DNA from: Candidatus Eiseniibacteriota bacterium | GTDB taxonomy: Bacteria > Joyebacterota > Joyebacteria > Joyebacterales > Joyebacteraceae | DNA: 64,000 bases | Assembly (NCBI GenBank): GCA_030622115.1 | Contig: JAUXGN010000010.1 | Location: forward strand, 1 to 64,000 | Direction of reading: 5' to 3' | Shown: positions 1-64,000 of the stretch, piece after piece | How the letters are laid out: every line of letters begins with the position of its first letter | Position numbering within the stretch: position 1 is the stretch's first letter | The notes under the pieces: model-generated | Seen by the model: the letters and a program-made list of their open reading frames with translations, nothing else | Told to the model about the DNA's origin: nothing | The model's database searches: none | Translations under genes and position numbers: made by a program

Positions 1-507
1 CACTATCACATCCCGCCGGAAGGCTTGAGGAGTCTGCGCGAGTCTCAGGACATGGCGGTCAAGGGTCGCGATGACGAAGTTACCCTCCACTCGCTTGACG
101 GTATCCGGAACAGGCGCAGCAGGAATCGCCGCCCCGGACTCCGACGCCGCGTCGAGCACGCGCTTAGTCAGACCCGCTGTTACGAAGGGACGTGCCGCAT
201 CGTGGATCAGCACCATCTCGACACTCTCGCTCAACGCCGCGAGTCCATTCTCAACCGAATCCCTGCGTCTTGCACCTCCGGCGACCACGGCCGTGACGGA
301 CAGACAGGCGGCACCAAGCATGGTCCCCACGTTCTCCTCGCTGCCGGGAGGAACAACGATCACGACCTCGTCGGCAAAGGGAAGGAGGGGCTCGAGTGAT
401 GCGACGAACATCGGTTTCAGTCCAAGCATCTGGAACTGCTTGGGTATCTCGCCGCCAACTCGTGTTGAGGAACCGGCCGCAACGAGCACGACACCGACGC
501 GTTTCAT
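1..507 (-). CDS. ispD: 2-C-methyl-D-erythritol 4-phosphate cytidylyltransferase, 3'-truncated by window edge
   Basis: The minus frame is open from an ATG at 507 to base 1 (169 residues) and runs off the window. It starts MKRVGVVLVAAGSSTRVGG, the nucleotide-binding loop of IspD, followed by PKQF, HDAARPFV at about residue 100 and TPQAFR near residue 160, all hallmark IspD motifs. IspD couples CTP to MEP in the non-mevalonate isoprenoid pathway in the cytosol. The ATG overlaps the radA stop (ATGA), so the two are translationally coupled at the end of the long housekeeping operon. About 60 C-terminal residues are missing only because of the window edge. An IspF fusion or neighbour cannot be seen. 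Confidence 0.93.
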   Translation of the reverse strand, partial: MKRVGVVLVAAGSSTRVGGEIPKQFQMLGLKPMFVASLEPLLPFADEVVIVVPPGSEENVGTMLGAACLSVTAVVAGGARRRDSVENGLAALSESVEMVLIHDAARPFVTAGLTKRVLDAASESGAAIPAAPVPDTVKRVEGNFVIATLDRHVLRLAQTPQAFRRDVIV

Positions 508-1946
508 GGCAAGCTCCCGTCACCGTGCCCATCGCCTTCGGCTCGCACACCCGAATGCCCACCCGCGGCGGACCGAAGCTGTCGGTCCATCAGAAGATCG
601 ATTGCGTCGCCGATCCGCTTGACCTCCAGGATTTCTACGCCGTCCGGATGCTCGGTCCGCGGCAGAGAGCCGCTCGGGAGCACGATCCTCGAGTAACCCA
701 GCCTGGCCGCCTCCTGCGCCCGCTTGCCCGCATGGGTCACCCTTCGGATCTCACCGCCGAGACCAATCTCGCCGAACACGACCGTCCCTCCGTCGAGCGG
801 CACATCCCAGTAGCTCGACGCAATGGCCAGCGCCATTCCCAGATCGGCGGCGGGTTCCTCCACTCTGACCCCGCCTGCGATGCTCACGAAGACATCACGG
901 CTCCCAAGGCTCAGCCCCCCACGCCGCTCAAGGACCGCCAGCACAAGGGGAAGCCGCTTGCGGTCGACACCGGTGCTCGACCGCTGAGGCGTCGCGTAGT
1001 TCGAGAGCCCCGTGAGCGACTGGATCTCCACAAGCAGTGCCCGGGTTCCTTCGATACTCGCAATCACTGTCGTTCCGGATGTAAGCTCCCTCTCGCGCGA
1101 GACGAAGAGCCCCGACGGGTCGGGTACTTCCTTGAGCCCCCCGGTTGTCATCTCGAAGACACCTATCTCGTCGGTCGAGCCGAATCGGTTCTTGACCGCC
1201 CTCAGAATTCTGTACGGCAGGCGCTTGTCACCCTCGAAGTAGAGAACGGTGTCGACCATGTGCTCCAGAATGCGGGGCCCGGCGATCGCCCCCTGCTTCG
1301 TCACGTGCCCGACGAGAAAGACGGAAACCGCCCGTTCCTTCGCGAAGCGGACAAGCGCGGCGGCGGATTCCCTCACCTGCGACACACTCCCCGGCGAACC
1401 GGAGACATCGGGATGGCTGGAGGTTTGTATTGAATCCAATATGAGGATGCCGGGCGACATCCTCGCGGCCTCATCAATGACCCGCACGACATCTGTTTCA
1501 GTGTAGAGAATGATCTTGTCGGAGTCGATCCCCAACCTCCGCGCGCGCAAACGGATCTGGGAAGCGGACTCCTCACCGCTCACATAGAGCACGATCTCAC
1601 CCTGCCGCGCGATGGCCTCACTCACCTGCAGGAGGATCGTAGACTTGCCGATGCCGGGATCGCCGCCCACCAGGATCACGGACCCGGGCACGATCCCTCC
1701 CCCGAGTGTTCTGTCAAACTCGCCGATGCCCGTGGGAAGCCGCTCTCGCTTGTCATCACCGATGCGATTGAGCGGAACCGGCGCCTCGGCGGAGACCCTG
1801 GAATGCGCCCTTCGCCTCTCACCAGCACCGGGTCCCGCATCCCGCTCGACGAGCGTGTTCCACTCACCGCATCCCGGACACTTGCCGAGCCACTTGGGTG
1901 ACTCGTTGCCACATTCCTTACAGAAGAAGACCGTTCGCTTTTTCAC
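504..1946 (-). CDS. radA: DNA repair protein RadA (Sms)
   Basis: RadA is a RecA-like ATPase that promotes branch migration in homologous recombination. From a GTG at 1946 the protein has 480 residues. It shows an N-terminal C4 zinc finger (C9, C12, C23, C26), a Walker A loop GGDPGIGKST near residue 95, the family-specific KNRFG motif (KNRFGSTDEIGVFEM) near 250, and a C-terminal Lon-protease-like domain. I prefer GTG 1946 because GGAG lies 7 nt upstream and the protein then begins VKKRTVFFCKECG, the usual RadA start. A TTG at 1976 and an ATG at 1961 would add 10 or 5 residues. It lies between the MCE gene and ispD and overlaps the ispD start by 3 nt. Confidence 0.95.
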   Translation of the reverse strand: MKKRTVFFCKECGNESPKWLGKCPGCGEWNTLVERDAGPGAGERRRAHSRVSAEAPVPLNRIGDDKRERLPTGIGEFDRTLGGGIVPGSVILVGGDPGIGKSTILLQVSEAIARQGEIVLYVSGEESASQIRLRARRLGIDSDKIILYTETDVVRVIDEAARMSPGILILDSIQTSSHPDVSGSPGSVSQVRESAAALVRFAKERAVSVFLVGHVTKQGAIAGPRILEHMVDTVLYFEGDKRLPYRILRAVKNRFGSTDEIGVFEMTTGGLKEVPDPSGLFVSRERELTSGTTVIASIEGTRALLVEIQSLTGLSNYATPQRSSTGVDRKRLPLVLAVLERRGGLSLGSRDVFVSIAGGVRVEEPAADLGMALAIASSYWDVPLDGGTVVFGEIGLGGEIRRVTHAGKRAQEAARLGYSRIVLPSGSLPRTEHPDGVEILEVKRIGDAIDLLMDRQLRSAAGGHSGVRAEGDGHGDGSLP

Positions 1947-2005
1947 GCACGCGCTCCACATGGGGGCAGAATTCAACCGACAGCAGAATACGGGGCACGG
2001 TCCTG

Positions 2006-2872
2006 CTAGAAGATGGAGAACCTCACAAAGCTCTTTGGGTTCTCCCTGATATCCGTCACGAGATCCCTGACCTCCTTGATAACGGCCATGAACTCGTCGT
2101 AGACCTCCTCGTTGTTGACCAGTTTTCCGAGAGTGCCCTCGCCGCTCTCGACGCGAGTCACGATGGAGTCGAGTGACGCCGCTATCGTATCCAGCTTCCC
2201 TCCCACCTCGGCGAACGTCTCGGACGCCTCGGCTATCGAATCGATCGCCTCGGACGCCGGATCCCGCTTCGCCTGGATGAACCCCTTGAGGTCGGACGCG
2301 ACGACTCTGAGATCCAGGATGGCCAGGTTGAGCGTCCCCGCAGCGTCCTCAGCCTTGTCCAGGGTCCTCTTGATCTGTTCCTTGCCCTCGGCATCGGTCA
2401 GTATCTCATCTGCAGTCTTCAAGACCTGCCTGATCTCGATCAGGGCCTCGCCCATCTCGCTCACGACGTCGTTCATGCCCTTCTCATAGGCGCCCACGAT
2501 GGTTGCGCCGGGCTCAATGTAGACAGCGCTCGTTCCGGGACGGACGTTCACGTGCTTTGCCCCGAGAAAGCCATAGCTCCCGATGGTGATGCGTGAATCG
2601 ATGGGGATGTTGATACCCACCTTGACGCGAACATCCACAAGGACAGTGCCTCGCGCCGAAATCGTAAGCTCGGACACGTCACCCGCCTCAAGTCCCGCCA
2701 CCGTTACCTTGTCCGTCGCTCTGAGGCCGCCGACCTCACTGAAGATGATACCGAATGTGTAGGTCTCGTCGCCGAAGTTGGCGCCGCTCAGCCAAAGAAT
2801 GCCGACGACCAGTAGCGCCAAGGCAACAGTAAGCGCCAGCCCTACGCGCACCTCGTTCGCATGTCCTGTCAT
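2006..2872 (-). CDS. MCE/MlaD-family phospholipid transporter substrate-binding protein
   Basis: The protein has 288 residues, starting at ATG 2872 with GGAGG 6 nt upstream. An N-terminal transmembrane anchor (about residues 10-28) follows EVRVGLALT. Next comes an MCE/MlaD domain (about 33-115, including LRATDKVTVAGLEAGDV and GFLGAKHVNVRPG). The rest is a long helical, probably coiled-coil region (about 130-270) in which hydrophobic residues alternate with D/E. MCE proteins form hexameric rings that take phospholipids between membranes. With the MlaF-like ATPase and MlaE permease just upstream it completes the core transporter. MlaB and MlaC are not seen here. The symbol mlaD is plausible but is not assigned because MCE subfamilies differ. 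Confidence 0.88.
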   Translation of the reverse strand: MTGHANEVRVGLALTVALALLVVGILWLSGANFGDETYTFGIIFSEVGGLRATDKVTVAGLEAGDVSELTISARGTVLVDVRVKVGINIPIDSRITIGSYGFLGAKHVNVRPGTSAVYIEPGATIVGAYEKGMNDVVSEMGEALIEIRQVLKTADEILTDAEGKEQIKRTLDKAEDAAGTLNLAILDLRVVASDLKGFIQAKRDPASEAIDSIAEASETFAEVGGKLDTIAASLDSIVTRVESGEGTLGKLVNNEEVYDEFMAVIKEVRDLVTDIRENPKSFVRFSIF

Positions 2873-2953
2873 GCATCGCCTCCGAATGTGAGACATCTGA
2901 CGCGCCGTGCGATTTGTCCGCCTCCGATTCACCGGCCCCGATGTGATTCCGAT

Positions 2954-3736
2954 CTAGTGGAGACCCGCCCTATCGCTCTCTCGCGGTCCGAGATTCGCGC
3001 GGCCGCGCGCTATGAAGTTGCGCACCGCCTTGTCTTCGGTGTCCATGAGTTCGTCAGTAGAACCAACGAACTCGATTCTCCCGCTCTCAACAAGCGCGAC
3101 CCTGTCTCCGATGAAACACGCGCTGTGCAGATCGTGCGTAACAACGATCGAGGTTGCGCTGAGCTTGTTCTGTGTGTCGCGAATCAGTTCGTTTATCTGC
3201 TCCGCCATGATCGGATCCAGCCCGGTCGTTGGCTCATCGTAGAGAATGATGTCCGGGTTGAGCGCTATCGCTCTCGCGAGCGCCACGCGTTTCTTCATAC
3301 CGCCCGATATCTCGGAGGGACGCAGTCCGGACAGACCTTCGAGGCCAACGAGTCTGAGTTTATCTTCGATGAGCGTTTCCAGCTCCTGTCCGCGCATCCC
3401 CTTGCGCTCGACGGCCGGCAACCCGATATTCTCTCCCACGGTCATCGAATCGAAGAGCGCCGCCCCCTGGAAGACCATCCCGAAATGCTGTCTGGCTTCG
3501 CCAAGTTCTTTCACGCTCATGTCGAAGATGTTCCTGCCGCAGAACAGGACTTCGCCGCGATCAGGTACAAGGAGGCCGATGATATGCTTTAGAAGGACGC
3601 TTTTCCCGCAACCCGATGGTCCCAGAACGACCAGCGTCTCTCCCTCGATGAGCTCAAGACTGATCCCTTTGAGCACTTGGTTGTCCCCGAACGACTTCCA
3701 GAGGTCCCGCACATCAATGAGGGTTCGACCGGACAC
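2954..3736 (-). CDS. MlaF-type ABC transporter ATP-binding protein
   Basis: This is the cytoplasmic ATPase of the MCE lipid transporter, 260 residues from a GTG at 3736 with AGGAGG just upstream. It shows Walker A GPSGCGKS near residue 40, signature ISGGMKKRVALARA, Walker B IILYDEPTTGLDP and the H-loop VTHDLHS. SGGMKKR, rather than SGGQ, is typical of MlaF/Mkl-family ATPases. The reading frame extends upstream to 3919, but that part overlaps mlaE and lacks family similarity. It lies 8 nt downstream of the mlaE stop and upstream of the MCE gene, so the three form one unit. Confidence 0.93.
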   Translation of the reverse strand: MSGRTLIDVRDLWKSFGDNQVLKGISLELIEGETLVVLGPSGCGKSVLLKHIIGLLVPDRGEVLFCGRNIFDMSVKELGEARQHFGMVFQGAALFDSMTVGENIGLPAVERKGMRGQELETLIEDKLRLVGLEGLSGLRPSEISGGMKKRVALARAIALNPDIILYDEPTTGLDPIMAEQINELIRDTQNKLSATSIVVTHDLHSACFIGDRVALVESGRIEFVGSTDELMDTEDKAVRNFIARGRANLGPRESDRAGLH

Positions 3737-3744
3737 TACCCCTC

Positions 3745-4527
3745 CTAGGAGAAGATGATTCCGTAGATGAGTGTAGTCAGAACATAGTCGCTGACAAGAA
3801 TGAGAACACAGCTCGCCACAACAGCCCGTGTAGCTGCTCTTCCTACACCGACTGCGCCGCCCCTCGCCGCGAGCCCTGCCGTGCACCCCATGAGAGCGAT
3901 GATGAGACCGAAGACGCACGCCTTGACCAAACCTCCGAGCACGTCTCCTGCGTAGAAGAGCGTCCGCATTCCGTCCACGAACACCTTCCCCGAAACATCG
4001 AGCGCCACGTTCGAAACGACGTACCCACCCCCCACACCAAGCGTGTCTGCGATGATCGTGAGTATCGGAAGCATGATGAGAGCGGCAAGCATGCGAGGCA
4101 TAACCAGATAGCGATGCGGGTCGATCGCCATCGCCTCCATCGCATCTATCTGCTCGGTGACACGCATCGTGCCGAGTTCGGCGGCGATCGAAGCGCCCAC
4201 GCGACCGCCGAGCACCAGAGCCGTGAGGACCGGACCGAGTTCGATCACCACGGATTTGAAGATCGCCGTCCCAAGATAGGCCTTCGGAAGATACGCCTTG
4301 AGTTGGTAGGAGACCTGAACGGATGCCACTGCACCCGTGAAGATGGAAGTCACAACGACAAGCGGGAGCGACTCGATGCCGATGCGCTGCATCTGCTCAA
4401 CGACGAGTTTCGTGGATCTCGGCAGACGACGGAGAGAGATCAGCGCGCGCCAGAACACGATCCCGGATGCGCCTACCACGCCGAACATGTTTATCGCTGA
4501 CTGGCCTATTCTGGCAAAGAAGTCCAT
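3745..4527 (-). CDS. mlaE: MlaE-family phospholipid ABC transporter permease
   Basis: The 260-residue inner-membrane permease has an N-terminal amphipathic helix and about five membrane segments. Family motifs visible are TSIFTGAVASVQVSYQL, ELGPVLTALVLGGRVGASIA, ELGTMRVTEQIDAMEAM and the C-terminal VLILVSDYVLT. It forms the transmembrane core for the MlaF-like ATPase and the MCE ring encoded downstream. ATG 4527 is preceded by TGGAG at 6 nt. It lies 56 nt downstream of dnaB, in the same transcription direction. Confidence 0.94.
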   Translation of the reverse strand: MDFFARIGQSAINMFGVVGASGIVFWRALISLRRLPRSTKLVVEQMQRIGIESLPLVVVTSIFTGAVASVQVSYQLKAYLPKAYLGTAIFKSVVIELGPVLTALVLGGRVGASIAAELGTMRVTEQIDAMEAMAIDPHRYLVMPRMLAALIMLPILTIIADTLGVGGGYVVSNVALDVSGKVFVDGMRTLFYAGDVLGGLVKACVFGLIIALMGCTAGLAARGGAVGVGRAATRAVVASCVLILVSDYVLTTLIYGIIFS

Positions 4528-4583
4528 GGCGACTCCAGGTCCCGTGTTCCACCACCACGCGGCAGTCCGTCTGCGATGATCTA

Positions 4584-5975
4584 CTAGAGTTCGTCGAAGC
4601 CCTCATCCGGTCTCATCGTCAGATTCTCGAATCTGGTGCACTCCGAGATGAACGCGAGTTTGACGGTCCCGGTCGGGCCGTTTCTCTGCTTGCCGATGAT
4701 GATTTCGGCGATGCCCTGGTTCTCCGGCGTCCGCTCGTACTGCTCGCCGCGATAGACGAACATGACGACGTCGGCATCCTGTTCGATGGCGCCGGACTCA
4801 CGGAGATCGGACAGTATCGGACGTCTGTCGCCGCCACGCTGCTCTACGGCCCGTGAAAGCTGCGAGAGTGCTACAACCGGCACTCCAAGCTCTTTGGCAA
4901 GGGCCTTGAGAGAGCGTGATATCTCGGAGATCTCCTGCTGCCTGTTCTCGACGCGCCCCGTGCCTCGCATGAGCTGCATGTAGTCGATGATCACGAGACC
5001 CACGTCCGACTCGGCCTTCAGCCGCCGCGCCTTCGAGCGCATTTCGAGAACCGTCATGGCGGGGGTGTCGTCGATGTAGATCTCAGCCTCCGAGAGCAGA
5101 CCGGCTGCGGTGGTCAGGCTGGACCAGTGACGGTCGGCGAGGTAGCCGGTCCTCAGCTTGTGAGCGTCCACATGCGCTTCGCTGCAGAGCATGCGCTGGA
5201 CGAGCTGTTCCTTGGCCATCTCAAGGCTGAAGAGAGCAACTGGGATCTTGTGAACGATGGCGGCGTTCGCCGTTATGTTCAGCGCGAGCGCCGTCTTCCC
5301 CATCGACGGACGCCCGGCGATCACAATGAGATCTGATGTCTGGAAGCCTGATGTCAGCTTGTCCAGATCATCGAATCCCGATGCCACTCCCGTCACATGC
5401 TGCTTCTTGTCGTAGAGTTCCTGAATGACCTCGAAGCTGTGCTTCAGGATCTCGCGCATCGGCATGAAGCCGCGTCGCACGCGGGATTGGGCGATGTCGA
5501 AGATCATGTTCTCAGCGCGGTCGAGAATCTCGGCCGCGTCGCCACCGGCGTCGTAGGCTTCCTGAACGACCTCGGTTGAGACACTGATGAGGCGTCTCAG
5601 AACAGCCTTCTCGAGAACGATCTTCGCGTGATAGCGGACGTTCGCCGCCGTTGCCACGCTTCCAAGGAGCATCGACAGGTAGGCGGCGCCACCAATGTGG
5701 TCGAGCTGCTTGCGTCGCTTCAACTCCTGCGTCAGTGTCACGAGATCAACGGCTTCGCTTTTCGAGAAGAGGTCCATCACGGCCGCGAATATCTTGCGGT
5801 GCGCGTCCGTGTAGAACGAATCGGACGTCAGGAGTTCCGCCCCCGCTCCGATCGCCTCATCGTCCAGCATCATGGCTCCAAGAACGGCCACTTCGGCTTC
5901 GTGGGCCTGAGGCGGGATGCGGTCCGCAGCTCTCACGAGACCGGCAGACTCGGTTGTCTTTCTCAGTGTGGCCAT
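4584..5975 (-). CDS. dnaB: Replicative DNA helicase DnaB
   Basis: The 463-residue hexameric 5'-3' helicase has an N-terminal DnaB domain (about 15-115; IPPQAHEAEVAVLGAMML). The RecA-like C-terminal domain carries Walker A AGRPSMGKTALALN near residue 205, Walker B LVIIDYMQLM, the VALSQLSRAVEQR motif and a DLRESGAIEQDAD segment. ATG 5975 has GGAGG 5 nt upstream; an earlier in-frame start at 6002 lacks a ribosome site. No intein interrupts it. It lies between the uracil-DNA glycosylase gene and mlaE rather than next to rplI, its common neighbour elsewhere. Confidence 0.97.
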   Translation of the reverse strand: MATLRKTTESAGLVRAADRIPPQAHEAEVAVLGAMMLDDEAIGAGAELLTSDSFYTDAHRKIFAAVMDLFSKSEAVDLVTLTQELKRRKQLDHIGGAAYLSMLLGSVATAANVRYHAKIVLEKAVLRRLISVSTEVVQEAYDAGGDAAEILDRAENMIFDIAQSRVRRGFMPMREILKHSFEVIQELYDKKQHVTGVASGFDDLDKLTSGFQTSDLIVIAGRPSMGKTALALNITANAAIVHKIPVALFSLEMAKEQLVQRMLCSEAHVDAHKLRTGYLADRHWSSLTTAAGLLSEAEIYIDDTPAMTVLEMRSKARRLKAESDVGLVIIDYMQLMRGTGRVENRQQEISEISRSLKALAKELGVPVVALSQLSRAVEQRGGDRRPILSDLRESGAIEQDADVVMFVYRGEQYERTPENQGIAEIIIGKQRNGPTGTVKLAFISECTRFENLTMRPDEGFDEL

Positions 5976-6018
5976 GACGCCTCCGCCGCGCGTGTGCAGC
6001 AACGCCCTGCACTCGCTG

Positions 6019-6942
6019 CTAGAGCTTGTCGTACTCTCTTCTGATGCGAAGAAAGTCCTCCCACATCGGCCGCTTGTACTTCGGATCCCTGAGGGCGGCA
6101 GCCGGGTGGTAGGTGGGTATCACCAACAGATTGTCCTGCACGTACACCTTGCCCCGCAGGCTTCCCATCGACCCCTTGACTCCGAGCAGAGTCTGCGTCG
6201 CCGGAAGCCCAAGCGTGCATATGATGCGCGGGGCGATCATGTCGATCTGCTTTGCCAGGAATGAGACACAGGCTTCGATCTCGTTTGAAAGGGGCGTCCT
6301 GTTGTTGGGAGGACGACACTTCAGTATGTTGCAGATGTAGATATCCTCGCGGCTGAATTCAGCCGCTTCGATAATCTTGTTGAGAAGCACGCCCGCTCTA
6401 CCCACGAACGGGACTCCCTCCCTGTCCTCGTTCGCCCCCGGCGCCTCGCCGACGAACATTACATCTGCGTTCTTGTTGCCCATACCGAAGACGACCTTGA
6501 TCCGCGTCCCGGCAAGTTCGCACTTCTCACACGCAAGGGCGACGCGCTCGACCTCATCGAGAGACACGCACTTATCGAGTTCTGAGCGCCCTGTGAACAT
6601 GTCCGGATCTGCCGTCCCGGGACCGAGAGCGAGCCTGATTGCAATCGGCTTGAGTTCAGGCAGCTCCGCTGCTTTCTCACGCACACTCAGTTTCTGTGGC
6701 GCTGTCGCATCGCTCGGCTTGCCGGGGGAACGCGGTTCCCGCGAAACGCCGCGCCCCTGTGAGGCAGCCGGCGTCTCACGTGTCTGCCCGACCCCGGCCT
6801 CACCTTCCTCTGGCGAAGCGGACGATCTGACGATGGCCGCTGTCTCGGCCGACAGACATATTTCCTTCTCCCCAGCCTGGGCGAGCTGCGTCAGATAGCT
6901 TGCCAGGAGCGCCCGTGGATCATCGTGTCTCGCTCCGGTCAT
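6019..6942 (-). CDS. Family 4-type uracil-DNA glycosylase (Fe-S)
   Basis: The gene encodes 307 residues and removes uracil from DNA in base-excision repair. The catalytic domain fills the C-terminal two-thirds: [10 protein letters not shown] (two of the cluster cysteines), [20 protein letters not shown] (the water-activating loop of family 4), a further [12 protein letters not shown] cysteine pair and the C-terminal TYHPAAALR motif. The first 95 residues or so are low-complexity (Ser/Glu/Gly/Pro rich) and are not part of the usual domain. ATG 6942 overlaps the coaBC stop (ATGA). Similar genes are sometimes annotated as phage SPO1 DNA polymerase-related; the motifs favour UDG4. Confidence 0.92.
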
Positions 6943-8195
6943 CGGCGTTCGCCCCATCCCAGTTCGGTGATGGCCTCCGTGAGGATCACGTCTGCGAGAT
7001 CCCTCTTGGACATCTTCGCAAGCTCGTTCTCGCGGCCGGACCGTGTCAGGATGACAGCCACGTTCGTGTCTGTGTCAAACCCTGCGCCCTCAACAAGTGG
7101 ATTGTTCACAACAATGATATCCAGATCCTTGGCAATGAGTTTGCGTCTGCCTTCCTCGACCTCGGCGCTCGTTTCAAGCGCGAAGCCGATGATGCCCTGC
7201 CCCTCACGACGCGCACTCCCGGCTTGAGAAAGGATGTCCTCTGTTCGTACGAGTTCCAGCGTCAGCTTCTCAGCCGTCTTCTTGATCTTGGCTTGCGAAG
7301 GTCTGGCGGAACGATAGTCCGCCGGCGCCGCCGCCATGATGAGGAGGTCCGCTTCCGCGAAACTTCTCATCACGGCGTGGAGCATCTCCGCGGTCGTCTC
7401 CACGCTGACATACTCGACACCGTCCGGTGGGTCGAGAAGCGACGGTCCCGACACAAGAACGACATCCGCACCTCGCCTGAGCGCCCGCTCCGCCAGCGCG
7501 TACCCCATCTTCCCGCTCGATCGATTGCCGATGAACCGCACAGGATCCAGAGGCTCTCGCGTCGGCCCCGCAGAAACAAGAACGCGGCGACCGGCCAGGT
7601 CCTGTTTTGGAAGGAGAGCATCGAGCGCGACGCCGATGATGTTCTCCAAGTCGGCAAGCCTGCCCTTCCCTACGGCTCCGCTCGCCAGTCTCCCAACCTC
7701 CGCCTCGACGAAGATGACTCCGCGGGCCTTGAGCGTCTCCATGTTATCCCGTACCGCATCTGACTCCATCATGCGCACATTCATTGCCGGCGCCACGATC
7801 ACTGGACACGTCATCGCCACGAGTTCCGTCGAGAGGAAGTCGTCAGCCACACCGTTGGCCATCTTCCCGATAGTGTTTGCGGTTGCAGGCGCGATTATGA
7901 CCAGATCGGCGGCTTCGGCCAGGTGAACGTGCTTGAGGCGCTCGGTACCGGACGCCGCTTCCTCAAGTGAAGCCACGCCCTTCTTCGTGTCGGGGAACAT
8001 GCCGACAATAACTTCGTTGCCCGACAGTGTCTCAAAAGTAAGCGGCGTCACGAACCGTGTCGCGTTCTCCGTCATGACGACGATCACGGTCGCGCCCTGT
8101 CCAACCAGCCTCGTGACGATCTGCGGCGCCTTGAAGGCCGCTATGCTGCCGGTCACGCCTAGGACTATGGTCTTACCGCTGAGAGGTACGGGCAT
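6939..8195 (-). CDS. coaBC: Bifunctional phosphopantothenoylcysteine decarboxylase/phosphopantothenate-cysteine ligase
   Basis: The 418-residue bifunctional coenzyme A biosynthesis enzyme has an N-terminal flavoprotein decarboxylase (GVTGSIAAFKA; PAMNVRMME with the catalytic-region Asn; about 1-185). The C-terminal ligase begins at about 190 (VLVSAGPTREPLDPVRFIGN, SSGKMGYALAERA, AAPADYR). The length matches the family. The ATG at 8195 follows rpoZ by 23 nt, a common gene order (gmk-rpoZ-coaBC). Its TGA overlaps the glycosylase ATG downstream. Confidence 0.96.
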   Translation of the reverse strand: MPVPLSGKTIVLGVTGSIAAFKAPQIVTRLVGQGATVIVVMTENATRFVTPLTFETLSGNEVIVGMFPDTKKGVASLEEAASGTERLKHVHLAEAADLVIIAPATANTIGKMANGVADDFLSTELVAMTCPVIVAPAMNVRMMESDAVRDNMETLKARGVIFVEAEVGRLASGAVGKGRLADLENIIGVALDALLPKQDLAGRRVLVSAGPTREPLDPVRFIGNRSSGKMGYALAERALRRGADVVLVSGPSLLDPPDGVEYVSVETTAEMLHAVMRSFAEADLLIMAAAPADYRSARPSQAKIKKTAEKLTLELVRTEDILSQAGSARREGQGIIGFALETSAEVEEGRRKLIAKDLDIIVVNNPLVEGAGFDTDTNVAVILTRSGRENELAKMSKRDLADVILTEAITELGWGERR

Positions 8196-8218
8196 CAGGA
8201 TTCGCGCTCCGGGCTGAT

Positions 8219-8512
8219 CTACTCCTCCGTCGTCTTTACCTTCTTTACCTTCTCCACCTTCTCGTCCGGCTCAGTTCCCTCGCCTTCCGCCGGCTCTTGG
8301 GCTTCATCGTCCTTCGGCGGCTCGACAAACTCAAACTCCACCTTCCCATCGGAGAGAAGAGCGATGGCCAGTGATGTCACCTTGGCCGTCGGATCTTCCC
8401 GCTCGCCGGCCGGGATGGCATGGAGCCGACGTGCTGCTTTCGCGGCCACCACGGCGGCAATGTACTCGTTCTTCACGTGCTTCAGAAGATCTCGTTTCCT
8501 CAGAGGATCCAT
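8219..8512 (-). CDS. rpoZ: DNA-directed RNA polymerase omega subunit
   Basis: The 97-residue omega subunit helps assemble beta' into RNA polymerase. The conserved core NEYIAAVVAAKAARRLH with downstream PTAKVTSLAIALLSDGKVEF matches the Rpb6/omega fold. A charged D/E/K-rich tail (about 70-97) is variable in the family. It starts 4 nt after the gmk stop with CTGGAG 7 nt upstream of its ATG. Order and spacing with gmk and coaBC support the call. Confidence 0.9.
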   Translation of the reverse strand: MDPLRKRDLLKHVKNEYIAAVVAAKAARRLHAIPAGEREDPTAKVTSLAIALLSDGKVEFEFVEPPKDDEAQEPAEGEGTEPDEKVEKVKKVKTTEE

Positions 8513-8516
8513 GAAT

Positions 8517-9137
8517 CTACTCCAGTCCTGGTTTCCTTGTTTGGTGTTCCTGGTCGAGCAACTGTGCGCGACGTTTTCTCTCTCTCGTAACTATGTCCCG
8601 GGCCTCCGCCCCGGCACGCACAAGATCGTCATTGACGATCGTGTGGTCGTAGCGGTCCGCCCACTTGAGTTCCTCCCTCGCGTTCTCGAGACGCGTCTCT
8701 ATGACATCGGCGACGTCAGTCCCTCTTGTGCGGAGACGCAGCTCCAGCTCATCGAATGAGGGAGGCACGATGAAGATGAGCAGGGCCTCAGGGAACGCAC
8801 GCTTGATCGACATGCCTCCCTGCACATCGACGTCCATGATGACATCTTGTCCTGCAGACATCAGATCTGTCATGACGCTCTTCCGTGTTCCGTATCTGAA
8901 TCCATGGACGACCGCCCACTCGGCCAGAACATCACTCTCAAGAAGCCGATCGAATTCCTCACGTCCCACGAATTCATAGTGCTCGCCGTCTATCTCGCCC
9001 CGGCGTGGCGGTCGAGTCGTGATGGAGATGGAATAGGAGATCACCTCATCATCTGCCAGTAGCATCCGGCAGATCGTGGACTTGCCGACCCCGGATGGAC
9101 CCGACACAACTATCGAAAAACCCTTCCGCAAGATCAT
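8517..9137 (-). CDS. gmk: Guanylate kinase
   Basis: The 206-residue enzyme phosphorylates GMP to GDP. It shows Walker A SGPSGVGKSTICR at about 12-20, the GMP-binding segment SITTRPPRRGEIDGEHYEFV, the lid region and VDVQGGMSIK with the conserved D-x-Q. The ATG at 9137 has GGGAG directly against it, which is too close; TTG two codons later would sit at ideal spacing, so the true start may be 9131. It is followed by rpoZ. Confidence 0.96.
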   Translation of the reverse strand: MILRKGFSIVVSGPSGVGKSTICRMLLADDEVISYSISITTRPPRRGEIDGEHYEFVGREEFDRLLESDVLAEWAVVHGFRYGTRKSVMTDLMSAGQDVIMDVDVQGGMSIKRAFPEALLIFIVPPSFDELELRLRTRGTDVADVIETRLENAREELKWADRYDHTIVNDDLVRAGAEARDIVTRERKRRAQLLDQEHQTRKPGLE

Positions 9138-9170
9138 CTCCCGAAGAGCGAGCCATCATCACGCCGTCCA

Positions 9171-9431
9171 CTACGAATCTGGACGGTCATCCCCACCCTC
9201 AATCCTCTGCGTAATGGTCTCGGGAGCAACGGCGGACAGGATAATGTGATCACTGTCTGTCACGATGACGGCGCGTGTTCGCCGCCCCTCTGTGGCATCC
9301 ACGAGCTTGCCGATCTCGCGAGCATGGTCCTTCAGGCGTTTCACGGGAGCGGAACCGGGCGCGATCACGGCCACGATGCGGCGTCGTGTCACGACGTTTC
9401 CGAAACCTATGTTGAGAAGCACCGTATTCAT
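9171..9431 (-). CDS. remA: RemA/DUF370 family regulatory protein
   Basis: The 86-residue DUF370/RemA protein shows [20 protein letters not shown] at its N-terminus, then [38 protein letters not shown], both typical. In Bacillus RemA is a DNA-binding activator of matrix and osmoprotection genes; its role in other phyla is unknown, so only family membership is claimed. GGAGG lies 8 nt upstream of ATG 9431. The yicC-remA-gmk order is widely conserved and supports the assignment. Confidence 0.88.
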
Positions 9432-9473
9432 GTGAAGCGCCTCCGCGCGGCCTCTGTACCGGCCGCCGCACAG

Positions 9474-10352
9474 CTATTCGACGTTCTGCACCTGCTCCCT
9501 GAGCTTCTCTATCTCTTCCTTGAGCGAAAGCCCCGCCGACGCCATGTCGACGTCTGCGTTCTTGGAACCTATGGTGTTCGCCTCCCGATGCATCTCCTGA
9601 ACGAGGAAGTTCAGTCTCTTTCCGGTAGGTTCGCTCGCGGTGAGCGTCTGACGAGCGTGCTCCACGTGAGCCAGAAGCCGCACGATCTCTTCCGTGAAAT
9701 CGGCTTTGTCTGCCGCCGACGCCACTTCCTGCGCGAGGCGCCCCTCGTCAACCGCAACGCCGTCGGTCATGAATGATCGTATCCGTTCCATCATACGTTC
9801 CTTCATGGCCTCGGATGCTCGTGGAGCCGCGGCTTCGACCTGACGGACGATTGACTCGATCGTATCCACGCGGCCTGAGATATCGCGAAGAAGTGTGTCT
9901 CCCTCTACCTCCCGCATCGATACCAGCTGATCCATCGCGGCGGCCATCACCGGTTCCACAACGCCCCACAACTCATCGGCCTCGGGATTCTCCTCCTGCT
10001 GCTCGAACACCTGAGGAAAGCGCGCCAACGTGGCAATGCTGATATCACCTGCGAGTTCGAGCTTGTTCGATAGTGCGCGCAGTTCGCTGACGAGTTCGCC
10101 GGCCACCGTGGCGTTGATGGAAGTCCCCGCGGCAGTCGCCTTGTCGTGCCATTCGATGTAGACGGTCACGCGGCCTCTATCGAGGACCGATTCCACATAT
10201 CGGCGCACTCTGTCCTCTACACGGAGCAGAAGTCGCGGCGCCTTCACCTGAAGATCGAGAAAGCGCTGGTTGACAGAACGCACCTCAACTCTGACGCGCC
10301 TCCCGCCGTCGGCGGACTCGGCGCTTCCATATCCAGTCATGCTCCTGAGCAC
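9474..10352 (-). CDS. YicC-family endoribonuclease
   Basis: The 292-residue YicC-like protein shows N-terminal VLRSMTGYGSAE (family RSMTGFG), SVNQRFLDLQVK, the central TLARFPQVF and the C-terminal LNFLVQEMHREANTIGSKN-type motif. YicC proteins are RNases implicated in small-RNA turnover. I chose GTG 10352 because GAGGAGGGG precedes it at good spacing and it restores the usual VLRSMTGYG beginning; ATG 10340 is the alternative. It is the first gene of the long minus-strand operon, about 35 nt downstream of the promoter -10 box. Confidence 0.93.
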   Translation of the reverse strand: MLRSMTGYGSAESADGGRRVRVEVRSVNQRFLDLQVKAPRLLLRVEDRVRRYVESVLDRGRVTVYIEWHDKATAAGTSINATVAGELVSELRALSNKLELAGDISIATLARFPQVFEQQEENPEADELWGVVEPVMAAAMDQLVSMREVEGDTLLRDISGRVDTIESIVRQVEAAAPRASEAMKERMMERIRSFMTDGVAVDEGRLAQEVASAADKADFTEEIVRLLAHVEHARQTLTASEPTGKRLNFLVQEMHREANTIGSKNADVDMASAGLSLKEEIEKLREQVQNVE

Positions 10353-10386
10353 AGGTACACCCCTCCTCAGTTTCAAGTAGATTGAT

Positions 10387-10415
10387 ACTATAGCGCCTGA
10401 CCGGCCTGGAGTCAA
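10387..10415 (-). promoter_or_regulatory. Sigma-70-type promoter of the yicC housekeeping operon
   Basis: On the minus strand TTGACT (10415-10410) and TATAGT (10392-10387) are separated by exactly 17 bp, close to the -35/-10 consensus. Transcription would start about 10380, leaving a leader of about 28 nt before GTG 10352 that carries GAGGAGGGG. It is back to back with the promoter at 10433-10461. Confidence 0.75.
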
Positions 10416-10432
10416 CGCGTCCTCCGACGGTG

Positions 10433-10461
10433 TTGCACGCCGGGGTCACGACGGCTATACT
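10433..10461 (+). promoter_or_regulatory. Sigma-70-type promoter of the NFACT-family gene
   Basis: TTGCAC (10433-10438) and TATACT (10456-10461) are spaced by 17 bp on the plus strand. Transcription from about 10468 would give a leader of about 90 nt before GTG 10559. The -35 boxes of the two divergent promoters are only 17 bp apart, so the pair could be co-regulated. Confidence 0.6.
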
Positions 10462-10558
10462 GCGGCTTGCCGGCCAGAGAGCCCGGAGACCCCGGATCCA
10501 GAGCCTGGTGACCATTGGAAGGCCTTGGGCGGACCGATACCTCACGCGGAGAATATTC

Positions 10559-12007
10559 GTGAATCAAGCCCTTTTGTCTCGACTGATCGGTGAAATCTCC
10601 CCGCAGATCGCCGGCGCAGGCGTCACCCGCGTTCACTGGTTGGCGGATGAGGCTCTGGCTCTCAAGCTCGCCGCCGTGCGCCCGAGTTTCCTTGTGATCT
10701 CTATCTCACGTGCGCTCCCCCTCATCTTCCTTGCAGACACATGCCCTCCTCCGACCGGAGCGAAGGAAAATCGATCACCCGATCTCGAGCGGGAACTCAA
10801 GGGAGCAACGATCCAGTCCATGACGGCAGCGCGCGATCGCACGGCAGCCGAGTTCTCACTCGTTCGCACACACGCGACCGGCTTTGAAACCAAGCGAACG
10901 CTTGTCGTTGAACTTGGCTCCAGACCCGGCATCGTCGTGCGTCCGACCGCACGGCCGCGTTCGAGCGAGGATGAGGAACACAACACATCGCCACAGGAGC
11001 CGGCCGTAGACTATACTGGGTCGGCCTTTGTCACATCCTGGACCGACAACCAGGAACGCACGCATGTCAGGCTGTCCGACCGGCGGTCCAGCGACGCTCA
11101 CGCGGGCGACACAAGAACGTTCGATTCGGTCAACGATGCCGCCGCGCACGCCTTCCATACGTTTTTCGATGTCATCAGCATGGACCACAGACGCGCTGCG
11201 GTCTCCCGACTCGTTCTCAAACGTCTCGCGCGGAAACGGCGCGCGATCGCCAAGGTCGAGGCGGAGATAGCGGACTCACAGAACGCAGACGAGCACCGCA
11301 CGAAGGGGCAGCTGATTCTTGCGCGGAAGGGCGACATTCCCCGGGGCGCCCAAGTCGCTCACCTCAAGGACTTCGACGAGAGTTCGATCGTGGAGATAGC
11401 GATCAACCCTTCTCTCTCCCCCACCCAGAACGCCGAGAACTACTTCAAGCGTGCAAGAAAGGCCGCGAGACGTGGTGCGAAGGCGCCGGCACGGCTTGGA
11501 GAGCTGGAGGTGGAGGCCGAGAAGCTTGAGGCCGTGGGCGCCTCGATCGCCGACGCATCAATCGAGCGGCTCGCGGAGATCGAGAAGCGTTTCCGTGTGG
11601 GGAAAGCCGTGAGATCGCGCGGGAGATCTACCCCTCCACGCGCGCACTTCCGCACGTACGTGGTCAGCGGTGGCTGGGAGGTCCTCGTGGGCCGCTCGAA
11701 CAAGGACAACGATATCCTCACCCACCGGATAGCGAACCAGAGCGACCTCTGGTTCCACGCGCGCCAGGCTGCCGGCTCGCATGTCATCCTGAGAATCCCA
11801 AGCGGGAAGGCCCGCCCCGATCGCCGGGCCATCCTTGAGGCGGCGGCCATAGCCGCCTTCCATAGCAAGGCGGGGCGCTCATCAAAAGTGTCTGTGAGCT
11901 ACACGGAGAAGCGACACGTAAGAAAGCCGCGAGGCGCCAAGCCGGGACTTGCCGTAATCTCCCGTGAGAAGAGCGTCATGGTGAGACCTCAGATCCCACA
12001 AACATAG
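10559..12007 (+). CDS. NFACT-family protein (RqcH/Tae2-like ribosome quality control factor)
   Basis: The 482-residue protein begins at GTG 10559 (NQALLSRLIGEIS), with GGAGA 7 nt upstream. It has an N-terminal NFACT-N-like domain, a central helical coiled-coil region (about 260-390; NPSLSPTQNAENYFKRARKA is the classic NFACT linker) and a C-terminal NFACT-R/DUF814 domain (VGRSNKDNDILTHRIANQSD, LWFHARQAAGSHVILR, VSYTEKRHVRKPRGAKPG). RqcH recruits tRNA-Ala to stalled 50S subunits and tags nascent chains with alanine. The region between about 60 and 160 is poorly conserved by eye. It is monocistronic and divergent from yicC. Confidence 0.88.
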   Translation: MNQALLSRLIGEISPQIAGAGVTRVHWLADEALALKLAAVRPSFLVISISRALPLIFLADTCPPPTGAKENRSPDLERELKGATIQSMTAARDRTAAEFSLVRTHATGFETKRTLVVELGSRPGIVVRPTARPRSSEDEEHNTSPQEPAVDYTGSAFVTSWTDNQERTHVRLSDRRSSDAHAGDTRTFDSVNDAAAHAFHTFFDVISMDHRRAAVSRLVLKRLARKRRAIAKVEAEIADSQNADEHRTKGQLILARKGDIPRGAQVAHLKDFDESSIVEIAINPSLSPTQNAENYFKRARKAARRGAKAPARLGELEVEAEKLEAVGASIADASIERLAEIEKRFRVGKAVRSRGRSTPPRAHFRTYVVSGGWEVLVGRSNKDNDILTHRIANQSDLWFHARQAAGSHVILRIPSGKARPDRRAILEAAAIAAFHSKAGRSSKVSVSYTEKRHVRKPRGAKPGLAVISREKSVMVRPQIPQT

Positions 12008-12038
12008 ACGTCGGCAGCGACCGCAGCTGCCACACGAT

Positions 12039-13961
12039 CTACACCTGGTCCACGTAGTCCCTGTGCCAGAGTTCGAGCGTTAGTAGCGCCATCAGCATCC
12101 CGCTCGAGCTGGAGTAGTACCTGACCCCGTCCGAGAAGAAGCTGTTCAGGATCCCGGACAACCCCTCCCTTGAGAAGTACCCTCGCTCGATTGAACGCTT
12201 GTCCGTCAGGATGCTCGTAATGGTGTCTCTCAACTCTCCGGCGAACCAGTGGTCCCGCGCGATCGCAAAACCGCTCTTCCCTGGCGCAAGCGTTTCGTCC
12301 GGAAGAAGTCCCAGCAACGAGCGACGGAGAATTGCCTTCTGAAGAGGACCATGGATCCGGTCACCTATCGGCAGCCCACGGGAAAAGTCAACCAGATCCC
12401 CTTCGAGATAGGGCATCCTGCATTCAAGGGAATGAGCAGAGCATGTCCGCTCCACCTTCGGCAAAAGACAGTCATGAAGATAAAAATGAACGTCAAAGTG
12501 CAGGTATTGCTCAAGAGGATGCCGACCACGCGCGCGCTCCATCACAGGCAGCACATTGCGCGACGAAGGAGTTGACCTCGAGAGTTTGAAAAACCCCGGC
12601 GAGTAGAGTGACCGCTGAACCATCATGGGTATGATGCGCGGCTCGTAGCTGATCTCGCCCGGGTCGAGCGAATCTCTGTAGAGCTTCCGCACGATCTTCG
12701 ACCCCGTTTTCTCATCCGCTGCAGTGATCGGGAGCATCCGAAAGATGTGTCTGAAGCCGCTCCTGCGAAGCGCTCGTCTTCGCCACCCGGGCGACTGGAC
12801 GCTACGCAGAAGAGTGGCGTGACGGTTGCTGCCGCCGAGGAGCTGGTCCGGACCGTCCCCCGTCAGTACTACACCCACTCCATTCGCCGCAACCTCGGCT
12901 CCGTGATAGCAGGGGAAGGCGGAGGAATCCTCAAAGGGCGAATCGAACACCTTCACCAGGCGGCTCATGAGGGGTACGAAATCGGACACCTTCAGGATCG
13001 ATGGATTCCAATCCAGGTCGAGACGGCGTGCGATCACCTCGGCCGCCGCTATCTCACTGAAGCGTTCATCGTCGAAGCCGACAGTGAAGGCCTTGAGGCC
13101 GGCGCCAAGGACCGAACTCAGAATCGCACAGACGCCCGCCGAGTCGACTCCCCCACTCAGGAATGCTCCCGGTGTGTCGAGACCGTCGGTGCACTTCCTG
13201 ACGGCGTCCGTCAAGAGGCCGCGAAATCTGGTGACACGCTCCGCTTCGGGCAGCCCGAACGCCGAGTCATCGAAATCGAAGCGCCAGTAGTGTTTGGAGA
13301 TTGCGCTCTCGCTCCGAACATCGAGCAGACCGCCCGGATCTACCTGCAGGATACCCTTGAACATCGTCTCGGGATGGGGAATGTAGCCGAACGACAGGAG
13401 ATCGTTGATGGCCGGCGCATTCACTTCGGTCTTGATGAACCCACTGGCAAGAAGAGCCTTGATCTCTGACGCGAACAGACAGAGGCCGTCTGAGAACGCG
13501 TAGTAGAGTGGTCGCACTCCCATCCGGTCTCTCGCGAGGATGAGCCGTCGCTTCTCACCGTCCCAAACGGCCACAGCGAAGTGCCCGTTCAGGAGACCAG
13601 CGACGTTCTCGCCCGATTTCCGGTAGATCTCGGTGACCATACCCTCGACGGGAGTCATCCCCACGCCCTCAGGAACAACACCGTCGGAAGCGACACCATC
13701 CATGCCGGGCGCTTCGAAGAGAACACCCCCGAGGATGCAGGTCACGGCAGTGTCAGGCGCTTCCGTATCGGTCGCATCCACATGACGAAGATCAGGACCA
13801 TCGGGAAGGCGGACAGCGAGGGCAGCCTCGGCGCCCACAAAGAAGCGGCGCTCTATGGCGCCGCGGTGCGAGATGGCAGCCGACATGTCCTCTAGTGCCC
13901 TTCGCTTCTCACTGGAGCTCAGACTGCCCCCGAAATCCACAATTCCACAGATGCCGGCCAC
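12039..13961 (-). CDS. Asparagine synthetase-like protein with degenerate glutaminase site
   Basis: The 640-residue two-domain AsnB-family protein starts at GTG 13961 (GGGAGA upstream). The C-terminal synthetase domain is intact, with PP-loop LSGGVDSAG at 268-276, and LEQYLHFDVHFYLHDCLLPKVE and HSLECRMPYL further on. The N-terminal class II amidotransferase domain keeps its fold signatures (ISHRG, LNGHFAVAVWD, ARDRMGVRPLYYA, FASEIKALL). However, the mature N-terminal Cys is Ala (MAGICG in place of MCGI), and the NGEIYN glutamine-binding strand reads LGGVLFEA. It probably cannot hydrolyse glutamine and may use ammonia or another amine. Similar loss occurs in beta-lactam synthetases and lasso cyclases. 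A methyltransferase gene lies 22 nt upstream. Confidence 0.85.
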   Translation of the reverse strand: MAGICGIVDFGGSLSSSEKRRALEDMSAAISHRGAIERRFFVGAEAALAVRLPDGPDLRHVDATDTEAPDTAVTCILGGVLFEAPGMDGVASDGVVPEGVGMTPVEGMVTEIYRKSGENVAGLLNGHFAVAVWDGEKRRLILARDRMGVRPLYYAFSDGLCLFASEIKALLASGFIKTEVNAPAINDLLSFGYIPHPETMFKGILQVDPGGLLDVRSESAISKHYWRFDFDDSAFGLPEAERVTRFRGLLTDAVRKCTDGLDTPGAFLSGGVDSAGVCAILSSVLGAGLKAFTVGFDDERFSEIAAAEVIARRLDLDWNPSILKVSDFVPLMSRLVKVFDSPFEDSSAFPCYHGAEVAANGVGVVLTGDGPDQLLGGSNRHATLLRSVQSPGWRRRALRRSGFRHIFRMLPITAADEKTGSKIVRKLYRDSLDPGEISYEPRIIPMMVQRSLYSPGFFKLSRSTPSSRNVLPVMERARGRHPLEQYLHFDVHFYLHDCLLPKVERTCSAHSLECRMPYLEGDLVDFSRGLPIGDRIHGPLQKAILRRSLLGLLPDETLAPGKSGFAIARDHWFAGELRDTITSILTDKRSIERGYFSREGLSGILNSFFSDGVRYYSSSSGMLMALLTLELWHRDYVDQV

Positions 13962-13983
13962 TGGTATCTCCCACAGAAATTAC

Positions 13984-14760
13984 TCACGCGCGCTTCCGCG
14001 CCACGCAGTAGAGCCAGCTGCTGTCTGTACACGGCTTCTCAATGTCGATGATGTTGCCCTTGAGATCGTAGGTCTCCAGAAGCTCGAAGCCAACATTCCC
14101 AAGCTGCGCGGCCAGATGTCGATGTGTGATATAGTACGTGACGAGACCGAAATTGTGCGCCGGATCGTTGATTATCTCGTATGTCTCCTCACTGCGCTCG
14201 AACTGGCGGTCGTACCGACGGTTCCTGGTGCGTCGACGGAATCTCACCACTCTGCGCACCAATGCGAAAGGATCGATGGTGAAATGGAAGTCCGGCTCCT
14301 TGACCGCACCAACGTAGTCCCTGTTGTGCGTGGAGAAGGAGAATAGTCCGCCGTCCTTCAGGATCCGGTGCACCTCCCGAAGACCTATGATCCGGTCCTC
14401 ATGGGAGAGCGAGTCCATCCCGTTATTGGCGAAGTTGGCAAAATCGAAATAGCCGTCCTCGTAGCGGGACATGTCTCTGAAGTCGCCGAAACTGCAATCG
14501 ATGTCGCCGCAGAACTCCAGGCACTGCTTGACCATCTCGTGTGAATAGTCGATCGCTACGTATTCGCCCGCCCACTTGGTCAGAAAGACCGCCGTTCTGC
14601 CGGCGCCACACCCGATATCAAGGACCCGATGCCCTGAGATCTCACCGCGGTACTTGACATATATCATAACCTCCGGCATCTGGAGCGTGCTGTGGATGTA
14701 CATCGCCGCGGTGCGCTTCGCTCCGTAGCAGTGCTTGTTTGTGTCGTCATAGCCCGTCAT
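13984..14760 (-). CDS. Class I SAM-dependent methyltransferase
   Basis: The 258-residue protein starts at ATG 14760, which has GGAGGTGATC just upstream. Rossmann motif I is VLDIGCGAGRTAVFL at about residue 53, followed by AIDYSHEMVKQC (motif II acidic residue), DFRDMSRYEDGYFDFANFANN (motif III/post I) and LREVHRILKDGGLFSFSTHN (motif IV region). The substrate is unknown. It lies 22 nt upstream of the glutaminase-dead asparagine synthetase-like gene in the same direction, which suggests one transcript and possibly a shared small-molecule or peptide substrate; that link is inference. Confidence 0.88.
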   Translation of the reverse strand: MTGYDDTNKHCYGAKRTAAMYIHSTLQMPEVMIYVKYRGEISGHRVLDIGCGAGRTAVFLTKWAGEYVAIDYSHEMVKQCLEFCGDIDCSFGDFRDMSRYEDGYFDFANFANNGMDSLSHEDRIIGLREVHRILKDGGLFSFSTHNRDYVGAVKEPDFHFTIDPFALVRRVVRFRRRTRNRRYDRQFERSEETYEIINDPAHNFGLVTYYITHRHLAAQLGNVGFELLETYDLKGNIIDIEKPCTDSSWLYCVARKRA

Positions 14761-14986
14761 TCGATCACCTCCGTGCGCTTGGCGAAGCACGAAAGAACAA
14801 AGCAAGAAAAGTGCCTAGTCTTCCCTTCCTCCCAATTCGCCATGCGTCTCGCCGCCCATATATCCCCATGATGAGAATCCCACGGCAGGCCGCGAGCCGC
14901 AAGCGATTCCCGCCCAACCCACAGTTCGAGCATCCGCGCGGAGAAGAACGGTAGTCTCGACGCTCACATCGAGACCTGCCGGTTCC

Positions 14987-15015
14987 TTGATGTTCACTGC
15001 GTGTTGTGGTATAAT
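14987..15015 (+). promoter_or_regulatory. Sigma-70-type promoter with extended -10 for the papain-like protease gene
   Basis: TTGATG (14987-14992) and TATAAT (15010-15015) are spaced by 17 bp, with TGG before the -10 (extended -10). Transcription from about 15022 leaves a leader of about 109 nt before ATG 15131. The rest of the 14761-15130 divergent intergenic region holds only the methyltransferase ribosome site; I see no other feature in it. Confidence 0.7.
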
Positions 15016-15130
15016 CAACGGATAGTCGTTCCGACGGGTTCCATCCTGTCCCGGGACGGCATCCGGCTTGATTGCGTAGTGGCGATTCACCAGCCGTATC
15101 ACAAACCCGCGCAGCAAAGGGAGTACTGGA

Positions 15131-17623
15131 ATGAGCAGAATGCATCCGGTCCATCGTCTGGTCCTGATAGGACTGGGCTGTGTCATGGCGGTCCCGCTCA
15201 TGTCGCAAGCTCAAATACCTGCCGAATACGACCTTCGCGACGTCGGGGGTGAGAACTACGTCACGCCCGTCAAGAGCCAGAGCGGAGGCACTTGTTGGAC
15301 GTTCGGATCGATGTCGGCCGTCGAGGGGAATCTCCTGATAACGGGTGCGTGGACTGCCGCGGGCGAGACGGGAGAGCCGAACCTGGCAGAGTACCACCTC
15401 GACTGGTGGAACGGCTTCAACGACCACTACAACCAGGATATCTATCCCACGTCCGGCGGGCTTACGGTTCACCAGGGCGGCGACTACCGCGTCACAACAG
15501 CCTATCTATCGAGAGCAGAGGGTGCGGTCCGCGATGAGGACGGTCAATCGTACAGCACGCCCCCACTGCGGGCGTCCGAGACCTACCACTACTACTACCC
15601 AAGAGATGTAGAGTGGTTCGTGGCGGGCGAGAATCTGGAGAACATCGACGTCATCAAGCAGGTCATCATGGATCACGGCGTCATCGCAACCGCCCTGTGC
15701 TACGACAGCCAGTTCATAACGAACTACATCCACTACCAGCCACCGTCCAGCATCATCGAGCCGAATCACGGCGTATCGATCGTCGGATGGGACGACAGCA
15801 AGAGTACGCAGGCGACCGAGGGTCCCGGTGCGTGGCTCGTCAAGAACAGCTGGGGCAGCGGCTGGGGATACGACGGCTACTTCTGGATCTCCTACTACGA
15901 CAAGCACTGCTGTCAGAATCCGGAGATGGGCGCCGTCTCCTTCCAGAACGTCGAGCCGTTCGCATACGAGAACACCTACTACCACGACTACCACGCCTGG
16001 CGCGACACACTGACAACTGCATCCGAAGCGTTCAACGCCTTTACGGCGGACGGTGACGAGCTCCTGCAGGCGGTGAGCTTCTTCACTGCAGTCGACAATG
16101 TCGACTATGTGGTAAGCATCTACGACGACTTCGTCGGAGGAGAACTCCAAAATCTCCTAGCGACGCAGTCCGGTTCATACGAGCGCACCGGCTTCCATAC
16201 GGTCGATCTGCCCTCGCCCGTGACCCTCTGCGCCGGCAACGACTTCTACACATATGTCAGCTTCTCTCAGGGCGGTCATCCCTACGACCGCACGTCGGAT
16301 GTACCCGTTCTTCTCGGCGCCAGCTACCGGGTCATCGTTGAGTCGAGCGCGTCCGCGGGTGAGAGCTACTACAAGAGCGGCGGCGACTGGCTCGATTTCT
16401 ACGACTACGATGACGGGTCGTGGAGCCAGACCGGCAACTTCTGTATCAAGGCACTCACGATCGACGCCGGGCTCAGTGTGACGCCGGCAGGCGATTTTGA
16501 ATCCGAGGGGCCGACCGGCGGACCGTTCCTACCGGCGGACACCGAGTACGATATGGAATACAGGGGCAGCGCGTCGATCAACTACGAGGTTACGGTAGTC
16601 GATCCTTCGGTCACGTGGATTACGCTTTCCGGCGACACCGGGGGCGTTCTCACCCCTGGCGACACGGCAACCGTGACTGTGACAATCAACAGCAACGCGG
16701 AACTCCTGCCTGACGGCGCCTATGTTGCGGAACTATGGTTCCGGAATCTCTCGAACGGCTTGGGAGACGCGATGCGCGACGTCGTCCTCGCTGTCGGCAC
16801 GAGCGAGAAGCAATACGAATGGACGCTCGACACCGACCCTGGTTGGTCAACCGACGGCCAGTGGGCATACGGACAGCCAACCGGTGGTGGTGGCCAGTAC
16901 GGCGAGCCCGACCCGACGGCCGGGCACACAGGATCCAACGTCTGCGGCTACAATCTGAGCGGAGACTATCCGAACAACCTGTCACAGATGCATCTCACGA
17001 CAGGATCGATAGACTGTCAGGATTTTTACAATGTCCATCTCATCTTCTGGAGATGGCTCGGCGTCGAGCAGCCCGACTACGATCACGCTTCTGTCGCCGT
17101 GAGTGTGAACGGTGCCGACTGGGTGACGGTCTGGGAGAATGCAGCAGAGATCGCTGACACCGAGTGGACGCAGATGGACGTCGACATCTCATCCATCGCC
17201 GATGACGCGGAAACGGTCTACCTCCGATGGACAATGGGAACCACGGATGGCGGGTGGATGTACTGCGGATGGAACATCGATGATATCGAGGTTTGGGCCA
17301 TTTCCACAGTCGGTTCAGATGTCGATGATGACAACGACCTCATCCGCGAGGCCCGGCTTGACCCCGTCAGACCGAACCCGTTCAACCCGACCGCCACGAT
17401 CTCGTTCGCGCTTCCCGAGCCGGGCGAGGTCGAGATCGCGGTCTACGATCTAGCCGGACGGCTGGTGACGGTGCTCGAGCACGGCCCGCGCGACGCGGGC
17501 GCGCACGCGATCGTGTGGAACGGAACCGACGCCGATGGAAGACGGCTGAGTTCCGGTGTCTACTTCGTGCGGCTCCTGGCCGGAGAGACGGCGGCCGTGC
17601 GGAAGATGGTGATGGTCAAGTAG
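15131..17623 (+). CDS. Secreted papain-family (C1) cysteine protease with C-terminal FlgD-like sorting domain
   Basis: The protein has 830 residues. A signal peptide (1-28, ending MSQAQ) runs straight into a mature-type C1 domain with no propeptide: Q50 and C55 in KSQSGGTCWTF, His near 213 in NHGVSIVGWDD, Asn near 238 in LVKNSWGSGWG. A lectin-like beta domain follows (about 280-450), then an Ig-like segment (about 460-560) and a jelly-roll/MAM-like domain (about 575-725). The last 80 residues form a FlgD-like domain (RPNPFNPTATISF, SGVYFVRLLAGE, ending KMVMVK), used for cell-surface sorting in FCB bacteria. GGGAG lies 7 nt before ATG. The downstream neighbour carries the same tail. Confidence 0.9.
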   Translation: MSRMHPVHRLVLIGLGCVMAVPLMSQAQIPAEYDLRDVGGENYVTPVKSQSGGTCWTFGSMSAVEGNLLITGAWTAAGETGEPNLAEYHLDWWNGFNDHYNQDIYPTSGGLTVHQGGDYRVTTAYLSRAEGAVRDEDGQSYSTPPLRASETYHYYYPRDVEWFVAGENLENIDVIKQVIMDHGVIATALCYDSQFITNYIHYQPPSSIIEPNHGVSIVGWDDSKSTQATEGPGAWLVKNSWGSGWGYDGYFWISYYDKHCCQNPEMGAVSFQNVEPFAYENTYYHDYHAWRDTLTTASEAFNAFTADGDELLQAVSFFTAVDNVDYVVSIYDDFVGGELQNLLATQSGSYERTGFHTVDLPSPVTLCAGNDFYTYVSFSQGGHPYDRTSDVPVLLGASYRVIVESSASAGESYYKSGGDWLDFYDYDDGSWSQTGNFCIKALTIDAGLSVTPAGDFESEGPTGGPFLPADTEYDMEYRGSASINYEVTVVDPSVTWITLSGDTGGVLTPGDTATVTVTINSNAELLPDGAYVAELWFRNLSNGLGDAMRDVVLAVGTSEKQYEWTLDTDPGWSTDGQWAYGQPTGGGGQYGEPDPTAGHTGSNVCGYNLSGDYPNNLSQMHLTTGSIDCQDFYNVHLIFWRWLGVEQPDYDHASVAVSVNGADWVTVWENAAEIADTEWTQMDVDISSIADDAETVYLRWTMGTTDGGWMYCGWNIDDIEVWAISTVGSDVDDDNDLIREARLDPVRPNPFNPTATISFALPEPGEVEIAVYDLAGRLVTVLEHGPRDAGAHAIVWNGTDADGRRLSSGVYFVRLLAGETAAVRKMVMVK

Positions 17624-17761
17624 GATTACTGGATCGGGTCATCCGTTCCCCGGCGCTGGGACAAGGCTGTTACGCAGCCGAACCGGCGACGGAGGATGGA
17701 TGACCGGTCCGGCACGGCGACCGCCGGCCGGAGAAGAACGCAGGAGCAAAGAGGCCCTTCC

Positions 17762-19282
17762 GTGAGACTGTTCCTTCTGACTGTCCTTGTTCTCATCATC
17801 TCACTACCCGTCATCGCGCAGGACGTAAACGGAAGCCTCGAGACGATCGACGGCAAACCGGTTCTCAAGGTGTGGGGCACCCACGCCGAGCGCGGCTATG
17901 CCGCGGGCTATCTCATGGGCGAAGGCGGAAAGGAAGTCTTCGATGACTACTTCGTCGGCTACGTCTGCATGGGGAGTTCCATTGTCTACAACTACTATCG
18001 GAGCACGTACCTGAGTAACTTCGCGGTCGACGCCAAGTACCAGCAGGAGGCCGACTACATGCTGCTCGGTATGACCGACGCGGGTGTGGATCTCTACAAC
18101 AGCACACTCGGCAGAGATATGGACGCAACCGATATCCTTGTCTCAAACGCGATCGTCGACCTGAACCAGAGGGGAAACGGCGTCTACTTGGGTTGCTCCA
18201 GCATGTCAAGTTGGGGGCAGAGCACGATCGACGATCCCACCCTTCTGGGCCACCTCGTCATCACGCGGCACCTCGACTGGAGCAAGCACGCGACCCTCAC
18301 GGACAACCCCGCCCTCGTCGTGCACTTCCCGGCAGAATCCGATGAGCAACCGTGGCTGTCGATCGGCTACGCGGGGTTCTTCGGAGCGCTGTCCTCCGTC
18401 AGTGAATCCGGGGTCTCGGCCTTTCTGGATATGGGAAACTACAACACGGGAACGGCAGGCGCCCCGTACCAGCCCATACTCTTCACGATAAGAAACGGAA
18501 TGGAGATGGCGGACTACGACGGCGACGGAGGCCATTCACCTGATGATGTGACCGCCGCCATCCAGGACCGAACTCGGAAGGGCGGCAACATCATCCATGT
18601 CACGACGGATGACGGCATGGACTCGCGTCCTATCGTTATCGAGTGCAACAACGCCGCAGGGGTCGCCGTGCGGGATCAGTCCAACAACACGGTCGTGCCC
18701 GGCGACAACCTCGTTGCCACGAATCACTTCCGTGTGCTCTACTCCCCCACATCGTGCTCGCGCTACGATGCCCTGGTGGATTCGCTGACGGCGAACCTGC
18801 AGATTTCACCGACCCGAAGCTGGAGCGTGATGGCGGGCGCAGCAGGCCAGTTGTCGAATATCCAAACCATCCAGTACATCGAATCCGAGGGACTTCTCTA
18901 TTGGGCGATGGATACCTACACGGAGCCTGCGTACACGCAGGAACCGACGGAGTTCGATATGAACGAACTCTTCATGAACCCGACGGACGTCAGCGATGTG
19001 GTACTGCGAAGCGAGCTCGCACAGCCGTGGCCCAACCCCTTCAATCCAACAACCACACTGACCTACACGCTGGTGAGTTCGGGCGACGTGGAGCTTGCTG
19101 TGTATGATGTCTCGGGACGGCTCGTGAAGATTTTGGAGAGCGGCCTGCGCAGCCCCGGTGAACACTCGGCGGTCTGGATGGGCCGTGATGAATCGGGACG
19201 TGAACAGAGCTCCGGGGTCTACTTCGTGCGGCTCTTGACCGGTGACACGGCGGCCGTGCGGAAGATTGTGATGGTGAAATAG
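17762..19282 (+). CDS. Secreted C45/AAT-like autoproteolytic hydrolase with FlgD-like sorting domain
   Basis: The 506-residue protein starts at GTG 17762, beginning a clean signal peptide (VRLFLLTVLVLIISLPVIAQ). An ATG at 17696 touches its Shine-Dalgarno and would place 22 hydrophilic residues ahead. The catalytic domain resembles acyl-CoA:6-aminopenicillanate acyltransferase-like/C45 Ntn hydrolases: TRHLDW after the candidate nucleophile Cys near residue 144 in VYLGCSSMSSWG, then GYAGFFGALSSVSESGVS. Such proteins self-cleave before the Cys. Its substrate is unknown. The C-terminal 80 residues (WPNPFNPTTTLTY, SGVYFVRLLTGDTAAVRK) match the tail of the upstream protease, also at DNA level. Confidence 0.82.
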   Translation: MRLFLLTVLVLIISLPVIAQDVNGSLETIDGKPVLKVWGTHAERGYAAGYLMGEGGKEVFDDYFVGYVCMGSSIVYNYYRSTYLSNFAVDAKYQQEADYMLLGMTDAGVDLYNSTLGRDMDATDILVSNAIVDLNQRGNGVYLGCSSMSSWGQSTIDDPTLLGHLVITRHLDWSKHATLTDNPALVVHFPAESDEQPWLSIGYAGFFGALSSVSESGVSAFLDMGNYNTGTAGAPYQPILFTIRNGMEMADYDGDGGHSPDDVTAAIQDRTRKGGNIIHVTTDDGMDSRPIVIECNNAAGVAVRDQSNNTVVPGDNLVATNHFRVLYSPTSCSRYDALVDSLTANLQISPTRSWSVMAGAAGQLSNIQTIQYIESEGLLYWAMDTYTEPAYTQEPTEFDMNELFMNPTDVSDVVLRSELAQPWPNPFNPTTTLTYTLVSSGDVELAVYDVSGRLVKILESGLRSPGEHSAVWMGRDESGREQSSGVYFVRLLTGDTAAVRKIVMVK

Positions 19283-19361
19283 ACCCCTTGGCTGGGACCG
19301 CTCACCCGCAGCAGAACACACTCCTCTCCCCCCATTTGCCCCATTGCCCCCAAGAAAACAG

Positions 19362-19390
19362 TTGACAATGTGCGACAGTTGTCGCATATT
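19362..19390 (+). promoter_or_regulatory. Promoter of the blaI-blaR1-like operon
   Basis: A perfect -35 TTGACA (19362-19367) and CATATT (19385-19390) are spaced by 17 bp, upstream of ATG 19429. The ribosome site AAGGAG lies 7 nt before that ATG. The first operator palindrome occupies the spacer and touches the -10 box. Confidence 0.75.
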
Positions 19391-19409
19391 GTCTGTGACA
19401 CTCGTCGCA
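19371..19409 (+). promoter_or_regulatory. Two tandem BlaI-type operators
   Basis: Operator 1 (19371-19386) is a perfect inverted repeat, TGCGACA-GT-TGTCGCA. Operator 2 (19394-19409) reads TGTGACACTCGTCGCA and matches operator 1 at 13 of 16 positions. Centres are 23 bp apart, about two helical turns. BlaI/MecI repressors bind GACA/TGTC-like or TACA/TGTA-like dyads as dimers. Position over the -10 box and the transcription start indicates autorepression of the blaI-blaR1 pair. Confidence 0.75.
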
Positions 19410-19428
19410 GATACGAAGGAGATACTGA

Positions 19429-19839
19429 ATGGGACACCTGCCGGACCTCTCGCGCTTCGAACTGCAGTGCTTGCGCAAGCTATGGAGCCGCCGCGAGGCG
19501 ACCGTGCGCCAGATACACCAGGATTTCGCCGACCCCCCAAGCTACTCGACGGTGCGCAAGATCATCGAGCGCCTGGAGGAAAAGGGAGCTGTCAAACGTG
19601 TGCGCAAGGATGGCAAGGCCTGGGTCTACTGCTCCGCGGTGCACTCTGCAGCAATGCTCCACAAGGAGATCCGACGATTCCTCGACGTCGCGTTTGACGG
19701 CGCGGCCGCCCCGCTGGTGGCACATCTGGCAGACATGAAGGAAGTGTCACTCGAGGATATCAGGGAACTCGAGAGACAGATGGAGCAGGAATCTCAGCCA
19801 CCGGGGGATGGCGACCGGGACGATCGGGAGGGCGGGTAA
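19429..19839 (+). CDS. blaI: BlaI/MecI/CopY-family transcriptional repressor
   Basis: The 136-residue winged-helix repressor shows LSRFELQCLRKLWSRREATVRQIHQDF, PPSYSTVRKIIERLEEKGAVKR and WVYCSAVHSA, matching the BlaI DNA-binding domain, followed by a short helical dimerisation region and an acidic, Gly-rich tail. It stops 4 nt before the M56 peptidase gene, the classic BlaI-BlaR1 pairing. Two palindromes over its promoter suit autorepression. The family is normally inactivated by proteolysis triggered by the partner. Confidence 0.92.
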   Translation: MGHLPDLSRFELQCLRKLWSRREATVRQIHQDFADPPSYSTVRKIIERLEEKGAVKRVRKDGKAWVYCSAVHSAAMLHKEIRRFLDVAFDGAAAPLVAHLADMKEVSLEDIRELERQMEQESQPPGDGDRDDREGG

Positions 19840-19843
19840 ACCA

Positions 19844-21349
19844 ATGACTGCGATCGGCGCCATGATTCATCAGTTCTGGTTCGGCATGGCCACCCATCTG
19901 TGGCAGAGCACCCTCGTCATCGCCTTTGTCGCCGTCATTGCATTGATGATCCGGCGATCTGCTCCTGCGCGGTTTCTGAACGCGCTCTGGTGGGCGGGTC
20001 TGCTGAAACTCTTCCTGCCCCTGCCCTTGCTCAGCGAACCGGTCAGACGCCTGATTTCACTCGCGCTGACGGGCCGTAGCGGCGCCGAGGCCGGCGTGAC
20101 AGCACTGCCGTCGATGCTGATCCGGGCCTCCGGCGTGCTGGAGCCGGTGACCAAACCCGCAGCGAGCATCATTGCAGGCCTATCCGATGGCCATCTGCTT
20201 CTCATTACCGTCGTGTGGACCGTAACTGCGGCCACCCTGATCCTGACCTGGATCATAAGGGCGCCGAAACGGATCGTCCCTGCCTCATGCATCGACGCGC
20301 ATTGCTCCCGGCGTCTCAGCAAGGCGATGGAATACTCAGGCATCAGGGCATCTGCAATCGTGGTCAGCGAGGGGGCAATAGCTCCTGCCGTGGCGGGGAT
20401 CGTGCGCCCTCGGATAGTGTTGTCCGAGGAAGTCCTCGCTAGTCTGAGTGTCGATGAACTCAGAGGCGTTCTGTTGCACGAAGATGCTCACAGGAGAAGG
20501 TTCGACCCACTGCGAGCCGTTGCGAAGCGCGCGGCGATCGCTCTCCTGTTCTTCTATCCGCCTCTCTGGCTGCTCCTGAGAGCACTCGGAGAAACGAGCG
20601 AGATGGCGTGTGATGAGGCCGTGCTGAACGGAGGAGTGAAACCGAAGACGTTCGCTTCCGCGCTCACGCATCTCCTTCAACTGGAACTCGAGCCTGCTCG
20701 AACACCCGCGGCCATCCGTCTGGGTGGTTCATCGCTGATACGGCGGCGATTCGAGCGGCTTGGCCAACCATGGAGGTTCAAACCAATGGCAAGACATAGA
20801 ATCGCCCTTGTGGTGGCGGTCATGGCTGTAGTCGCAGCGTCGGTTTTCCCTCTCTCCTCGACCGCCGTTCCGTACACGGAGGACTGCAGCCCTCCTGCCG
20901 GCGAGGCCGATCGTAGTCCCGCTCCCGAAGACGTCGCCGGCGAAGATGCTGAGCCGACAACGATGCCGATCGTCATCAAGCAGGTGACGCCTGAGTATCC
21001 GGAGGTAGCACGCGCGAACAAGATCGCTGGAGTTGTGATCCTCGATATCACCATAGGCACGGACGGAACCGTCGGGGATATCCACGTCAAACAGGATGTG
21101 CCCGATTGTCCGGAGATCGCCGAGGCTGCCATCCTTGCCGTCGGCCAGTGGCTGTTCCGACCGGCCCTCAAGGACGACGAGCCGGTAGAGGTAACCATCA
21201 CGGTCCCGGTGAGGTTCTCGCTCAATGGGAACAAGGACTCCACCGACGGCGCCCTCGGCGAGGCCGGCGGCAGCAGCGGTGAAGCCAGCAGCGGCAGCAG
21301 CGGTGAAGCCAGCAGCGGCAGCAGCGGTCAGGCCGCAGAGCAGGACTAG
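19844..21349 (+). CDS. BlaR1-like M56 membrane metallopeptidase with TonB C-terminal domain
   Basis: The 501-residue protein starts at ATG 19844. Several N-terminal membrane segments (about 12-35, 38-55, 115-135) precede a cytoplasmic zinc-protease loop: HEDAH (an HExxH motif) in LRGVLLHEDAHRRRFDP and EMACDEAVL carrying the third ligand. Another membrane segment (about 320-345) leads to a periplasmic part. In place of a penicillin-binding sensor this is a TonB-C-like domain (about 385-470; VTPEYPEVARANKIAGVV, WLFRPALKDDEPVEV), then a Ser/Gly repeat tail. It probably senses an envelope signal and relieves BlaI repression; the signal is unknown and beta-lactam sensing is not supported. Confidence 0.85.
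   Translation: MTAIGAMIHQFWFGMATHLWQSTLVIAFVAVIALMIRRSAPARFLNALWWAGLLKLFLPLPLLSEPVRRLISLALTGRSGAEAGVTALPSMLIRASGVLEPVTKPAASIIAGLSDGHLLLITVVWTVTAATLILTWIIRAPKRIVPASCIDAHCSRRLSKAMEYSGIRASAIVVSEGAIAPAVAGIVRPRIVLSEEVLASLSVDELRGVLLHEDAHRRRFDPLRAVAKRAAIALLFFYPPLWLLLRALGETSEMACDEAVLNGGVKPKTFASALTHLLQLELEPARTPAAIRLGGSSLIRRRFERLGQPWRFKPMARHRIALVVAVMAVVAASVFPLSSTAVPYTEDCSPPAGEADRSPAPEDVAGEDAEPTTMPIVIKQVTPEYPEVARANKIAGVVILDITIGTDGTVGDIHVKQDVPDCPEIAEAAILAVGQWLFRPALKDDEPVEVTITVPVRFSLNGNKDSTDGALGEAGGSSGEASSGSSGEASSGSSGQAAEQD
21269..21334 (+). repeat. 24-bp coding minisatellite (about 2.7 copies)
   Basis: A 24-bp unit beginning GGCAGCAGCGGTGAAGCC is repeated at 21269, 21293 and (partially) 21317. It encodes a GSSGEASS repeat in the C-terminal tail of the M56 protein. 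Because the unit is a multiple of 3, copy-number changes would alter tail length without a frameshift. Confidence 0.85.
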
Positions 21350-21375
21350 CGGCCTGCATCAACAATCAAGCGAAG

Positions 21376-21403
21376 AGGGCGGCGCCCCACGGGCCCGCCC
21401 TTT
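21376..21403. terminator. Candidate bidirectional terminator
   Basis: AGGGCGGCGCCC, loop CAC, GGGCCCGCCCT forms a strong GC hairpin with a one-base bulge, followed by only TTT on the plus strand. It lies between the convergent blaR1-like gene (ends 21349) and the 21478-22185 gene, where a shared terminator is expected. The short T run keeps confidence moderate. Confidence 0.5.
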
Positions 21404-21477
21404 CCGTTCCTGCTCTGCTCTCGTCTCAATCCCGCGCCACCAGGCGGAGGCTGATTCGACCGGTCTCGGATTCCGGC

Positions 21478-22185
21478 TCAGTCGGTCTCGCGGGATCTCA
21501 CATAGAGAATCGAATTGCCGTCCTTCCCAACCGGTGCTATGGCGCCCATCTCTCTCAAGCAGTAAGCCATCTTCTGCGCCACCCATCGCGGGTGACCGAT
21601 AGCCTCCGCGAGATCCGACGTTGGGAAGGGTTCTTGCAGCCCGTCGGGAATCAATTCGCACATTGCAGCGGGGCTATCAAACAACCGGCTCTCAACGACG
21701 TCTATAAGCCTGCGCTCCTCCGTCACCCATCCGCGCTTGCGCCAACCCTTCTTCCCATCGAAACGCCTGACCTCCTCCTCGCGGATCAGAAGGACCTCCA
21801 GCGAAAAGCGCGGGCAGGACAAAAGCTTTGGGAAACTCACAAGCTCGACGAACACATGCTCGAGTCCGCCGTGCTTCGGAGACTTCCGACGTGTCTCTTT
21901 GCCCCGGCGTTTCTTGGGAAGCTTCACGATCCATTTGTCGACGGCAACCGGGCATACGAGCCTGACATCGTGGCTCTCGGTGAGCTTCCAGAGCTTCCGC
22001 TTGAGTGGAGTGAATCCTCCCGTCTGAATCTCGATGAGGAGATCACCGCGCACGATATCGATCTGATAGCCGTCGACGGGCGCTTCGAGAACATCACCGG
22101 GCTCCGAGTACCACTCCTTGAGAGACGCGTGGAGCGGTCTCTCATTGAGCGTACCTATCAAACGCTGTGTGAGAACCTCAGGCAT
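21478..22185 (-). CDS. Hypothetical protein with possible PD-(D/E)xK nuclease-like core
   Basis: The protein has 235 residues and I do not recognise its family. The segment DGYQIDIVRGDLLIEIQTG (about 38-56), with an acidic pair followed by E-x-Q, then a basic stretch and a beta-alpha pattern, resembles the D...(D/E)xK/Q core of restriction-like nucleases. The centre is very basic (KKRRGKETRRKSPKHGG; GKKGWRKRGWVTEERR). The C-terminal third (FPTSDLAEAIGHPRWVAQKMAYCLREMGAI) looks like a winged helix. Both suggest nucleic-acid binding. The start ATG lies in the first copy of a 38-bp tandem repeat that also duplicates the initiation region upstream. Confidence 0.6.
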   Translation of the reverse strand: MPEVLTQRLIGTLNERPLHASLKEWYSEPGDVLEAPVDGYQIDIVRGDLLIEIQTGGFTPLKRKLWKLTESHDVRLVCPVAVDKWIVKLPKKRRGKETRRKSPKHGGLEHVFVELVSFPKLLSCPRFSLEVLLIREEEVRRFDGKKGWRKRGWVTEERRLIDVVESRLFDSPAAMCELIPDGLQEPFPTSDLAEAIGHPRWVAQKMAYCLREMGAIAPVGKDGNSILYVRSRETD

Positions 22186-22293
22186 TGTCTTCCACTTGGT
22201 TGCTGTGTGAGGACCTCAGGCATTGCCTTCCACTTGATTGCTGTGTGAGGACCTCAGGCATTGCCTTCCACTTGATTGCTGCGTGAGGACCTT
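22164..22293 (-). repeat. 38-bp tandem repeat spanning the start codon of the 21478-22185 gene
   Basis: Copies start at 22164, 22202 and 22240, with a partial fourth at 22278-22293. Copies 2 and 3 are identical; copy 1 differs at three positions. Every full copy contains the same ATGCCTGAGGT initiation sequence with GGAAG just upstream (minus strand). As 38 is not a multiple of 3, the outer ATGs read into other frames: the outermost gives a 27-codon peptide ending in a TGA that overlaps the genuine start (ATGCCTGA). Confidence 0.92.
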
Positions 22294-22307
22294 GGACGTC
22301 ACCGGCG

Positions 22308-25169
22308 CTACTCCGGAGCGAACTCCACCTCGATCGTCATGATGGCGTGTGGCCCCAGCTCCAAGGGAAGCTGATACCGACCGGACGGCTGCATTCTGCC
22401 GCCGCGTTCCTCGAGCAGGTCCGTCTCCCAGGCGGAGCTGATCGGGAGACCAAACGTCAGCGTCTCCGTGATCTCCTCCCCCGTCTCATTGAACACGCGG
22501 ATGATCAGCGTGTCTCTCTGTTCGTGACGCTTGATCGCTGTCACTGCCGCGCGAGCGTTGTCCTTCCGGAACAGACTCACACCTCCAGCGATGTGGCCGT
22601 CCTCAACGCCCTGCTTGCTAAGAACCGGCGTGCGCCATCGCTGCGACAACGACCGCAATCCGAACGCGATGTGATCTCCTGAGAAAGGGACGACCGCGTA
22701 CCGGAAGCGCTGCCCACCGAGACACTGAGCGTCCGGTGTGTCGAGCGTAGGGCCGGCGTTCATGAGACGACGGGTCTCGAAATCGTCACGAGAGAGCCAC
22801 CCGACTGCGCGAAGAAGCGTCAGCGAGAGAACCACACCATCTGCACCGCCCTTCGCGGCGATCTCCGGAAGTCCTCGATTGAGAACGGCGAGCCCCTTCT
22901 CGCCGTCCTCGACAAGCGAGAAGTCCTGCTGCGGCCAGGTTCCGGCCGGGGGCTGGACCCAGTCCGAACCCGCCGGCTGCTCTAGCGGGCGGGCGTTCAC
23001 ATAGAAGTGACCGTCCGAGATCACGTTCTCAGACTGAATGCCGGAGGGAAATTTGACCCTCAGCTGGTGGTCCAACGCCTTATTGTCGAAGAGAAACTCC
23101 ACATCGACAAGAGGGCTCCCGCGTGTCAATCTGACGCGCATCCTGACGCGGCACCCCACAGTGCGGGAGCTGCGACGCTTCCGATCTCCCTCGATAGCCT
23201 CTGGGAGTTCGAGAACAAACTCAGCCTCGAGTGTTGCGGCAAGGTCGGTCGCCTCCAGGATGCGGACGACCCCGATCGCACCGTCCGAGTGGATTGTCTT
23301 GGTCTCGGCGCAGGGAGCGTAGTCGTACTCGTCGCCGACATCCTCCGTGTCTTCGAGCCGGTTAAGTCCCTTGTACTCCGTCTCCGTCTGCTTGTCGAAC
23401 AGATCGAACGTCCCGTCCGCATGGAGAGTGACGCGGACGCGCTCGTTCTCCATGATGCAGTCACCAGCGAGTTCGCTCCCGGCGACGCCCCCACGAACAC
23501 CTCCGCTCCCACCGACGCCCCCATGAATGGCTCCGCTCCCGGTGGCGTTCTTACCGATCGTGACAGGATCGGTGACGTCTACCCTGGCGGGAGCCGCACC
23601 CCCGTCGCTCAGATAGTAGTTCGTGTGCCCGCACGCCGGGAGGTCGCTCGCCAGGAACTGGATGACCATATAGCAGTCACTCTCCTCCTTGCGGTCCTCC
23701 CCGCGCACGATGCGATCGCCGAATGCATCCAGGTAGACCCGGAACCTGTCGCGCTGGGAGTCGTACGTGAGCTCGGAACGATAGTCGATTCCCCAGAAGC
23801 GCTCCACGTACTTCACGTCGATGACCCGGAAGGGAACAGCTCGTCTGTCTTCGTTGTAGAGCCTGAGATCTTGAGCTTCAGCATCGGATGGCTGAAGGAC
23901 GACCAGGCGTTCCACAACCTCGGTCCGCCTCTCGGGAAGCGGGTTGGCGACTGCGATCACGATCTCGCCGTCCCCCTTAGGACGGCGCGCGAACGAGGGA
24001 GCCAGGCGTTCCATCGAGCGCCTGAGCAGCTGCTCGCCCGTCTCGATGACTCCAGCGAACCGCGGCATCATCTCCCGATGAACCTCATCGATGCTGCACC
24101 CGCAGATCGAGTCGTGCGGGTGATTCTTGAGGAGCAGCTTCCAGGCGTAGTTGATCTGCCCGGAGGGATAGTCGTCCCCGGTCACGAAATGGAGATACGC
24201 CTCGAGAGGCTCCAGAACGCCGGCCAGCAGAGTCTGCGAGGAATCGTTCATCTGCTTGAGATAGGTGCGCGCCGACCACACCCCCGTCAGAATGGGATGG
24301 AGCTTGCCGGATACCAGCTCTCCGGAGAAGCGACGCGAAGCGAAGCCCGCCTCGCGTACGGCGTCGACGTAGGCTGCGAAGTCAGCATGTACGAACTCAG
24401 TCTCGGGGAACGCCCGTCTCAACGCGTCGAGGACGGCGCCGAATTCCTGCTGAGGTGGGAAGTGATCGCAACCATTGTTCAGAAGGTAGATGTCGCCGTT
24501 CGAGCGCTTGGCTATCTTCCCGAACAACTGCCGCACCTGTTCGACGGCGCGGTCAACATCTACTTCCCGCTGCGTGTACGCGTGCCAGAGTTCCTGAAAA
24601 CCGAGCGCTGAGGCATTACAGTACCCGCCGCACTGGCTAATGGCCAGGACTTCGCTCCCGTCGGGCGCCTGCCACATGTACTCGAGACCCAGCTCGTCGA
24701 TCTCGTCACCGCTTCCCCGCGTGAAGATGAACGAGTCGATCCCGCCTCCACGCAGAATCTGCGGCATCTGAGCAATGTGACCGAACGAGTCGGGGATGTA
24801 GCCGACCTTCTGGACAGGACCGAATCGCGAGCCGACAGCGTGCCCCACGAGGAGATTGCGGACGTGCGACTCCGCGCTCACCAGAAACTCGTCCGGGAGC
24901 ACGTACCAGGGGCCTACTACGAGAGCTCCGCTTCCCACAAGCGCACGGATCCGTGGTTCATCTTCGGGACAAACCTCGATATAGTCCTCAAGAGCCACGG
25001 TCTGCCCGTCGAGGACGAAGCACCTGAAATCTGAGCCGTTCTCGAGGGCATCGAGGACCCGCTTGACCACGCGGACCAGATCCACGCGGAACTGGTGGTA
25101 CGTGAGATACCACTCCCGGTCCCAGTGTGTGTGGGAAACGATGAATGCCCTTTTCGGTGCGGGTGGCAC
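22308..25169 (-). CDS. Alpha-mannosidase, glycoside hydrolase family 38
   Basis: The 953-residue protein starts at GTG 25169 (AAGGAGG 7 nt upstream). The GH38 N-terminal catalytic domain begins immediately: SHTHWDREWYLTYHQFR contains the zinc-binding H-x-D pair; GYIPDSFGHIAQMPQILR carries the nucleophile-region Asp. A helical middle domain (YLKQMNDSSQTLLAGVLEPLEAY, KNHPHDSICGCSIDEVH) and C-terminal beta-sandwiches follow. A Gly/Val-rich stretch near 555-580 is low-complexity. There is no signal peptide, so it is cytoplasmic and probably acts on imported oligomannosides. It ends the cluster with the broken GH130 gene, the symporter and the CBM9-like protein. Confidence 0.95.
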   Translation of the reverse strand: MPPAPKRAFIVSHTHWDREWYLTYHQFRVDLVRVVKRVLDALENGSDFRCFVLDGQTVALEDYIEVCPEDEPRIRALVGSGALVVGPWYVLPDEFLVSAESHVRNLLVGHAVGSRFGPVQKVGYIPDSFGHIAQMPQILRGGGIDSFIFTRGSGDEIDELGLEYMWQAPDGSEVLAISQCGGYCNASALGFQELWHAYTQREVDVDRAVEQVRQLFGKIAKRSNGDIYLLNNGCDHFPPQQEFGAVLDALRRAFPETEFVHADFAAYVDAVREAGFASRRFSGELVSGKLHPILTGVWSARTYLKQMNDSSQTLLAGVLEPLEAYLHFVTGDDYPSGQINYAWKLLLKNHPHDSICGCSIDEVHREMMPRFAGVIETGEQLLRRSMERLAPSFARRPKGDGEIVIAVANPLPERRTEVVERLVVLQPSDAEAQDLRLYNEDRRAVPFRVIDVKYVERFWGIDYRSELTYDSQRDRFRVYLDAFGDRIVRGEDRKEESDCYMVIQFLASDLPACGHTNYYLSDGGAAPARVDVTDPVTIGKNATGSGAIHGGVGGSGGVRGGVAGSELAGDCIMENERVRVTLHADGTFDLFDKQTETEYKGLNRLEDTEDVGDEYDYAPCAETKTIHSDGAIGVVRILEATDLAATLEAEFVLELPEAIEGDRKRRSSRTVGCRVRMRVRLTRGSPLVDVEFLFDNKALDHQLRVKFPSGIQSENVISDGHFYVNARPLEQPAGSDWVQPPAGTWPQQDFSLVEDGEKGLAVLNRGLPEIAAKGGADGVVLSLTLLRAVGWLSRDDFETRRLMNAGPTLDTPDAQCLGGQRFRYAVVPFSGDHIAFGLRSLSQRWRTPVLSKQGVEDGHIAGGVSLFRKDNARAAVTAIKRHEQRDTLIIRVFNETGEEITETLTFGLPISSAWETDLLEERGGRMQPSGRYQLPLELGPHAIMTIEVEFAPE

Positions 25170-25260
25170 GCTGGAGCCTCCTTCGGCCGGCGCGATGCCG
25201 CGGGATCAATGCAGCCCTGGTCCAGCCGGATGCGGCGGGGTCGGCGCAGCCTTGTCCCGG

Positions 25261-25962
25261 CTACACGCGGCAGGCGTTGAGCAACTCCGCCACAGTCGTC
25301 GTGGCAAGGCAAACCGATGTGTCGGCCGCCCCATAGTACAGAAGCACGCGGCTCCCGGACAGGGCGAAGCCGTCGTCATCGTAGTCGTCGACGATCATCC
25401 CCTCGGGGAAGACCACGTTCGACACCTGACCCACCAGTTCATACGATTTCCTCGGCTCGAGTATGTTATCCCGTCCCCGAGCGACCACGCGCGTCGGATC
25501 ATCCAGATCGAGAAGAACAACACCCGCCTGATAGATGAAGCCGCTCGCCAGGTGTGTCGCTATCCCGTGGTATATGTGAAGCTAGCCCTCACGCGTTTTC
25601 ACAGGTGGCGGACCCGAACCGATCAGCTCATCCCAGTAGCGCCGGCGCCGTCGCCCGCAGATCCCTCACAGCTGTCGCCCAACCCGATGAGCAGAAATCG
25701 TTCGAAGTCGTCCGTTCGCGCGAGTCCGATTCGGTACCCCTCGTCGGTGTCGGCCGCGAACATCACAAAGAACCTGCCCTCAAGCCTCGTGATCCTGGGG
25801 TCATAGATGTGGTAGACACTCCTACGAACACGCTCAAGGCCGTCCATCATGTTTGACAGCGCCGGGATTGAACACCGATGTCGCATCGACTATAGTCGGT
25901 GGAACGCTGGGCATGTTCTCGCGGGTCAGAATGGGATTCTCGGCATGACGCTTGAAGATCAC
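25261..25962 (-). pseudogene. GH130-family mannoside phosphorylase pseudogene
   Basis: Three pieces of one GH130 protein remain in order. The N-terminus from GTG 25962 reads FKRHAENPILTRENMPSV and FNPGAVKHDG; the middle, in another frame, reads YDPRITRLEGRFFVMFAADT and TDDFERF; the C-terminal part reads YWDELIGSGPPPVKTREG, a TAG stop at 25584-25582 where Trp is expected, then LHIYHGIA, YGAADTSVCLATTTVAELL. About 300 bp are missing in two internal gaps (near 25850 and 25680), with frameshifts. GH130 enzymes phosphorolyse beta-mannosides. Its position between the symporter and GH38 shows the cluster once had this step. Confidence 0.88.
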
Positions 25963-25972
25963 GACCTATCTC

Positions 25973-27976
25973 CTATCCCTTGTCCTCATCCAACACGGTG
26001 CCATCGTCCATCGCGTCCCTCTTCATGACGCGCAGCCGCCTGAGCATCGCGCCGATATCGCGGAAGCCCCCGATCGAGAACCAGATCATCACGAAGATCG
26101 AGATGGCCACCTGTATGTAGAAGTAGACCTTCCAGAAACTCGCCCAGCGCTCATCTGAGACATCGTGATGCAGATTGTAGACCGTGCCGACAATGAAGAT
26201 CGTTATCCAGATCGCCGTCTGAGCGTAGGTCGCGACGTAGATTATCTTGTCACCGCGCGTGAACTCCTTCCCTATCCCCAGCATCTTCCATCCCCTGGAC
26301 GGCAGAGCGTCCACGATCTCCATCTCCCCCACGACAGCGTACTTCCCGCGATGAAGGGCGCGGTCGAGATCGCGCGGCGGGGTCCGGCCCAGCAGCGACA
26401 CGAGTACGTAGATGAGCGCCGATGCGCCCATCGCAACAGCCCAGTACTGCTGGCCGTTGATGTTGTAGAACCAATGGCCGAGCGTCCACCACATCTCGCC
26501 GATCCGCGAAGTGAGCTCGGGCGCGCTCTCGAAGATCTCCGCCGGGAGACGATGAATGAGAATCCCACCCACAGCGATCCCCGAACCCGTGATGAGCGCA
26601 CCCCACGCGGCCGGCGCCGTTCCGCGACGCCAGTAGAGGCCTCCTATAATTACGGCGCCCGATCCACCCGCGAAGATCGCCCCAGTGATCGCAAAGAAGA
26701 GGAAGATGTACTCGCTCTGCTGGAAGAGCAGACTGAAAAAGAAGATGAAGACGGCGACACCCAGAATGGAAAGCCTCAGCGCGAGGATGTGCTGGGAAGG
26801 CGTGAACGGCTTCTTGCGAAACGGCATCACCACGTCCTGGATGAAGATGCTCCCCCAGGAATGGAGATACGTGTCGTGAGTGCTTATGAAGGCCGCGAGC
26901 ATGACGGCTGCGAACGCACCCATGAGCCCGACGGGCAGGAGCATCGTCAGCACGATGGGGCCTCTCAGCTGATTCTGGACCGCATCACTTCCAGCCCCGG
27001 CAATGATTCCCTCAACATTCGTCGCGATCGTTGAGAAGTCCGGGTGGTGCATCACCGTGTAGATGATGATGGGCACGAACAGAATGAAGAGGCCCTGCGG
27101 AAAGACCTTCCAGTTGCCGAGAACGCTGGCCATCTTGGCCTCGTGCGCACTCTTCGCCGAGCTGTTGTAGGCCTGGGTCCCCTGCCAGGACAAGACTCCG
27201 TAGATGACACCGACAACACCTATCAGGAAGTACCAGAGATTGAAGTCCTCGATGTGGCTCGTCTTGAACGGATTGATGAGCGACGCTTGTTCCGGCGCCA
27301 TCGACAGGGCTTCCATCACCTGGGTCCAGTCGACGTGCGAGTAGAGGTAGAGCACGATGACGATGAAGATGACGTTGACGAAGATACCCTGCGCGAAATC
27401 GGTAATGATCACCGCTACCTGTCCGCCCGAGAAGACAAAGAAGAGGGCGATTCCCAGAAGAACCAGCATCACGACCGGGTAGATCGGCACAGTCAGCCCA
27501 AGAATCGCAAGCTCGGGCGGGAGCCCGCAGAAATAGATGAAGAACCTGGCGCCGACCGCCGGGAAGATGCCAAAATTGATGAGGCCGGAAAAGAACGCAA
27601 TGAGGCCGGCGAAGATGCGGAATCTCCTGCTGTACCGCACCTCGAAGAACTGCGCCAGCGTCAGCGCCCGCGTCTGGCGGAATCGATAGACTACCCATCC
27701 GGAGACAGTAATGATCAGGGTGACGACGCTCATCGTGAGCCCCCACCACGTCAGCGAGAATCCGGCGACGTAGTTCATCTCCATGAGTCCCACGATCGTG
27801 ATGGCGCCGAGACCGGCGATTCCGCCCGCGATGCTGATCGCGTACCTACCGGCCGTGCGCCCTGCGCAGAGGAAATCGGCCACGCTCCTCATGTGCGTCC
27901 GGCTCAGAAGAACGCCGAACACCATCACACCGAGAACAGCGAGCACTATTCCCCAATCGATCAGCGCCATGTTCAT
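25973..27976 (-). CDS. Sodium:solute symporter family transporter
   Basis: The 667-residue inner-membrane protein has about 14-15 hydrophobic segments. SSS-family features: LSRTHMRSVADFLCAGRTAGRYAISIAGG near the N-terminus, RYSRRFRIFAGLIAFFSG, and AAFISTHDTYLHSWGSIFIQDV in the sodium-site helix. A long C-terminal extension (about 520-667) with additional segments resembles the subgroup found with glycan genes. Substrate is unknown; context suggests a mannoside or other sugar. ATG 27976 overlaps the stop of the CBM9-like gene (ATGA), and 10 nt follow before the GH130 remnant. Confidence 0.92.
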   Translation of the reverse strand: MNMALIDWGIVLAVLGVMVFGVLLSRTHMRSVADFLCAGRTAGRYAISIAGGIAGLGAITIVGLMEMNYVAGFSLTWWGLTMSVVTLIITVSGWVVYRFRQTRALTLAQFFEVRYSRRFRIFAGLIAFFSGLINFGIFPAVGARFFIYFCGLPPELAILGLTVPIYPVVMLVLLGIALFFVFSGGQVAVIITDFAQGIFVNVIFIVIVLYLYSHVDWTQVMEALSMAPEQASLINPFKTSHIEDFNLWYFLIGVVGVIYGVLSWQGTQAYNSSAKSAHEAKMASVLGNWKVFPQGLFILFVPIIIYTVMHHPDFSTIATNVEGIIAGAGSDAVQNQLRGPIVLTMLLPVGLMGAFAAVMLAAFISTHDTYLHSWGSIFIQDVVMPFRKKPFTPSQHILALRLSILGVAVFIFFFSLLFQQSEYIFLFFAITGAIFAGGSGAVIIGGLYWRRGTAPAAWGALITGSGIAVGGILIHRLPAEIFESAPELTSRIGEMWWTLGHWFYNINGQQYWAVAMGASALIYVLVSLLGRTPPRDLDRALHRGKYAVVGEMEIVDALPSRGWKMLGIGKEFTRGDKIIYVATYAQTAIWITIFIVGTVYNLHHDVSDERWASFWKVYFYIQVAISIFVMIWFSIGGFRDIGAMLRRLRVMKRDAMDDGTVLDEDKG

Positions 27977-29091
27977 TTCGAGATCCTCAGGTGACCGTCC
28001 TGGGTGAGCGACACGGTCTTGCCGTTGGAGGCGGTAACCGTGGCCTCGAACATGCGGGGAGTCACAGCGATGACGGGCGGCCAGCTCACACCGTCAACGG
28101 GAGCTTCTACGAGACCGAGTTCGTTGACATCGTCAGCAAAGCGCCCGTGTCTCCTGAAGTACGTCCTCTGGGCATAATAGAGCTTCATCAGGGCGAGCTT
28201 GGCCTCGTCCTCAGAGTGGCGGAAGTACCTGTCCCATCCTTCACCCGGCTTGAGGTCCGAGAACTGCACGAATCCCCACATCTCCGGATAGTGCATCGCT
28301 ATCAAGCCCTGAGGAGACCAGACCCAGTTGTCCTCGGGCAGGGCCTTCCCCGTCTCGGGATCCGTGAGCTTCACATACTTGCCGTCCAAGACCTCGGTGC
28401 GCCACTCGACGCGCGAGAAGTTGAATCGCCACTGCTCGCCGGGCCGCGGTACCGTTGCCTTGTGAGCGCACTCCTCGAGGACGTGCCACGGGATGGCTAT
28501 CTCCACCGACCACCCGGCATCCACATCACCGGGCTCGTTCAACGTGCCGTCCACGTGCACACCGGTCAGAAGCCCCGTGATGTCCCACGAATCGATGGCG
28601 AGGCCATCATCACGGTAGGGCTTCGTCAGAAGAAGATCCCACTCGGTGCCAAGCGCATTGATCTCAAGCTCGTAGTACTCGTGCGTGTCCCCGTCGGGAT
28701 CGATGAACACTTCGAAGTCATTGTCGTGGAAGATGACCGAATCGCGCTCCCGAAGCGTGCCCCACACGTCGGGCTCTTCCATCTTCGCTCCGACATACAG
28801 GTAGTCATCGTCCCAGAGCATCGCGACCCTGGTGGAGAATCGTGGAGACACCTTCGCATCTCCCTCTATGTCCACGAACTCATCCGTCCAGGTCGTTGCG
28901 TGCCAGTCCTCCTCATCTAACCTCCCGTCGATGACGGGGGCCGAGGCGGCCATGTAGCAGATGTAGGTCTCGGGAAGACGGTCCAGAGCGGGGGCGGGAA
29001 ATGTGTACTCATCTTCTGATGCTGCTGCGGAATGTGGACAGAGGAACGCGAGCGTCGCTACAAGTACCGGAACTGGCAATCTGCAAGTCAT
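27973..29091 (-). CDS. Secreted carbohydrate-binding family 9-like protein
   Basis: The 372-residue protein has a signal peptide (1-24, ending HSAAA). The CBM9-like fold follows: APVIDGRLDEEDWHATTW, RVAMLWDDDYLYVGAKMEEPDVW, DNDFEVFIDPDGDTHEYYELEINALG, and GWSVEIAIPWHVLEE. Sequence after 230 (WRFNFSRVEWR, WVWSPQGLIAMHYPEMWGFVQF) is also typical of these proteins. It presumably binds glycans in the periplasm or at the surface. First gene of the mannoside cluster and translationally coupled to the symporter; it may be cotranscribed with the barrel gene 38 nt upstream. Confidence 0.9.
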   Translation of the reverse strand: MTCRLPVPVLVATLAFLCPHSAAASEDEYTFPAPALDRLPETYICYMAASAPVIDGRLDEEDWHATTWTDEFVDIEGDAKVSPRFSTRVAMLWDDDYLYVGAKMEEPDVWGTLRERDSVIFHDNDFEVFIDPDGDTHEYYELEINALGTEWDLLLTKPYRDDGLAIDSWDITGLLTGVHVDGTLNEPGDVDAGWSVEIAIPWHVLEECAHKATVPRPGEQWRFNFSRVEWRTEVLDGKYVKLTDPETGKALPEDNWVWSPQGLIAMHYPEMWGFVQFSDLKPGEGWDRYFRHSEDEAKLALMKLYYAQRTYFRRHGRFADDVNELGLVEAPVDGVSWPPVIAVTPRMFEATVTASNGKTVSLTQDGHLRISK

Positions 29092-29129
29092 GTTAGGCTC
29101 CGTGGTCTCTGCGCGGCAACGTCACCGCA

Positions 29130-30407
29130 TCAGTAGTAGAAGTTGATCTGGACCAGCGTGCTCGCAGGCGCGGCGCCGTACTCGCTCTTGAGCGCCATGC
29201 CGTCCGGCAGTGCCCCGTACGGGAAGTAGGCTGAAGCGAGCAGGCTCACGTTATCGGAAAAGGACCACGTGCTGGAGGGATTGACGACACCTGAGCCGTC
29301 CGGGCCGACCATCCACGAGCAACTCGCGGACAGCGTGCCGCCGAGGCCGTAGATTGCCTGAAGAGCCACGGCGTGCTTGCCAAGGATCTGCACGTCTCCG
29401 CGCATGTACCGTTCGAAAACACCCGGGTTCAGCAGGTGAGCATCCAGGTCCTCGATCCTGTCCACTCCGAACCCGGAGTAGTGATACTCGCTCATCAGAT
29501 AGAGCCCGTCGCCAAGATCGAAGCTGTACGACCCTCCGAACACTGCCTTGACAACGCGATCCTCAGAGCCCAGATCACCGCCTCCGGGATACGCACCCGG
29601 CACCTGAAAGACGGCGAACTCACCATGAACCTCGGTACCGAACACGGGAAGCGATGCGGTCACAGCGTAGAGATAGTCCTCGTAGCGTTTGCCGAAGATA
29701 ATCTCACCATCGATGTCACCCACGTATGCGTTCACACGACCTACGAACGACGATGCATCAAGGGACTCACCCAGAGCTGCCACCACGTCTACCGAGATGA
29801 GATCAGTGAGCGGGACGGTGGCGCGGACGGCATCGATTCCGCGCCTCCACTCGCGGTCGCTCTCAAGCGGAGAGAATGGGGCGAAGATATCAACGGCCCC
29901 GAAGAGAACGCCTCTCCCCCAACCGACCGCCTGCCGTCCGATCGTGACTTGGGCGCTACCGAGCGACACGGCCGCATAGATCCGGTCAAGCTCATGCCTG
30001 TAGGAAAACGACTCGCCGATCTCCACGAGCGGTTCATCGATTTGCCGGATCCTGTACGGAGCATCTCCGCCGTTCATGAACACCCACATCCCACCTGCAA
30101 CCCCGGCATCCTCGGAGATCAGGCGCGCCCTCTGCTCATATGCAACGCCGACGCCCAGCCACTTGGCAGGGCGCGCCCTGAGCGCCGCCCTCAGGCGCCA
30201 GAGCGACGTGGAACTCCATCGCTCCGGGTAGAGCAAGGGCTCGTCCGGTGCGTGGGACAGGAGCGTGGTCCATTTGATGGACGTGTCGAGATCGCAGTAG
30301 CGGTCGCCCGCTTCGCTCGACCAGAGTTCGAGCGCTCCCGCGGTCGATGGCGAGGCCAGCACAGCCGCGGCGACGGCAAGCCCCAGGATAATCCCTCTGA
30401 GAGTCAA
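29130..30407 (-). CDS. Outer-membrane beta-barrel protein of the Lol-like export cassette
   Basis: The 425-residue protein starts at TTG 30407 with GGGAG upstream, overlapping the ATPase stop by 4 nt. Signal peptide 1-25 (ending TAGA). The mature part alternates short amphipathic strands with turns, contains GRQAVGWGRGVLFGAVDIFAPFSP (a pattern seen in DUF1302-type barrels) and ends in aromatic LVQINFYY, as expected for an outer-membrane barrel C-terminus. Placed after LolA-like, permease and ATPase genes, it could be the exit or acceptor of the exported lipid or lipoprotein. No precise family name is claimed. Confidence 0.75.
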   Translation of the reverse strand: MTLRGIILGLAVAAAVLASPSTAGALELWSSEAGDRYCDLDTSIKWTTLLSHAPDEPLLYPERWSSTSLWRLRAALRARPAKWLGVGVAYEQRARLISEDAGVAGGMWVFMNGGDAPYRIRQIDEPLVEIGESFSYRHELDRIYAAVSLGSAQVTIGRQAVGWGRGVLFGAVDIFAPFSPLESDREWRRGIDAVRATVPLTDLISVDVVAALGESLDASSFVGRVNAYVGDIDGEIIFGKRYEDYLYAVTASLPVFGTEVHGEFAVFQVPGAYPGGGDLGSEDRVVKAVFGGSYSFDLGDGLYLMSEYHYSGFGVDRIEDLDAHLLNPGVFERYMRGDVQILGKHAVALQAIYGLGGTLSASCSWMVGPDGSGVVNPSSTWSFSDNVSLLASAYFPYGALPDGMALKSEYGAAPASTLVQINFYY

Positions 30408-31120
30408 TTGGCACTCCCGGCCGCGTCACCCGCGTTTTTGATCTTGTCACTCACAACTCTGCCGTCCAGGAGAGTTACAATACGGGTGGCGTGCGCCATC
30501 ACGAGCGGATCGTGGGTTGAGAAGACAAACGTCATGCCGTGCTTGTCCCTGAGCTCTCTCATCATTACGAGCAGCGCCTCTGAGTTCTCACTGTCCAGGT
30601 TCGCCGTCGGTTCGTCTGCCAAAACCAGCCGAGGTCGCGATACAATCGCGCGGGCGACAGCAACGCGTTGCTGCTGTCCTCCCGACATTTCGTTGGGACG
30701 CCGATTCGCGAGTTCCCCAAGCGAGAGATCCTCCAGTGTGGACATCGCCCGCTCGTGCCTACCACCGTCGACGCCCTGAAGCTCAAGAACGAATTTCACA
30801 TTCTCGAGAGCTGTCAGCACGGGGATCAGGTTGTATGCCTGAAAGACAAACCCGAGCGAAGTGAGGCGAAGCTCCGCGCGCTCTTTCCGACTCATGGCCA
30901 TCAGGTCGTGACCAAATATGCTGATATCCCCGCTCGAAGCGACATCAAGCGCGCCGATGAGATTCAGGAGTGTCGTCTTGCCGCTTCCGCTCGGGCCGAC
31001 GATGGCGAGGAAGTCGCCCTCGTGAATGGCCAGATCGAGCCCTCTCAGAGCATTGACGGTGATCTTCCCATTGTGGAAGTCCTTCGTGACGCTTCTCACG
31101 TCCACGAGGTTCGTGTTCAT
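30404..31120 (-). CDS. LolD/MacB-type ABC transporter ATP-binding protein
   Basis: The 238-residue ATPase starts at ATG 31120, with GGGAGG 7 nt upstream; the longer in-frame start at 31243 has no family support. Walker A GPSGSGKTTLLNLIGALD, Q-loop FVFQAYNLIPVLTALENV, signature EMSGGQQQRVAVARA, Walker B LVLADEPTANLDS and H-loop FSTHDP are all present. The sequence pattern is that of LolD/MacB ATPases, which power FtsX-type (type VII) permeases. It follows two such permeases by 2 nt and precedes the barrel gene. Confidence 0.93.
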   Translation of the reverse strand: MNTNLVDVRSVTKDFHNGKITVNALRGLDLAIHEGDFLAIVGPSGSGKTTLLNLIGALDVASSGDISIFGHDLMAMSRKERAELRLTSLGFVFQAYNLIPVLTALENVKFVLELQGVDGGRHERAMSTLEDLSLGELANRRPNEMSGGQQQRVAVARAIVSRPRLVLADEPTANLDSENSEALLVMMRELRDKHGMTFVFSTHDPLVMAHATRIVTLLDGRVVSDKIKNAGDAAGSAN

Positions 31121-31122
31121 CG

Positions 31123-32364
31123 TTACGCCTCCCTGAGACTGAGTGCGGAAGTCGGATTCGTGCGAAGGGCGTACCATGCGGGATAGAGCCCCGCCACAAG
31201 CGTCGAGAAGAGCGCAATCCCGAATGCCAGCGGGATGAGCCACATGCCCATGTCGGCATACACGATGGGGTCGAAGAGCACACCCTCCGTGACAAAATCT
31301 CCCCCCATCATGTCGGCGAAGTTGTATCCCTTTGTGGCGGCCGGATAGATGAAGGGAAGACCTATGACCAGTCCGGCGGCGCCGCCAAGCACACCCATCC
31401 CCAATGCCTCGATCAGGATCAGACGAACGATCTGACCTCCCTTCATGCCGAGGGCAATGAGAACGGCGAATTCACGTTTTCGCTCGAGTATGGCGGTGAG
31501 CTGCGCGCTGGCGACACCAAGCACAGCCACGACGATGACGACACCGACAAGGATATTCATGAAGACCGCGTCGCTTCCCATGTCTCCGCCCTGCGAAGGA
31601 ATGACGACCTTCCAGGATACCACGGGGTCGGGACCCTCCAGAAGCTCCCCCAGTCGGACCGTCAGCGCATCGATGTATGAAATGTCATCGAAGACGATCG
31701 TGATCTCCCCGACCCCCGGGTATCCGGTCAGCCGCTCCATCTCTGCGAGTGTCACGTGGCAGATGGTGGAGTCGATTGTGCGACTTCCGGTACTGATGAT
31801 GCCGATGATGCGAAGCATGGCGTACCTCATCTCACCACCCGCACCGGCGATCGTAATGAAGAGATCGTCGTCCACTTCCACTTCGAGGCGCTCGGCGATG
31901 GCCATTCCTATGACGATGGCTCCCTCATCCTCGCGCTCGAGATAGCGCCCCTTGCTCAGCACTCTGATCAGACGGCTTACGTTCTTCTCGCTCGTCGGGT
32001 CGACACCCAGCATCTCCACACCCGCTACACGTGTCCCGAAGGCCAGAAGCGCCGTGGTCCTCGAATGCGGCGCCGTGAACTTGACTCCGGCCATACCGTT
32101 GGCGATATCGAGATCCCGCTCCCAGTCCTCCAGGCGAAGATCGCTGTCACGGGTCTTGTCCCACGTCGCCGGGGCAATCCTCGCATGCCCGAAGCCGCTC
32201 TCCGAGATCCCTCTTATCCTCATCTCGGCCCCGCCTCGCGTGAATGCGGTCATGTACAGGACTATGCTGCAACCGACACCGACGCCGATGATGGACATGA
32301 GTGTCCGGCGCGGATTCCTGCCGAGCGTGCGGAGCGCGAACTTGGCGAGGAGCGTATCTCTCAT
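31123..32364 (-). CDS. FtsX/MacB-type ABC transporter permease (second of pair)
   Basis: The 413-residue protein starts at ATG 32364, overlapping the preceding permease stop (ATGA). One N-terminal membrane segment follows RTLGRNPRRTLMSIIGVGVGC; a large periplasmic MacB_PCD-like domain comes next (about 45-270). Three C-terminal segments carry ILERKREFAVLIALGMKGGQI and LVAGLYPAWYALRTNPTSALS, the FtsX signature ending. It extracts substrate from the inner membrane by mechanotransmission. It pairs with the permease upstream as a heterodimer. Confidence 0.92.
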   Translation of the reverse strand: MRDTLLAKFALRTLGRNPRRTLMSIIGVGVGCSIVLYMTAFTRGGAEMRIRGISESGFGHARIAPATWDKTRDSDLRLEDWERDLDIANGMAGVKFTAPHSRTTALLAFGTRVAGVEMLGVDPTSEKNVSRLIRVLSKGRYLEREDEGAIVIGMAIAERLEVEVDDDLFITIAGAGGEMRYAMLRIIGIISTGSRTIDSTICHVTLAEMERLTGYPGVGEITIVFDDISYIDALTVRLGELLEGPDPVVSWKVVIPSQGGDMGSDAVFMNILVGVVIVVAVLGVASAQLTAILERKREFAVLIALGMKGGQIVRLILIEALGMGVLGGAAGLVIGLPFIYPAATKGYNFADMMGGDFVTEGVLFDPIVYADMGMWLIPLAFGIALFSTLVAGLYPAWYALRTNPTSALSLREA

Positions 32365-33599
32365 GACCTCATCGCCTCCACGGGCCGCAGACGGACTATG
32401 CGCATGATAGGCCAAACGACGGCCATGAGTGAGGTGGCCAGTATCGCAGAGACAGCGATCACGATGTCCTTGGCGTAGATTCTGGGATAGATGAGAAGTG
32501 AGAACTGCATCCCCTGGAAGGCAACCTCGTACTCATCACTGCCCCCGAGAGCAGCGTAGTTGAGCCCCGACTCAGATGTAGCAGCGACGAATACGACGCC
32601 GGCGGCTGTGCCGATCGCGACTCCGAGCAGTCCGAGGATGGCCGCCTCGATGGCGATCATCACCGAGAGCCGGCTGGGACTGCATCCCAGCGAGAGCAGC
32701 ATGCCGAACTCGTGTGTCCGCTCGAATGTCGACATGAGCATCGTGTTGGCAACGCTCGCCGCGGCCGCTATAAAGACGACGATCAGGACGATGTAGGCGA
32801 ACCAATCCACCATGGTCGCCATGGTGACTACGAACGGCGCCAGCTCATCCCACGAGAGGATCTCCAGATCGGCAAGCGACGGCAGCTGCGAGAGGCGAAC
32901 GACTGTCTCATCGATCAGTTCCCTGTCGCTCGTGTGTATGACGATCTCGTGCGCCCGGCCGGGCATCATGAGAAGCTCCTGCGCATCGTCGAGCGACATC
33001 ACGATGCCGAGTCCGTGGATGATCTCAACCGCGGACCACATAACATCCTGAACGATGTACAGGTCACTGGCAATCGAGCCGTCGGTATCCTGCCCGATAA
33101 CGGCGATCTCCATGCCCGGCTTCAGATCGTGCCGCTCGGCGAATCCGGCCCCGACCATGACCCTGTGCTCCCCAAGAAGCTCTCCCATGCCATCCACAGG
33201 AAGAAGACCGGCCTTGTGGGACTCCGTTACCGGATCCACGCCGACAACAACACCCATGAAGCCGTCCTCTGTGAGGGCGGCCATGACAGGCGCATAGATG
33301 CGCGCCGATGCGTTCGTAACGTTAGGATCACTTCGTATGTCCGCGAGCAAAGCATCAATATCATCAAGGGTGAGATCCATCGAACGATCATCTCGCCAGT
33401 CGTATGCGTGCACCTGCGCGTGCCCGAGCATGGGCCCCGTGGCCGAGTTGAAGAACTGCTCGCCGTACCCGTGCATGAGGGCAGATGTCCCGAGGAACGC
33501 GAACTGCCCGATGGCGATGGCGCCGGCAACCAGCAGTGTGCGCTTGAGGTTGCGACCCAGATTGCGCCAGGCTATTCGGAATGTGCTGACGGACACCAT
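32361..33599 (-). CDS. FtsX/MacB-type ABC transporter permease (first of pair)
   Basis: The 412-residue paralogue of the downstream permease begins VSVSTFRIAWRNLGRNLKRTLLVAGAI from ATG 33599. It shows the same topology: one N-terminal segment, a periplasmic domain (about 40-265), then three segments containing FERTHEFGMLLSLGCSPSRLSVMI and PIMRIVRLRPVEAMRS. Two different permeases, an ATPase and a LolA-like carrier parallel LolCDE-LolA. Sequence upstream of 33599 in the same frame has no family character and overlaps the LolA-like gene only slightly. Confidence 0.92.
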   Translation of the reverse strand: MVSVSTFRIAWRNLGRNLKRTLLVAGAIAIGQFAFLGTSALMHGYGEQFFNSATGPMLGHAQVHAYDWRDDRSMDLTLDDIDALLADIRSDPNVTNASARIYAPVMAALTEDGFMGVVVGVDPVTESHKAGLLPVDGMGELLGEHRVMVGAGFAERHDLKPGMEIAVIGQDTDGSIASDLYIVQDVMWSAVEIIHGLGIVMSLDDAQELLMMPGRAHEIVIHTSDRELIDETVVRLSQLPSLADLEILSWDELAPFVVTMATMVDWFAYIVLIVVFIAAAASVANTMLMSTFERTHEFGMLLSLGCSPSRLSVMIAIEAAILGLLGVAIGTAAGVVFVAATSESGLNYAALGGSDEYEVAFQGMQFSLLIYPRIYAKDIVIAVSAILATSLMAVVWPIMRIVRLRPVEAMRS

Positions 33600-33651
33600 G
33601 CCGTTTCCCCACCACTCTCGATAGGAGAGCGCTCGCCTCAACCGCTCCGCT

Positions 33652-34509
33652 CTAGCGCTTGCGCTCGAGGTACGCCAGACTGAACATGCCCTCGTCCAGA
33701 TCGACATCAAACTCGATACTAAGATAGCGGAACTCGGTGCTTCTTCCCTCTTCCCTCTCGGGGATCACGCGCATCACAGTAGGAACCAGGCGGCCTCCGA
33801 TCCGCTTCACATCCTCAAGGATCATCGTCCGGGAGAGCCGGTCCTTCCTGTCGAAGAACTGCAGTCTGGCGGGAAGACCGTTATCCGAGAAGACCACCTC
33901 GATGCGATTCCACAGGCCCGGTACATCAGGGAGAGCGTCAAGCCTCACCTTCCAGCCGGGTGGATCGTCCGAGCGACCGATGAGTTCAGCCGCGTAGTCA
34001 TCCAGGTACGAGGATTCCCGCACCAAATCATCGTTCGTCATGTCGCTCCCCATCCACGAGCCCATCATCATCGATGGAGGGACGCGGATGACCCGGGAGA
34101 TCTTCGGCAGGTAGTTCCAGAGGTTGTTTCCCACCTTGAGTGTCGCTGTGCCGGCATCTCGCACGGGCGTCTCGATCACAATGAGCGCCTTCTCCTCTCC
34201 CTTGCTCCAGGAGCGCATGCGCATGGTCCGTGTTTTTCCCGGCCTCACGATCGTGATCTCGCTCAACGCCACAGTTCCCGGTGAGTCGTAGAGGTCATCG
34301 AAGCCTCGGAGAAGCTGTGCGACGTCGGGAGCGGTGTAGCCGGGAGGCACGATCGGCGAGGAATCACCCCCGCCGGACTCATCCTCCGTGGCATGCCCCT
34401 GTGAAGCGATCGAGTCGTCACAGACCGCCGGGACAGAGAGCAGAATCAGCACGGCTGCGGCAAGCATCGCGGTCATGATGTGAGCGACACGTCTCCTGGG
34501 TGCGGTCAT
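33652..34509 (-). CDS. LolA-like outer membrane lipoprotein-sorting protein
   Basis: The 285-residue protein has a signal peptide (about 1-30, ending VPAVC). A low-complexity Ser/Gly/Glu segment is followed by a LolA-like half-barrel: VALSEITIVRPGKTRTMRMRSW, EKALIVIETP, NNLWNYLPKISRVIRVPPSMM and SDMTNDDLVRESSYLDDY, characteristic of the PF17131 outer membrane lipoprotein-sorting group. It would ferry a lipid or lipoprotein from the two permeases to the outer membrane. ATG 34509 (6 nt from GAGGAG) is preferred over 34512. Confidence 0.9.
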   Translation of the reverse strand: MTAPRRRVAHIMTAMLAAAVLILLSVPAVCDDSIASQGHATEDESGGGDSSPIVPPGYTAPDVAQLLRGFDDLYDSPGTVALSEITIVRPGKTRTMRMRSWSKGEEKALIVIETPVRDAGTATLKVGNNLWNYLPKISRVIRVPPSMMMGSWMGSDMTNDDLVRESSYLDDYAAELIGRSDDPPGWKVRLDALPDVPGLWNRIEVVFSDNGLPARLQFFDRKDRLSRTMILEDVKRIGGRLVPTVMRVIPEREEGRSTEFRYLSIEFDVDLDEGMFSLAYLERKR

Positions 34510-34534
34510 CATAGACTCCTCTGTTCTTCGGCGA

Positions 34535-34888
34535 TCAGTTCCTGGTCCTGGGTCCCAGAAACGACGAGGCGCACCAGCTGAACAGTGTTACGACGATCGC
34601 CCCCAAGAGCGCCGCGCCGAACCCCGCCAGCATGAAGCCGGGCAGGATCAACGCTACGAGACCCAGCATTGCAGCGTTGATGACGAAGAGGAAGAGCCCA
34701 AGTGTAACGACTGTCAGCGGCAGAGTGAGGAACACCACAATGGGTTTGACCACTGCATTGACAAGACCAAGCAGAAAGGCGGCCAGCAGGATGGTGCCGA
34801 AGCCGTAAATGACCACGCCCGGCACGATCATCATCGCTATCCACAGACCGACCATGCTGATGAGGAGTCGGGCAAGGAACCGTGACAT
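34535..34888 (-). CDS. Phage holin family 4-like small membrane protein
   Basis: The 117-residue protein is almost entirely hydrophobic, with four membrane segments and the family pattern AAFLLGLVNAVVKPIVVFLTLPLTVVTLGLFLFVINAAML. Despite the name, this family (PF04020) is chromosomal and of unknown function, with no phage genes nearby. ATG 34888 lies 8 nt after GGAGG. It sits between the flavin reductase-like gene (its frame start 34903 abuts that stop) and the LolA-like gene. Confidence 0.88.
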   Translation of the reverse strand: MSRFLARLLISMVGLWIAMMIVPGVVIYGFGTILLAAFLLGLVNAVVKPIVVFLTLPLTVVTLGLFLFVINAAMLGLVALILPGFMLAGFGAALLGAIVVTLFSWCASSFLGPRTRN

Positions 34889-34903
34889 GCTGATATCCTC
34901 CAA

Positions 34904-35431
34904 TCAGATACTCCACTCGAGGTTCCCGAAGGCAGCAACTATCTCACCGAAGTAGATGCGGTGGTAGTCCCCTTCGGGGTAACTCCCATCGATACTCGGG
35001 TCCAGGAAATGCGCCGGTTCAAGATCGTCCCAGTAGATCTTCCGACACTCGAGTATCAGCTCTGCTTCATCGAACCCCGGAGCTGCGATCAGCGTCGATG
35101 CGATCGGAGTGAGTGCGGCGTCCGCGATCTTGTCGCCGTCTCGCCCGGACGTGGCGCCGAGAAGCTTGAGCGCTTCCCTGGCGGACCCGGGAAAGGCACA
35201 GAGCGTGAATGTGTCATACCGCTCGATGAACTCGTACGTATAGCGCGTCGGGCGCACGACGACCTGCGCGAACGGGCGGTTCCACATTGCGCCGATGCTG
35301 CCCCAACCCACGGTCATGGTGTTGAAATCGCCCGCGCCGAAATCTCCGGAGGTCAGCAGGAGCCACTGGTCGAGCCACAGGTGGCTGGGGCGGGTCAGGA
35401 GTCTATCTACCGGTATCTCGTCTCTGTCCAT
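34904..35431 (-). CDS. Flavin reductase-like domain protein
   Basis: The 175-residue protein starts at ATG 35431 (GGAGG upstream). The pattern WLLLTSGDFGAGDFNTMTVGWGSIGAMWNRP followed by VVVRPTRYTYEFIE and FTLCAFPGSAREALKLLGATSG fits the FMN-binding split-barrel flavin reductase family. GW/NTMTVGWG corresponds to the FMN-contact strand. Substrate is unknown; it may be a flavin reductase or an FMN-binding oxidoreductase. It lies about 130 nt downstream of the S9 peptidase. Confidence 0.88.
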   Translation of the reverse strand: MDRDEIPVDRLLTRPSHLWLDQWLLLTSGDFGAGDFNTMTVGWGSIGAMWNRPFAQVVVRPTRYTYEFIERYDTFTLCAFPGSAREALKLLGATSGRDGDKIADAALTPIASTLIAAPGFDEAELILECRKIYWDDLEPAHFLDPSIDGSYPEGDYHRIYFGEIVAAFGNLEWSI

Positions 35432-35558
35432 GGCTCCTCCACTGCCCAGGTGAGACACTCTGGCCTTGCTCCGGAGCGAGTACAAGACGCGAGCAGGGCT
35501 CGCCCACGACGGACGAGCCCCACGCGACAACGTCCAGCGTCGTCCTTTCAGTAAACGG

Positions 35559-37547
35559 CTAGTCGCCGATGTAGTCAAGCGTGAACGCGTACTTCCGGGA
35601 CAGATCCCGAACGCCCGAGCTCTTGAGCGCCGCTCCGTGCCCGGCCTCAACGTCCTCGAAGTACCAGACGTCCTTCCCAAGTCGCTCCAGCACCATCGCG
35701 AACCGTCTCGGTCCCGAAGGATCGACTCTCGGATCGTTGTAGCCCGCGGTCACGAGGAGCGGCCTGGCGACGCGATCCGCCTGATAGATTGGTGAGAGAC
35801 TGTGAGTGAGATCACTGCCGAGTTCGCCCATCTCCCGCTCCCACCCCGTCGCGAACGTCTGATCCGTGTGCTGATTCACCCAGTCCACATCGGCGACGCC
35901 GACCTCAGAGACGCCACAGGCGAACTTCTCCGGTGCGTGCACGGCAAGGTAGTTGACGGTGTATCCCCCATACGACCCGCCCCAGATGGCGGTCTTCTCG
36001 GGTGTGCTCCACCCCTCATCGAAGATGTAGTCGAGAGCGGCCTCCGCATCCTCGAGAGCCTGGAAACGCCCCTCCAGATTGTCGGCCTTCTCCCACGCAG
36101 GTCCGTAGCCGGTCGAGCCACGAACGTTGGGATAGATGAAACAGATGCCCTTCGACAGAGCCCAGGCGATGTTTCTCTGGAAGTACGGTCTGCTCTGACC
36201 GGGAGGACCTCCGTGGTAGTCGACGATGCACGGGTTCGACCCGTCCCTATCGGCGCCCTCCGGGATGTAGAGAAGCGCCGGGATCATCACGCCGTCGGTA
36301 CTCGGATATCGGATGACGCTCACGTCGACGCCAGAGAAATCGAACCCGAAGGTCGATACTCTGCCTATCTGCTGAAGCTCGCTATCCCCGGCCGCGAGAA
36401 GGTAGGCCGTGGGTGGGTCTGACGGCGAGTTGAAATCGAACACGATGTCACCACGATCGTTTACGCCTACGGTCCCTACGATGCCCACACCGGGCGCCGG
36501 TAGAGTCTCCGCGCTTCCGTCCAGGTCCACGCGGACGAGTTTCGAGTACCCGTCACGGTTGAGAACCGCCACTATGGTTCCCGTGGCGCGCTTGAAATAG
36601 GCCTCGTCCATCTCCGCCTTTGGGTCGTACAAGAGCGTCAGTGCCCCATCGGTTCCAATGGCTTTCGCCGGATCGAGAAGCGCGAGCTTCAGAAACTCGT
36701 CCCCCTCGGAAAAGGCGTCACACATCGTAACGATGCGCCCGTCCGCGGTGTAGTCACCCGACCAGTAGAGACCGACATCCGTGATGTTGCGGGCTTCACC
36801 GCTCTCAACATCTATCTCAAAAAGCTGTGTCTCAGAGAACGATATGAGCCTCACTGCCAGCAACTTGCTGTCCACGTGGTCGATGAGGTAGAAGGCGCCC
36901 GGCTCCGTATAGAGTGTGTCAACAATGCCTGAGGCGATGTCGCACTTCGCAAACCAGATCTGCTCGGAGTTGTCGATCGAGAAATAGAAGGAACCATCGT
37001 CTATGATGTGAGGGGTCCCGAACGAGACGCCGCGGTCTTCGAGCAGGATTTCGTAGCTACCGTCGGGTGTGAACCGGTAGATGTCCCAGTTCTCATCTCC
37101 GTGCTTCATTACCCTTTTGTAAAGGTAGCTCCCGTCAGGCTCGAGTCTCATCCCCCCGGGATTCAGACCATCTTCGGCCCAGCCGTTGGGCGTCACCTGT
37201 ATCGGCCATCCCCACGGTTCGTCAACATAGAAGAGCGCGCCCTGCTCACCAGTTATGCGCATGGTGAAGTAGATGCGCCCGTTGTTGTCTATGTCCGGTG
37301 AGCCTATGTAGTCGATGCCGAGGATGTCACCCAGCTCATCGACTGTCGACTTCCAATGCGGCGATGAGGTGATGCGCTCCTCTGTTCGCGCGTTCTGCTC
37401 CCCAATGTAGGCAAGAACCCGCGTTGTGTCCGCGTCGACCCATGGGTCTATCTCGGCAAGCATCGACTCGATTTCGCCCGCCGGGGCCGCAGCCGGGAAG
37501 GCGAGGGAAAGCGCAAGAACTGCTGAAACAACCATTACTCTGCACAT
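35559..37547 (-). CDS. Secreted S9-family (prolyl oligopeptidase-like) peptidase
   Basis: The 662-residue protein starts at ATG 37547 (AAAGGA 7 nt upstream) and has a signal peptide (1-24, ending AAPAG). A beta-propeller (about 60-390) precedes an alpha/beta hydrolase domain. The catalytic Ser near 525 is in AIWGGSYGGYTVNYLA, Asp near 605 in VTAGYNDPRVDP and His near 636 in VEAGHGAAL. The oxyanion region is VDYHGGPPGQSRPYFQRNIA. It probably degrades peptides in the periplasm. The tricorn-like protease gene ends 130 nt upstream, and the gap holds an imperfect 28-bp repeat. Confidence 0.93.
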   Translation of the reverse strand: MCRVMVVSAVLALSLAFPAAAPAGEIESMLAEIDPWVDADTTRVLAYIGEQNARTEERITSSPHWKSTVDELGDILGIDYIGSPDIDNNGRIYFTMRITGEQGALFYVDEPWGWPIQVTPNGWAEDGLNPGGMRLEPDGSYLYKRVMKHGDENWDIYRFTPDGSYEILLEDRGVSFGTPHIIDDGSFYFSIDNSEQIWFAKCDIASGIVDTLYTEPGAFYLIDHVDSKLLAVRLISFSETQLFEIDVESGEARNITDVGLYWSGDYTADGRIVTMCDAFSEGDEFLKLALLDPAKAIGTDGALTLLYDPKAEMDEAYFKRATGTIVAVLNRDGYSKLVRVDLDGSAETLPAPGVGIVGTVGVNDRGDIVFDFNSPSDPPTAYLLAAGDSELQQIGRVSTFGFDFSGVDVSVIRYPSTDGVMIPALLYIPEGADRDGSNPCIVDYHGGPPGQSRPYFQRNIAWALSKGICFIYPNVRGSTGYGPAWEKADNLEGRFQALEDAEAALDYIFDEGWSTPEKTAIWGGSYGGYTVNYLAVHAPEKFACGVSEVGVADVDWVNQHTDQTFATGWEREMGELGSDLTHSLSPIYQADRVARPLLVTAGYNDPRVDPSGPRRFAMVLERLGKDVWYFEDVEAGHGAALKSSGVRDLSRKYAFTLDYIGD

Positions 37548-37578
37548 TGGCGTATTCCTTTCGTCTCTATCATATGCA

Positions 37579-37690
37579 GGAAACTCCGTCCAACTGCTAC
37601 CGGTCCGGGGGCCACAGCCACCTACCGGTCCGAGAACTCCGTCCGGCTCCTGTGGGTCCGAAAACTCAGCCCGGTTCCTACCGGTCCGAC
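37579..37690. repeat. Imperfect 28-bp tandem repeats at the tricorn/S9 gene boundary
   Basis: CTACCGGTCCG occurs at 37597, 37622 and 37678, and a degenerate GTGGGTCCG copy at about 37652. Units starting 37622, 37650 and 37678 are 28 bp apart and share GTCCGAGAACTCCGTCCGG-like sequence. A further partial unit sits at 37579. The last copy includes the stop codon of the tricorn-like gene (37678-37680). Confidence 0.75.
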
Positions 37691-40600
37691 TCCGGGATCC
37701 CCATTCCGCTTCTGTCCGGGAACGCGGGCGTCTCAGGAGCGCGATACGGGTTCCGGATCAGCTCATCAAGCATCAGATCGATGGCCGCGTCAAGCTGCGG
37801 ATCGCCACCATCGACCATGAGAGCCGGATCGTCAATAATCTCGATATCCGGAGCGACGCCATAGCCCTCGATGCCCCACGTCCCGTCCTTGTCATAAAAG
37901 GCGAAGATCGGGACGGATGCGTAGCTGCCGTCGATCAGGCCGGGATTTCCGCTCAGGCCCACCAGGCCACCCCATGTCCGCGTACCCACAAGTTTACCCA
38001 ATCCGGCGGCACGGAACGCGAACGGGAAGTAGTCCCCTCCGGACCCCGCAGACTCGTTGATGAGCATGCACTTGGGACCGGGATGTGCGTAGCTGGGCGA
38101 AGCACTGTCCTCTCTGATGTAGCGCTGTGTCCAGTAGTTCAAGATCGGTCTGTTCAGAAGCTCGATGAACCTGGTCGGCACCTGGCCGCCACCGTTCCAA
38201 CGCTCATCAATGATGAGAGCGTCATATCTGCGCTGCCCTCCGAACTGGCGTCTGAGTTCGTTCTGACCGTTGACGCCGGTATCGGGCACATAGACGTATC
38301 CCACGCAACCATCGGATCGTTCCTCAACATAGGCGCGGTTCGCCTCAACCCACGCCCTGTATCTCAGACCACGTTCGCCGGAGAGCGGCTCTACCACGAT
38401 CTCACGATCGTCGTCGCCCATCTCCGGTTTCTCGCTCAGGGTCAACGTAATCGTGAGTCCTGCCATCCCCTGAAACGCCGCCCAGGGATCCTTCGATGTG
38501 TCGACAGGCACTCCGTTGACGGCGAGGAGGTAGTCCCCCTCATTCACGTCCATGCCTGCCCGACAGAGCGGTCCGCGGGCATCGGAGTCCCAGCTTCCAC
38601 CTTCCAGCACATTCGTGATCCTGTACGCTCCGTTATCCAACTCGAAATCGCAACCGAGCATGCCAACGGACACGCTCGGCGTCTCCTCGCGCTCCCCACC
38701 GAAGTAGTACGCGTGTCCCACATTCAACTCAGCGATCATCTCCCCAACGATGTAGCTCAGATCGTTCCGGGAAGCAGCATCATCAAGCATGGCTGAATAG
38801 TCATCCCACGCGCCGTCCCAGTCAACGCCGTGCATGTTGGGCGCGTAGAAGTAGTACTTGTAGATGCGCCAGACATCGCGCAGTATCTGCCGCCATTCCG
38901 TGCGCGGGTCCACGTCGACGAGCATTCCCGCAGTCGGCAGGACGTCATCAAAGCTCTGATCGGACGCCGCATCGACAATGGCAAACGCACCGCGGTTGGC
39001 AGCTAGGATCTTCTCGCCATCTCCCGACATGGTGAACCAGTTCGCCGATGACAGGACGGTTTTCTCCATGTCGTCCTCGTCCTCGAGATCAGCCAGCATC
39101 ACCTGAGATGATCCTCGCTCTCCATGCGACCGCCCACGAGACCCCCGCGTGTACAGGAGCTGACCGGAGCTGTTGACGGCAAGATTCGTGAAACCTCCGG
39201 CATCGATCGGAAGCAGAATAGCGCGGCGCTCGAAGCCATCGAGGTCGATGGTGATCGGCTCCTCCTCGTCCTCCGCGTCCTCGTCATCTCCCTCGTCGTC
39301 CTTGTCCCCGTCATCCTCCGAGTCGTCCTCACCATCGTCGTCCGACTCGCCGTCCTCATCCTCTTCCGCCTCGTCGTCATCCCACTCCTCGACATCGATC
39401 TCGGGCGCGAATGGTGACTCGGTCTCCGAAGAGAGGGGCACAACCATCAACCTGTCCGTCTGTGTATAGGCCCAGTTGCCTCCCTCATCGGCGTATGTCG
39501 GTGTTGAGAAATCACTCTGGCTTGCATAGAAGAGATAGGTGCCGTCCCGATCGAACACCGGCCATGTATCACTGAAGATTCCACTCGTTACCTGGTGGAT
39601 GTCATCATTCAGAACGTCGTACAGGAAGACAGCGCTGTTCTCCCGCTCGGAGACTGCGTCGGCGAAAGAGATCCAATTGGAATCGCTCGACCAGCTGATT
39701 CCCGGTCCGCGGTACGAGTAGGCCTTGTAGACGCTCCGCGTCTTCTTGTCTTCGATGTCGTGCAGATAGAGCGTTCCCGTCTCATCCCAGAACGCTATCC
39801 ACTCCGAATCAGGGGACCATACCGGGCTATTCAGGAAACCGAGCTTCTCACTGGTCAGACGACGCGTTTCCCCCTTGCCGTCCGACTGTTTGATGTAGAG
39901 TTCGTAGCGATCGGTCTCATCGGAGAAGTACGCGATCCATCGTCCATCCGGGCTCCACGCGGGATCTCGCTCGGCTACACCGTTCGTTCTCGTGAGATTC
40001 TGCGGAGTCCCGTTCTCAGCCGGAAGCGACCAGATGTCACCCCGCGCGCTCACAACAGCCCGCACACCGGTTGCTGAAATGTCGCCCCCGGCCAGTGCAT
40101 CTGAAGCATCATACGATCTGACCCTGAGCCTCGGCCTGTCGCCCGGGATGGTGATCTCCACGACATGCGAGCGTCCCGACGCCAGATCGAGAAGACGCAT
40201 CTCCGACCCGAGCTGGTAGACGATCTCTCCGTCACCATCAGGACCGGGGCCGATGGAAGGCCACTTGACGTCGTAGTCCGAGTGCTTGGTCACCTGACGC
40301 CGCTCGCTCGTCTTTGTGTCGTAGACCCATATGTTGAGCCGGTGGCGTGAACCCGCATCCGACACATAATATATGTCCGAGCCGTTCCACATCGGCATGC
40401 TGTCCGTGCCACCCCAGTCGGTAATTCTCTTGGACGTATGGTCATCGAGGTTCAGGAGCCAGATGTCGGCGGCTCGTCCACCCATGTAGCGTTTCCAGGA
40501 GGAGAAATCTCTGAAGTACGGCGTGTAGGCGAGCCACTTGCCGTCCGGACTGATGGTACCGTTGTTGCCGTATGGAACCGGCATGCCCTCGGGCAACCCG

Positions 40601-41046
40601 CCTTCGGATGCCACCTTGAACATCTGGGAGACCCGTGGGTTGCCGCTCATGCCCCAGGCCGAAAAGATGATTCCCTGGTCGCGCGTCCAATCGGATGGAA
40701 GCTCACCCGCGGGGTGATGTGTGACCCTGAATGGCACGCCGCCGGTCACTGGCAGCACATAGAGATCGTTGTTCCCCTCGTAGTTCGCCCGAAAGACGAT
40801 TCGGCCGCCATCCGGGCTGAACTTCGCAAACGCTTCGCTGCCCGACACGCTCGTGAGCCGGTGGGCAGTTCCACCCTCTCTGGAAACGAGCCAGAGATCA
40901 TTCGCGTACAGGAACGCTATCTGCGACTCACTCACATCGGGGAAGCGCATCATGCCCGCATGCGGTGCGACCGCGTATGCGGACGCCGCAAGGCACATAA
41001 TGACAGTAACGAGCAGAAACCGGACAATCACTCTCTTCACAGGCAT
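37678..41046 (-). CDS. Secreted tricorn-like S41 protease with polyacidic linker
   Basis: The 1122-residue protein has a signal peptide (1-26, ending SAYA), unlike cytosolic archaeal tricorn. Two WD40/PD40 propellers follow (about 30-330 and 340-690; repeats such as FSPDGGRIVFRANYEGNNDLY and WSPDGRWIAYFSDETDRYELY). Then come a C1-like region, a PDZ domain (about 830-870; GDYLLAVNGVPV) and an S41 catalytic domain: LNVGHAYY at the tricorn His position and NESAGSGGDYFPF for the nucleophile Ser. A run of about 48 residues (548-597) is almost purely Asp/Glu. It probably degrades peptides in the periplasm together with the S9 peptidase. Confidence 0.92.
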   Translation of the reverse strand: MPVKRVIVRFLLVTVIMCLAASAYAVAPHAGMMRFPDVSESQIAFLYANDLWLVSREGGTAHRLTSVSGSEAFAKFSPDGGRIVFRANYEGNNDLYVLPVTGGVPFRVTHHPAGELPSDWTRDQGIIFSAWGMSGNPRVSQMFKVASEGGLPEGMPVPYGNNGTISPDGKWLAYTPYFRDFSSWKRYMGGRAADIWLLNLDDHTSKRITDWGGTDSMPMWNGSDIYYVSDAGSRHRLNIWVYDTKTSERRQVTKHSDYDVKWPSIGPGPDGDGEIVYQLGSEMRLLDLASGRSHVVEITIPGDRPRLRVRSYDASDALAGGDISATGVRAVVSARGDIWSLPAENGTPQNLTRTNGVAERDPAWSPDGRWIAYFSDETDRYELYIKQSDGKGETRRLTSEKLGFLNSPVWSPDSEWIAFWDETGTLYLHDIEDKKTRSVYKAYSYRGPGISWSSDSNWISFADAVSERENSAVFLYDVLNDDIHQVTSGIFSDTWPVFDRDGTYLFYASQSDFSTPTYADEGGNWAYTQTDRLMVVPLSSETESPFAPEIDVEEWDDDEAEEDEDGESDDDGEDDSEDDGDKDDEGDDEDAEDEEEPITIDLDGFERRAILLPIDAGGFTNLAVNSSGQLLYTRGSRGRSHGERGSSQVMLADLEDEDDMEKTVLSSANWFTMSGDGEKILAANRGAFAIVDAASDQSFDDVLPTAGMLVDVDPRTEWRQILRDVWRIYKYYFYAPNMHGVDWDGAWDDYSAMLDDAASRNDLSYIVGEMIAELNVGHAYYFGGEREETPSVSVGMLGCDFELDNGAYRITNVLEGGSWDSDARGPLCRAGMDVNEGDYLLAVNGVPVDTSKDPWAAFQGMAGLTITLTLSEKPEMGDDDREIVVEPLSGERGLRYRAWVEANRAYVEERSDGCVGYVYVPDTGVNGQNELRRQFGGQRRYDALIIDERWNGGGQVPTRFIELLNRPILNYWTQRYIREDSASPSYAHPGPKCMLINESAGSGGDYFPFAFRAAGLGKLVGTRTWGGLVGLSGNPGLIDGSYASVPIFAFYDKDGTWGIEGYGVAPDIEIIDDPALMVDGGDPQLDAAIDLMLDELIRNPYRAPETPAFPDRSGMGIPESDR

Positions 41047-41144
41047 ATCCCCCTCCAGTCACCCTCAGTCAGCAACTTCAGTCAGCACCGTGTCGTATTA
41101 GAAACACAAGCGTACCCATTCGTTTCATGGCGAATCCAGTTCTT

Positions 41145-41534
41145 CTAGTCGTGCCTCAGCGCCTTGACGGGGTCCACTCGAGCCGCCCGAGCGGCCGGGT
41201 ATATGCCGGCAATGAGACTTACCAGCACGGAGAAGCCGATCGCCCCAAACACCAGCCAGAACGGCATATGGAAGAAATCGGCCGGCGCCATTCCATATGG
41301 GCGTATGTAGGCATTCGCGGCTACGTTTGCGACCCTGGTTACGGCCCACCCAAGCACAAGTCCAAGAACCCCTCCGAGAAGACCTATTGTCGCAGCCTCG
41401 ATGAAGAATATCCACCTGATCTCGGCCTCGCTGCCACCGATCGCCTTCATCACACCGAGCACAGTGAGAGAAGTCCTGAGCTTGGTGCGCCAGAGATTCC
41501 TGAGCGACAGCGAAGAGAGATCCCGAAACGTCAC
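41145..41534 (-). pseudogene. FtsX-type permease remnant with large in-frame internal deletion
   Basis: The frame is open for 129 residues, but they are two ends of a permease of about 400 residues. Residues 1-28 (LSLRNLWRTKLRTSLTVLGV) are the N-terminal membrane entry. They are joined directly to MKAIGGSEAEIRWIFFIEAATIG and VSLIAGIYPAARAARVDPVKAL, the C-terminal half. The first membrane helix and the whole periplasmic domain are missing. The ATG overlaps the stop of the ATPase remnant (ATGA), preserving the original operon junction. A functional mini-protein is possible but unlikely. Confidence 0.85.
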
Positions 41535-41675
41535 TCGCTCACCTCCCCGGCCTCATCCACAAGCACGCCATCAAGAAGCCTGAGCACTCGATGTGACACC
41601 GACCGCGCGGCATCCTCTTCGTGGGTAACCATCTGGATGAGGTTGAAAGACTGGAAGATCATGCCCACCGTCCGG
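41531..41675 (-). pseudogene. ABC transporter ATPase remnant with internal deletion
   Basis: Only two pieces of a MacB/LolD-type ATPase survive in one frame: RTVGMIFQSFNLI (the Q-loop), fused directly to MVTHEEDAARSVSHRVLRLL (the H-loop and C-terminus). Walker A, signature and Walker B are gone, and so is the N-terminus, where the stop of the 41676-44282 gene now lies. It cannot bind or hydrolyse ATP in the usual way. Confidence 0.85.
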
Positions 41676-44282
41676 CTACCAGTCTCTCTTTGACATGAAC
41701 GACTGGACGCTTCCATCCAGATCGAGGACGAAGCCATGCTCGGGATGGTGACGGTAGATGTCCGTCACCGGTTCCGAGGAAAGGAACCTGTTCTTTCGAC
41801 CGTGCTCATCGACGAAGAACGAAAAACTCGTTCCACCGTGGTAGTTGTTCCCACCGGCACGAGCGGGACCAGGCGAGTAGTCGTAGACGTCGTCTCCTCC
41901 CCTGTCAACGAAGAAGCAGAAGCTGTTGTGAGCCGACGCCCCCTGGGAGAAGAACGAGCCTCCCTCGTAGACATCGTCCCCTCCCTCGTCCACGAAGAGC
42001 GTGACGCACTCATCCCAGGCAAGGCCCTGCGCGACCCCCTGCCTGGTCGTGTAGTGGTCGTTGCCCCCGGACTCGAGGAAGACGCCGATTGCCTGATGAG
42101 CAGAGAAGCCTTGGTTGTACCGCGAACCGATGTAGGTGTCGTTGTCATCTCCGCCGGCGGAAACGATGCCATAGCCGTAGTAGTATCCGCCGCCCTGAGA
42201 GAAATTCCCCGCTTCCATCCGGTCGACGCCGGCCCCATCGAGCAAGAGCCCGAGCCCCCCTGATGCCAGTGTGCGAAAACCCATTCCACACCCCTGCGAC
42301 CAGGCGTCGAAGATGCCCGCATCACCATAGCCCGTCGGGTAGAGTCCTTTCGCGTAGTACTCATCATCTCCGCAGCGCTCGATGATCGCTCCAATGCCGC
42401 CCGCGAGTCCTACACCCTGCACGTGACAGTCGCCCTCGTATCGGTCATCGCCGGCGTCATCGATCAGTAGCCCGACTCCGAAGAGTCCAACGCCTTGACA
42501 GAAAGTGCGTCCTCGGTAGACATCGTCGCCGGAAGCATCGTGAAGCCACCCGACTCCGAGGTACCCGGTCCCCTGAGCCCACTCTAGACCCACATACGCG
42601 TCGTTGCCGTCGAGATCAAGAAGAGCGCCGACGCCAAGGCAGCCGGTCCCCTGACAGCTCCTGGTCGTCGCTTCGTAAGCGTCGTCTCCGGAGATGTCAA
42701 CAAGAACGGAGATCGGAACTCCCCATCCCTCGCTTCCCCCGGAGTTGCCCGTGTAGAAATCGTCACCCCCAAGATCGATCAGAAAAGCGACGTCGGTCCC
42801 GCGGTGCCAGTAGTCACCTGTGCCGCCAACAACCAGCCGCCCGAACGGCGTCTCTTGCTCGAGAACAACGCCCTTCCCCAGGGAATCCTTGAGCGCACCG
42901 CAGAGGAGTTCGCCTGCCGCCCTCGCCCATTCGGGATCGGTCAGAAGCCCGACCGTCTGCGCGCACTCCAGAAGCGCCCCATAATCGATTTTCTCTGCGA
43001 GATCGAGGATCCTACGGTTCTTCGCGAACCTGGCTCGGTCCTCATCGAAGTGGATGTAGACGTCGCCGGCAAAAGCGTCCGAGAGATTCCACCGCTCTTC
43101 ATCGAGGAACGATCTCTCCTCCTCGGTGAGCGCCGCGAAGGCCAGATTGTGGTACTCGCTTGCCCTCGACAGAACACGCTCCACATCGTCGAGGAAACCA
43201 GCGACCGGATCCCCATCCTCATCCGGAAACAAGCGATCAGGATGTCCGGCCGCACCTGGAGCAGCCGGGCCGCCGCCTTCCCAGTCGAACGGTTCCGCCC
43301 TCGCCGCTTCGAACAGAGGAACGAGAAGCGGGATCGACACGGCGACACCACCTCTCCCGTCTGCGATACCCGCGAAACCATCTACGAGCCCGCGCGTTAC
43401 GTTCTCCAGCAGGAGCGGGTCGCGATGAACGAGCATCATGATCTCAAACCGGAACGGGTCGCTACCCAAGTGGCAACGATCGAGACGATCAAGCAGGTCC
43501 TCCGTCTCAGCCCGTATGTCGAACTCGTCGGCAAGCGACCAGACAATCGGTGTGAACTCGCTCGGCGAGTAGTGCCGCTCCCGAAGGATCTCCGCGTTTG
43601 ATCTCGGGCTGGGCCAGTGGGCCTCCGGTCTCAGGCCCAGGATCACCGGAACCTCCGTCACAACCTGCCTCTTCGAAACGCCGGCAAAGAGGGAGTCTCC
43701 GGAGAACATCTCGTCGACTACGACTTGAGGGCTTCGCCAGAATGCCTCCTCCGGATCCACGTCGAGACTCCGGCCGGAGTCCGCTGCCTGATCATCACCC
43801 GCATCTACGCGGCCCAGCTCAGGATCGTCGACAGCTCGAAGCTCAAACGACCGGCTGACTGCATCACGGATCACGCGGATCGGGAACGGCGTGCCTGCGG
43901 TCTTACCCTCAAGACGCGATGAGAACACGGCACGCACGCTGTCGGCGGGACAGAGGAATGGTCTCCCTTCGATCGCAACGATGATGTCGCCCTCGAGAAG
44001 ACCACCCTTCTCCGCCGGTGAGTCCGGGAAGACCATCGTAACAAGAAGTCCGGACATGGCTCCTTCGAGCACGTCGGAGCCGCCCGCGCGCTCCTCGATC
44101 GGAGGCAGTTCCGCGACAGGATCGGAGTAGATGCCAAGCCACACGCGGTCATCGCTTGAAGCCCGTGCACTGGGAGAAACGAGGATGACGGCTGCGGTGA
44201 TGATGACAAGAAGAACCCGCCCCTCGGCCGCTCTCCCGAGCACTCCCCTCAGCATTGCTCTACGCGACCCTCCCCTCAGCAT
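41676..44282 (-). CDS. Secreted PDZ protein with about eleven GDDxY repeats; family unknown
   Basis: The protein has 868 residues (859 from the second ATG, 44255). A signal segment (about 20-43, VLLVIITAAVILVSPSARAS) precedes a PDZ-like domain (about 65-160; MVFPDSPAEKGGLLEGDIIVAIEGRPF). A helical region of unknown type fills 170-485. From about 490 to 835 come about eleven repeats of 24-34 residues with consensus LLxDxGGDDxYxG...QGxGxxGxG, for example LLIDDAGDDRYEG and LFVDEGGDDVYEG. They recall calcium-binding RTX motifs, but the period is much longer. I do not recognise the family. The start lies in a 27-bp tandem repeat. Confidence 0.8.
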   Translation of the reverse strand: MLRGGSRRAMLRGVLGRAAEGRVLLVIITAAVILVSPSARASSDDRVWLGIYSDPVAELPPIEERAGGSDVLEGAMSGLLVTMVFPDSPAEKGGLLEGDIIVAIEGRPFLCPADSVRAVFSSRLEGKTAGTPFPIRVIRDAVSRSFELRAVDDPELGRVDAGDDQAADSGRSLDVDPEEAFWRSPQVVVDEMFSGDSLFAGVSKRQVVTEVPVILGLRPEAHWPSPRSNAEILRERHYSPSEFTPIVWSLADEFDIRAETEDLLDRLDRCHLGSDPFRFEIMMLVHRDPLLLENVTRGLVDGFAGIADGRGGVAVSIPLLVPLFEAARAEPFDWEGGGPAAPGAAGHPDRLFPDEDGDPVAGFLDDVERVLSRASEYHNLAFAALTEEERSFLDEERWNLSDAFAGDVYIHFDEDRARFAKNRRILDLAEKIDYGALLECAQTVGLLTDPEWARAAGELLCGALKDSLGKGVVLEQETPFGRLVVGGTGDYWHRGTDVAFLIDLGGDDFYTGNSGGSEGWGVPISVLVDISGDDAYEATTRSCQGTGCLGVGALLDLDGNDAYVGLEWAQGTGYLGVGWLHDASGDDVYRGRTFCQGVGLFGVGLLIDDAGDDRYEGDCHVQGVGLAGGIGAIIERCGDDEYYAKGLYPTGYGDAGIFDAWSQGCGMGFRTLASGGLGLLLDGAGVDRMEAGNFSQGGGYYYGYGIVSAGGDDNDTYIGSRYNQGFSAHQAIGVFLESGGNDHYTTRQGVAQGLAWDECVTLFVDEGGDDVYEGGSFFSQGASAHNSFCFFVDRGGDDVYDYSPGPARAGGNNYHGGTSFSFFVDEHGRKNRFLSSEPVTDIYRHHPEHGFVLDLDGSVQSFMSKRDW

Positions 44283-44310
44283 TGCTCTACGCGACCCTCA
44301 CTTCAGCATT
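44244..44310 (-). repeat. 27-bp tandem repeat spanning the start codon of the PDZ/GDDxY gene
   Basis: Two identical 27-bp copies (44244-44270, 44271-44297) and a diverged partial third (44298-44310) each contain ATGCTGA. The first two give in-frame starts at 44255 and 44282 (MLRGGSRRA then MLRG). The third ATG (44309) is followed by a stop after MLK and overlaps the sirtuin stop codon (44305-44303). GAGGG just upstream is duplicated as well. Confidence 0.92.
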
Positions 44311-45055
44311 TCTCTGCTCCTCGCATCTCGTGAACAAGTTCCGGCAAAATGTCTCCTGCCTTCCCTCGCAGGAAGATGTCCGCAACATCTTTCGTGTAGG
44401 ATGAGGCCGATGTGTTGATCTCAATCACCACGGCTCCCGCCTCTTTCGCTACGACCGGCACGTAGGCCGCCGGCATCACCTCGCCCGTTGTCCCGACGAT
44501 AAGAACGACTCCCGCAGCCGCCGCCTCCGCGAACGATTCCCGCGACACATCCTCCGGGATCTGCTCGCTGAAGAAAACGAAATCGGGCTTCAAGACACCG
44601 CCGCAGCTTGCGCAGCGAGGTGGCGTCTTCGATAGATCGACGTTCTCCCGCGCATACGGTGTGTGGCAGTCCAGGCAGTGGAGCGTGCGCGTCGTGCCGT
44701 GGAACTCGATGACCTTCTCACTCCCCGCCATCTGATGAAGACCATCGATGTTCTGGGTCACGACTGAGCGGGCGAAGCCGGCTCTCTCAAGTTCCGCAAC
44801 GGCGATGTGCCCTCTGTTCGGCTCTGCACGCTCTATCGCGTCGAAGAAGAGCTCGCGTATGAGAACCCATGAACCGGCGGGATCCTCAAGAAAACGCCCC
44901 AGCTCGATGAAGCTGGGGTCGTGCTTCGTCCAGAGCCCGTCAGGACCTCTGAAAGGTGGTATGCCGCTCTCGACCGAAATACCGGCGCCCGTGAAGACCA
45001 CTGTCTCGCGGCGATCGCGGATGATGGATGCCGCCCTTTTGAGGTCGCCCTCCAT
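44303..45055 (-). CDS. Sir2-family NAD-dependent protein deacylase
   Basis: The 250-residue sirtuin has the NAD-binding motif VVFTGAGISVESGIPPFRGPDGLW at the N-terminus, VVTQNIDGLHQMAGS, the catalytic His in IEFHGTTR, and four zinc cysteines (CLDC and CASC) about 20 residues apart. VGTTGEVMPAAYVP and VIEINTSAS complete the Rossmann fold. It probably deacylates lysines in cytosolic proteins. ATG 45055 has GAGGAGGG 4 nt upstream. It overlaps the initiation repeat of the downstream gene. Confidence 0.95.
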   Translation of the reverse strand: MEGDLKRAASIIRDRRETVVFTGAGISVESGIPPFRGPDGLWTKHDPSFIELGRFLEDPAGSWVLIRELFFDAIERAEPNRGHIAVAELERAGFARSVVTQNIDGLHQMAGSEKVIEFHGTTRTLHCLDCHTPYARENVDLSKTPPRCASCGGVLKPDFVFFSEQIPEDVSRESFAEAAAAGVVLIVGTTGEVMPAAYVPVVAKEAGAVVIEINTSASSYTKDVADIFLRGKAGDILPELVHEMRGAEKC

Positions 45056-45123
45056 CGAGCCCTCCTCGGCCGGCGGCGCGCACGCGGTCCTTCGTCAGCC
45101 ACACGTCGCCGGTGCTCGAAGGC

Positions 45124-46878
45124 CTAGCCCGCGTCCCGCGCCTTCGCGATTCTTGCCCAAGTATCTCTCAGGCCAACCGAGCGGTTGAAGACGAGGCGCC
45201 CGGCTTTCGAGTCCACGGGATCGACTGAGAAATAGCCCTTCCTCAGGAACTGGTACGGCGTGCCGGACTCAGCACTCGCAAGACCCGGCTCCAATTTGCA
45301 ACCCACGAGGACTTCCACCGAATCAGGGTTCACGAGATCGGTGAAATCCTGGGCTGCGCCTGCCGCATCAGAGACCGCCTCGCCGTCGGCTGAAAGCTCC
45401 TCTCCCGGGAGAATTCTTTCATCGGGTGGAGCTTCGAGCAGAAGATGGTCGAACAGCCTCACCTCCGCGTCGAGGGCGTGCTCCGCCGAGACCCAGTGGA
45501 GCGTTCCCTTGACCTTGCGGCCATCGGGCGCGTCTCCGCCGCGTGTCTCAGGATCGTACGTGCATATGAGCTCCACGACTTCTCCCGTGGCAGAATCCTT
45601 CACGACTTCACGGCACGTGATGAAGTAAGCGTGCTTGAGCCTGACCTCGCGCCCTGGAGCCAGCCGGAAGAATTTCTTAGGAGGATCCTCGTGGAAATCG
45701 CCGCGTTCGATGTAGATGACGCGCGAGAACGGGATCTTCCTCGTTCCCGCGCGAGCGTCCTCCGGGTTGTTGACGGCATCAAACTCCTCGACCTGCCCCT
45801 CGGGGTAGTTCTCGATCACGACCCTGAGCGGCCTGAGGACAGCCATGACCCTCTGTGCGCGCGCGTTCAGGTCATCACGCAGACAGTGCTCAAGAAGCTC
45901 AACCTCGATGGTCGTCGGCGTCTTGGCCACACCGACGCGCCCCAGAAAATCTCTGATGGCCTCGGGTGTGTAGCCGCGTCGCCTGAGCCCCGCTATTGTG
46001 GGCATGCGTGGATCGTCCCACCCCCACACGAGCCCTCCATCCACTAGACGAATGAGCTTCCGCTTGCTGAGAATCGTGCGTGTGAGGTTCAGGCGCGCGA
46101 ACTCTATCTGCTGCGGGTGGTAGACGTTCAGTTCGTCGAGGAACCAGTCATAGAGCGGCCTATGGTCCTCAAACTCGATCGAACAGTTCGAGTGCGTGAT
46201 GCGCTCGATGGAATCCGACAGGCAGTGGGTGAAATCGTACATCGGGTATATGCACCACTCATTTCCCGTCCGGTGATGCTGCGCATGAAGAATGCGATAG
46301 ATGACGGGGTCGCGCATGTTGATGTTCGGCGAGGCCATGTCGATCTTCGCGCGAAGCGTCCTCGAACCGTTCGGGAACTCCCCTGCCTTCATGCGCCCGA
46401 AGAGCTCTGCGTTCTCTTCGATCGAGCGGTCGCGGTACGGACTGTTCCGTCCCTTCTCGGTCAGTGTCCCCCGATACTTGCGCATCTCCTCCTGCGAGAG
46501 GTCGCAGACATACGCCTTCCCAAGCCTGAGAAGCTCAAGCGCATACTCGTAGAGCCGATCGAAGTAGTCCGATGCGTAGAAGAGACGGTCGCCCCAGTCG
46601 AAGCCCATCCAGTGGATGTCCTCCTTGATCTGATCGACGTACTCCGTCTCCTCCTTGGTCGGATTCGTGTCGTCGAATCGGAGGTTGCACAAACCCCCGT
46701 ACTCATCGGCGATCGAGAAGTTGAGGTTGAACGCCTTCGCATGACCTATGTGAAGGTAGCCGTTCGGCTCGGGCGGGAAACGCGTCTGAACGCGCCCGTC
46801 GAACCGCCCGGTCCGGTTGTCCTCCTCCACCCTCGCTCTCACGAAATCGAGTCCGCGCTCTTTGTCGTTCCTCGCCAT
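45124..46878 (-). CDS. glnS: Glutaminyl-tRNA synthetase
   Basis: The 584-residue class I synthetase shows [20 protein letters not shown] (HIGH motif and GlnRS signature), [26 protein letters not shown], the class I ILSKRKL (KMSKS equivalent) and [23 protein letters not shown]. The C-terminal anticodon-binding beta-barrels include [27 protein letters not shown] and the final [26 protein letters not shown]. It charges tRNA-Gln directly. Length is normal. The AAAGG ribosome site lies 9 nt upstream. Confidence 0.97.
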
Positions 46879-46944
46879 CTACTGAATCGCCTTTCCTTGC
46901 AGATACGTTCCCGGGCCCCGAATCGCGACCACAGCTGCACCAAC

Positions 46945-48471
46945 CTACCCGTCCAGGCTCCCGACCGTGTTCTCAACGGCGTCGAGGATCTCACACGACC
47001 TGACAAGCTCCTGCATCGCAGTGTGGTCGGGGTAGAGCGGCCGGTCGATATCCAGGAACTCGACGTGCTTCCGGATGACCGCGTGCGCCGCACTCGTGCC
47101 CTTCCCCTTTTTGAAATCGCGGAAGTCCATTGCCTGCGCCGCTGCCATGAACTCGATCCCGAGAACGCCGTAGGCGTTGTCGATGATCTGTCCGTTCTTG
47201 ATCGCCGTGTTCATACCCATCGAGACGAAATCCTCCTGGTCGGCCGCTGCCGGTATCGACTGGATGCTCGCCGGCGCCGAGAGGATGCGCTGCTCCACGA
47301 TGAGGCTGTCGGCCGTGTACTGCGAGAGCATCATTCCGGACATCATCCCGGCGCCCTTTGAGAGGAACGGCGGAAGTCCGACCGAGAGCGCCGGGTTCGT
47401 CAGGCGATTCATGCGGCGCTCCGACAGAACGCAGATCATCGTTATGGCCGCACCGGCCATGTCCATCGGAAGCGAGACAGGTGATCCCTGGAAGTTCGCG
47501 CCGGTGATCGTGAGCTTGTACTCGGGGAAGAAGACCGGATTGTCGCCAACGCCGTTGAGTTCGACCTCGACCTGGCTCTTCGCCCAAAGGATCGCATCCT
47601 GCGCTGCGCCGATGACCTGGGGGGTCGAACGCATTGAGTAGGCGTCCTGAACCTTCATCTTCAGATTGCCCTCAGCCACGTCACCGCCGGCCATAACCTT
47701 GAGCAGCACTCCCGCTGTTCTGATAGCGCCCTTGAACCCGCGTGCCTGATGCAGACGCACGTCGTAGGGCTTTGTGTTCGCCATCAGGGCTTCGAGCGAC
47801 ATCGCGCAGGCAATCTCGGCGTGCTTGAGTATGCGCGTCATGTCGTAGATGTGGATCGCGCTCATCGCGGTCAGGAGGTTCGAACCGTTGATGGTGGCAA
47901 GCCCGTCCCGCGCCTCGAGTCCCGGAATCGGAATGCCCGCCTTCTCCATCGCGTCCTTGCCGGAAAGAAGCTTGCCCTCGTAGTAGGCGTGCCCCTCACC
48001 CATGAGGAGAAGCGCTATCTGGCTCATCGGCGCCAGATCTCCGCTGGCCCCGACCGAGCCCTTCTGGCAAACGAAGGGCGTCACTCCCTTGTTGAGCATT
48101 GCCGCAAGAGTGAGAGTGATATCCGGACGACATCCGGATCTGCCGTTGCAGTGCACGTTGATTCGTCCGGCCATCGCTCCGCGCACGTACTCGAGCGGTG
48201 CGGGATCGCCGATACCGGCGGCGTGATTGTATATGAGGTACTTCTGGAACTCCCCGACCTGCTCGTCGGTCAGCACGACCTCGGAGAATTCACCGATGCC
48301 CGTATTGACTCCATACATGATCTCGTGCGCCTGTATTTTCTCTTCCAGCATCGCACGGCAGGTCTTGATCCTCTCGAGCGCATCCGGATGAATCTCAACT
48401 TTCTCTCCATGCCGTGCGATCGCCACAAGTTTGTCAACAGTGAGTGTGTTCCCATCCAGTACGATCGACAT
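46945..48471 (-). CDS. hutH: Histidine ammonia-lyase-like MIO enzyme
   Basis: The 508-residue protein starts at ATG 48471 (GGGGGAG upstream). The MIO prosthetic group forms from Ala-Ser-Gly in KGSVGASGDLAPMSQIALL, at about residues 142-144, as in histidine ammonia-lyase. YGVNTGIGEFSEVVLT, the GDNPVFFP segment and QSIPAAADQEDFVSMGMNTA also fit. The usual SH of the substrate pocket reads YNHAAG. HAL deaminates histidine to urocanate, but related lyases and 2,3-aminomutases act on Tyr or Phe. No hutU, hutI or hutG lies nearby, so substrate is uncertain. Confidence 0.8.
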   Translation of the reverse strand: MSIVLDGNTLTVDKLVAIARHGEKVEIHPDALERIKTCRAMLEEKIQAHEIMYGVNTGIGEFSEVVLTDEQVGEFQKYLIYNHAAGIGDPAPLEYVRGAMAGRINVHCNGRSGCRPDITLTLAAMLNKGVTPFVCQKGSVGASGDLAPMSQIALLLMGEGHAYYEGKLLSGKDAMEKAGIPIPGLEARDGLATINGSNLLTAMSAIHIYDMTRILKHAEIACAMSLEALMANTKPYDVRLHQARGFKGAIRTAGVLLKVMAGGDVAEGNLKMKVQDAYSMRSTPQVIGAAQDAILWAKSQVEVELNGVGDNPVFFPEYKLTITGANFQGSPVSLPMDMAGAAITMICVLSERRMNRLTNPALSVGLPPFLSKGAGMMSGMMLSQYTADSLIVEQRILSAPASIQSIPAAADQEDFVSMGMNTAIKNGQIIDNAYGVLGIEFMAAAQAMDFRDFKKGKGTSAAHAVIRKHVEFLDIDRPLYPDHTAMQELVRSCEILDAVENTVGSLDG

Positions 48472-48543
48472 TCTTCTCCCCCGTGGATTCCATTCCCCTC
48501 GTCTGCCTGCCGGACTCATCCCGCCGGACAGCACAATGCTTCG

Positions 48544-48562
48544 CGAGCCCCTCTGGGGCTCG
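48544..48562 (-). promoter_or_regulatory. Perfect hairpin upstream of the ammonia-lyase gene
   Basis: CGAGCCCC-tct-GGGGCTCG is a perfect 8-bp inverted repeat in the 210-nt gap before ATG 48471. A weak minus-strand -35/-10 pair (TTGTCG, 18 bp, GACAAT) lies upstream at about 48580-48615, which would put the hairpin in the leader. There is no T run, so an operator or leader structure is more likely than a terminator. Confidence 0.4.
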
Positions 48563-48681
48563 AAAGATGCTCACAATACTGCGATTGTCTCAGAGTTTGA
48601 CGGGCCCCGACAAGCTCAATCTGAAGGCATAAGGCCGCACGATCGAGTGCGCCTATGGTTCGGGAGCATGAAAGACGCGGT

Positions 48682-49314
48682 CTAGTTTGTGGCAACCATC
48701 CCGTCTCTGATCAGCTGGTCGGCCACCTCTCGCGACACTGATTGGGCAAAGCCGGCTCTGCCGATCGATGGATCGCCGGCTGTTCTCGCGACTGCCAGCC
48801 ACACCATCTCTCCGCTGGCTCTATCAATCAGCTCTGCGGAGAAGTCGGCCCAGGCGTCCACATCTACATGGCCCGGGGCCCATTTGGTGTACGTGTGAAC
48901 ACGGCCCGTGTACGGGTTGACACGGTGGACCCTACGCAGGCGATCCGGCGTGCGGTGTCTTGTCGCTCCGCTATCTGTCATCTCTACGGTAAGAACGGCA
49001 TCAATCCCATTCCTGTCGAGTTCTCGCTGCCGCTGACCATATGTGTAGTCCTTCCCAGCGAAGAAGATCGAGTACTGAGGCGCCGCATCGACTCCCCGAT
49101 CAATCAGTTCCTCAACGAGATAGTTCTCCGCACTATCCGCGGTCAGGGCGTCATCGACATCGATCCAGACAAGTATCTTCTCGTACGGTTGCCCCCTGTA
49201 GTCGGGCGACGTCTGTGACCGGATCTCCGTTGAAGCACAACCAGCCATCATGATAGTGAGTGCAAGGAGAACTGCGATCGTCGCGGTCGCACCTCGGATC
49301 GTCGTTCCTTTCAT
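48682..49314 (-). CDS. Putative lipoprotein of unknown function
   Basis: The 210-residue protein has a lipoprotein signal: positively charged start, hydrophobic stretch and lipobox LTIMMAGC with Cys at about 26. The mature part (PYEKILVWIDVDD, AENYLVEELIDRGVDAAPQY, IDAVLTVEMTDSG, DFSAELIDRASGEMVWLAVAR, SREVADQLIRDGMV) resembles DUF4136/GNA1162-type lipoproteins, in which a short-lived alpha/beta domain ends in an exported helix. Function unknown. GAGGAGGG lies 8 nt upstream of ATG 49314. Confidence 0.8.
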   Translation of the reverse strand: MKGTTIRGATATIAVLLALTIMMAGCASTEIRSQTSPDYRGQPYEKILVWIDVDDALTADSAENYLVEELIDRGVDAAPQYSIFFAGKDYTYGQRQRELDRNGIDAVLTVEMTDSGATRHRTPDRLRRVHRVNPYTGRVHTYTKWAPGHVDVDAWADFSAELIDRASGEMVWLAVARTAGDPSIGRAGFAQSVSREVADQLIRDGMVATN

Positions 49315-49429
49315 GATTCTGTCCCTCCTCCGGTAGCGAATGTCGCCCGAGACCTGTCGATTCCTGTTCGCAAGCGCCTCCAGCCCAAGACCTGCCGTTC
49401 CCTGTCCCCTGAGCGCCCGCGGGGGCGAA

Positions 49430-49849
49430 CTACTCCCCTATGATCTTGACGAGAACGCGTTTCCTTCGACCGCCGTCAAACTCACCGTAGAAGATCTGCT
49501 CCCACGGCCCGAAGTCCAGCGAGCCTTCGGTAACGGCCACAACCACCTCCCGCCCCATCACCTGACGCTTGAGATGTGCGTCCCCATTGTCTTCTCCGGT
49601 CCTGTTGTGCCTGTATGCGCTCGTGGGCTCGTGCGGAGCGAGTCCCTCCAGCCAGCGTTCGTAGTCCTGGTGAAGTCCGGACTCATCGTCATTGATGAAC
49701 ACGGACGCCGTGATGTGCATCGCATTGACCAACACGAGTCCTTCCGACACTCCGGACTCCGCGAGCGCCTCCTCCACCTCTGGTGTGATATTGATGAACG
49801 CTCGGCGCCCTGCCGTATTGAACCAGAGCTCTTTTCTATAGCTTCTCAT
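49430..49849 (-). CDS. YjbQ family protein (secondary thiamine-phosphate synthase enzyme family)
   Basis: The 139-residue UPF0047/YjbQ protein shows [46 protein letters not shown], the [20 protein letters not shown] metal-site loop (His and Asp) and [17 protein letters not shown]. YjbQ members have weak thiamine-phosphate synthase activity; the real role is unclear. ATG 49849 has AGGAG at 6 nt; 49855 would place the ribosome site directly against the codon. Confidence 0.92.
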
Positions 49850-49873
49850 TCGCATCTCCTGGCGTCGCCGGCG

Positions 49874-50860
49874 CTATTTCATCTGATCAGAGTCCTTCAT
49901 GAACTGAACGCGCTCATAGCCGGCCGGGTTCGCGCTCCTCTCCTGACTCATCTTCCCGCGGAGATCGGCTACTGACGCGTAGCCGTGCGAGTCCATCCAG
50001 CTTTCGAGTTCATCAAGTATGACCCCGGCATGACCGATTCCGTTCCTGTAGAAGGCTGAACAGACCTGCGTGGCGGTCGCGCCGGCCAGCAGCTGCTTCA
50101 CGACGGCGCCGCCGTCGTTGATTCCGGTCGTGGCCACAAGATCGCACTCGAGCTGTCCCGCAAGTATGGACACCCATCTGAGTGTGGGGTACATCTCCTC
50201 CGGACCGCTGAGATGCCCTGTGCGAATCAGTTCCATCTTCTCAAGATCGAAATCAAAGCGCATGAAACGATTGAACAGCACGATCGCGTCGGCTCCGGCC
50301 TCTGACAATCTTGCTGCCGTATGGGCGAGTCCGGAGAAGAACGAGCCTATCTTGATGGCCACGGGGATAGACGCCAGGTCCTTCACGGACCTGACAGCAT
50401 CAATGCAGATCTGCTCGTTCACACGCCCGTCGCTCTCCGGATCTGAGGGGAACACAAAGACGTTGAGTTCGAGCGCATCAGCGCCCGCGATCTCTACCCG
50501 CTTCGCGAAGTCCAGCCAGCCCGTGGCGGAGACACAGTGGATGCTTGGTATCACAGGAATGGAAACGGCCTTCTTCGCGTCGGATACAAGTGAGATGTAG
50601 CGTCCAACAGCGTTCTCTAGCCCATAGTTCCTGACATAGTCGGCGGCCTCCGGATGCATGTGCGGCGTCTGCCCGGACGCTACCACACCATCAACCTCTG
50701 CAGTGATCTCCTCTTCGAATATCGACTTGAGCACCACTGCCCCCACCCCAGCCTCCTCGCACGCAACAACACCCTCCACGGAGTTCGCAAGACCGGAACT
50801 CCCTACGACCAGCGGGTTCTTGAGCTTGAGCCCCATGTACGTTGTAGCCAGATCTGCCAT
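49874..50860 (-). CDS. Dihydroorotate dehydrogenase-like flavoprotein
   Basis: The 328-residue TIM-barrel protein of the DHOD/PreA class has LKLKNPLVVGSSGLANSVEGV at the N-terminus (FMN loop), ADALELNVFVFPSD, IPVAIKIGSFFSGLAHTAARL, the ATTGINDGGAVVKQLLAGATATQVCSAF phosphate-binding loops, and a C-terminal helical segment. It resembles the dihydroorotate dehydrogenase-like group rather than true PyrD: the catalytic Cys/Ser loop of PyrD is not evident. It may act on another pyrimidine or a unknown substrate. AGGAGG precedes ATG 50860 at 8 nt. Confidence 0.88.
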   Translation of the reverse strand: MADLATTYMGLKLKNPLVVGSSGLANSVEGVVACEEAGVGAVVLKSIFEEEITAEVDGVVASGQTPHMHPEAADYVRNYGLENAVGRYISLVSDAKKAVSIPVIPSIHCVSATGWLDFAKRVEIAGADALELNVFVFPSDPESDGRVNEQICIDAVRSVKDLASIPVAIKIGSFFSGLAHTAARLSEAGADAIVLFNRFMRFDFDLEKMELIRTGHLSGPEEMYPTLRWVSILAGQLECDLVATTGINDGGAVVKQLLAGATATQVCSAFYRNGIGHAGVILDELESWMDSHGYASVADLRGKMSQERSANPAGYERVQFMKDSDQMK

Positions 50861-50931
50861 CTCACTTTCCTCCTATTGTGGCGCCGGTCGCGCGGGCGCG
50901 GATAGCAACTTCGCCATGTGGGATCCAATGC

Positions 50932-52065
50932 CTACCTGGCCACGGAACGCACATGCTCGATGAGAGCGTTCCCCAGGAACGTATTGTCGTGGATTCCACC
51001 CAGATGGGAGCTGCCGGGTCCGTACGCAAGAAGCGGGACCATACTCGCTGAGTGACCGCCCGTTGTGAACCCTGTCCGTGACACGCGGTGCTCCGCCACC
51101 GAACCGTCAAGAACGGCGTAGCCGCCCGTCTCATGGTCGGACGTAACGACAACGAGTGTTCGCCCATCCCGCTCCGCGAAATCCATACCGATTCCGACCG
51201 CGGCATCGAAGTCGAGCGTCTCTGCTATGATCCAGTCGGAGTTGTTCTCGTGCCCGGCCCAGTCTATCTGAGAACCCTCGACCATGAGGAAGAATCCATC
51301 CTCATCTCCGGCCAGTATGTCCAGAGCACCGGCCGTGAGGCGCGCGAGGCTAGGAGCGCGTTCATACTCAACCGGCGGATGAGCACGATAGAAGAGTCCT
51401 GCGACGCGCTCGCCATCCGAACGGTCTCTACCCAGGAGTTCGTTGAATTCCTCCTCGGTGCGCACGATCGTCATCTCGCCTTCCATCTCATAGATGAGGT
51501 TCCGATCGTCTTTCCTGAGGCTACCCAAGGCGGATGCCGGCAGGAAGTACCCCAGCCCGCCTCCGAACAAAACGTCAACGCCTCCGGCAGCGATGTGCTC
51601 CGCTATCAGCACATCGTCACTCCTGTCCGGAACATGAGCGACAAAGACGGCCGGCGTCGCGTGCGTGATCGAACAGGTCACGGCAAGACCCGTCGCCATT
51701 CCGTTCTCCTCGGCATACTCAAGAACGGTCTTGAGTGGTGCTCCGGCCGGAGACACGGAGATGGCGCCGTTCACGGTCGATTCTCCCGTAGCTATGGCGG
51801 TTCCGCTTGCAGCAGAGTCAGTGACAAATGACCCCACTGCATGAGTCGCCAGAAACCCACCGGTAGTAAGCCGCTCCATGTTCAGAGAGCCGCTCTCGAC
51901 CCTGGCGGCCGTGACGTGAGAGACCCCCATGCCGTCACCGATAAACAGGATGATGTTGTGTGGATCGACCGGGGGCGCGTGGGTCGAGGCGCAGCCGACC
52001 AGAGCGAGGAGAGCCAACAGCGCCGCGACGGTGAGTCGCCGATGTACACCATCTGTTTTTCTCAC
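50932..52065 (-). CDS. Alkaline phosphatase, lipoprotein-anchored
   Basis: The 377-residue protein starts at GTG 52065 (GGGAG upstream). The signal ends at a lipobox (LLALVGC; Cys near 26), so it is membrane-anchored. The PhoA fold follows: NIILFIGDGMGVSHVTAARV (metal Asp), the phospho-acceptor Ser in SFVTDSAASGTAIATG near residue 85, EGSQIDWAGHENN, and VTSDHETGGYAV, with the last metal His in TTGGHSASMVPLLAYG. It is somewhat shorter than E. coli PhoA. It hydrolyses phosphomonoesters in the periplasm. Confidence 0.93.
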   Translation of the reverse strand: MRKTDGVHRRLTVAALLALLALVGCASTHAPPVDPHNIILFIGDGMGVSHVTAARVESGSLNMERLTTGGFLATHAVGSFVTDSAASGTAIATGESTVNGAISVSPAGAPLKTVLEYAEENGMATGLAVTCSITHATPAVFVAHVPDRSDDVLIAEHIAAGGVDVLFGGGLGYFLPASALGSLRKDDRNLIYEMEGEMTIVRTEEEFNELLGRDRSDGERVAGLFYRAHPPVEYERAPSLARLTAGALDILAGDEDGFFLMVEGSQIDWAGHENNSDWIIAETLDFDAAVGIGMDFAERDGRTLVVVTSDHETGGYAVLDGSVAEHRVSRTGFTTGGHSASMVPLLAYGPGSSHLGGIHDNTFLGNALIEHVRSVAR

Positions 52066-52103
52066 GGTCTCTCCCTCACGGCGCGAGTTCGAAGAAACAA
52101 GCC

Positions 52104-52487
52104 CTAGTCTGTGTTCGCTCGACAGAGAGCCACGGCGTCATCCTGCATCAGTGCCCAGAACGTGTAGACGCCGAGCGCCGTCCCCATCGGGACATCCATG
52201 AGACCCAGCGCGCCCACGACGATCGTCATGATGCGCGCCCATTCCTTCCTCTTGAGAAGCCCGATGCCTCCGATGATCCCGGGAACGGAGAGCAGGATGA
52301 AGAAGACGGCCAGGCACGTGCCGACAAGTACCAGAATCTGCGCTGCCTGCGGGTCTTCCGCAAGACAACCGATCGTGGATAGCAGTGCGAAGATGACAAT
52401 CCCCACGAGCAGTGCGAGTGAGTGGTAGACAATGTGCAGGATGGCCACAAGTGTAAGGTGCTTGTCGGATGGATACGACTGTGTCAT
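52104..52487 (-). CDS. Small integral membrane protein
   Basis: The 127-residue protein has three or four membrane segments (LVAILHIVYHSLALLVGIVI, ILVLVGTCLAVFFILLSVPG, IMTIVVGALGLMDVPMG). GLLKRKEWARIMTIVVGALGLMDVPMGTALGVYTFWALM is a pattern common in uncharacterised DUF-type membrane proteins. Function unknown. GGAGG lies 5 nt upstream of ATG 52487. It follows the NifX-like gene by 16 nt in the same direction. Confidence 0.8.
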   Translation of the reverse strand: MTQSYPSDKHLTLVAILHIVYHSLALLVGIVIFALLSTIGCLAEDPQAAQILVLVGTCLAVFFILLSVPGIIGGIGLLKRKEWARIMTIVVGALGLMDVPMGTALGVYTFWALMQDDAVALCRANTD

Positions 52488-52503
52488 GACATCCTCCGTG
52501 TCT

Positions 52504-52890
52504 CTACTGTTCATCCGGGGAGTGATCGCACGCCTGATCCGGATTGTCGACAAGCTTCCCCAAGAGATACTGCTCGGCGGCTTTCTCTGCCTCGACCTCG
52601 TTTGTGACAAAGACCTCTATCTTAGCTGACGCGAGATCGTCGTATATGCGTCGTCCCATACCGCGTGCGACGACGACCTGGCAGTCAGACAACGCGCTCA
52701 GGATCGGACCATGTCGATTGGCCGCGTGTGACTCACCCTCGGGTCCCGCCACGTGGCTGGTAAAGGTGTTCGGTCGGTACTCGCTCCCCGTGATCTTCCC
52801 GTCCTCGGCCTCCACGATCACGAATCCTCTCGTGCGCCCGAAATGCGAGGCGATGGTCTTCCCGTCGTCCGATGCAATGGCTATCTTCAT
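52504..52890 (-). CDS. NifB/NifX-type iron-molybdenum cluster-binding domain protein
   Basis: The 128-residue protein starts at ATG 52890 (GGAGG 5 nt upstream). MKIAIASDDGKTIASHFGRTRGFVIVE and SDCQVVVARGMGRRIYDDLASAKIEVFVTN are diagnostic of the dinitrogenase Fe-Mo cofactor-binding family (PF02579). Such standalone proteins occur in many anaerobes without nitrogenase and may carry metal clusters. There is no nif gene in the window, so a nitrogen-fixation role is not claimed. The C-terminal ACDHSPDEQ has a Cys/His pair. Confidence 0.9.
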   Translation of the reverse strand: MKIAIASDDGKTIASHFGRTRGFVIVEAEDGKITGSEYRPNTFTSHVAGPEGESHAANRHGPILSALSDCQVVVARGMGRRIYDDLASAKIEVFVTNEVEAEKAAEQYLLGKLVDNPDQACDHSPDEQ

Positions 52891-52931
52891 CACAACCTCC
52901 ACTTTCGTTTGGGGATCCTCAGTCAGTGCCG

Positions 52932-53228
52932 TCAATCGATATACCCAAGCGATCTGAGCTGCTCCTTCACAGCCTCAAGATCCTCGGGCGTCAGTTCGTC
53001 TGTCACCGGCAGGTCGGCGAGGGGATGCTTCACCCTGCCCCAAGAGACGCGTTCCCAGATCCGCTCGTGGTAGTAGTAGAGAACTACGCGGATTCCGTGG
53101 AAGATGACCGTAATGATCGCCATCTCTTTCCAGTTCTTGGTGATGAAATACGTGATCAGCCCAAGCAGTACGATCCCGACGACCCGCCAGGTAATAGACT
53201 TCATCCAAGATCGTTTCGCTGTGTCCAC
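52932..53228 (-). CDS. DUF2061 membrane protein
   Basis: The 98-residue protein starts at GTG 53228 (GGGAG 7 nt upstream). KRSWMKSITWRVVGIVLLGLITYFITKNWKEM and VIFHGIRVVLYYYHERIWERVSWG match DUF2061: two membrane helices with a charged loop and a C-terminal Trp/Arg box. The function of the family is unknown. The sequence upstream to 53327 in the same frame contains the promoter and is not coding. It leads an operon with the NifX-like gene and a membrane protein. Confidence 0.88.
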   Translation of the reverse strand: MDTAKRSWMKSITWRVVGIVLLGLITYFITKNWKEMAIITVIFHGIRVVLYYYHERIWERVSWGRVKHPLADLPVTDELTPEDLEAVKEQLRSLGYID

Positions 53229-53309
53229 TGGTGTCTCCCGGTGAGGCTCTGCCTCTGCCTCTGCCCTTGCTTGCGCTCGACATTCGAAGTTAGAGAACCA
53301 ACGACTATG

Positions 53310-53337
53310 ATTGTAGGGATTCTGCACCTTGTGTCAA
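53310..53337 (-). promoter_or_regulatory. Sigma-70-type promoter of the DUF2061-NifX operon
   Basis: On the minus strand a perfect TTGACA (53337-53332) and TACAAT (53315-53310) are spaced by 16 bp. Transcription from about 53303 would give a leader of about 75 nt before GTG 53228. The MFS gene ends 22 nt upstream. Confidence 0.75.
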
Positions 53338-53358
53338 CTGCCCCGCTGCAAACACTGA

Positions 53359-54555
53359 TCAGTCTCGGCTCCCTCGAGAACTCAAGGCATAGAACACAAG
53401 TCCGGCGGCCGATGCCGCACCGCCGAGGATGAAGGGCCAAGTATGGCCGCGTTGCCACAGAAGGCCGCCCAGGAAGGGAGCCGGGATCGTGGCCAGACCG
53501 CGAATGAGATAGTAGAAGCCGATGACGCGACCGCGGTGTGACTCCGCAGCGAGATCGACGATTCGAGCCTTCCTCGCCGGTTCTCCGACTTCGCGCAGCC
53601 CTGCTATCATGAATGCGACAAAGAGCCAACCCGCTGGAAGAACAACAAGACTGACGGGGAAGAGCGCAAAGAGCGCGAACGTGGCAAAGATGAACGGCTT
53701 GCGACCGTACCGGTCCGCGAGGCGTGCTGCAGGTATGTAGCAAGCGATCGCCGTCAACATCTGCAGTGAAGTGAGCGCCCCGAACTCGAGTGGGCTCTTG
53801 CCGCGAACGTCGAGCACCAGAAGCACCACGTAGATGGCGGCCAGATTCGAACCGAACCGAACCAGGCAATCAGTCAGAAGCAGACGTCTGAGCGTACCGG
53901 GCATCATGTGCCATACGGACTTCCCCTTCTCTCCCCGGGGTTCCGAGTTCGGAGGAGGAAGCCGATAGTAGCAGGATTGGAGATAGATGGCGACCAGCGC
54001 GAACAGGATGGAGATCGCAAACCCTATGTGCATGCCCGATGAGAATCCGAGGCGCTTGAGTAGATATCCTCCGATCGGCGGCGCGAGGACGATCGGTATG
54101 CGCTTCCAGATCGACTGGACGCTGAACCCCATTGCCCGCTGCGATTTGCTGAGGGTGTCACCTATGAGAGCGAAGACCGCAGGCTGCGACATGCTGCTCC
54201 ACGCAAGCACCAGCACGGACCCAACAATGACGACCTCCCAGCGGTCCGTCACCAGGTACAGCGCGTAGCCGGAAGCAGCGATCAGATTGAACAGAACGAG
54301 CGCGCGCTTGCGGCCCATCCTGTCGGCTAGCCAGCCGCCCGGATACTGGTAGATCGTCTCGACGATTCGCATGAAGGAGCCGTACACACCGATGGCAACG
54401 GCGCCGGCGCCCAGCACTTCGAGGTACTTGGGAATGAAGCGGATCCAGAGCTCTTCACCCATCCCGATCGCCAGAATGGCGCCCAGTAGCACGAGGATGT
54501 TGTGCTCCAGCGCGAAGAACTCCCTCAAGGTCCTGACGGATAGCTTTCGCTGCAT
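53359..54555 (-). CDS. Major facilitator superfamily transporter
   Basis: The 398-residue inner-membrane protein has 12 hydrophobic segments. The MFS loop 2-3 motif appears as GGWLADRMGRKRALVLFNLI, and its repeat in the second half as AARLADRYGRKPFIFATFA. A GLREVGEPARKARIVDLA segment resembles multidrug and sugar exporters. Substrate is unknown. ATG 54555 is preferred over 54570 because the earlier codon has no ribosome site. Confidence 0.92.
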   Translation of the reverse strand: MQRKLSVRTLREFFALEHNILVLLGAILAIGMGEELWIRFIPKYLEVLGAGAVAIGVYGSFMRIVETIYQYPGGWLADRMGRKRALVLFNLIAASGYALYLVTDRWEVVIVGSVLVLAWSSMSQPAVFALIGDTLSKSQRAMGFSVQSIWKRIPIVLAPPIGGYLLKRLGFSSGMHIGFAISILFALVAIYLQSCYYRLPPPNSEPRGEKGKSVWHMMPGTLRRLLLTDCLVRFGSNLAAIYVVLLVLDVRGKSPLEFGALTSLQMLTAIACYIPAARLADRYGRKPFIFATFALFALFPVSLVVLPAGWLFVAFMIAGLREVGEPARKARIVDLAAESHRGRVIGFYYLIRGLATIPAPFLGGLLWQRGHTWPFILGGAASAAGLVFYALSSRGSRD

Positions 54556-54637
54556 GACGCGGCGCCCCATCCACTGAGACGTGCTGGCGGGTCGAATACA
54601 GTAATCTCAACACACCAAGCGCGTTTTGTCCGCAAAT

Positions 54638-55234
54638 CTATCCGGCCGACCTCATGAACTGAGCCACTCCGGTCATGATCATCTGGATCGCGATGGCCAC
54701 GAGCAGCATCCCCATCAATCGCTCGATCGCGGTCAGCACCTTCTTCCCCAACCGTCTCGCCAGCGCCCCTGAGGTGGCGAGGATCAACCCCGTAAGAAAC
54801 CAGGAGATGGACAGAGCCGCCAGCCATTCCGGCCACCGACCGGGCTCCTTGCTCATGATGAGGAGCACTGCAGCGAGAGCTGACGGACCGGCCACGTAGG
54901 GAATCGCCATCGGTACAATGAACGGCTCTCCCGACGGCGTTTCCTCCGCCAGCCCCCCACCGATCCGTGGAAAGATCATCTTGATCGCAATAAGAAGAAG
55001 AACCGTGCCGCCGGCCGCGCTCAGCGCTGACTCCGAGATCTGGAGCATCTTGAGCACGTGCGACCCCGTGAAGAGGAAGGCGACGAGAACCACGAAGGCG
55101 ATGATGAGTTCGCGGATGATGACGCGGACGTGGCGCCCGCGATCCACTTCGCTGAGCGCAGACATGAAGAGCGGGATATTCCCGAAGGGATCCATCACGA
55201 GAAACAGAAGTGCCGCTGCCGAAAAGACGGTCAT
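54638..55234 (-). CDS. MarC family (UPF0056) membrane protein
   Basis: The 198-residue protein has six membrane segments. MDPFGNIPLFMSALSEVDRGR, ESALSAAGGTVLLLIAIKMIFP, and PMAIPYVAGPSALAAVLLIMS are MarC family signatures. It is named after the mar locus, but the role is unknown. GAGGG lies 6 nt upstream of ATG 55234. Confidence 0.93.
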   Translation of the reverse strand: MTVFSAAALLFLVMDPFGNIPLFMSALSEVDRGRHVRVIIRELIIAFVVLVAFLFTGSHVLKMLQISESALSAAGGTVLLLIAIKMIFPRIGGGLAEETPSGEPFIVPMAIPYVAGPSALAAVLLIMSKEPGRWPEWLAALSISWFLTGLILATSGALARRLGKKVLTAIERLMGMLLVAIAIQMIMTGVAQFMRSAG

Positions 55235-55273
55235 TGCATTCCCTCAATTCTCACGGCTCGCCCTACTGCCGGA

Positions 55274-55687
55274 CTAGGCACCCGGTTTCCTTTCCTCAGC
55301 GGGTCGCCCTCCCGCAATCGTTCCGAGACTCAGCACGTGTATCGTCACGCCGAGTGCGACAGCAAACAGAAGAGAGCGAAGCTGCCACCCGTCAACGACG
55401 ACCAAGGCAGTGTACCCGATGGTTCCCCAGAGCAGCACGAGCGTTACGATCTTGGTCATCCTGGTGGTTGCTCTGTGCTCTCTGTAGTTCTTGATGTACC
55501 TGCCGAACCACCTGTGATTCGTGAGCCACTCGTAGAGCGTATCTGAACTGCGGACGAAGCAGGCGGCTGCAAGCAGCAGGAAGGGAGTGGTAGGAAGAAG
55601 AGGCAGGAAGAGCCCGACAATGCCCAACCCGACTGCCAAGACACCGGCGGACATCAGAAGCAGCTTGCGCAGGCTGGAGCCTGTCAT
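55274..55687 (-). CDS. YbaN/DUF454 family inner-membrane protein
   Basis: The 137-residue protein shows LGIVGLFLPLLPTTPFLLLAAACFVRSSDTLYEWL, the defining DUF454 stretch, and NHRWFGRYIKNYREHRATTRMTKI, followed by two further membrane segments. Function unknown. The start is uncertain: ATG 55687 fits homologues, but no clear Shine-Dalgarno is seen; 55720 is the longest option. It is the last gene of a minus-strand run of small membrane proteins. Confidence 0.88.
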   Translation of the reverse strand: MTGSSLRKLLLMSAGVLAVGLGIVGLFLPLLPTTPFLLLAAACFVRSSDTLYEWLTNHRWFGRYIKNYREHRATTRMTKIVTLVLLWGTIGYTALVVVDGWQLRSLLFAVALGVTIHVLSLGTIAGGRPAEERKPGA

Positions 55688-55733
55688 GGCGCGCCCCATC
55701 GCATCTCTGCTCTCTGCCAAAGCCCATACGTGG

Positions 55734-55829
55734 CTACGCTATCACAGGCGCTCTCGCCTGACACTTCGCCTCAGCGGGATCTGTGTCCCTGAACGGGCAC
55801 TCCCCCTTCAGGTCCCAGCAATTCTTCAT
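55734..55829 (-). CDS. 31-residue Cys-rich small protein (two-CW-like)
   Basis: A 31-codon frame starts at ATG 55829 with AGGAG 6 nt upstream. It reads MKNCWDLKGECPFRDTDPAE and then AKCQARAPVIA. The CW...C...C arrangement (NCWDLKGEC, then KC) recalls the N-terminal metal-binding half of two-CW proteins, whose family members begin NCWEFKKC. It lies between two small membrane-protein genes in the same direction. The peptide is short, so the coding call rests on the ribosome site, spacing and motif. Confidence 0.6.
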   Translation of the reverse strand: MKNCWDLKGECPFRDTDPAEAKCQARAPVIA

Positions 55830-55855
55830 GCTTTCTCCTGCGGCGGGTACGGACG

Positions 55856-56215
55856 CTAGCCAGGCGCCACGGCAGCGTTCGTACGCCTGGTGAGAAGCGC
55901 ATATAGAATGAACAGAATGCCCGGTATCCCGAGCATCGACACGATACCCACCATACTCGTTTCTGCCTCGCCCAGCGTCATCAGGAAAATCACGATGCAC
56001 GCCACGCTGATGCTGCCTCCGACGAGCGGCCATCGCCACGCTACTACGTAGCCCACGCACATCCCTACGGGAAAGAGCGCAAGCAACAAGATCTCGTCGG
56101 ATGTCGGTGGATTCCCCGCATCTCCGATCAGCATGAACGCCATGAGTACGACGATCAGCGTCGCCACGATCCTGGTAGTCCACAGTAGCACACGCAGCCC
56201 CCTAGGCACGTTCAT
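55856..56215 (-). CDS. Small integral membrane protein
   Basis: The 119-residue protein has four membrane segments (VLLWTTRIVATLIVVLMAFML, LALFPVGMCVGYVVAWRW, VGGSISVACIVIFLM, ISMVGIVSMLGIPGILFILYALL). Its first helix and the PPTSDEILLLALFPVGMCVG stretch recur in uncharacterised small membrane proteins of environmental bacteria. ATG 56215 overlaps the stop of the upstream 47-residue gene (ATGA) and has GAGGAG 8 nt upstream. Function unknown. Confidence 0.78.
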   Translation of the reverse strand: MNVPRGLRVLLWTTRIVATLIVVLMAFMLIGDAGNPPTSDEILLLALFPVGMCVGYVVAWRWPLVGGSISVACIVIFLMTLGEAETSMVGIVSMLGIPGILFILYALLTRRTNAAVAPG

Positions 56216-56355
56216 GGCTTCTCTCCTCTCTTTGCATCGCCCCCACTCGTGCTTTCCCCATGCATTAGCACCAAAAGGACACCGAGTAGCAGGAACATGG
56301 CGGCCCGAAGCAGGCCCGCGCCAACGAGAGAACCAGTGTGTCCTCTGTCGGTCAT
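56212..56355 (-). CDS. 47-residue single-pass membrane protein
   Basis: A 47-codon frame starts at ATG 56355 with GGAGG 3-4 nt upstream and ends in a TGA that overlaps the next gene's ATG. It holds one hydrophobic helix (AGLLRAAMFLLLGVLLVLMH) and a charged Gly-rich tail. The strong ribosome site and the ATGA overlap make it likely to be translated, and coupled to the 119-residue membrane protein. No family is recognised. Confidence 0.65.
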   Translation of the reverse strand: MTDRGHTGSLVGAGLLRAAMFLLLGVLLVLMHGESTSGGDAKRGEKP

Positions 56356-56383
56356 GCACCTCCAGAGGACACTCTCCGCGTTA

Positions 56384-57082
56384 TCAGAAGTAGATTGACA
56401 CTCCGGCTCGCACGCCCTTCGAGTCAAACTCGACGCCGTTGCTTGTCCGCTTTGTCGTTCTCGTGTTCTTGTAGGTGCCCCCCACCTCATCCCAGTACTC
56501 TATGACCGTTCCATTGATATATGCAGCGATTGCGCGATACTCGGCATGCAGGGCACACCACTCAGCCGGAGCCCACTGCACTCCGATGACCCCGGACGCA
56601 CCCAGACCAAAGGACATCTTACGAGTTCGGTCGCGCCAGCGGATAGCATCGTCATACGGGCGAAAGCGCGATTCCCCGTACTCCATGCTACGGTAGAAGG
56701 TATGTGGTCCTCCTCCGAAGTACAGCGACACGTCCGAACCGCGATACACGATCCACTCGCAGCTCAAGGAGACACTGTCGTTCCACGTGTGAAATGCCTC
56801 GGAATCAGAGCCCTCGTACTCCCCGGTACCCTGCGCTGCGTGTTCCATCGTGCCGCTGTACACCTCAATCGTTGCGCCGAGTCTCAGGGCAAGGTCCGTT
56901 GAGAGAAAGCGCTGATACGAGATCGTCCCCTCCATGAAGCTCGAGGGCTCGAAACCACTGCCCACTCCGAATTGGAGTGCATTGCCGGTCGGTCGCTCAC
57001 CAGCGACACCCGTCGCAGGCTGCAAGCATAGGACCGCGAACAGCAGCAGACATACGAGACTGATGCGAGATCTCCTCTCCAT
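56384..57082 (-). CDS. Outer-membrane beta-barrel protein (paralogue 2)
   Basis: The 232-residue protein has a signal peptide (1-29, ending GVAGE-like cleavage) and alternating beta-strand pattern. Strands include FLSTDLALRLGATIE, CEWIVYRGSDVSLYFGGGPH and GVQWAPAEWCALHAEYRA; it ends VRAGVSIYF, aromatic as in barrels. It resembles small OmpW-type or opacity-type barrels. It is a recent tandem duplicate of the upstream gene. ATG 57082 begins the signal sequence. Confidence 0.82.
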   Translation of the reverse strand: MERRSRISLVCLLLFAVLCLQPATGVAGERPTGNALQFGVGSGFEPSSFMEGTISYQRFLSTDLALRLGATIEVYSGTMEHAAQGTGEYEGSDSEAFHTWNDSVSLSCEWIVYRGSDVSLYFGGGPHTFYRSMEYGESRFRPYDDAIRWRDRTRKMSFGLGASGVIGVQWAPAEWCALHAEYRAIAAYINGTVIEYWDEVGGTYKNTRTTKRTSNGVEFDSKGVRAGVSIYF

Positions 57083-57120
57083 TCTTGGACTATCTCCTTT
57101 CCCCAACACACCTCGCATCA

Positions 57121-57834
57121 TCAGAAGTAGATTGACACTCCGGCTCGCACGCCCTCCGAATCGAACTCGACGCCACTACTCGTGCATATCTCGTCACGGG
57201 TGTAGTCGTCGGATCCACCTGTCCTCTCCTGGAATTCGCTGTCCTCCTCCATGACGTAAGCGGCGACGGCTCGATACTCGACATGCAGGGCACACCAGGC
57301 AGCCGGCGCCCATTGCACTCCGACGACTCCGGTCGCGCCCAGGCCAAGAGACCTGTTACGGTATCGGGTGCTCCTGTAGCTAATAGCATCACTCGAGAAG
57401 GAGAAGCTCGAGTACGCGTCCTGCTTGGTTGCGACGGAGACATGCGGTCCCCCGCCGAAGTACAGCGACACGTCCGAACCCCGGTACACGAGCCACTCGC
57501 AACTGAGAGAGGCCTTGTTGTCCCACTCCTCAAGTGCGCCGGAACTGGAGCCATCGTATTGCCCAGTACCTTCTGCCGTTTCCTCCTGTGTATCGTAGGC
57601 AAGTTCAATCGTCGCGCCGAGTCTCAAAGCAAGGTCCTTTGAGAGGAAGCGCTGATAGCAGATGGTCGCCCCCCCGAAGTCCGAGAGGCTGAAACTACTG
57701 CCGATACCGAATTGAAGTGCAGTGCCGGCCGGTCGCTCACCGGCGACACTCAGCGCGGGCAGCAAACACAAGACCGAGAACAACAGCGCACATGCAACAG
57801 TGATGCGAACTCTAGTGCGGACTCTCTTCACCAT
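57121..57834 (-). CDS. Outer-membrane beta-barrel protein (paralogue 1)
   Basis: The 237-residue protein starts at ATG 57834, with a signal peptide (about 1-32, ending LSVAG). It shares FLSKDLALRLGATIE, CEWLVYRGSDVSLYFGGGPH, GVQWAPAAWCALHVEYRA and the terminal VRAGVSIYF with its downstream paralogue. The loops (ETAEGTGQYDGSSSG; DAYSSFSFSSDA) differ, as expected for surface loops. The 3' ends of the two genes are nearly identical at DNA level over more than 30 bp. Confidence 0.82.
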   Translation of the reverse strand: MVKRVRTRVRITVACALLFSVLCLLPALSVAGERPAGTALQFGIGSSFSLSDFGGATICYQRFLSKDLALRLGATIELAYDTQEETAEGTGQYDGSSSGALEEWDNKASLSCEWLVYRGSDVSLYFGGGPHVSVATKQDAYSSFSFSSDAISYRSTRYRNRSLGLGATGVVGVQWAPAAWCALHVEYRAVAAYVMEEDSEFQERTGGSDDYTRDEICTSSGVEFDSEGVRAGVSIYF

Positions 57835-57889
57835 CTCCGGGTCATCTCCTCTCTCCGCCGGCTTCCTCGCTGCCGGACCCTGAGTATGA

Positions 57890-59062
57890 CTACCTCAGGT
57901 GTCTCCAGCGTCGGTGAATCCCGGCGTCCTGCGCGATCCCCTGGTTGAACTCATCAACTGAAGCCTGGCGAAAACCGGCGTTCGGACTCCCCGCCCTCGC
58001 CCGCTCAAGATTGCTCTCGTTCACCCAATTGGGAATGGGTGTGACACCTGCATACTCCGAAATCGGCTTCGCATATATCCAGCCGTCACAGAAATCCGCC
58101 AGCCTGAAATCCTCGTATCCGTGGCGGTAGACGGCGTCCTCGATGCGAAGCTCCCCGAACGGACCTCCATCAAGATCGAACCCCACCGAGCGTGGGCCCT
58201 CTGCGAGCATAAGGGCGTCGATGACGCCGTCGGCGGGATGACGCATGCGCGAACTGTACCCATCCGGCCCATTCCATGGAGCATGCAGAAAGACGGTCAC
58301 TGCACGTTTGCCTAGCTCGGCGAAGACGTGATTCCCACAACGCAGACTGTGGTCGAAATGACTGAACTCACCCTGATTGACTATTGGCTGGCGGTACTCG
58401 CTGAAAGCGTGATGAATGCCGCAGTGCACGACCACCTTCTCGCCCGAGCGCACGGCATCGAGAATCACGGCCGCCCAGTGCTCCTCTCCTCCACCACGCC
58501 ACACTCGTCGCATGACCCTTCCATCCTCCCGATCTGCATCGGACGTGATGTGGCTCCAGTCAGGGGAATCGTTCATTCCAAGAATTCTGAACCTCGGAGC
58601 TCCTTCGGGCAGTCCCTGGTTCAACATCCATGCGGACCGGTAGACGTCGACGTACTCACGGTAGCCCCACCAGACGAATTGCCTGAAGACGATCTCCCTC
58701 GCCAGTTCCTCGTTCCACTCCGGCGCAAGAAGCAGCGAGTCAATCAGCGGCTGATCCTCCCGCCGACCGAACTCCGTCGCGAGAATGCGCACGTCCGCCT
58801 CGTAGAGCGGTTTGACCAGTGACTGCACAAGAAGCACATCATGCTTCACCCTGTGCTGCTCGCCGAGGAAGACGACATCGTGGTCCGAGAAGAGCCCGAC
58901 CACATAGTCCTCCGGCGTCTCCCCCTCCACGTCGAGCCAAGCAGCCAGCTCCGACTCAAGCGCGGGCTCGATAGACGGCGGGTCCTGCGGCTGCGACTCG
59001 CCGACCGAGCATCCGGCAAGCACGAGAAAACTGATGAGCACCAGGCACGCTACAACTCTCAT
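57890..59062 (-). CDS. ChaN-family (Tiki-like) lipoprotein
   Basis: The 390-residue protein starts at ATG 59062 (AAGGAGG 6 nt upstream) with lipobox LVLAGC at residue 17. The Tiki/ChaN/EreA-like core is visible: VVFLGEQHRVKHDVLLVQSLVKPLYE, ILATEFGRREDQPLIDSLL, RILGMNDSPDW and VVVHCGIHHAFSEYRQPI. Conserved His/Glu in GEQH and HCGIHH are candidate metal or heme ligands. Family members bind heme for uptake or act as metallopeptidases. The exact activity is not clear. Confidence 0.82.
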   Translation of the reverse strand: MRVVACLVLISFLVLAGCSVGESQPQDPPSIEPALESELAAWLDVEGETPEDYVVGLFSDHDVVFLGEQHRVKHDVLLVQSLVKPLYEADVRILATEFGRREDQPLIDSLLLAPEWNEELAREIVFRQFVWWGYREYVDVYRSAWMLNQGLPEGAPRFRILGMNDSPDWSHITSDADREDGRVMRRVWRGGGEEHWAAVILDAVRSGEKVVVHCGIHHAFSEYRQPIVNQGEFSHFDHSLRCGNHVFAELGKRAVTVFLHAPWNGPDGYSSRMRHPADGVIDALMLAEGPRSVGFDLDGGPFGELRIEDAVYRHGYEDFRLADFCDGWIYAKPISEYAGVTPIPNWVNESNLERARAGSPNAGFRQASVDEFNQGIAQDAGIHRRWRHLR

Positions 59063-59400
59063 ACCGTCCTCCTTGCGATGCATACCACACACACACAAAT
59101 CCATCCAGCATGTGTATTGGCTAGGCAGCACTCAGATCTGCTGTGCAGTGCGGGCATCGCACGGCCTTCAGATGAAGACGCCGTAGTTGATCGAAACCGC
59201 TCCTGCAGCTTGGGCATCAGCCAGTGTTGCGTACGGCCCAAGCGTCGAGCCGGGTGGCGCCCGATTGACCACATATCACTCTGATTCCAGTTACGCGATC
59301 ACCGAAGCGAATCCCCCCAGCGAGGCAGCGACGAGGACCGACCCGAGTATACTGGACACAGGAAGATTGTCCACAACGCGAAGACCCTCTTCGATCTGAT

Positions 59401-59853
59401 TCAGTCGTACGCTTTGCGTGTCGCCTCGTCCGTCATTGTCGGCTCGATAATCAACTTCCACGACTCCGCTTTCCACGTCCCGAGCGTTCTGTGCATTGCA
59501 AGATACTTGGCGGGGATGGGATGTGTTCCAACGACTACCTTCACACCGTGCCGAGCCTCCAGAAAGGCCTTGAACGTACGAATGTTCGGACACGGCGGGT
59601 ACCCGACAATGAGGCCCGTTGCGAGATGTATCACCTCAGCCCCGTTCTTGACCATCTCGTCTCCCGCATACTCAACATTGCCGCCGGGGCACCCATCGCA
59701 CGTTGTGTACCCGACCAGCTCCACGTCCCTATCCGCGTAGACGCTGAATGCGCCCTCTTTGTTCTTCAGTGCCCTGAAACATTTGCCACCCGCACAACGG
59801 CGGTACCGGTCGCAGATGATGATCCCTATCTTGATCTTGTTCGACACGGCCAT
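59401..59853 (-). CDS. CGGC domain-containing protein
   Basis: The 150-residue protein shows IGIIICDRYRRCAGGKCFRALKNKEGAF, VELVGYTTCDGCPGGNVEYAGDEMVKNGAEVIHLATG, and CPNIRTFKAFLEARHGVKVVVGTHPIPAKYL, which match the CGGC domain: several cysteines likely to bind a metal. It is common in anaerobes; the function is unknown. ATG 59853 was chosen; a TTG at 59865 overlapping the upstream remnant's stop is an alternative. The region 59063-59400 between it and the ChaN gene shows no gene. Confidence 0.88.
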   Translation of the reverse strand: MAVSNKIKIGIIICDRYRRCAGGKCFRALKNKEGAFSVYADRDVELVGYTTCDGCPGGNVEYAGDEMVKNGAEVIHLATGLIVGYPPCPNIRTFKAFLEARHGVKVVVGTHPIPAKYLAMHRTLGTWKAESWKLIIEPTMTDEATRKAYD

Positions 59854-59861
59854 CCCCTCAG

Positions 59862-60199
59862 TCAATCGCTAAAGCCAGGTTCGCTCAATCTCGAGACAAG
59901 TTCCTCGGCCCACCGTCTCGCGATCTCCGGGTCAGTTGTGTCCTCGAGCTTGCCTCCGGGCCCCGGTTTCTTCCCTGGAAACGCATCGTACATGATGGGA
60001 CCCAGCTCGTACTTCTCCACAAGCGGCTTGAGAAACTTCGTCTTCGACTTCTCCGCACTTTCAACCGCCATCCCGCTGGAAAGGAAGATGGCCAGTCGTT
60101 TCCCCTTGAGGTCCTTTCGCCGAAGGAACTGCTTGCCTTTTCGGTACACCATGCCGATCCGCCTGCGCTGATGTAGGCGATCAGTGTCCTTTTCTGCAT
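59862..60199 (-). pseudogene. Flavodoxin-domain protein remnant with internal deletion and frameshift
   Basis: ATG 60199 begins MQKRTLIAYIS, the first strand of a flavodoxin. A different frame then carries GMVYRKGKQFLRRKDLKGKRLAIFLSSG, KSKTKFLKPLVEKYELGPIMYDAFPGK and EIARRWAEELVSRL, the C-terminal half. The FMN phosphate loop and about 60 residues between are missing, and the join is out of frame. It lies immediately upstream of the CGGC gene; the stop (TGA) overlaps that gene's TTG. Confidence 0.78.
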
Positions 60200-60249
60200 C
60201 TCTCATCTATCCCGTGATCCGGTCACCGCGGTCCAGCAACCGCACAACC

Positions 60250-61248
60250 CTACCGTACGACAAGTTCAACGCGCCGGTTGAGCCTTCGCCCTTCCTCGGT
60301 CGCGTTCGACGCCACGGGCGCCAGCGGACCAACACCGTGAGCGCTGACTCTCCCGGCATCGATGCCGGCGTCCGAAACGAGTGCTGTGATCACAGCAGCA
60401 GCCCGATCGCGAGAGAGACTCATGTTCGAGTCCAAGCCACCGACATTATCTGTGTGACCCACGATGTACAGATTGAGATCGGCGTCTTCGCGGAGAGCCG
60501 CTGCTACCTCGTCGAGGACGGCGGCCGACTCGGGCTTGAGTTCGGCCGTGCCTGTATCGAAGAGAACCCCGTAGAGGGCAACGTGTCCGGTCTTGGCGAT
60601 GTTGTCCGCTATTGCGCCGGCATTCACCGTGATGAGCCCCGTCTCCATCGGCTCTATCTCGATTACATCAAACTGCACGAGCGGCTGATCAGAAAGATCG
60701 TAGGCGCCGACCACAGCGACCAGAAGCGATACGTAGACGTCGCCTTCCGGGCGTGCGAGCTTCCCCGACAGGTAGCGCGTGGACGGTTCAGTTGCTGAGG
60801 AAAGGAAGTTTGGATCCGGCTCGAACCTGTTGACGTCGTGATACAGGATCGCAGGCCAGTACTCGTGGAGGTCCTTCCCCTTCGCCTGGAAGAGTATCTC
60901 GAAGCCGGCCGTCTTCATGGCTGTCTCGTAGTTCCGGAAGATCTCGAGGGTCGAGCGGTCGGATGAGATACCCCCGTACTGAATCCGGGTTACTCTCCCT
61001 TCCAGGTCCAGGCTCTCGGTCAGCGACTCGCCATCGTCGCCGATGCCGCTGCCCACGGGGAGCACGTATTCGTCGAAGCTGCGCACGGAGTATGCGGCGA
61101 TGATCGCCCCGGGGAAGCGCGAGAACATGGGATGGTCCTGACTGCCCTCAACCTCGACTTCCGTCCACTGGAATTCTGCCGGGACGGGACTCGCACACAG
61201 AAGCACGATCGCAATCAAACACAAGAGCGTCCAGTTCTTGGTCTTCAT
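60250..61248 (-). CDS. OmpA-family protein with DUF4892-like N-terminal domain
   Basis: The 332-residue protein has a signal peptide (1-25, ending PVPAE) and AGGAGG upstream of ATG 61248. The N-terminal 170 residues (HPMFSRFPGAIIAAYSVRSFDEYVLP, LEGRVTRIQYG, LEIFRNYETAMKTAGFEILF) match DUF4892, found in surface proteins. The C-terminal OmpA domain (about 215-332) binds peptidoglycan: GVLFDTGTAELKPESAAVL, IVGHTDNVGG, LSRDRAAAVITALVS, and GRRLNRRVELV. It probably links the outer membrane to the cell wall. Confidence 0.92.
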   Translation of the reverse strand: MKTKNWTLLCLIAIVLLCASPVPAEFQWTEVEVEGSQDHPMFSRFPGAIIAAYSVRSFDEYVLPVGSGIGDDGESLTESLDLEGRVTRIQYGGISSDRSTLEIFRNYETAMKTAGFEILFQAKGKDLHEYWPAILYHDVNRFEPDPNFLSSATEPSTRYLSGKLARPEGDVYVSLLVAVVGAYDLSDQPLVQFDVIEIEPMETGLITVNAGAIADNIAKTGHVALYGVLFDTGTAELKPESAAVLDEVAAALREDADLNLYIVGHTDNVGGLDSNMSLSRDRAAAVITALVSDAGIDAGRVSAHGVGPLAPVASNATEEGRRLNRRVELVVR

Positions 61249-61405
61249 GACTATGCACCTCCTCCTTTGCAGCGGTCTCTGGTGACCGTCTGGTCAAGCC
61301 GGTACGTGGCCTTCATCACTGCGACGGCCAGGTACATTGAACTCAGAAACGACGTCCCAAGCGTCGGCACTTCGCCAGGAGAGCGTCGGAATGCCTCGCG
61401 GACTC

Positions 61406-61516
61406 TCACCCATGAAGACCGGGACATGTGGCCTCAAATCCCTCAGCCACACTTCTCAAGAGCGTGGCCACGGTACCACTCCTGCGGGGACTACCGTTCA
61501 AGATGAGGGTCTTCAT
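61406..61516 (-). pseudogene. NADPH-dependent FMN reductase-like remnant (N-terminus only)
   Basis: ATG 61516, with GGAGGAGG at good spacing, starts MKTLILNGSPRRSGTVATLL and continues RSVAEGFEATCPGLHG before a TGA. The LNGSPR..GT..TLL pattern is the FMN phosphate loop of flavodoxin/NADPH-dependent FMN reductase proteins, normally about 180 residues long. I cannot match the following sequence to the rest of the fold. 61249-61405 holds only the ribosome site of the OmpA-like gene. Confidence 0.7.
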
Positions 61517-61665
61517 CGCGCTCCTCCTCCGCAAGTCTCCTCACGTCGTCCGCGCCCAGTCGCGATGTATGCACGGAGCACTGAATCATACTCCACTGGT
61601 TGCGACCGCTTCAAGCTCGACGGCCGCCCAGAATTCAGTGTGTCGATTCGCCGGGGCCGGCCTCA

Positions 61666-61695
61666 TTGATTGTCGAGCCACTATTGTGGTATAGA
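61666..61695 (+). promoter_or_regulatory. Promoter-like element with extended -10
   Basis: TTGATT (61666-61671) and TATAGA (61690-61695) are spaced by 18 bp with TGG before the -10. It shares TTGTGGTATA with the promoter at 15005. It precedes the beta-helix remnant, whose own signal peptide is lost, so this could be its original promoter left after a deletion. Confidence 0.4.
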
Positions 61696-61711
61696 AGGTG
61701 TATGTGTTAAG

Positions 61712-62143
61712 GTGCTCTCTCAGACTGCAGTCAGCGGCAACCAGTCCGGTCTCTGGACAGCTACCGCGCCCTACCTTGTCACCGGAGAGGTTACCGTCCC
61801 GTCCGGCCAGACGCTCACGGCGGAATACGAATCGACTCCGGTCAGATAAGCAATCTGGCCTACTGTCGAATCGAATACGGAAAAACGTCCGGCGACTATC
61901 CCGACATCCACGACGGTGGACTGGCTCTCTTGTCGTCCGATGCGGTCGTTTCGAACTGCGTCTTTGCAAACAACGATGCGACCGGCTACTTCGTAAACAC
62001 GATCATCTTCGACAATCCAGGGATGTACAGCGACGATCTGTATCTTGACTGGGGGACCGACGCTGAGATCTACTTCTGCGACATGGCAATGCCATCAGGA
62101 GCCACAGGCAACAACATCAATGACGATCCGGAGTTTCGTGCTG
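61712..62143 (+). pseudogene. Right-handed beta-helix surface protein remnant
   Basis: Two frames hold successive parts. First, LSQTAVSGNQSGLWT, APYLVTGEVTVPSGQTLTAE, as at the start of many FCB beta-helix proteins. After a frame change near 61830 comes RIDSGQISNLAYCRIEYGK, SDAVVSNCVFANNDATG, VNTIIFDNPGMY and NNINDDPEF, typical beta-helix rungs of a choice-of-anchor type protein. The start, rungs between, and the C-terminal sorting domain are missing. It is the only plus-strand coding trace in the right-hand third. Confidence 0.75.
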
Positions 62144-62304
62144 GGGCAGGAAGTCAGGACTCTGGTAGATACCCGCCAAGCCGCAGGCGACAGGTCTGTC
62201 ACCTGATCTTTCAACCACGCAGGCCCCGCCAGGATACGCACGAACGTGTCCACGCTCCACCAGCTGTCAATGCCGCGTGCCTAGCCTCCCCGCGGCTGCA
62301 AGAG

Positions 62305-62937
62305 CTAGTCAGACAGCATCAATGACGGCGGCACTTCGAACCTGTAGTGTCCAGTGATCGGGTAGTCAAAGAGACTGTCCTCGATCTCGGGTCCCCGGCC
62401 GATGTTGTGCACGATCATCGGCCTCTTCGCGTCAGGTGAACACCGGTTCGTCACGATTCCGATGTGAGGTAGGTTGCCGGGAAGCATCCATGTGATGAGG
62501 TCGCCGGGCTGATAGTCAGCTGCGGCATCCGTCACTGCGAGTTCCTCTCCCCGATGCCTGAAGAATACCTGGAGATTCAGCACTCTCCGGTGGTCGATAC
62601 TGGGGTCCGGCGCCGTCTGGCCCCATATGTCGGGATACTCAGAGAAGTTGTCGATCATGTCTTCGTGGACCTCTTGTTGAAGGTCGACTCCGAGTGCTCG
62701 ATATGCCCGGACGATCAGGTCAGTGCAGACTCCCACGCTATCAGGGACGTCGCCCGCGGGATAGTCGATCAACAGATAGGACCCGTCGTATCGAACTTGA
62801 TGTTCGGTCCGCTCGATGGCAGCATCAACGAGGCGATCGGCCCAGTCGTCCTCGGGGGCGAGCTGCGCAACCACCGGTGCTGCGACACAGCACACGGCAG
62901 CACAGCACACAGCAAGTTGCGATAAGGCAGTTCTCAT
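62305..62937 (-). CDS. Secreted DUF1287 protein
   Basis: The 210-residue protein has a signal peptide (1-25, ending VVAQ). VRYDGSYLLIDYPAGDVPDSVGVCTDLIVRAYRALG is the diagnostic DUF1287 stretch, with a Cys (GVCTDLI) followed by HEDMIDNFSEYP, DHRRVLNLQVFFRHRG, DYQPGDLITWMLPGNLPHIGIV and IVHNIGRG. The Cys-His pattern (CTD; HIGIV) suits the NlpC/P60-like cysteine peptidase clan, so a role in cell-wall peptide hydrolysis is likely but not shown. AAGGGG lies upstream. Confidence 0.9.
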   Translation of the reverse strand: MRTALSQLAVCCAAVCCVAAPVVAQLAPEDDWADRLVDAAIERTEHQVRYDGSYLLIDYPAGDVPDSVGVCTDLIVRAYRALGVDLQQEVHEDMIDNFSEYPDIWGQTAPDPSIDHRRVLNLQVFFRHRGEELAVTDAAADYQPGDLITWMLPGNLPHIGIVTNRCSPDAKRPMIVHNIGRGPEIEDSLFDYPITGHYRFEVPPSLMLSD

Positions 62938-62964
62938 GTCTGGGAACCCCTTCCTCCACGTCGG

Positions 62965-63498
62965 CTAGCCGGTGCCGCGAAGGCTCTCCACGAATTCGTG
63001 CGCTTCTTGAGGCCGGCACAGCTCAGTCAGGCGAACATCAGCGCCGGCGCCGGTGCTGAACAACTCACGATACGTGCGCCTGCGACCGCGGTACGTCCGC
63101 ATGACCCACCACAAAATCGATCCGCGACTGAGAAACGAGTGTTTGAACGTCTCACGGTTTCCACCGAAGAGTTCCTCGCGGAAGATCACGCGCCGGCTCG
63201 TGCGGAGCAGCGCTCGCCGGAACACGACGGAGAACGAGTAGTTGAGCCAGACCGCGTCCGTTGCCCGAGACAGCAGGATATCGAGCGCCTTGCCGTGATT
63301 GCCGTCTACGACCCAGCGATCGGTCTCTGCGTGTTTCCGGACAGCCTCGCGAAACCTCCCGGTCGGGCACTCACTCCAGTTCGGCCCCCAGAATACGGTG
63401 TCGAGTTCAACATGCGACAGGTCGAGAACCTCGGCAATGCGACGGGCGAGCGTGGTCTTGCCTGAGCAACTTGTCCCAATGACGATGATGCGTTTCAT
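62965..63498 (-). CDS. Adenylate kinase-like P-loop protein (FlaR type)
   Basis: The 177-residue protein starts at ATG 63498. MKRIIVIGTSCSGKTTLARRIAEVL is a P-loop kinase motif; HVELDTVFWGPNWSECP and WVVDGNHGKALDILLSRATDAVWLNYSF match the DNA topology modulation FlaR-like/adenylate kinase-related group. The C-terminal half (RALLRTSRRVIFREELFGGN; SILWWVMRTYRGRRRTY) is basic and typical of these proteins. Substrate is unknown. It shares direction with the 2TM gene upstream. Confidence 0.88.
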   Translation of the reverse strand: MKRIIVIGTSCSGKTTLARRIAEVLDLSHVELDTVFWGPNWSECPTGRFREAVRKHAETDRWVVDGNHGKALDILLSRATDAVWLNYSFSVVFRRALLRTSRRVIFREELFGGNRETFKHSFLSRGSILWWVMRTYRGRRRTYRELFSTGAGADVRLTELCRPQEAHEFVESLRGTG

Positions 63499-63578
63499 AT
63501 CCCGCACTATCTGTAGAGTGACGTAAGTACTCCCGAAATCCGTGTTGTCCGTCGCAATCCGCTCCGTACTTGCCGGCG

Positions 63579-63866
63579 TCAGCCTTGGCCACGCCCCCGA
63601 CCCTTCTCCACCAGCTCCTTGATCTTGCGTTCCTCCCACTCCGCCCCCCAGAACCTCCCGGGGCCGAAGACTGTCGCTGCATGGATCGCAATCCCGATGC
63701 CCCAACCGATGAGCGACCAGACGAACCAACGGTACCCAGGACAGGTCAGAATATTGACAACTATGAGGAATGCATTGATCAGCACGTACACCACGAGATG
63801 CTGGTAGAACTCCTTGAGTTCCTCCACCCGCTTCCTTGCGCGATCGTATCTGGCTTGCTCATCCAC
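63579..63866 (-). CDS. 2TM domain protein
   Basis: The 95-residue protein starts at GTG 63866 (GGAGG 6 nt upstream). ARKRVEELKEFYQHLVVYVLINAFLIVVNI and WFVWSLIGWGIGIAIHAATVFG form the two helices of the 2TM family, found fused to histidine kinases or standalone. The C-terminus FWGAEWEERKIKELVEKGRG is the usual charged tail. Function unknown. Beyond it, 63867-64000 shows no gene. Confidence 0.9.
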   Translation of the reverse strand: MDEQARYDRARKRVEELKEFYQHLVVYVLINAFLIVVNILTCPGYRWFVWSLIGWGIGIAIHAATVFGPGRFWGAEWEERKIKELVEKGRGRGQG

Positions 63867-64000
63867 TCGACACCTCCACTCTGCGCTTCATACGCTCATC
63901 AGGCAGTGTCCAAGGCCGCTCTTCTTCATCGATCTCAAACTATGGTGAAAGCTCTCGCAGCAGCCACCAGCCGCCCTTTCGATTCGCGGCATTCTTCGGG

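Follow-up and report, generated by a model that had tools for sequence, protein, structure and literature searches.

On balance, the evidence favours a reading in which an operon with a sigma-54 promoter in a Candidatus Eisenbacteria genome encodes a methyltransferase together with an amide ligase that would join an acid and an amine, and would not make asparagine. The ligase candidate is an AsnB-like protein, predicted from its sequence to be dead as a glutaminase and intact in its synthetase part. It probably represents a lineage of amide ligases that falls in no curated family, and the product of the pathway is probably a surface component or a small molecule.

The window (the whole 64,000-nucleotide stretch of DNA analysed) comes from Candidatus Eisenbacteria (MAG G000, contig C44, 2.63 Mb, 100% complete) and was compared within a set of 20 genomes of the phylum, numbered from G000 onward and including the window's own. 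As originally predicted, the AsnB-like gene (positions 12039-13961, minus strand; 640 amino acids from a GTG start) lies 22 nt from a class I SAM-dependent methyltransferase gene (13984-14760, minus strand; 258 amino acids) in the same direction, the methyltransferase being the first gene of the operon. The 22-nt spacing is identical in three species. The AsnB-like gene is identified by its open reading frame, alignment, purifying selection (see below) and profile matches, with GATase_7 (3.5e-18) and Asn_synthase (PF00733; 5.8e-65, 220.7 bits) domains; its product is the sole protein in the genome above the PF00733 cut-off. The methyltransferase carries a Methyltransf_25 domain (3.5e-15) and has a dN/dS (omega) of 0.08 between the window and G004. 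The methyltransferase matched mad2 weakly in PADLOC, which gave nothing else. In the flanking DNA, a divergent papain-like protein is encoded at 15131-17623 (plus strand), with a signal-peptide-like start and a C-terminal sorting-type tail (NPFNP...VRKMVMVK), and a sigma-70-like promoter at 14987-15015 (plus strand) faces the divergent protease gene. On the other side, within the NFACT-like gene, ARAGORN calls a tRNA (10741-10828, minus strand) whose two-base anticodon is undefined; the call is probably a false positive.

The glutaminase site was examined in an alignment that set the four orthologues from Eisenbacteria (window, G004, G002 and G008) against 36 Cys-containing homologues, one of them E. 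coli AsnB. The window protein begins V/M-A-G-I-C-G (13944-13961, minus strand; VAGICG as read from the GTG), with Ala at the position of the nucleophile, Cys1, as the original prediction had noted from the reading MAGICG. In the order given above, the orthologues have A/A/A/S at this position, G/G/G/D at Asn74, V/V/V/A at Glu76 and P/P/S/E at Asp98, and Arg49 is changed to Leu in three of the four. Among the Cys-containing homologues, Cys1, Asn74 and Asp98 are invariant (36/36) and Glu76 is present in 34 of the 36. Where the glutamine-binding segment VNGEIYN is expected, the window protein reads LGGVLFE (13713-13733, minus strand), bearing out the earlier remark that GGV stands in place of NGE; across the four orthologues the NGE position reads GGV or DGA. 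That the replacement residues differ among orthologues is expected for a site no longer in use. Judged from these alignments, glutaminase loss is a lineage trait, neither chance nor an assembly error in a single genome. An upstream start regaining a Cys at position 2 was also considered and ruled out: an in-frame TAA lies seven codons before the GTG, and therefore an alternative start cannot restore the Cys.

The PP-loop of the ATP pyrophosphatase is intact (LSGGVDS, 13140-13160, minus strand), in agreement with the LSGGVDSAG first pointed out, and matches the SGGxDS pattern of the PP-loop synthetases of the AsnB superfamily (PF00733). Asp351 and Lys449 are likewise retained in the Eisenbacteria proteins, the equivalent of E. 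coli AsnB Lys449 falling within GKSGFA (12264-12281, minus strand). The most important change in the synthetase site is that of the DExxGGY motif. In the segment GDGPDQLLGGS (12828-12860, minus strand), the Glu352-Tyr357 pair (E. coli numbering) of amidating AsnB-family enzymes has become Gln and Ser. Every one of the 36 Cys-containing homologues has the pair, and each of the four Eisenbacteria proteins has Gln-Ser; the same positions are Ile/Met in beta-lactam synthetase and Ser/Phe in lasso cyclase (one sequence each). Since both Cys1 and the pair are replaced in the Eisenbacteria protein, it has both losses in common with these two ring-forming families. Beta-lactam synthetase and lasso cyclase, which also vary at the pair, use substrate amines. 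An equivalent Glu-Tyr pair is common to five amidating AsnB-family enzymes, where it sits at the substrate carboxylate (2026 preprint, PMC13060819); in PesC, a nitrile-forming AsnB-like enzyme, it probably activates the carboxylate, and a Tyr-to-Phe change abolishes activity (PMC13060819). We equated PesC Glu363-Tyr368 with Glu352-Tyr357 from their equal spacing and from the authors' comparison with E. coli AS.

A sigma-54 (-24/-12) type promoter, GGCACTTTTCTTGCT, is predicted at 14801-14815 (minus strand), upstream of the methyltransferase; its distance from the start codon, as scored with the 18-bp motif, is 39 nt. It is the sole exact match in the window, where 0.07 are expected. The motif is equally far from the methyltransferase in five members of the genus (G001, G002, G003, G004 and the window), the G004 copy having one change in the first half (GGCAT), as well as in G008, with a different spacer (GGCACCGATATTGCA); degenerate counterparts are found upstream of the methyltransferase in G006, G010, G012 and G015. 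The GG(-24)/GC(-12) spacing, the conservation across species and the presence of rpoN in the genome (RpoN, 415 bits) all fit a predicted sigma-54 promoter. From the 22-nt intergenic gap, in which no terminator-like site was found, the AsnB-like gene would most simply be co-transcribed with the methyltransferase. Comparative work ties sigma-54 to the building of the bacterial exterior (PMC3162934), which makes an exterior role for the operon plausible. The promoter motif upstream of the methyltransferase (in the window and at loci L069, L070, L072, L073, L074, L075 and L078) is thus conserved across several Eisenbacteria genera, independently of the AsnB-like gene.

Of the two genes, the methyltransferase is older and more widely distributed, occurring in 13 of the 20 genomes; the AsnB-like gene is an accessory present in four, in two genera. 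The downstream NFACT-like gene is present in 19. Nine genomes have the methyltransferase without the AsnB-like gene, including two, G001 and G003, of the same genus, where the methyltransferase abuts the NFACT-like gene with clean junctions and about 60 nt between the stop codons. In the methyltransferase tree, G001 and G003 diverge first within the genus, whose sister is G008 (95/97). This topology and the identities between the window and G008 (AsnB-like protein 52%, methyltransferase 60%, NFACT 51%) fit vertical descent of the AsnB-like gene, with loss in G001 and G003. The proposal that the two enzymes jointly modify one substrate thus stands in part: the pair is conserved in relatives (the four genomes of two genera), but the methyltransferase occurs alone in nine others, so that functional coupling is not obligatory.

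Genes for ATPgrasp_ST ligases (PF14397) come after the methyltransferase, in the same orientation, in G006, G010, G012 and G015, often followed by an S9 peptidase gene. In G009 a gene for a Cys/Met-metabolism PLP enzyme separates methyltransferase and ATP-grasp, and the methyltransferase ahead of the ATP-grasp gene is a different one in G017 and G018. These ligases of sister Eisenbacteria share with the AsnB-like protein their place behind the same methyltransferase, on the same strand, but are of an unrelated fold and family, come in one to three copies and are absent from AsnB-positive genomes. The AsnB-like (4/20) and ATP-grasp (9/20) genes never occur in the same genome, a pattern suggestive of replacement; both distributions follow descent, each forming one clade on the methyltransferase tree, and with this confounding the exclusion was set aside as proof that one gene replaced the other. 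In G008 the AsnB-like gene is followed by an Asp/Glu racemase gene found in no other of the 20 genomes of the phylum, and thus no more than a hint. Elsewhere in the phylum, three neighbouring genes at locus L107 (G014:C27, 1050-3722, plus strand), for a 96-aa product, a radical SAM-like protein (CNLTCRYC) and an ATPgrasp_ST protein, may form a RiPP-like cluster.

A role for the AsnB-like protein in asparagine supply was ruled out. AsnA is found in 16 of the 20 genomes, among them G000 (290.8 bits, slightly below the cut-off of 292.8) and the genus mates G001 and G003 that do not have the AsnB-like gene; asparagine is therefore made by another route. AsnRS matches occur in all 20 genomes (above cut-off in 18), GatB is encoded in the genome, and the window contains a putative GlnRS-like ORF (45124-46878). 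Adjoining the latter is a predicted ORF resembling MIO-type aromatic amino acid ammonia-lyases/aminomutases (ASGDLAP; 46945-48534, minus strand).

Among curated profiles, the AsnB-like protein matches TIGR03108 best (306 bits; cut-off 816.9), followed by TIGR01536 (251.8; cut-off 267.1), TIGR03104 (185) and the lasso model NF033535 (144.4; cut-off 525). It falls short of TIGR01536 (asparagine synthetase B, glutamine-hydrolysing), whose Cys nucleophile and NGE are missing from all four orthologues. Its best profiles, two-domain order and GDG motif are those of AsnB-like amidotransferases of polysaccharide clusters, including the XrtA/PEP-CTERM type (TIGR03108, TIGR01536); it differs from these in scoring below both cut-offs, in being without Cys1, NGE and the Glu-Tyr pair, and in having no exosortase or glycosyltransferase genes beside it. 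The best PDB sequence match, the hydroxyamidotransferase 7YLZ (4e-23), covers part of the protein only.

The glutaminase-dead references were one beta-lactam synthetase (1JGT family; the S. clavuligerus plasmid copy, L091) and one lasso cyclase (the Priestia copy, L092). The former ranks TIGR01536 and E. coli AsnB first, the latter the lasso model, to which ordinary AsnB-like proteins score 280-289 bits, above the Eisenbacteria protein and like it far below the cut-off. With beta-lactam synthetase the AsnB-like protein shares the dead glutaminase, the replaced pair and the retained PP-loop and Lys449. It differs at position 348, which is the catalytic Tyr of that enzyme (1JGT) and is Asp in all four Eisenbacteria orthologues; the match to the solved structure is 49 bits. 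The Eisenbacteria proteins, all four, group as a single clade (100/99) with a long stem, to which three phylogenetic analyses gave conflicting, long-branch-driven positions. Rooted on beta-lactam synthetase, the clade falls outside all others; in one tree it joins beta-lactam synthetase at 96/91, on long branches and with other placements not rejected; with long branches removed, it sits beside the ordinary Cys-containing L010 (SH-aLRT 88). AU tests rejected none of the groupings tried, including those with lasso cyclase or beta-lactam synthetase. We read the profile ranking, which is like that of ordinary polysaccharide-type AsnB-like proteins, as a sign that the glutaminase was probably lost separately from beta-lactam synthetases and lasso cyclases. 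The suggestion that such loss marks amide or lactam formers rather than asparagine makers is therefore upheld as regards asparagine (AsnA is encoded elsewhere, and Glu352-Tyr357 is replaced as in both families), but kinship with either family is not supported: the lasso score is low, and the AU tests reject no placement.

These comparisons bear on the alternatives. Were the protein close kin of lasso-type or beta-lactam-type cyclases, forming a lactam within one molecule, the shared losses at Cys1 and the Glu-Tyr pair would be explained, and the AU tests reject neither grouping; we nonetheless regard this as improbable. Lasso family membership is ruled out by the score (144.4 of 525 bits), lower than that of ordinary AsnB-like proteins, and by genomic context: the neighbourhood in the window showed no recognisable gene for a lasso precursor peptide, a leader peptidase or an RRE, in keeping with what the original prediction said of the precursor, where a very short or distant peptide may escape, and no clavam or beta-lactam pathway genes lie beside the AsnB-like gene. 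Conserved small ORFs near the locus are shadows of known genes, and no transporter, precursor peptide or evident substrate is visible at the locus. Somewhat less unlikely, yet still doubtful, is an ammonia-dependent AsnB-type enzyme that converts a small carboxylate or a glycan uronate into a primary amide, with free ammonia in place of glutamine. AsnB-family enzymes can use ammonia without glutamine, as reported for PesC, and ordinary glycan-type AsnB-like proteins show the same profile order, TIGR03108 > TIGR01536 > TIGR03104; against it, the Glu352-Tyr357 pair is lost in all four orthologues, and AsnA already makes asparagine from ammonia.

The AsnB-like gene could also be decaying or moonlighting, leaving the methyltransferase as the only working gene of the operon. 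Its absence, with clean junctions, from two genus mates points that way, as do the broken reading frames of two orthologues out of four (L034 near 9176 in G002; L006 at 3190-3352 in G008), where the breaks are due either to assembly error or to decay. Both breaks, however, lie in MAG assemblies; the window and G004 copies are intact, and the catalytic residues are invariant. Between these two copies, dN/dS is 0.31 for residues 1-107, 0.17 for residues 108-235 and 0.23 for the whole N-terminal domain, which evolves faster than the synthetase domain (0.12). The ATP pyrophosphatase is under strong purifying selection, and decay seems an unlikely account. AlphaFold2 models of the two proteins, built from shallow alignments, had pLDDT values of 29 and 33, too low for use.

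For the favoured reading, that of an amide ligase and a methyltransferase under one sigma-54 promoter, the sequence itself shows the lost glutamine site, the kept ATP site, the altered carboxylate pocket, the selection, the conserved promoter motif and the gene order. What reaction takes place, which amine is used, that the two enzymes share a pathway and that it serves the exterior we infer as follows. Both genes would be read as one operon from the promoter, methyltransferase first. The AsnB-like protein would act as an ATP-dependent, AMP-forming amide ligase, its intact PP-loop domain adenylating a carboxylate, which would then pass, with departure of AMP, to an amine other than glutamine-derived ammonia, an amino group either of a second or of the same molecule. 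The dead N-terminal domain may be kept for a role in structure or in substrate shaping. The methyltransferase would work in the same pathway, independently of the ligase, and modify the acid, the amine or the product; in sister genera the ligase step may be filled by other enzyme families, namely the ATP-grasp proteins encoded downstream of the methyltransferase. Sigma-54 control and the Pfam label of the ATP-grasp family ("sugar-transfer associated") suggest that the product would be an amide-linked decoration or a small molecule of the cell exterior. A more specific version, in which a separate AsnB-fold amide ligase lineage lost the glutaminase and the Glu-Tyr pair independently and took over the ligase step that ATP-grasp enzymes fill in sister genera, in a sigma-54 pathway for an exterior or small-molecule product, is put forward only tentatively.

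The known glutaminase-dead branches compared here, beta-lactam synthetases and lasso cyclases, make unusual amide bonds. Loss of Cys1 together with the change from DExxGGY to DQLLGGS provides a signature for genome mining of amide ligases, and the operon is a two-gene pathway, in a phylum without cultured members, that can be put to the test.
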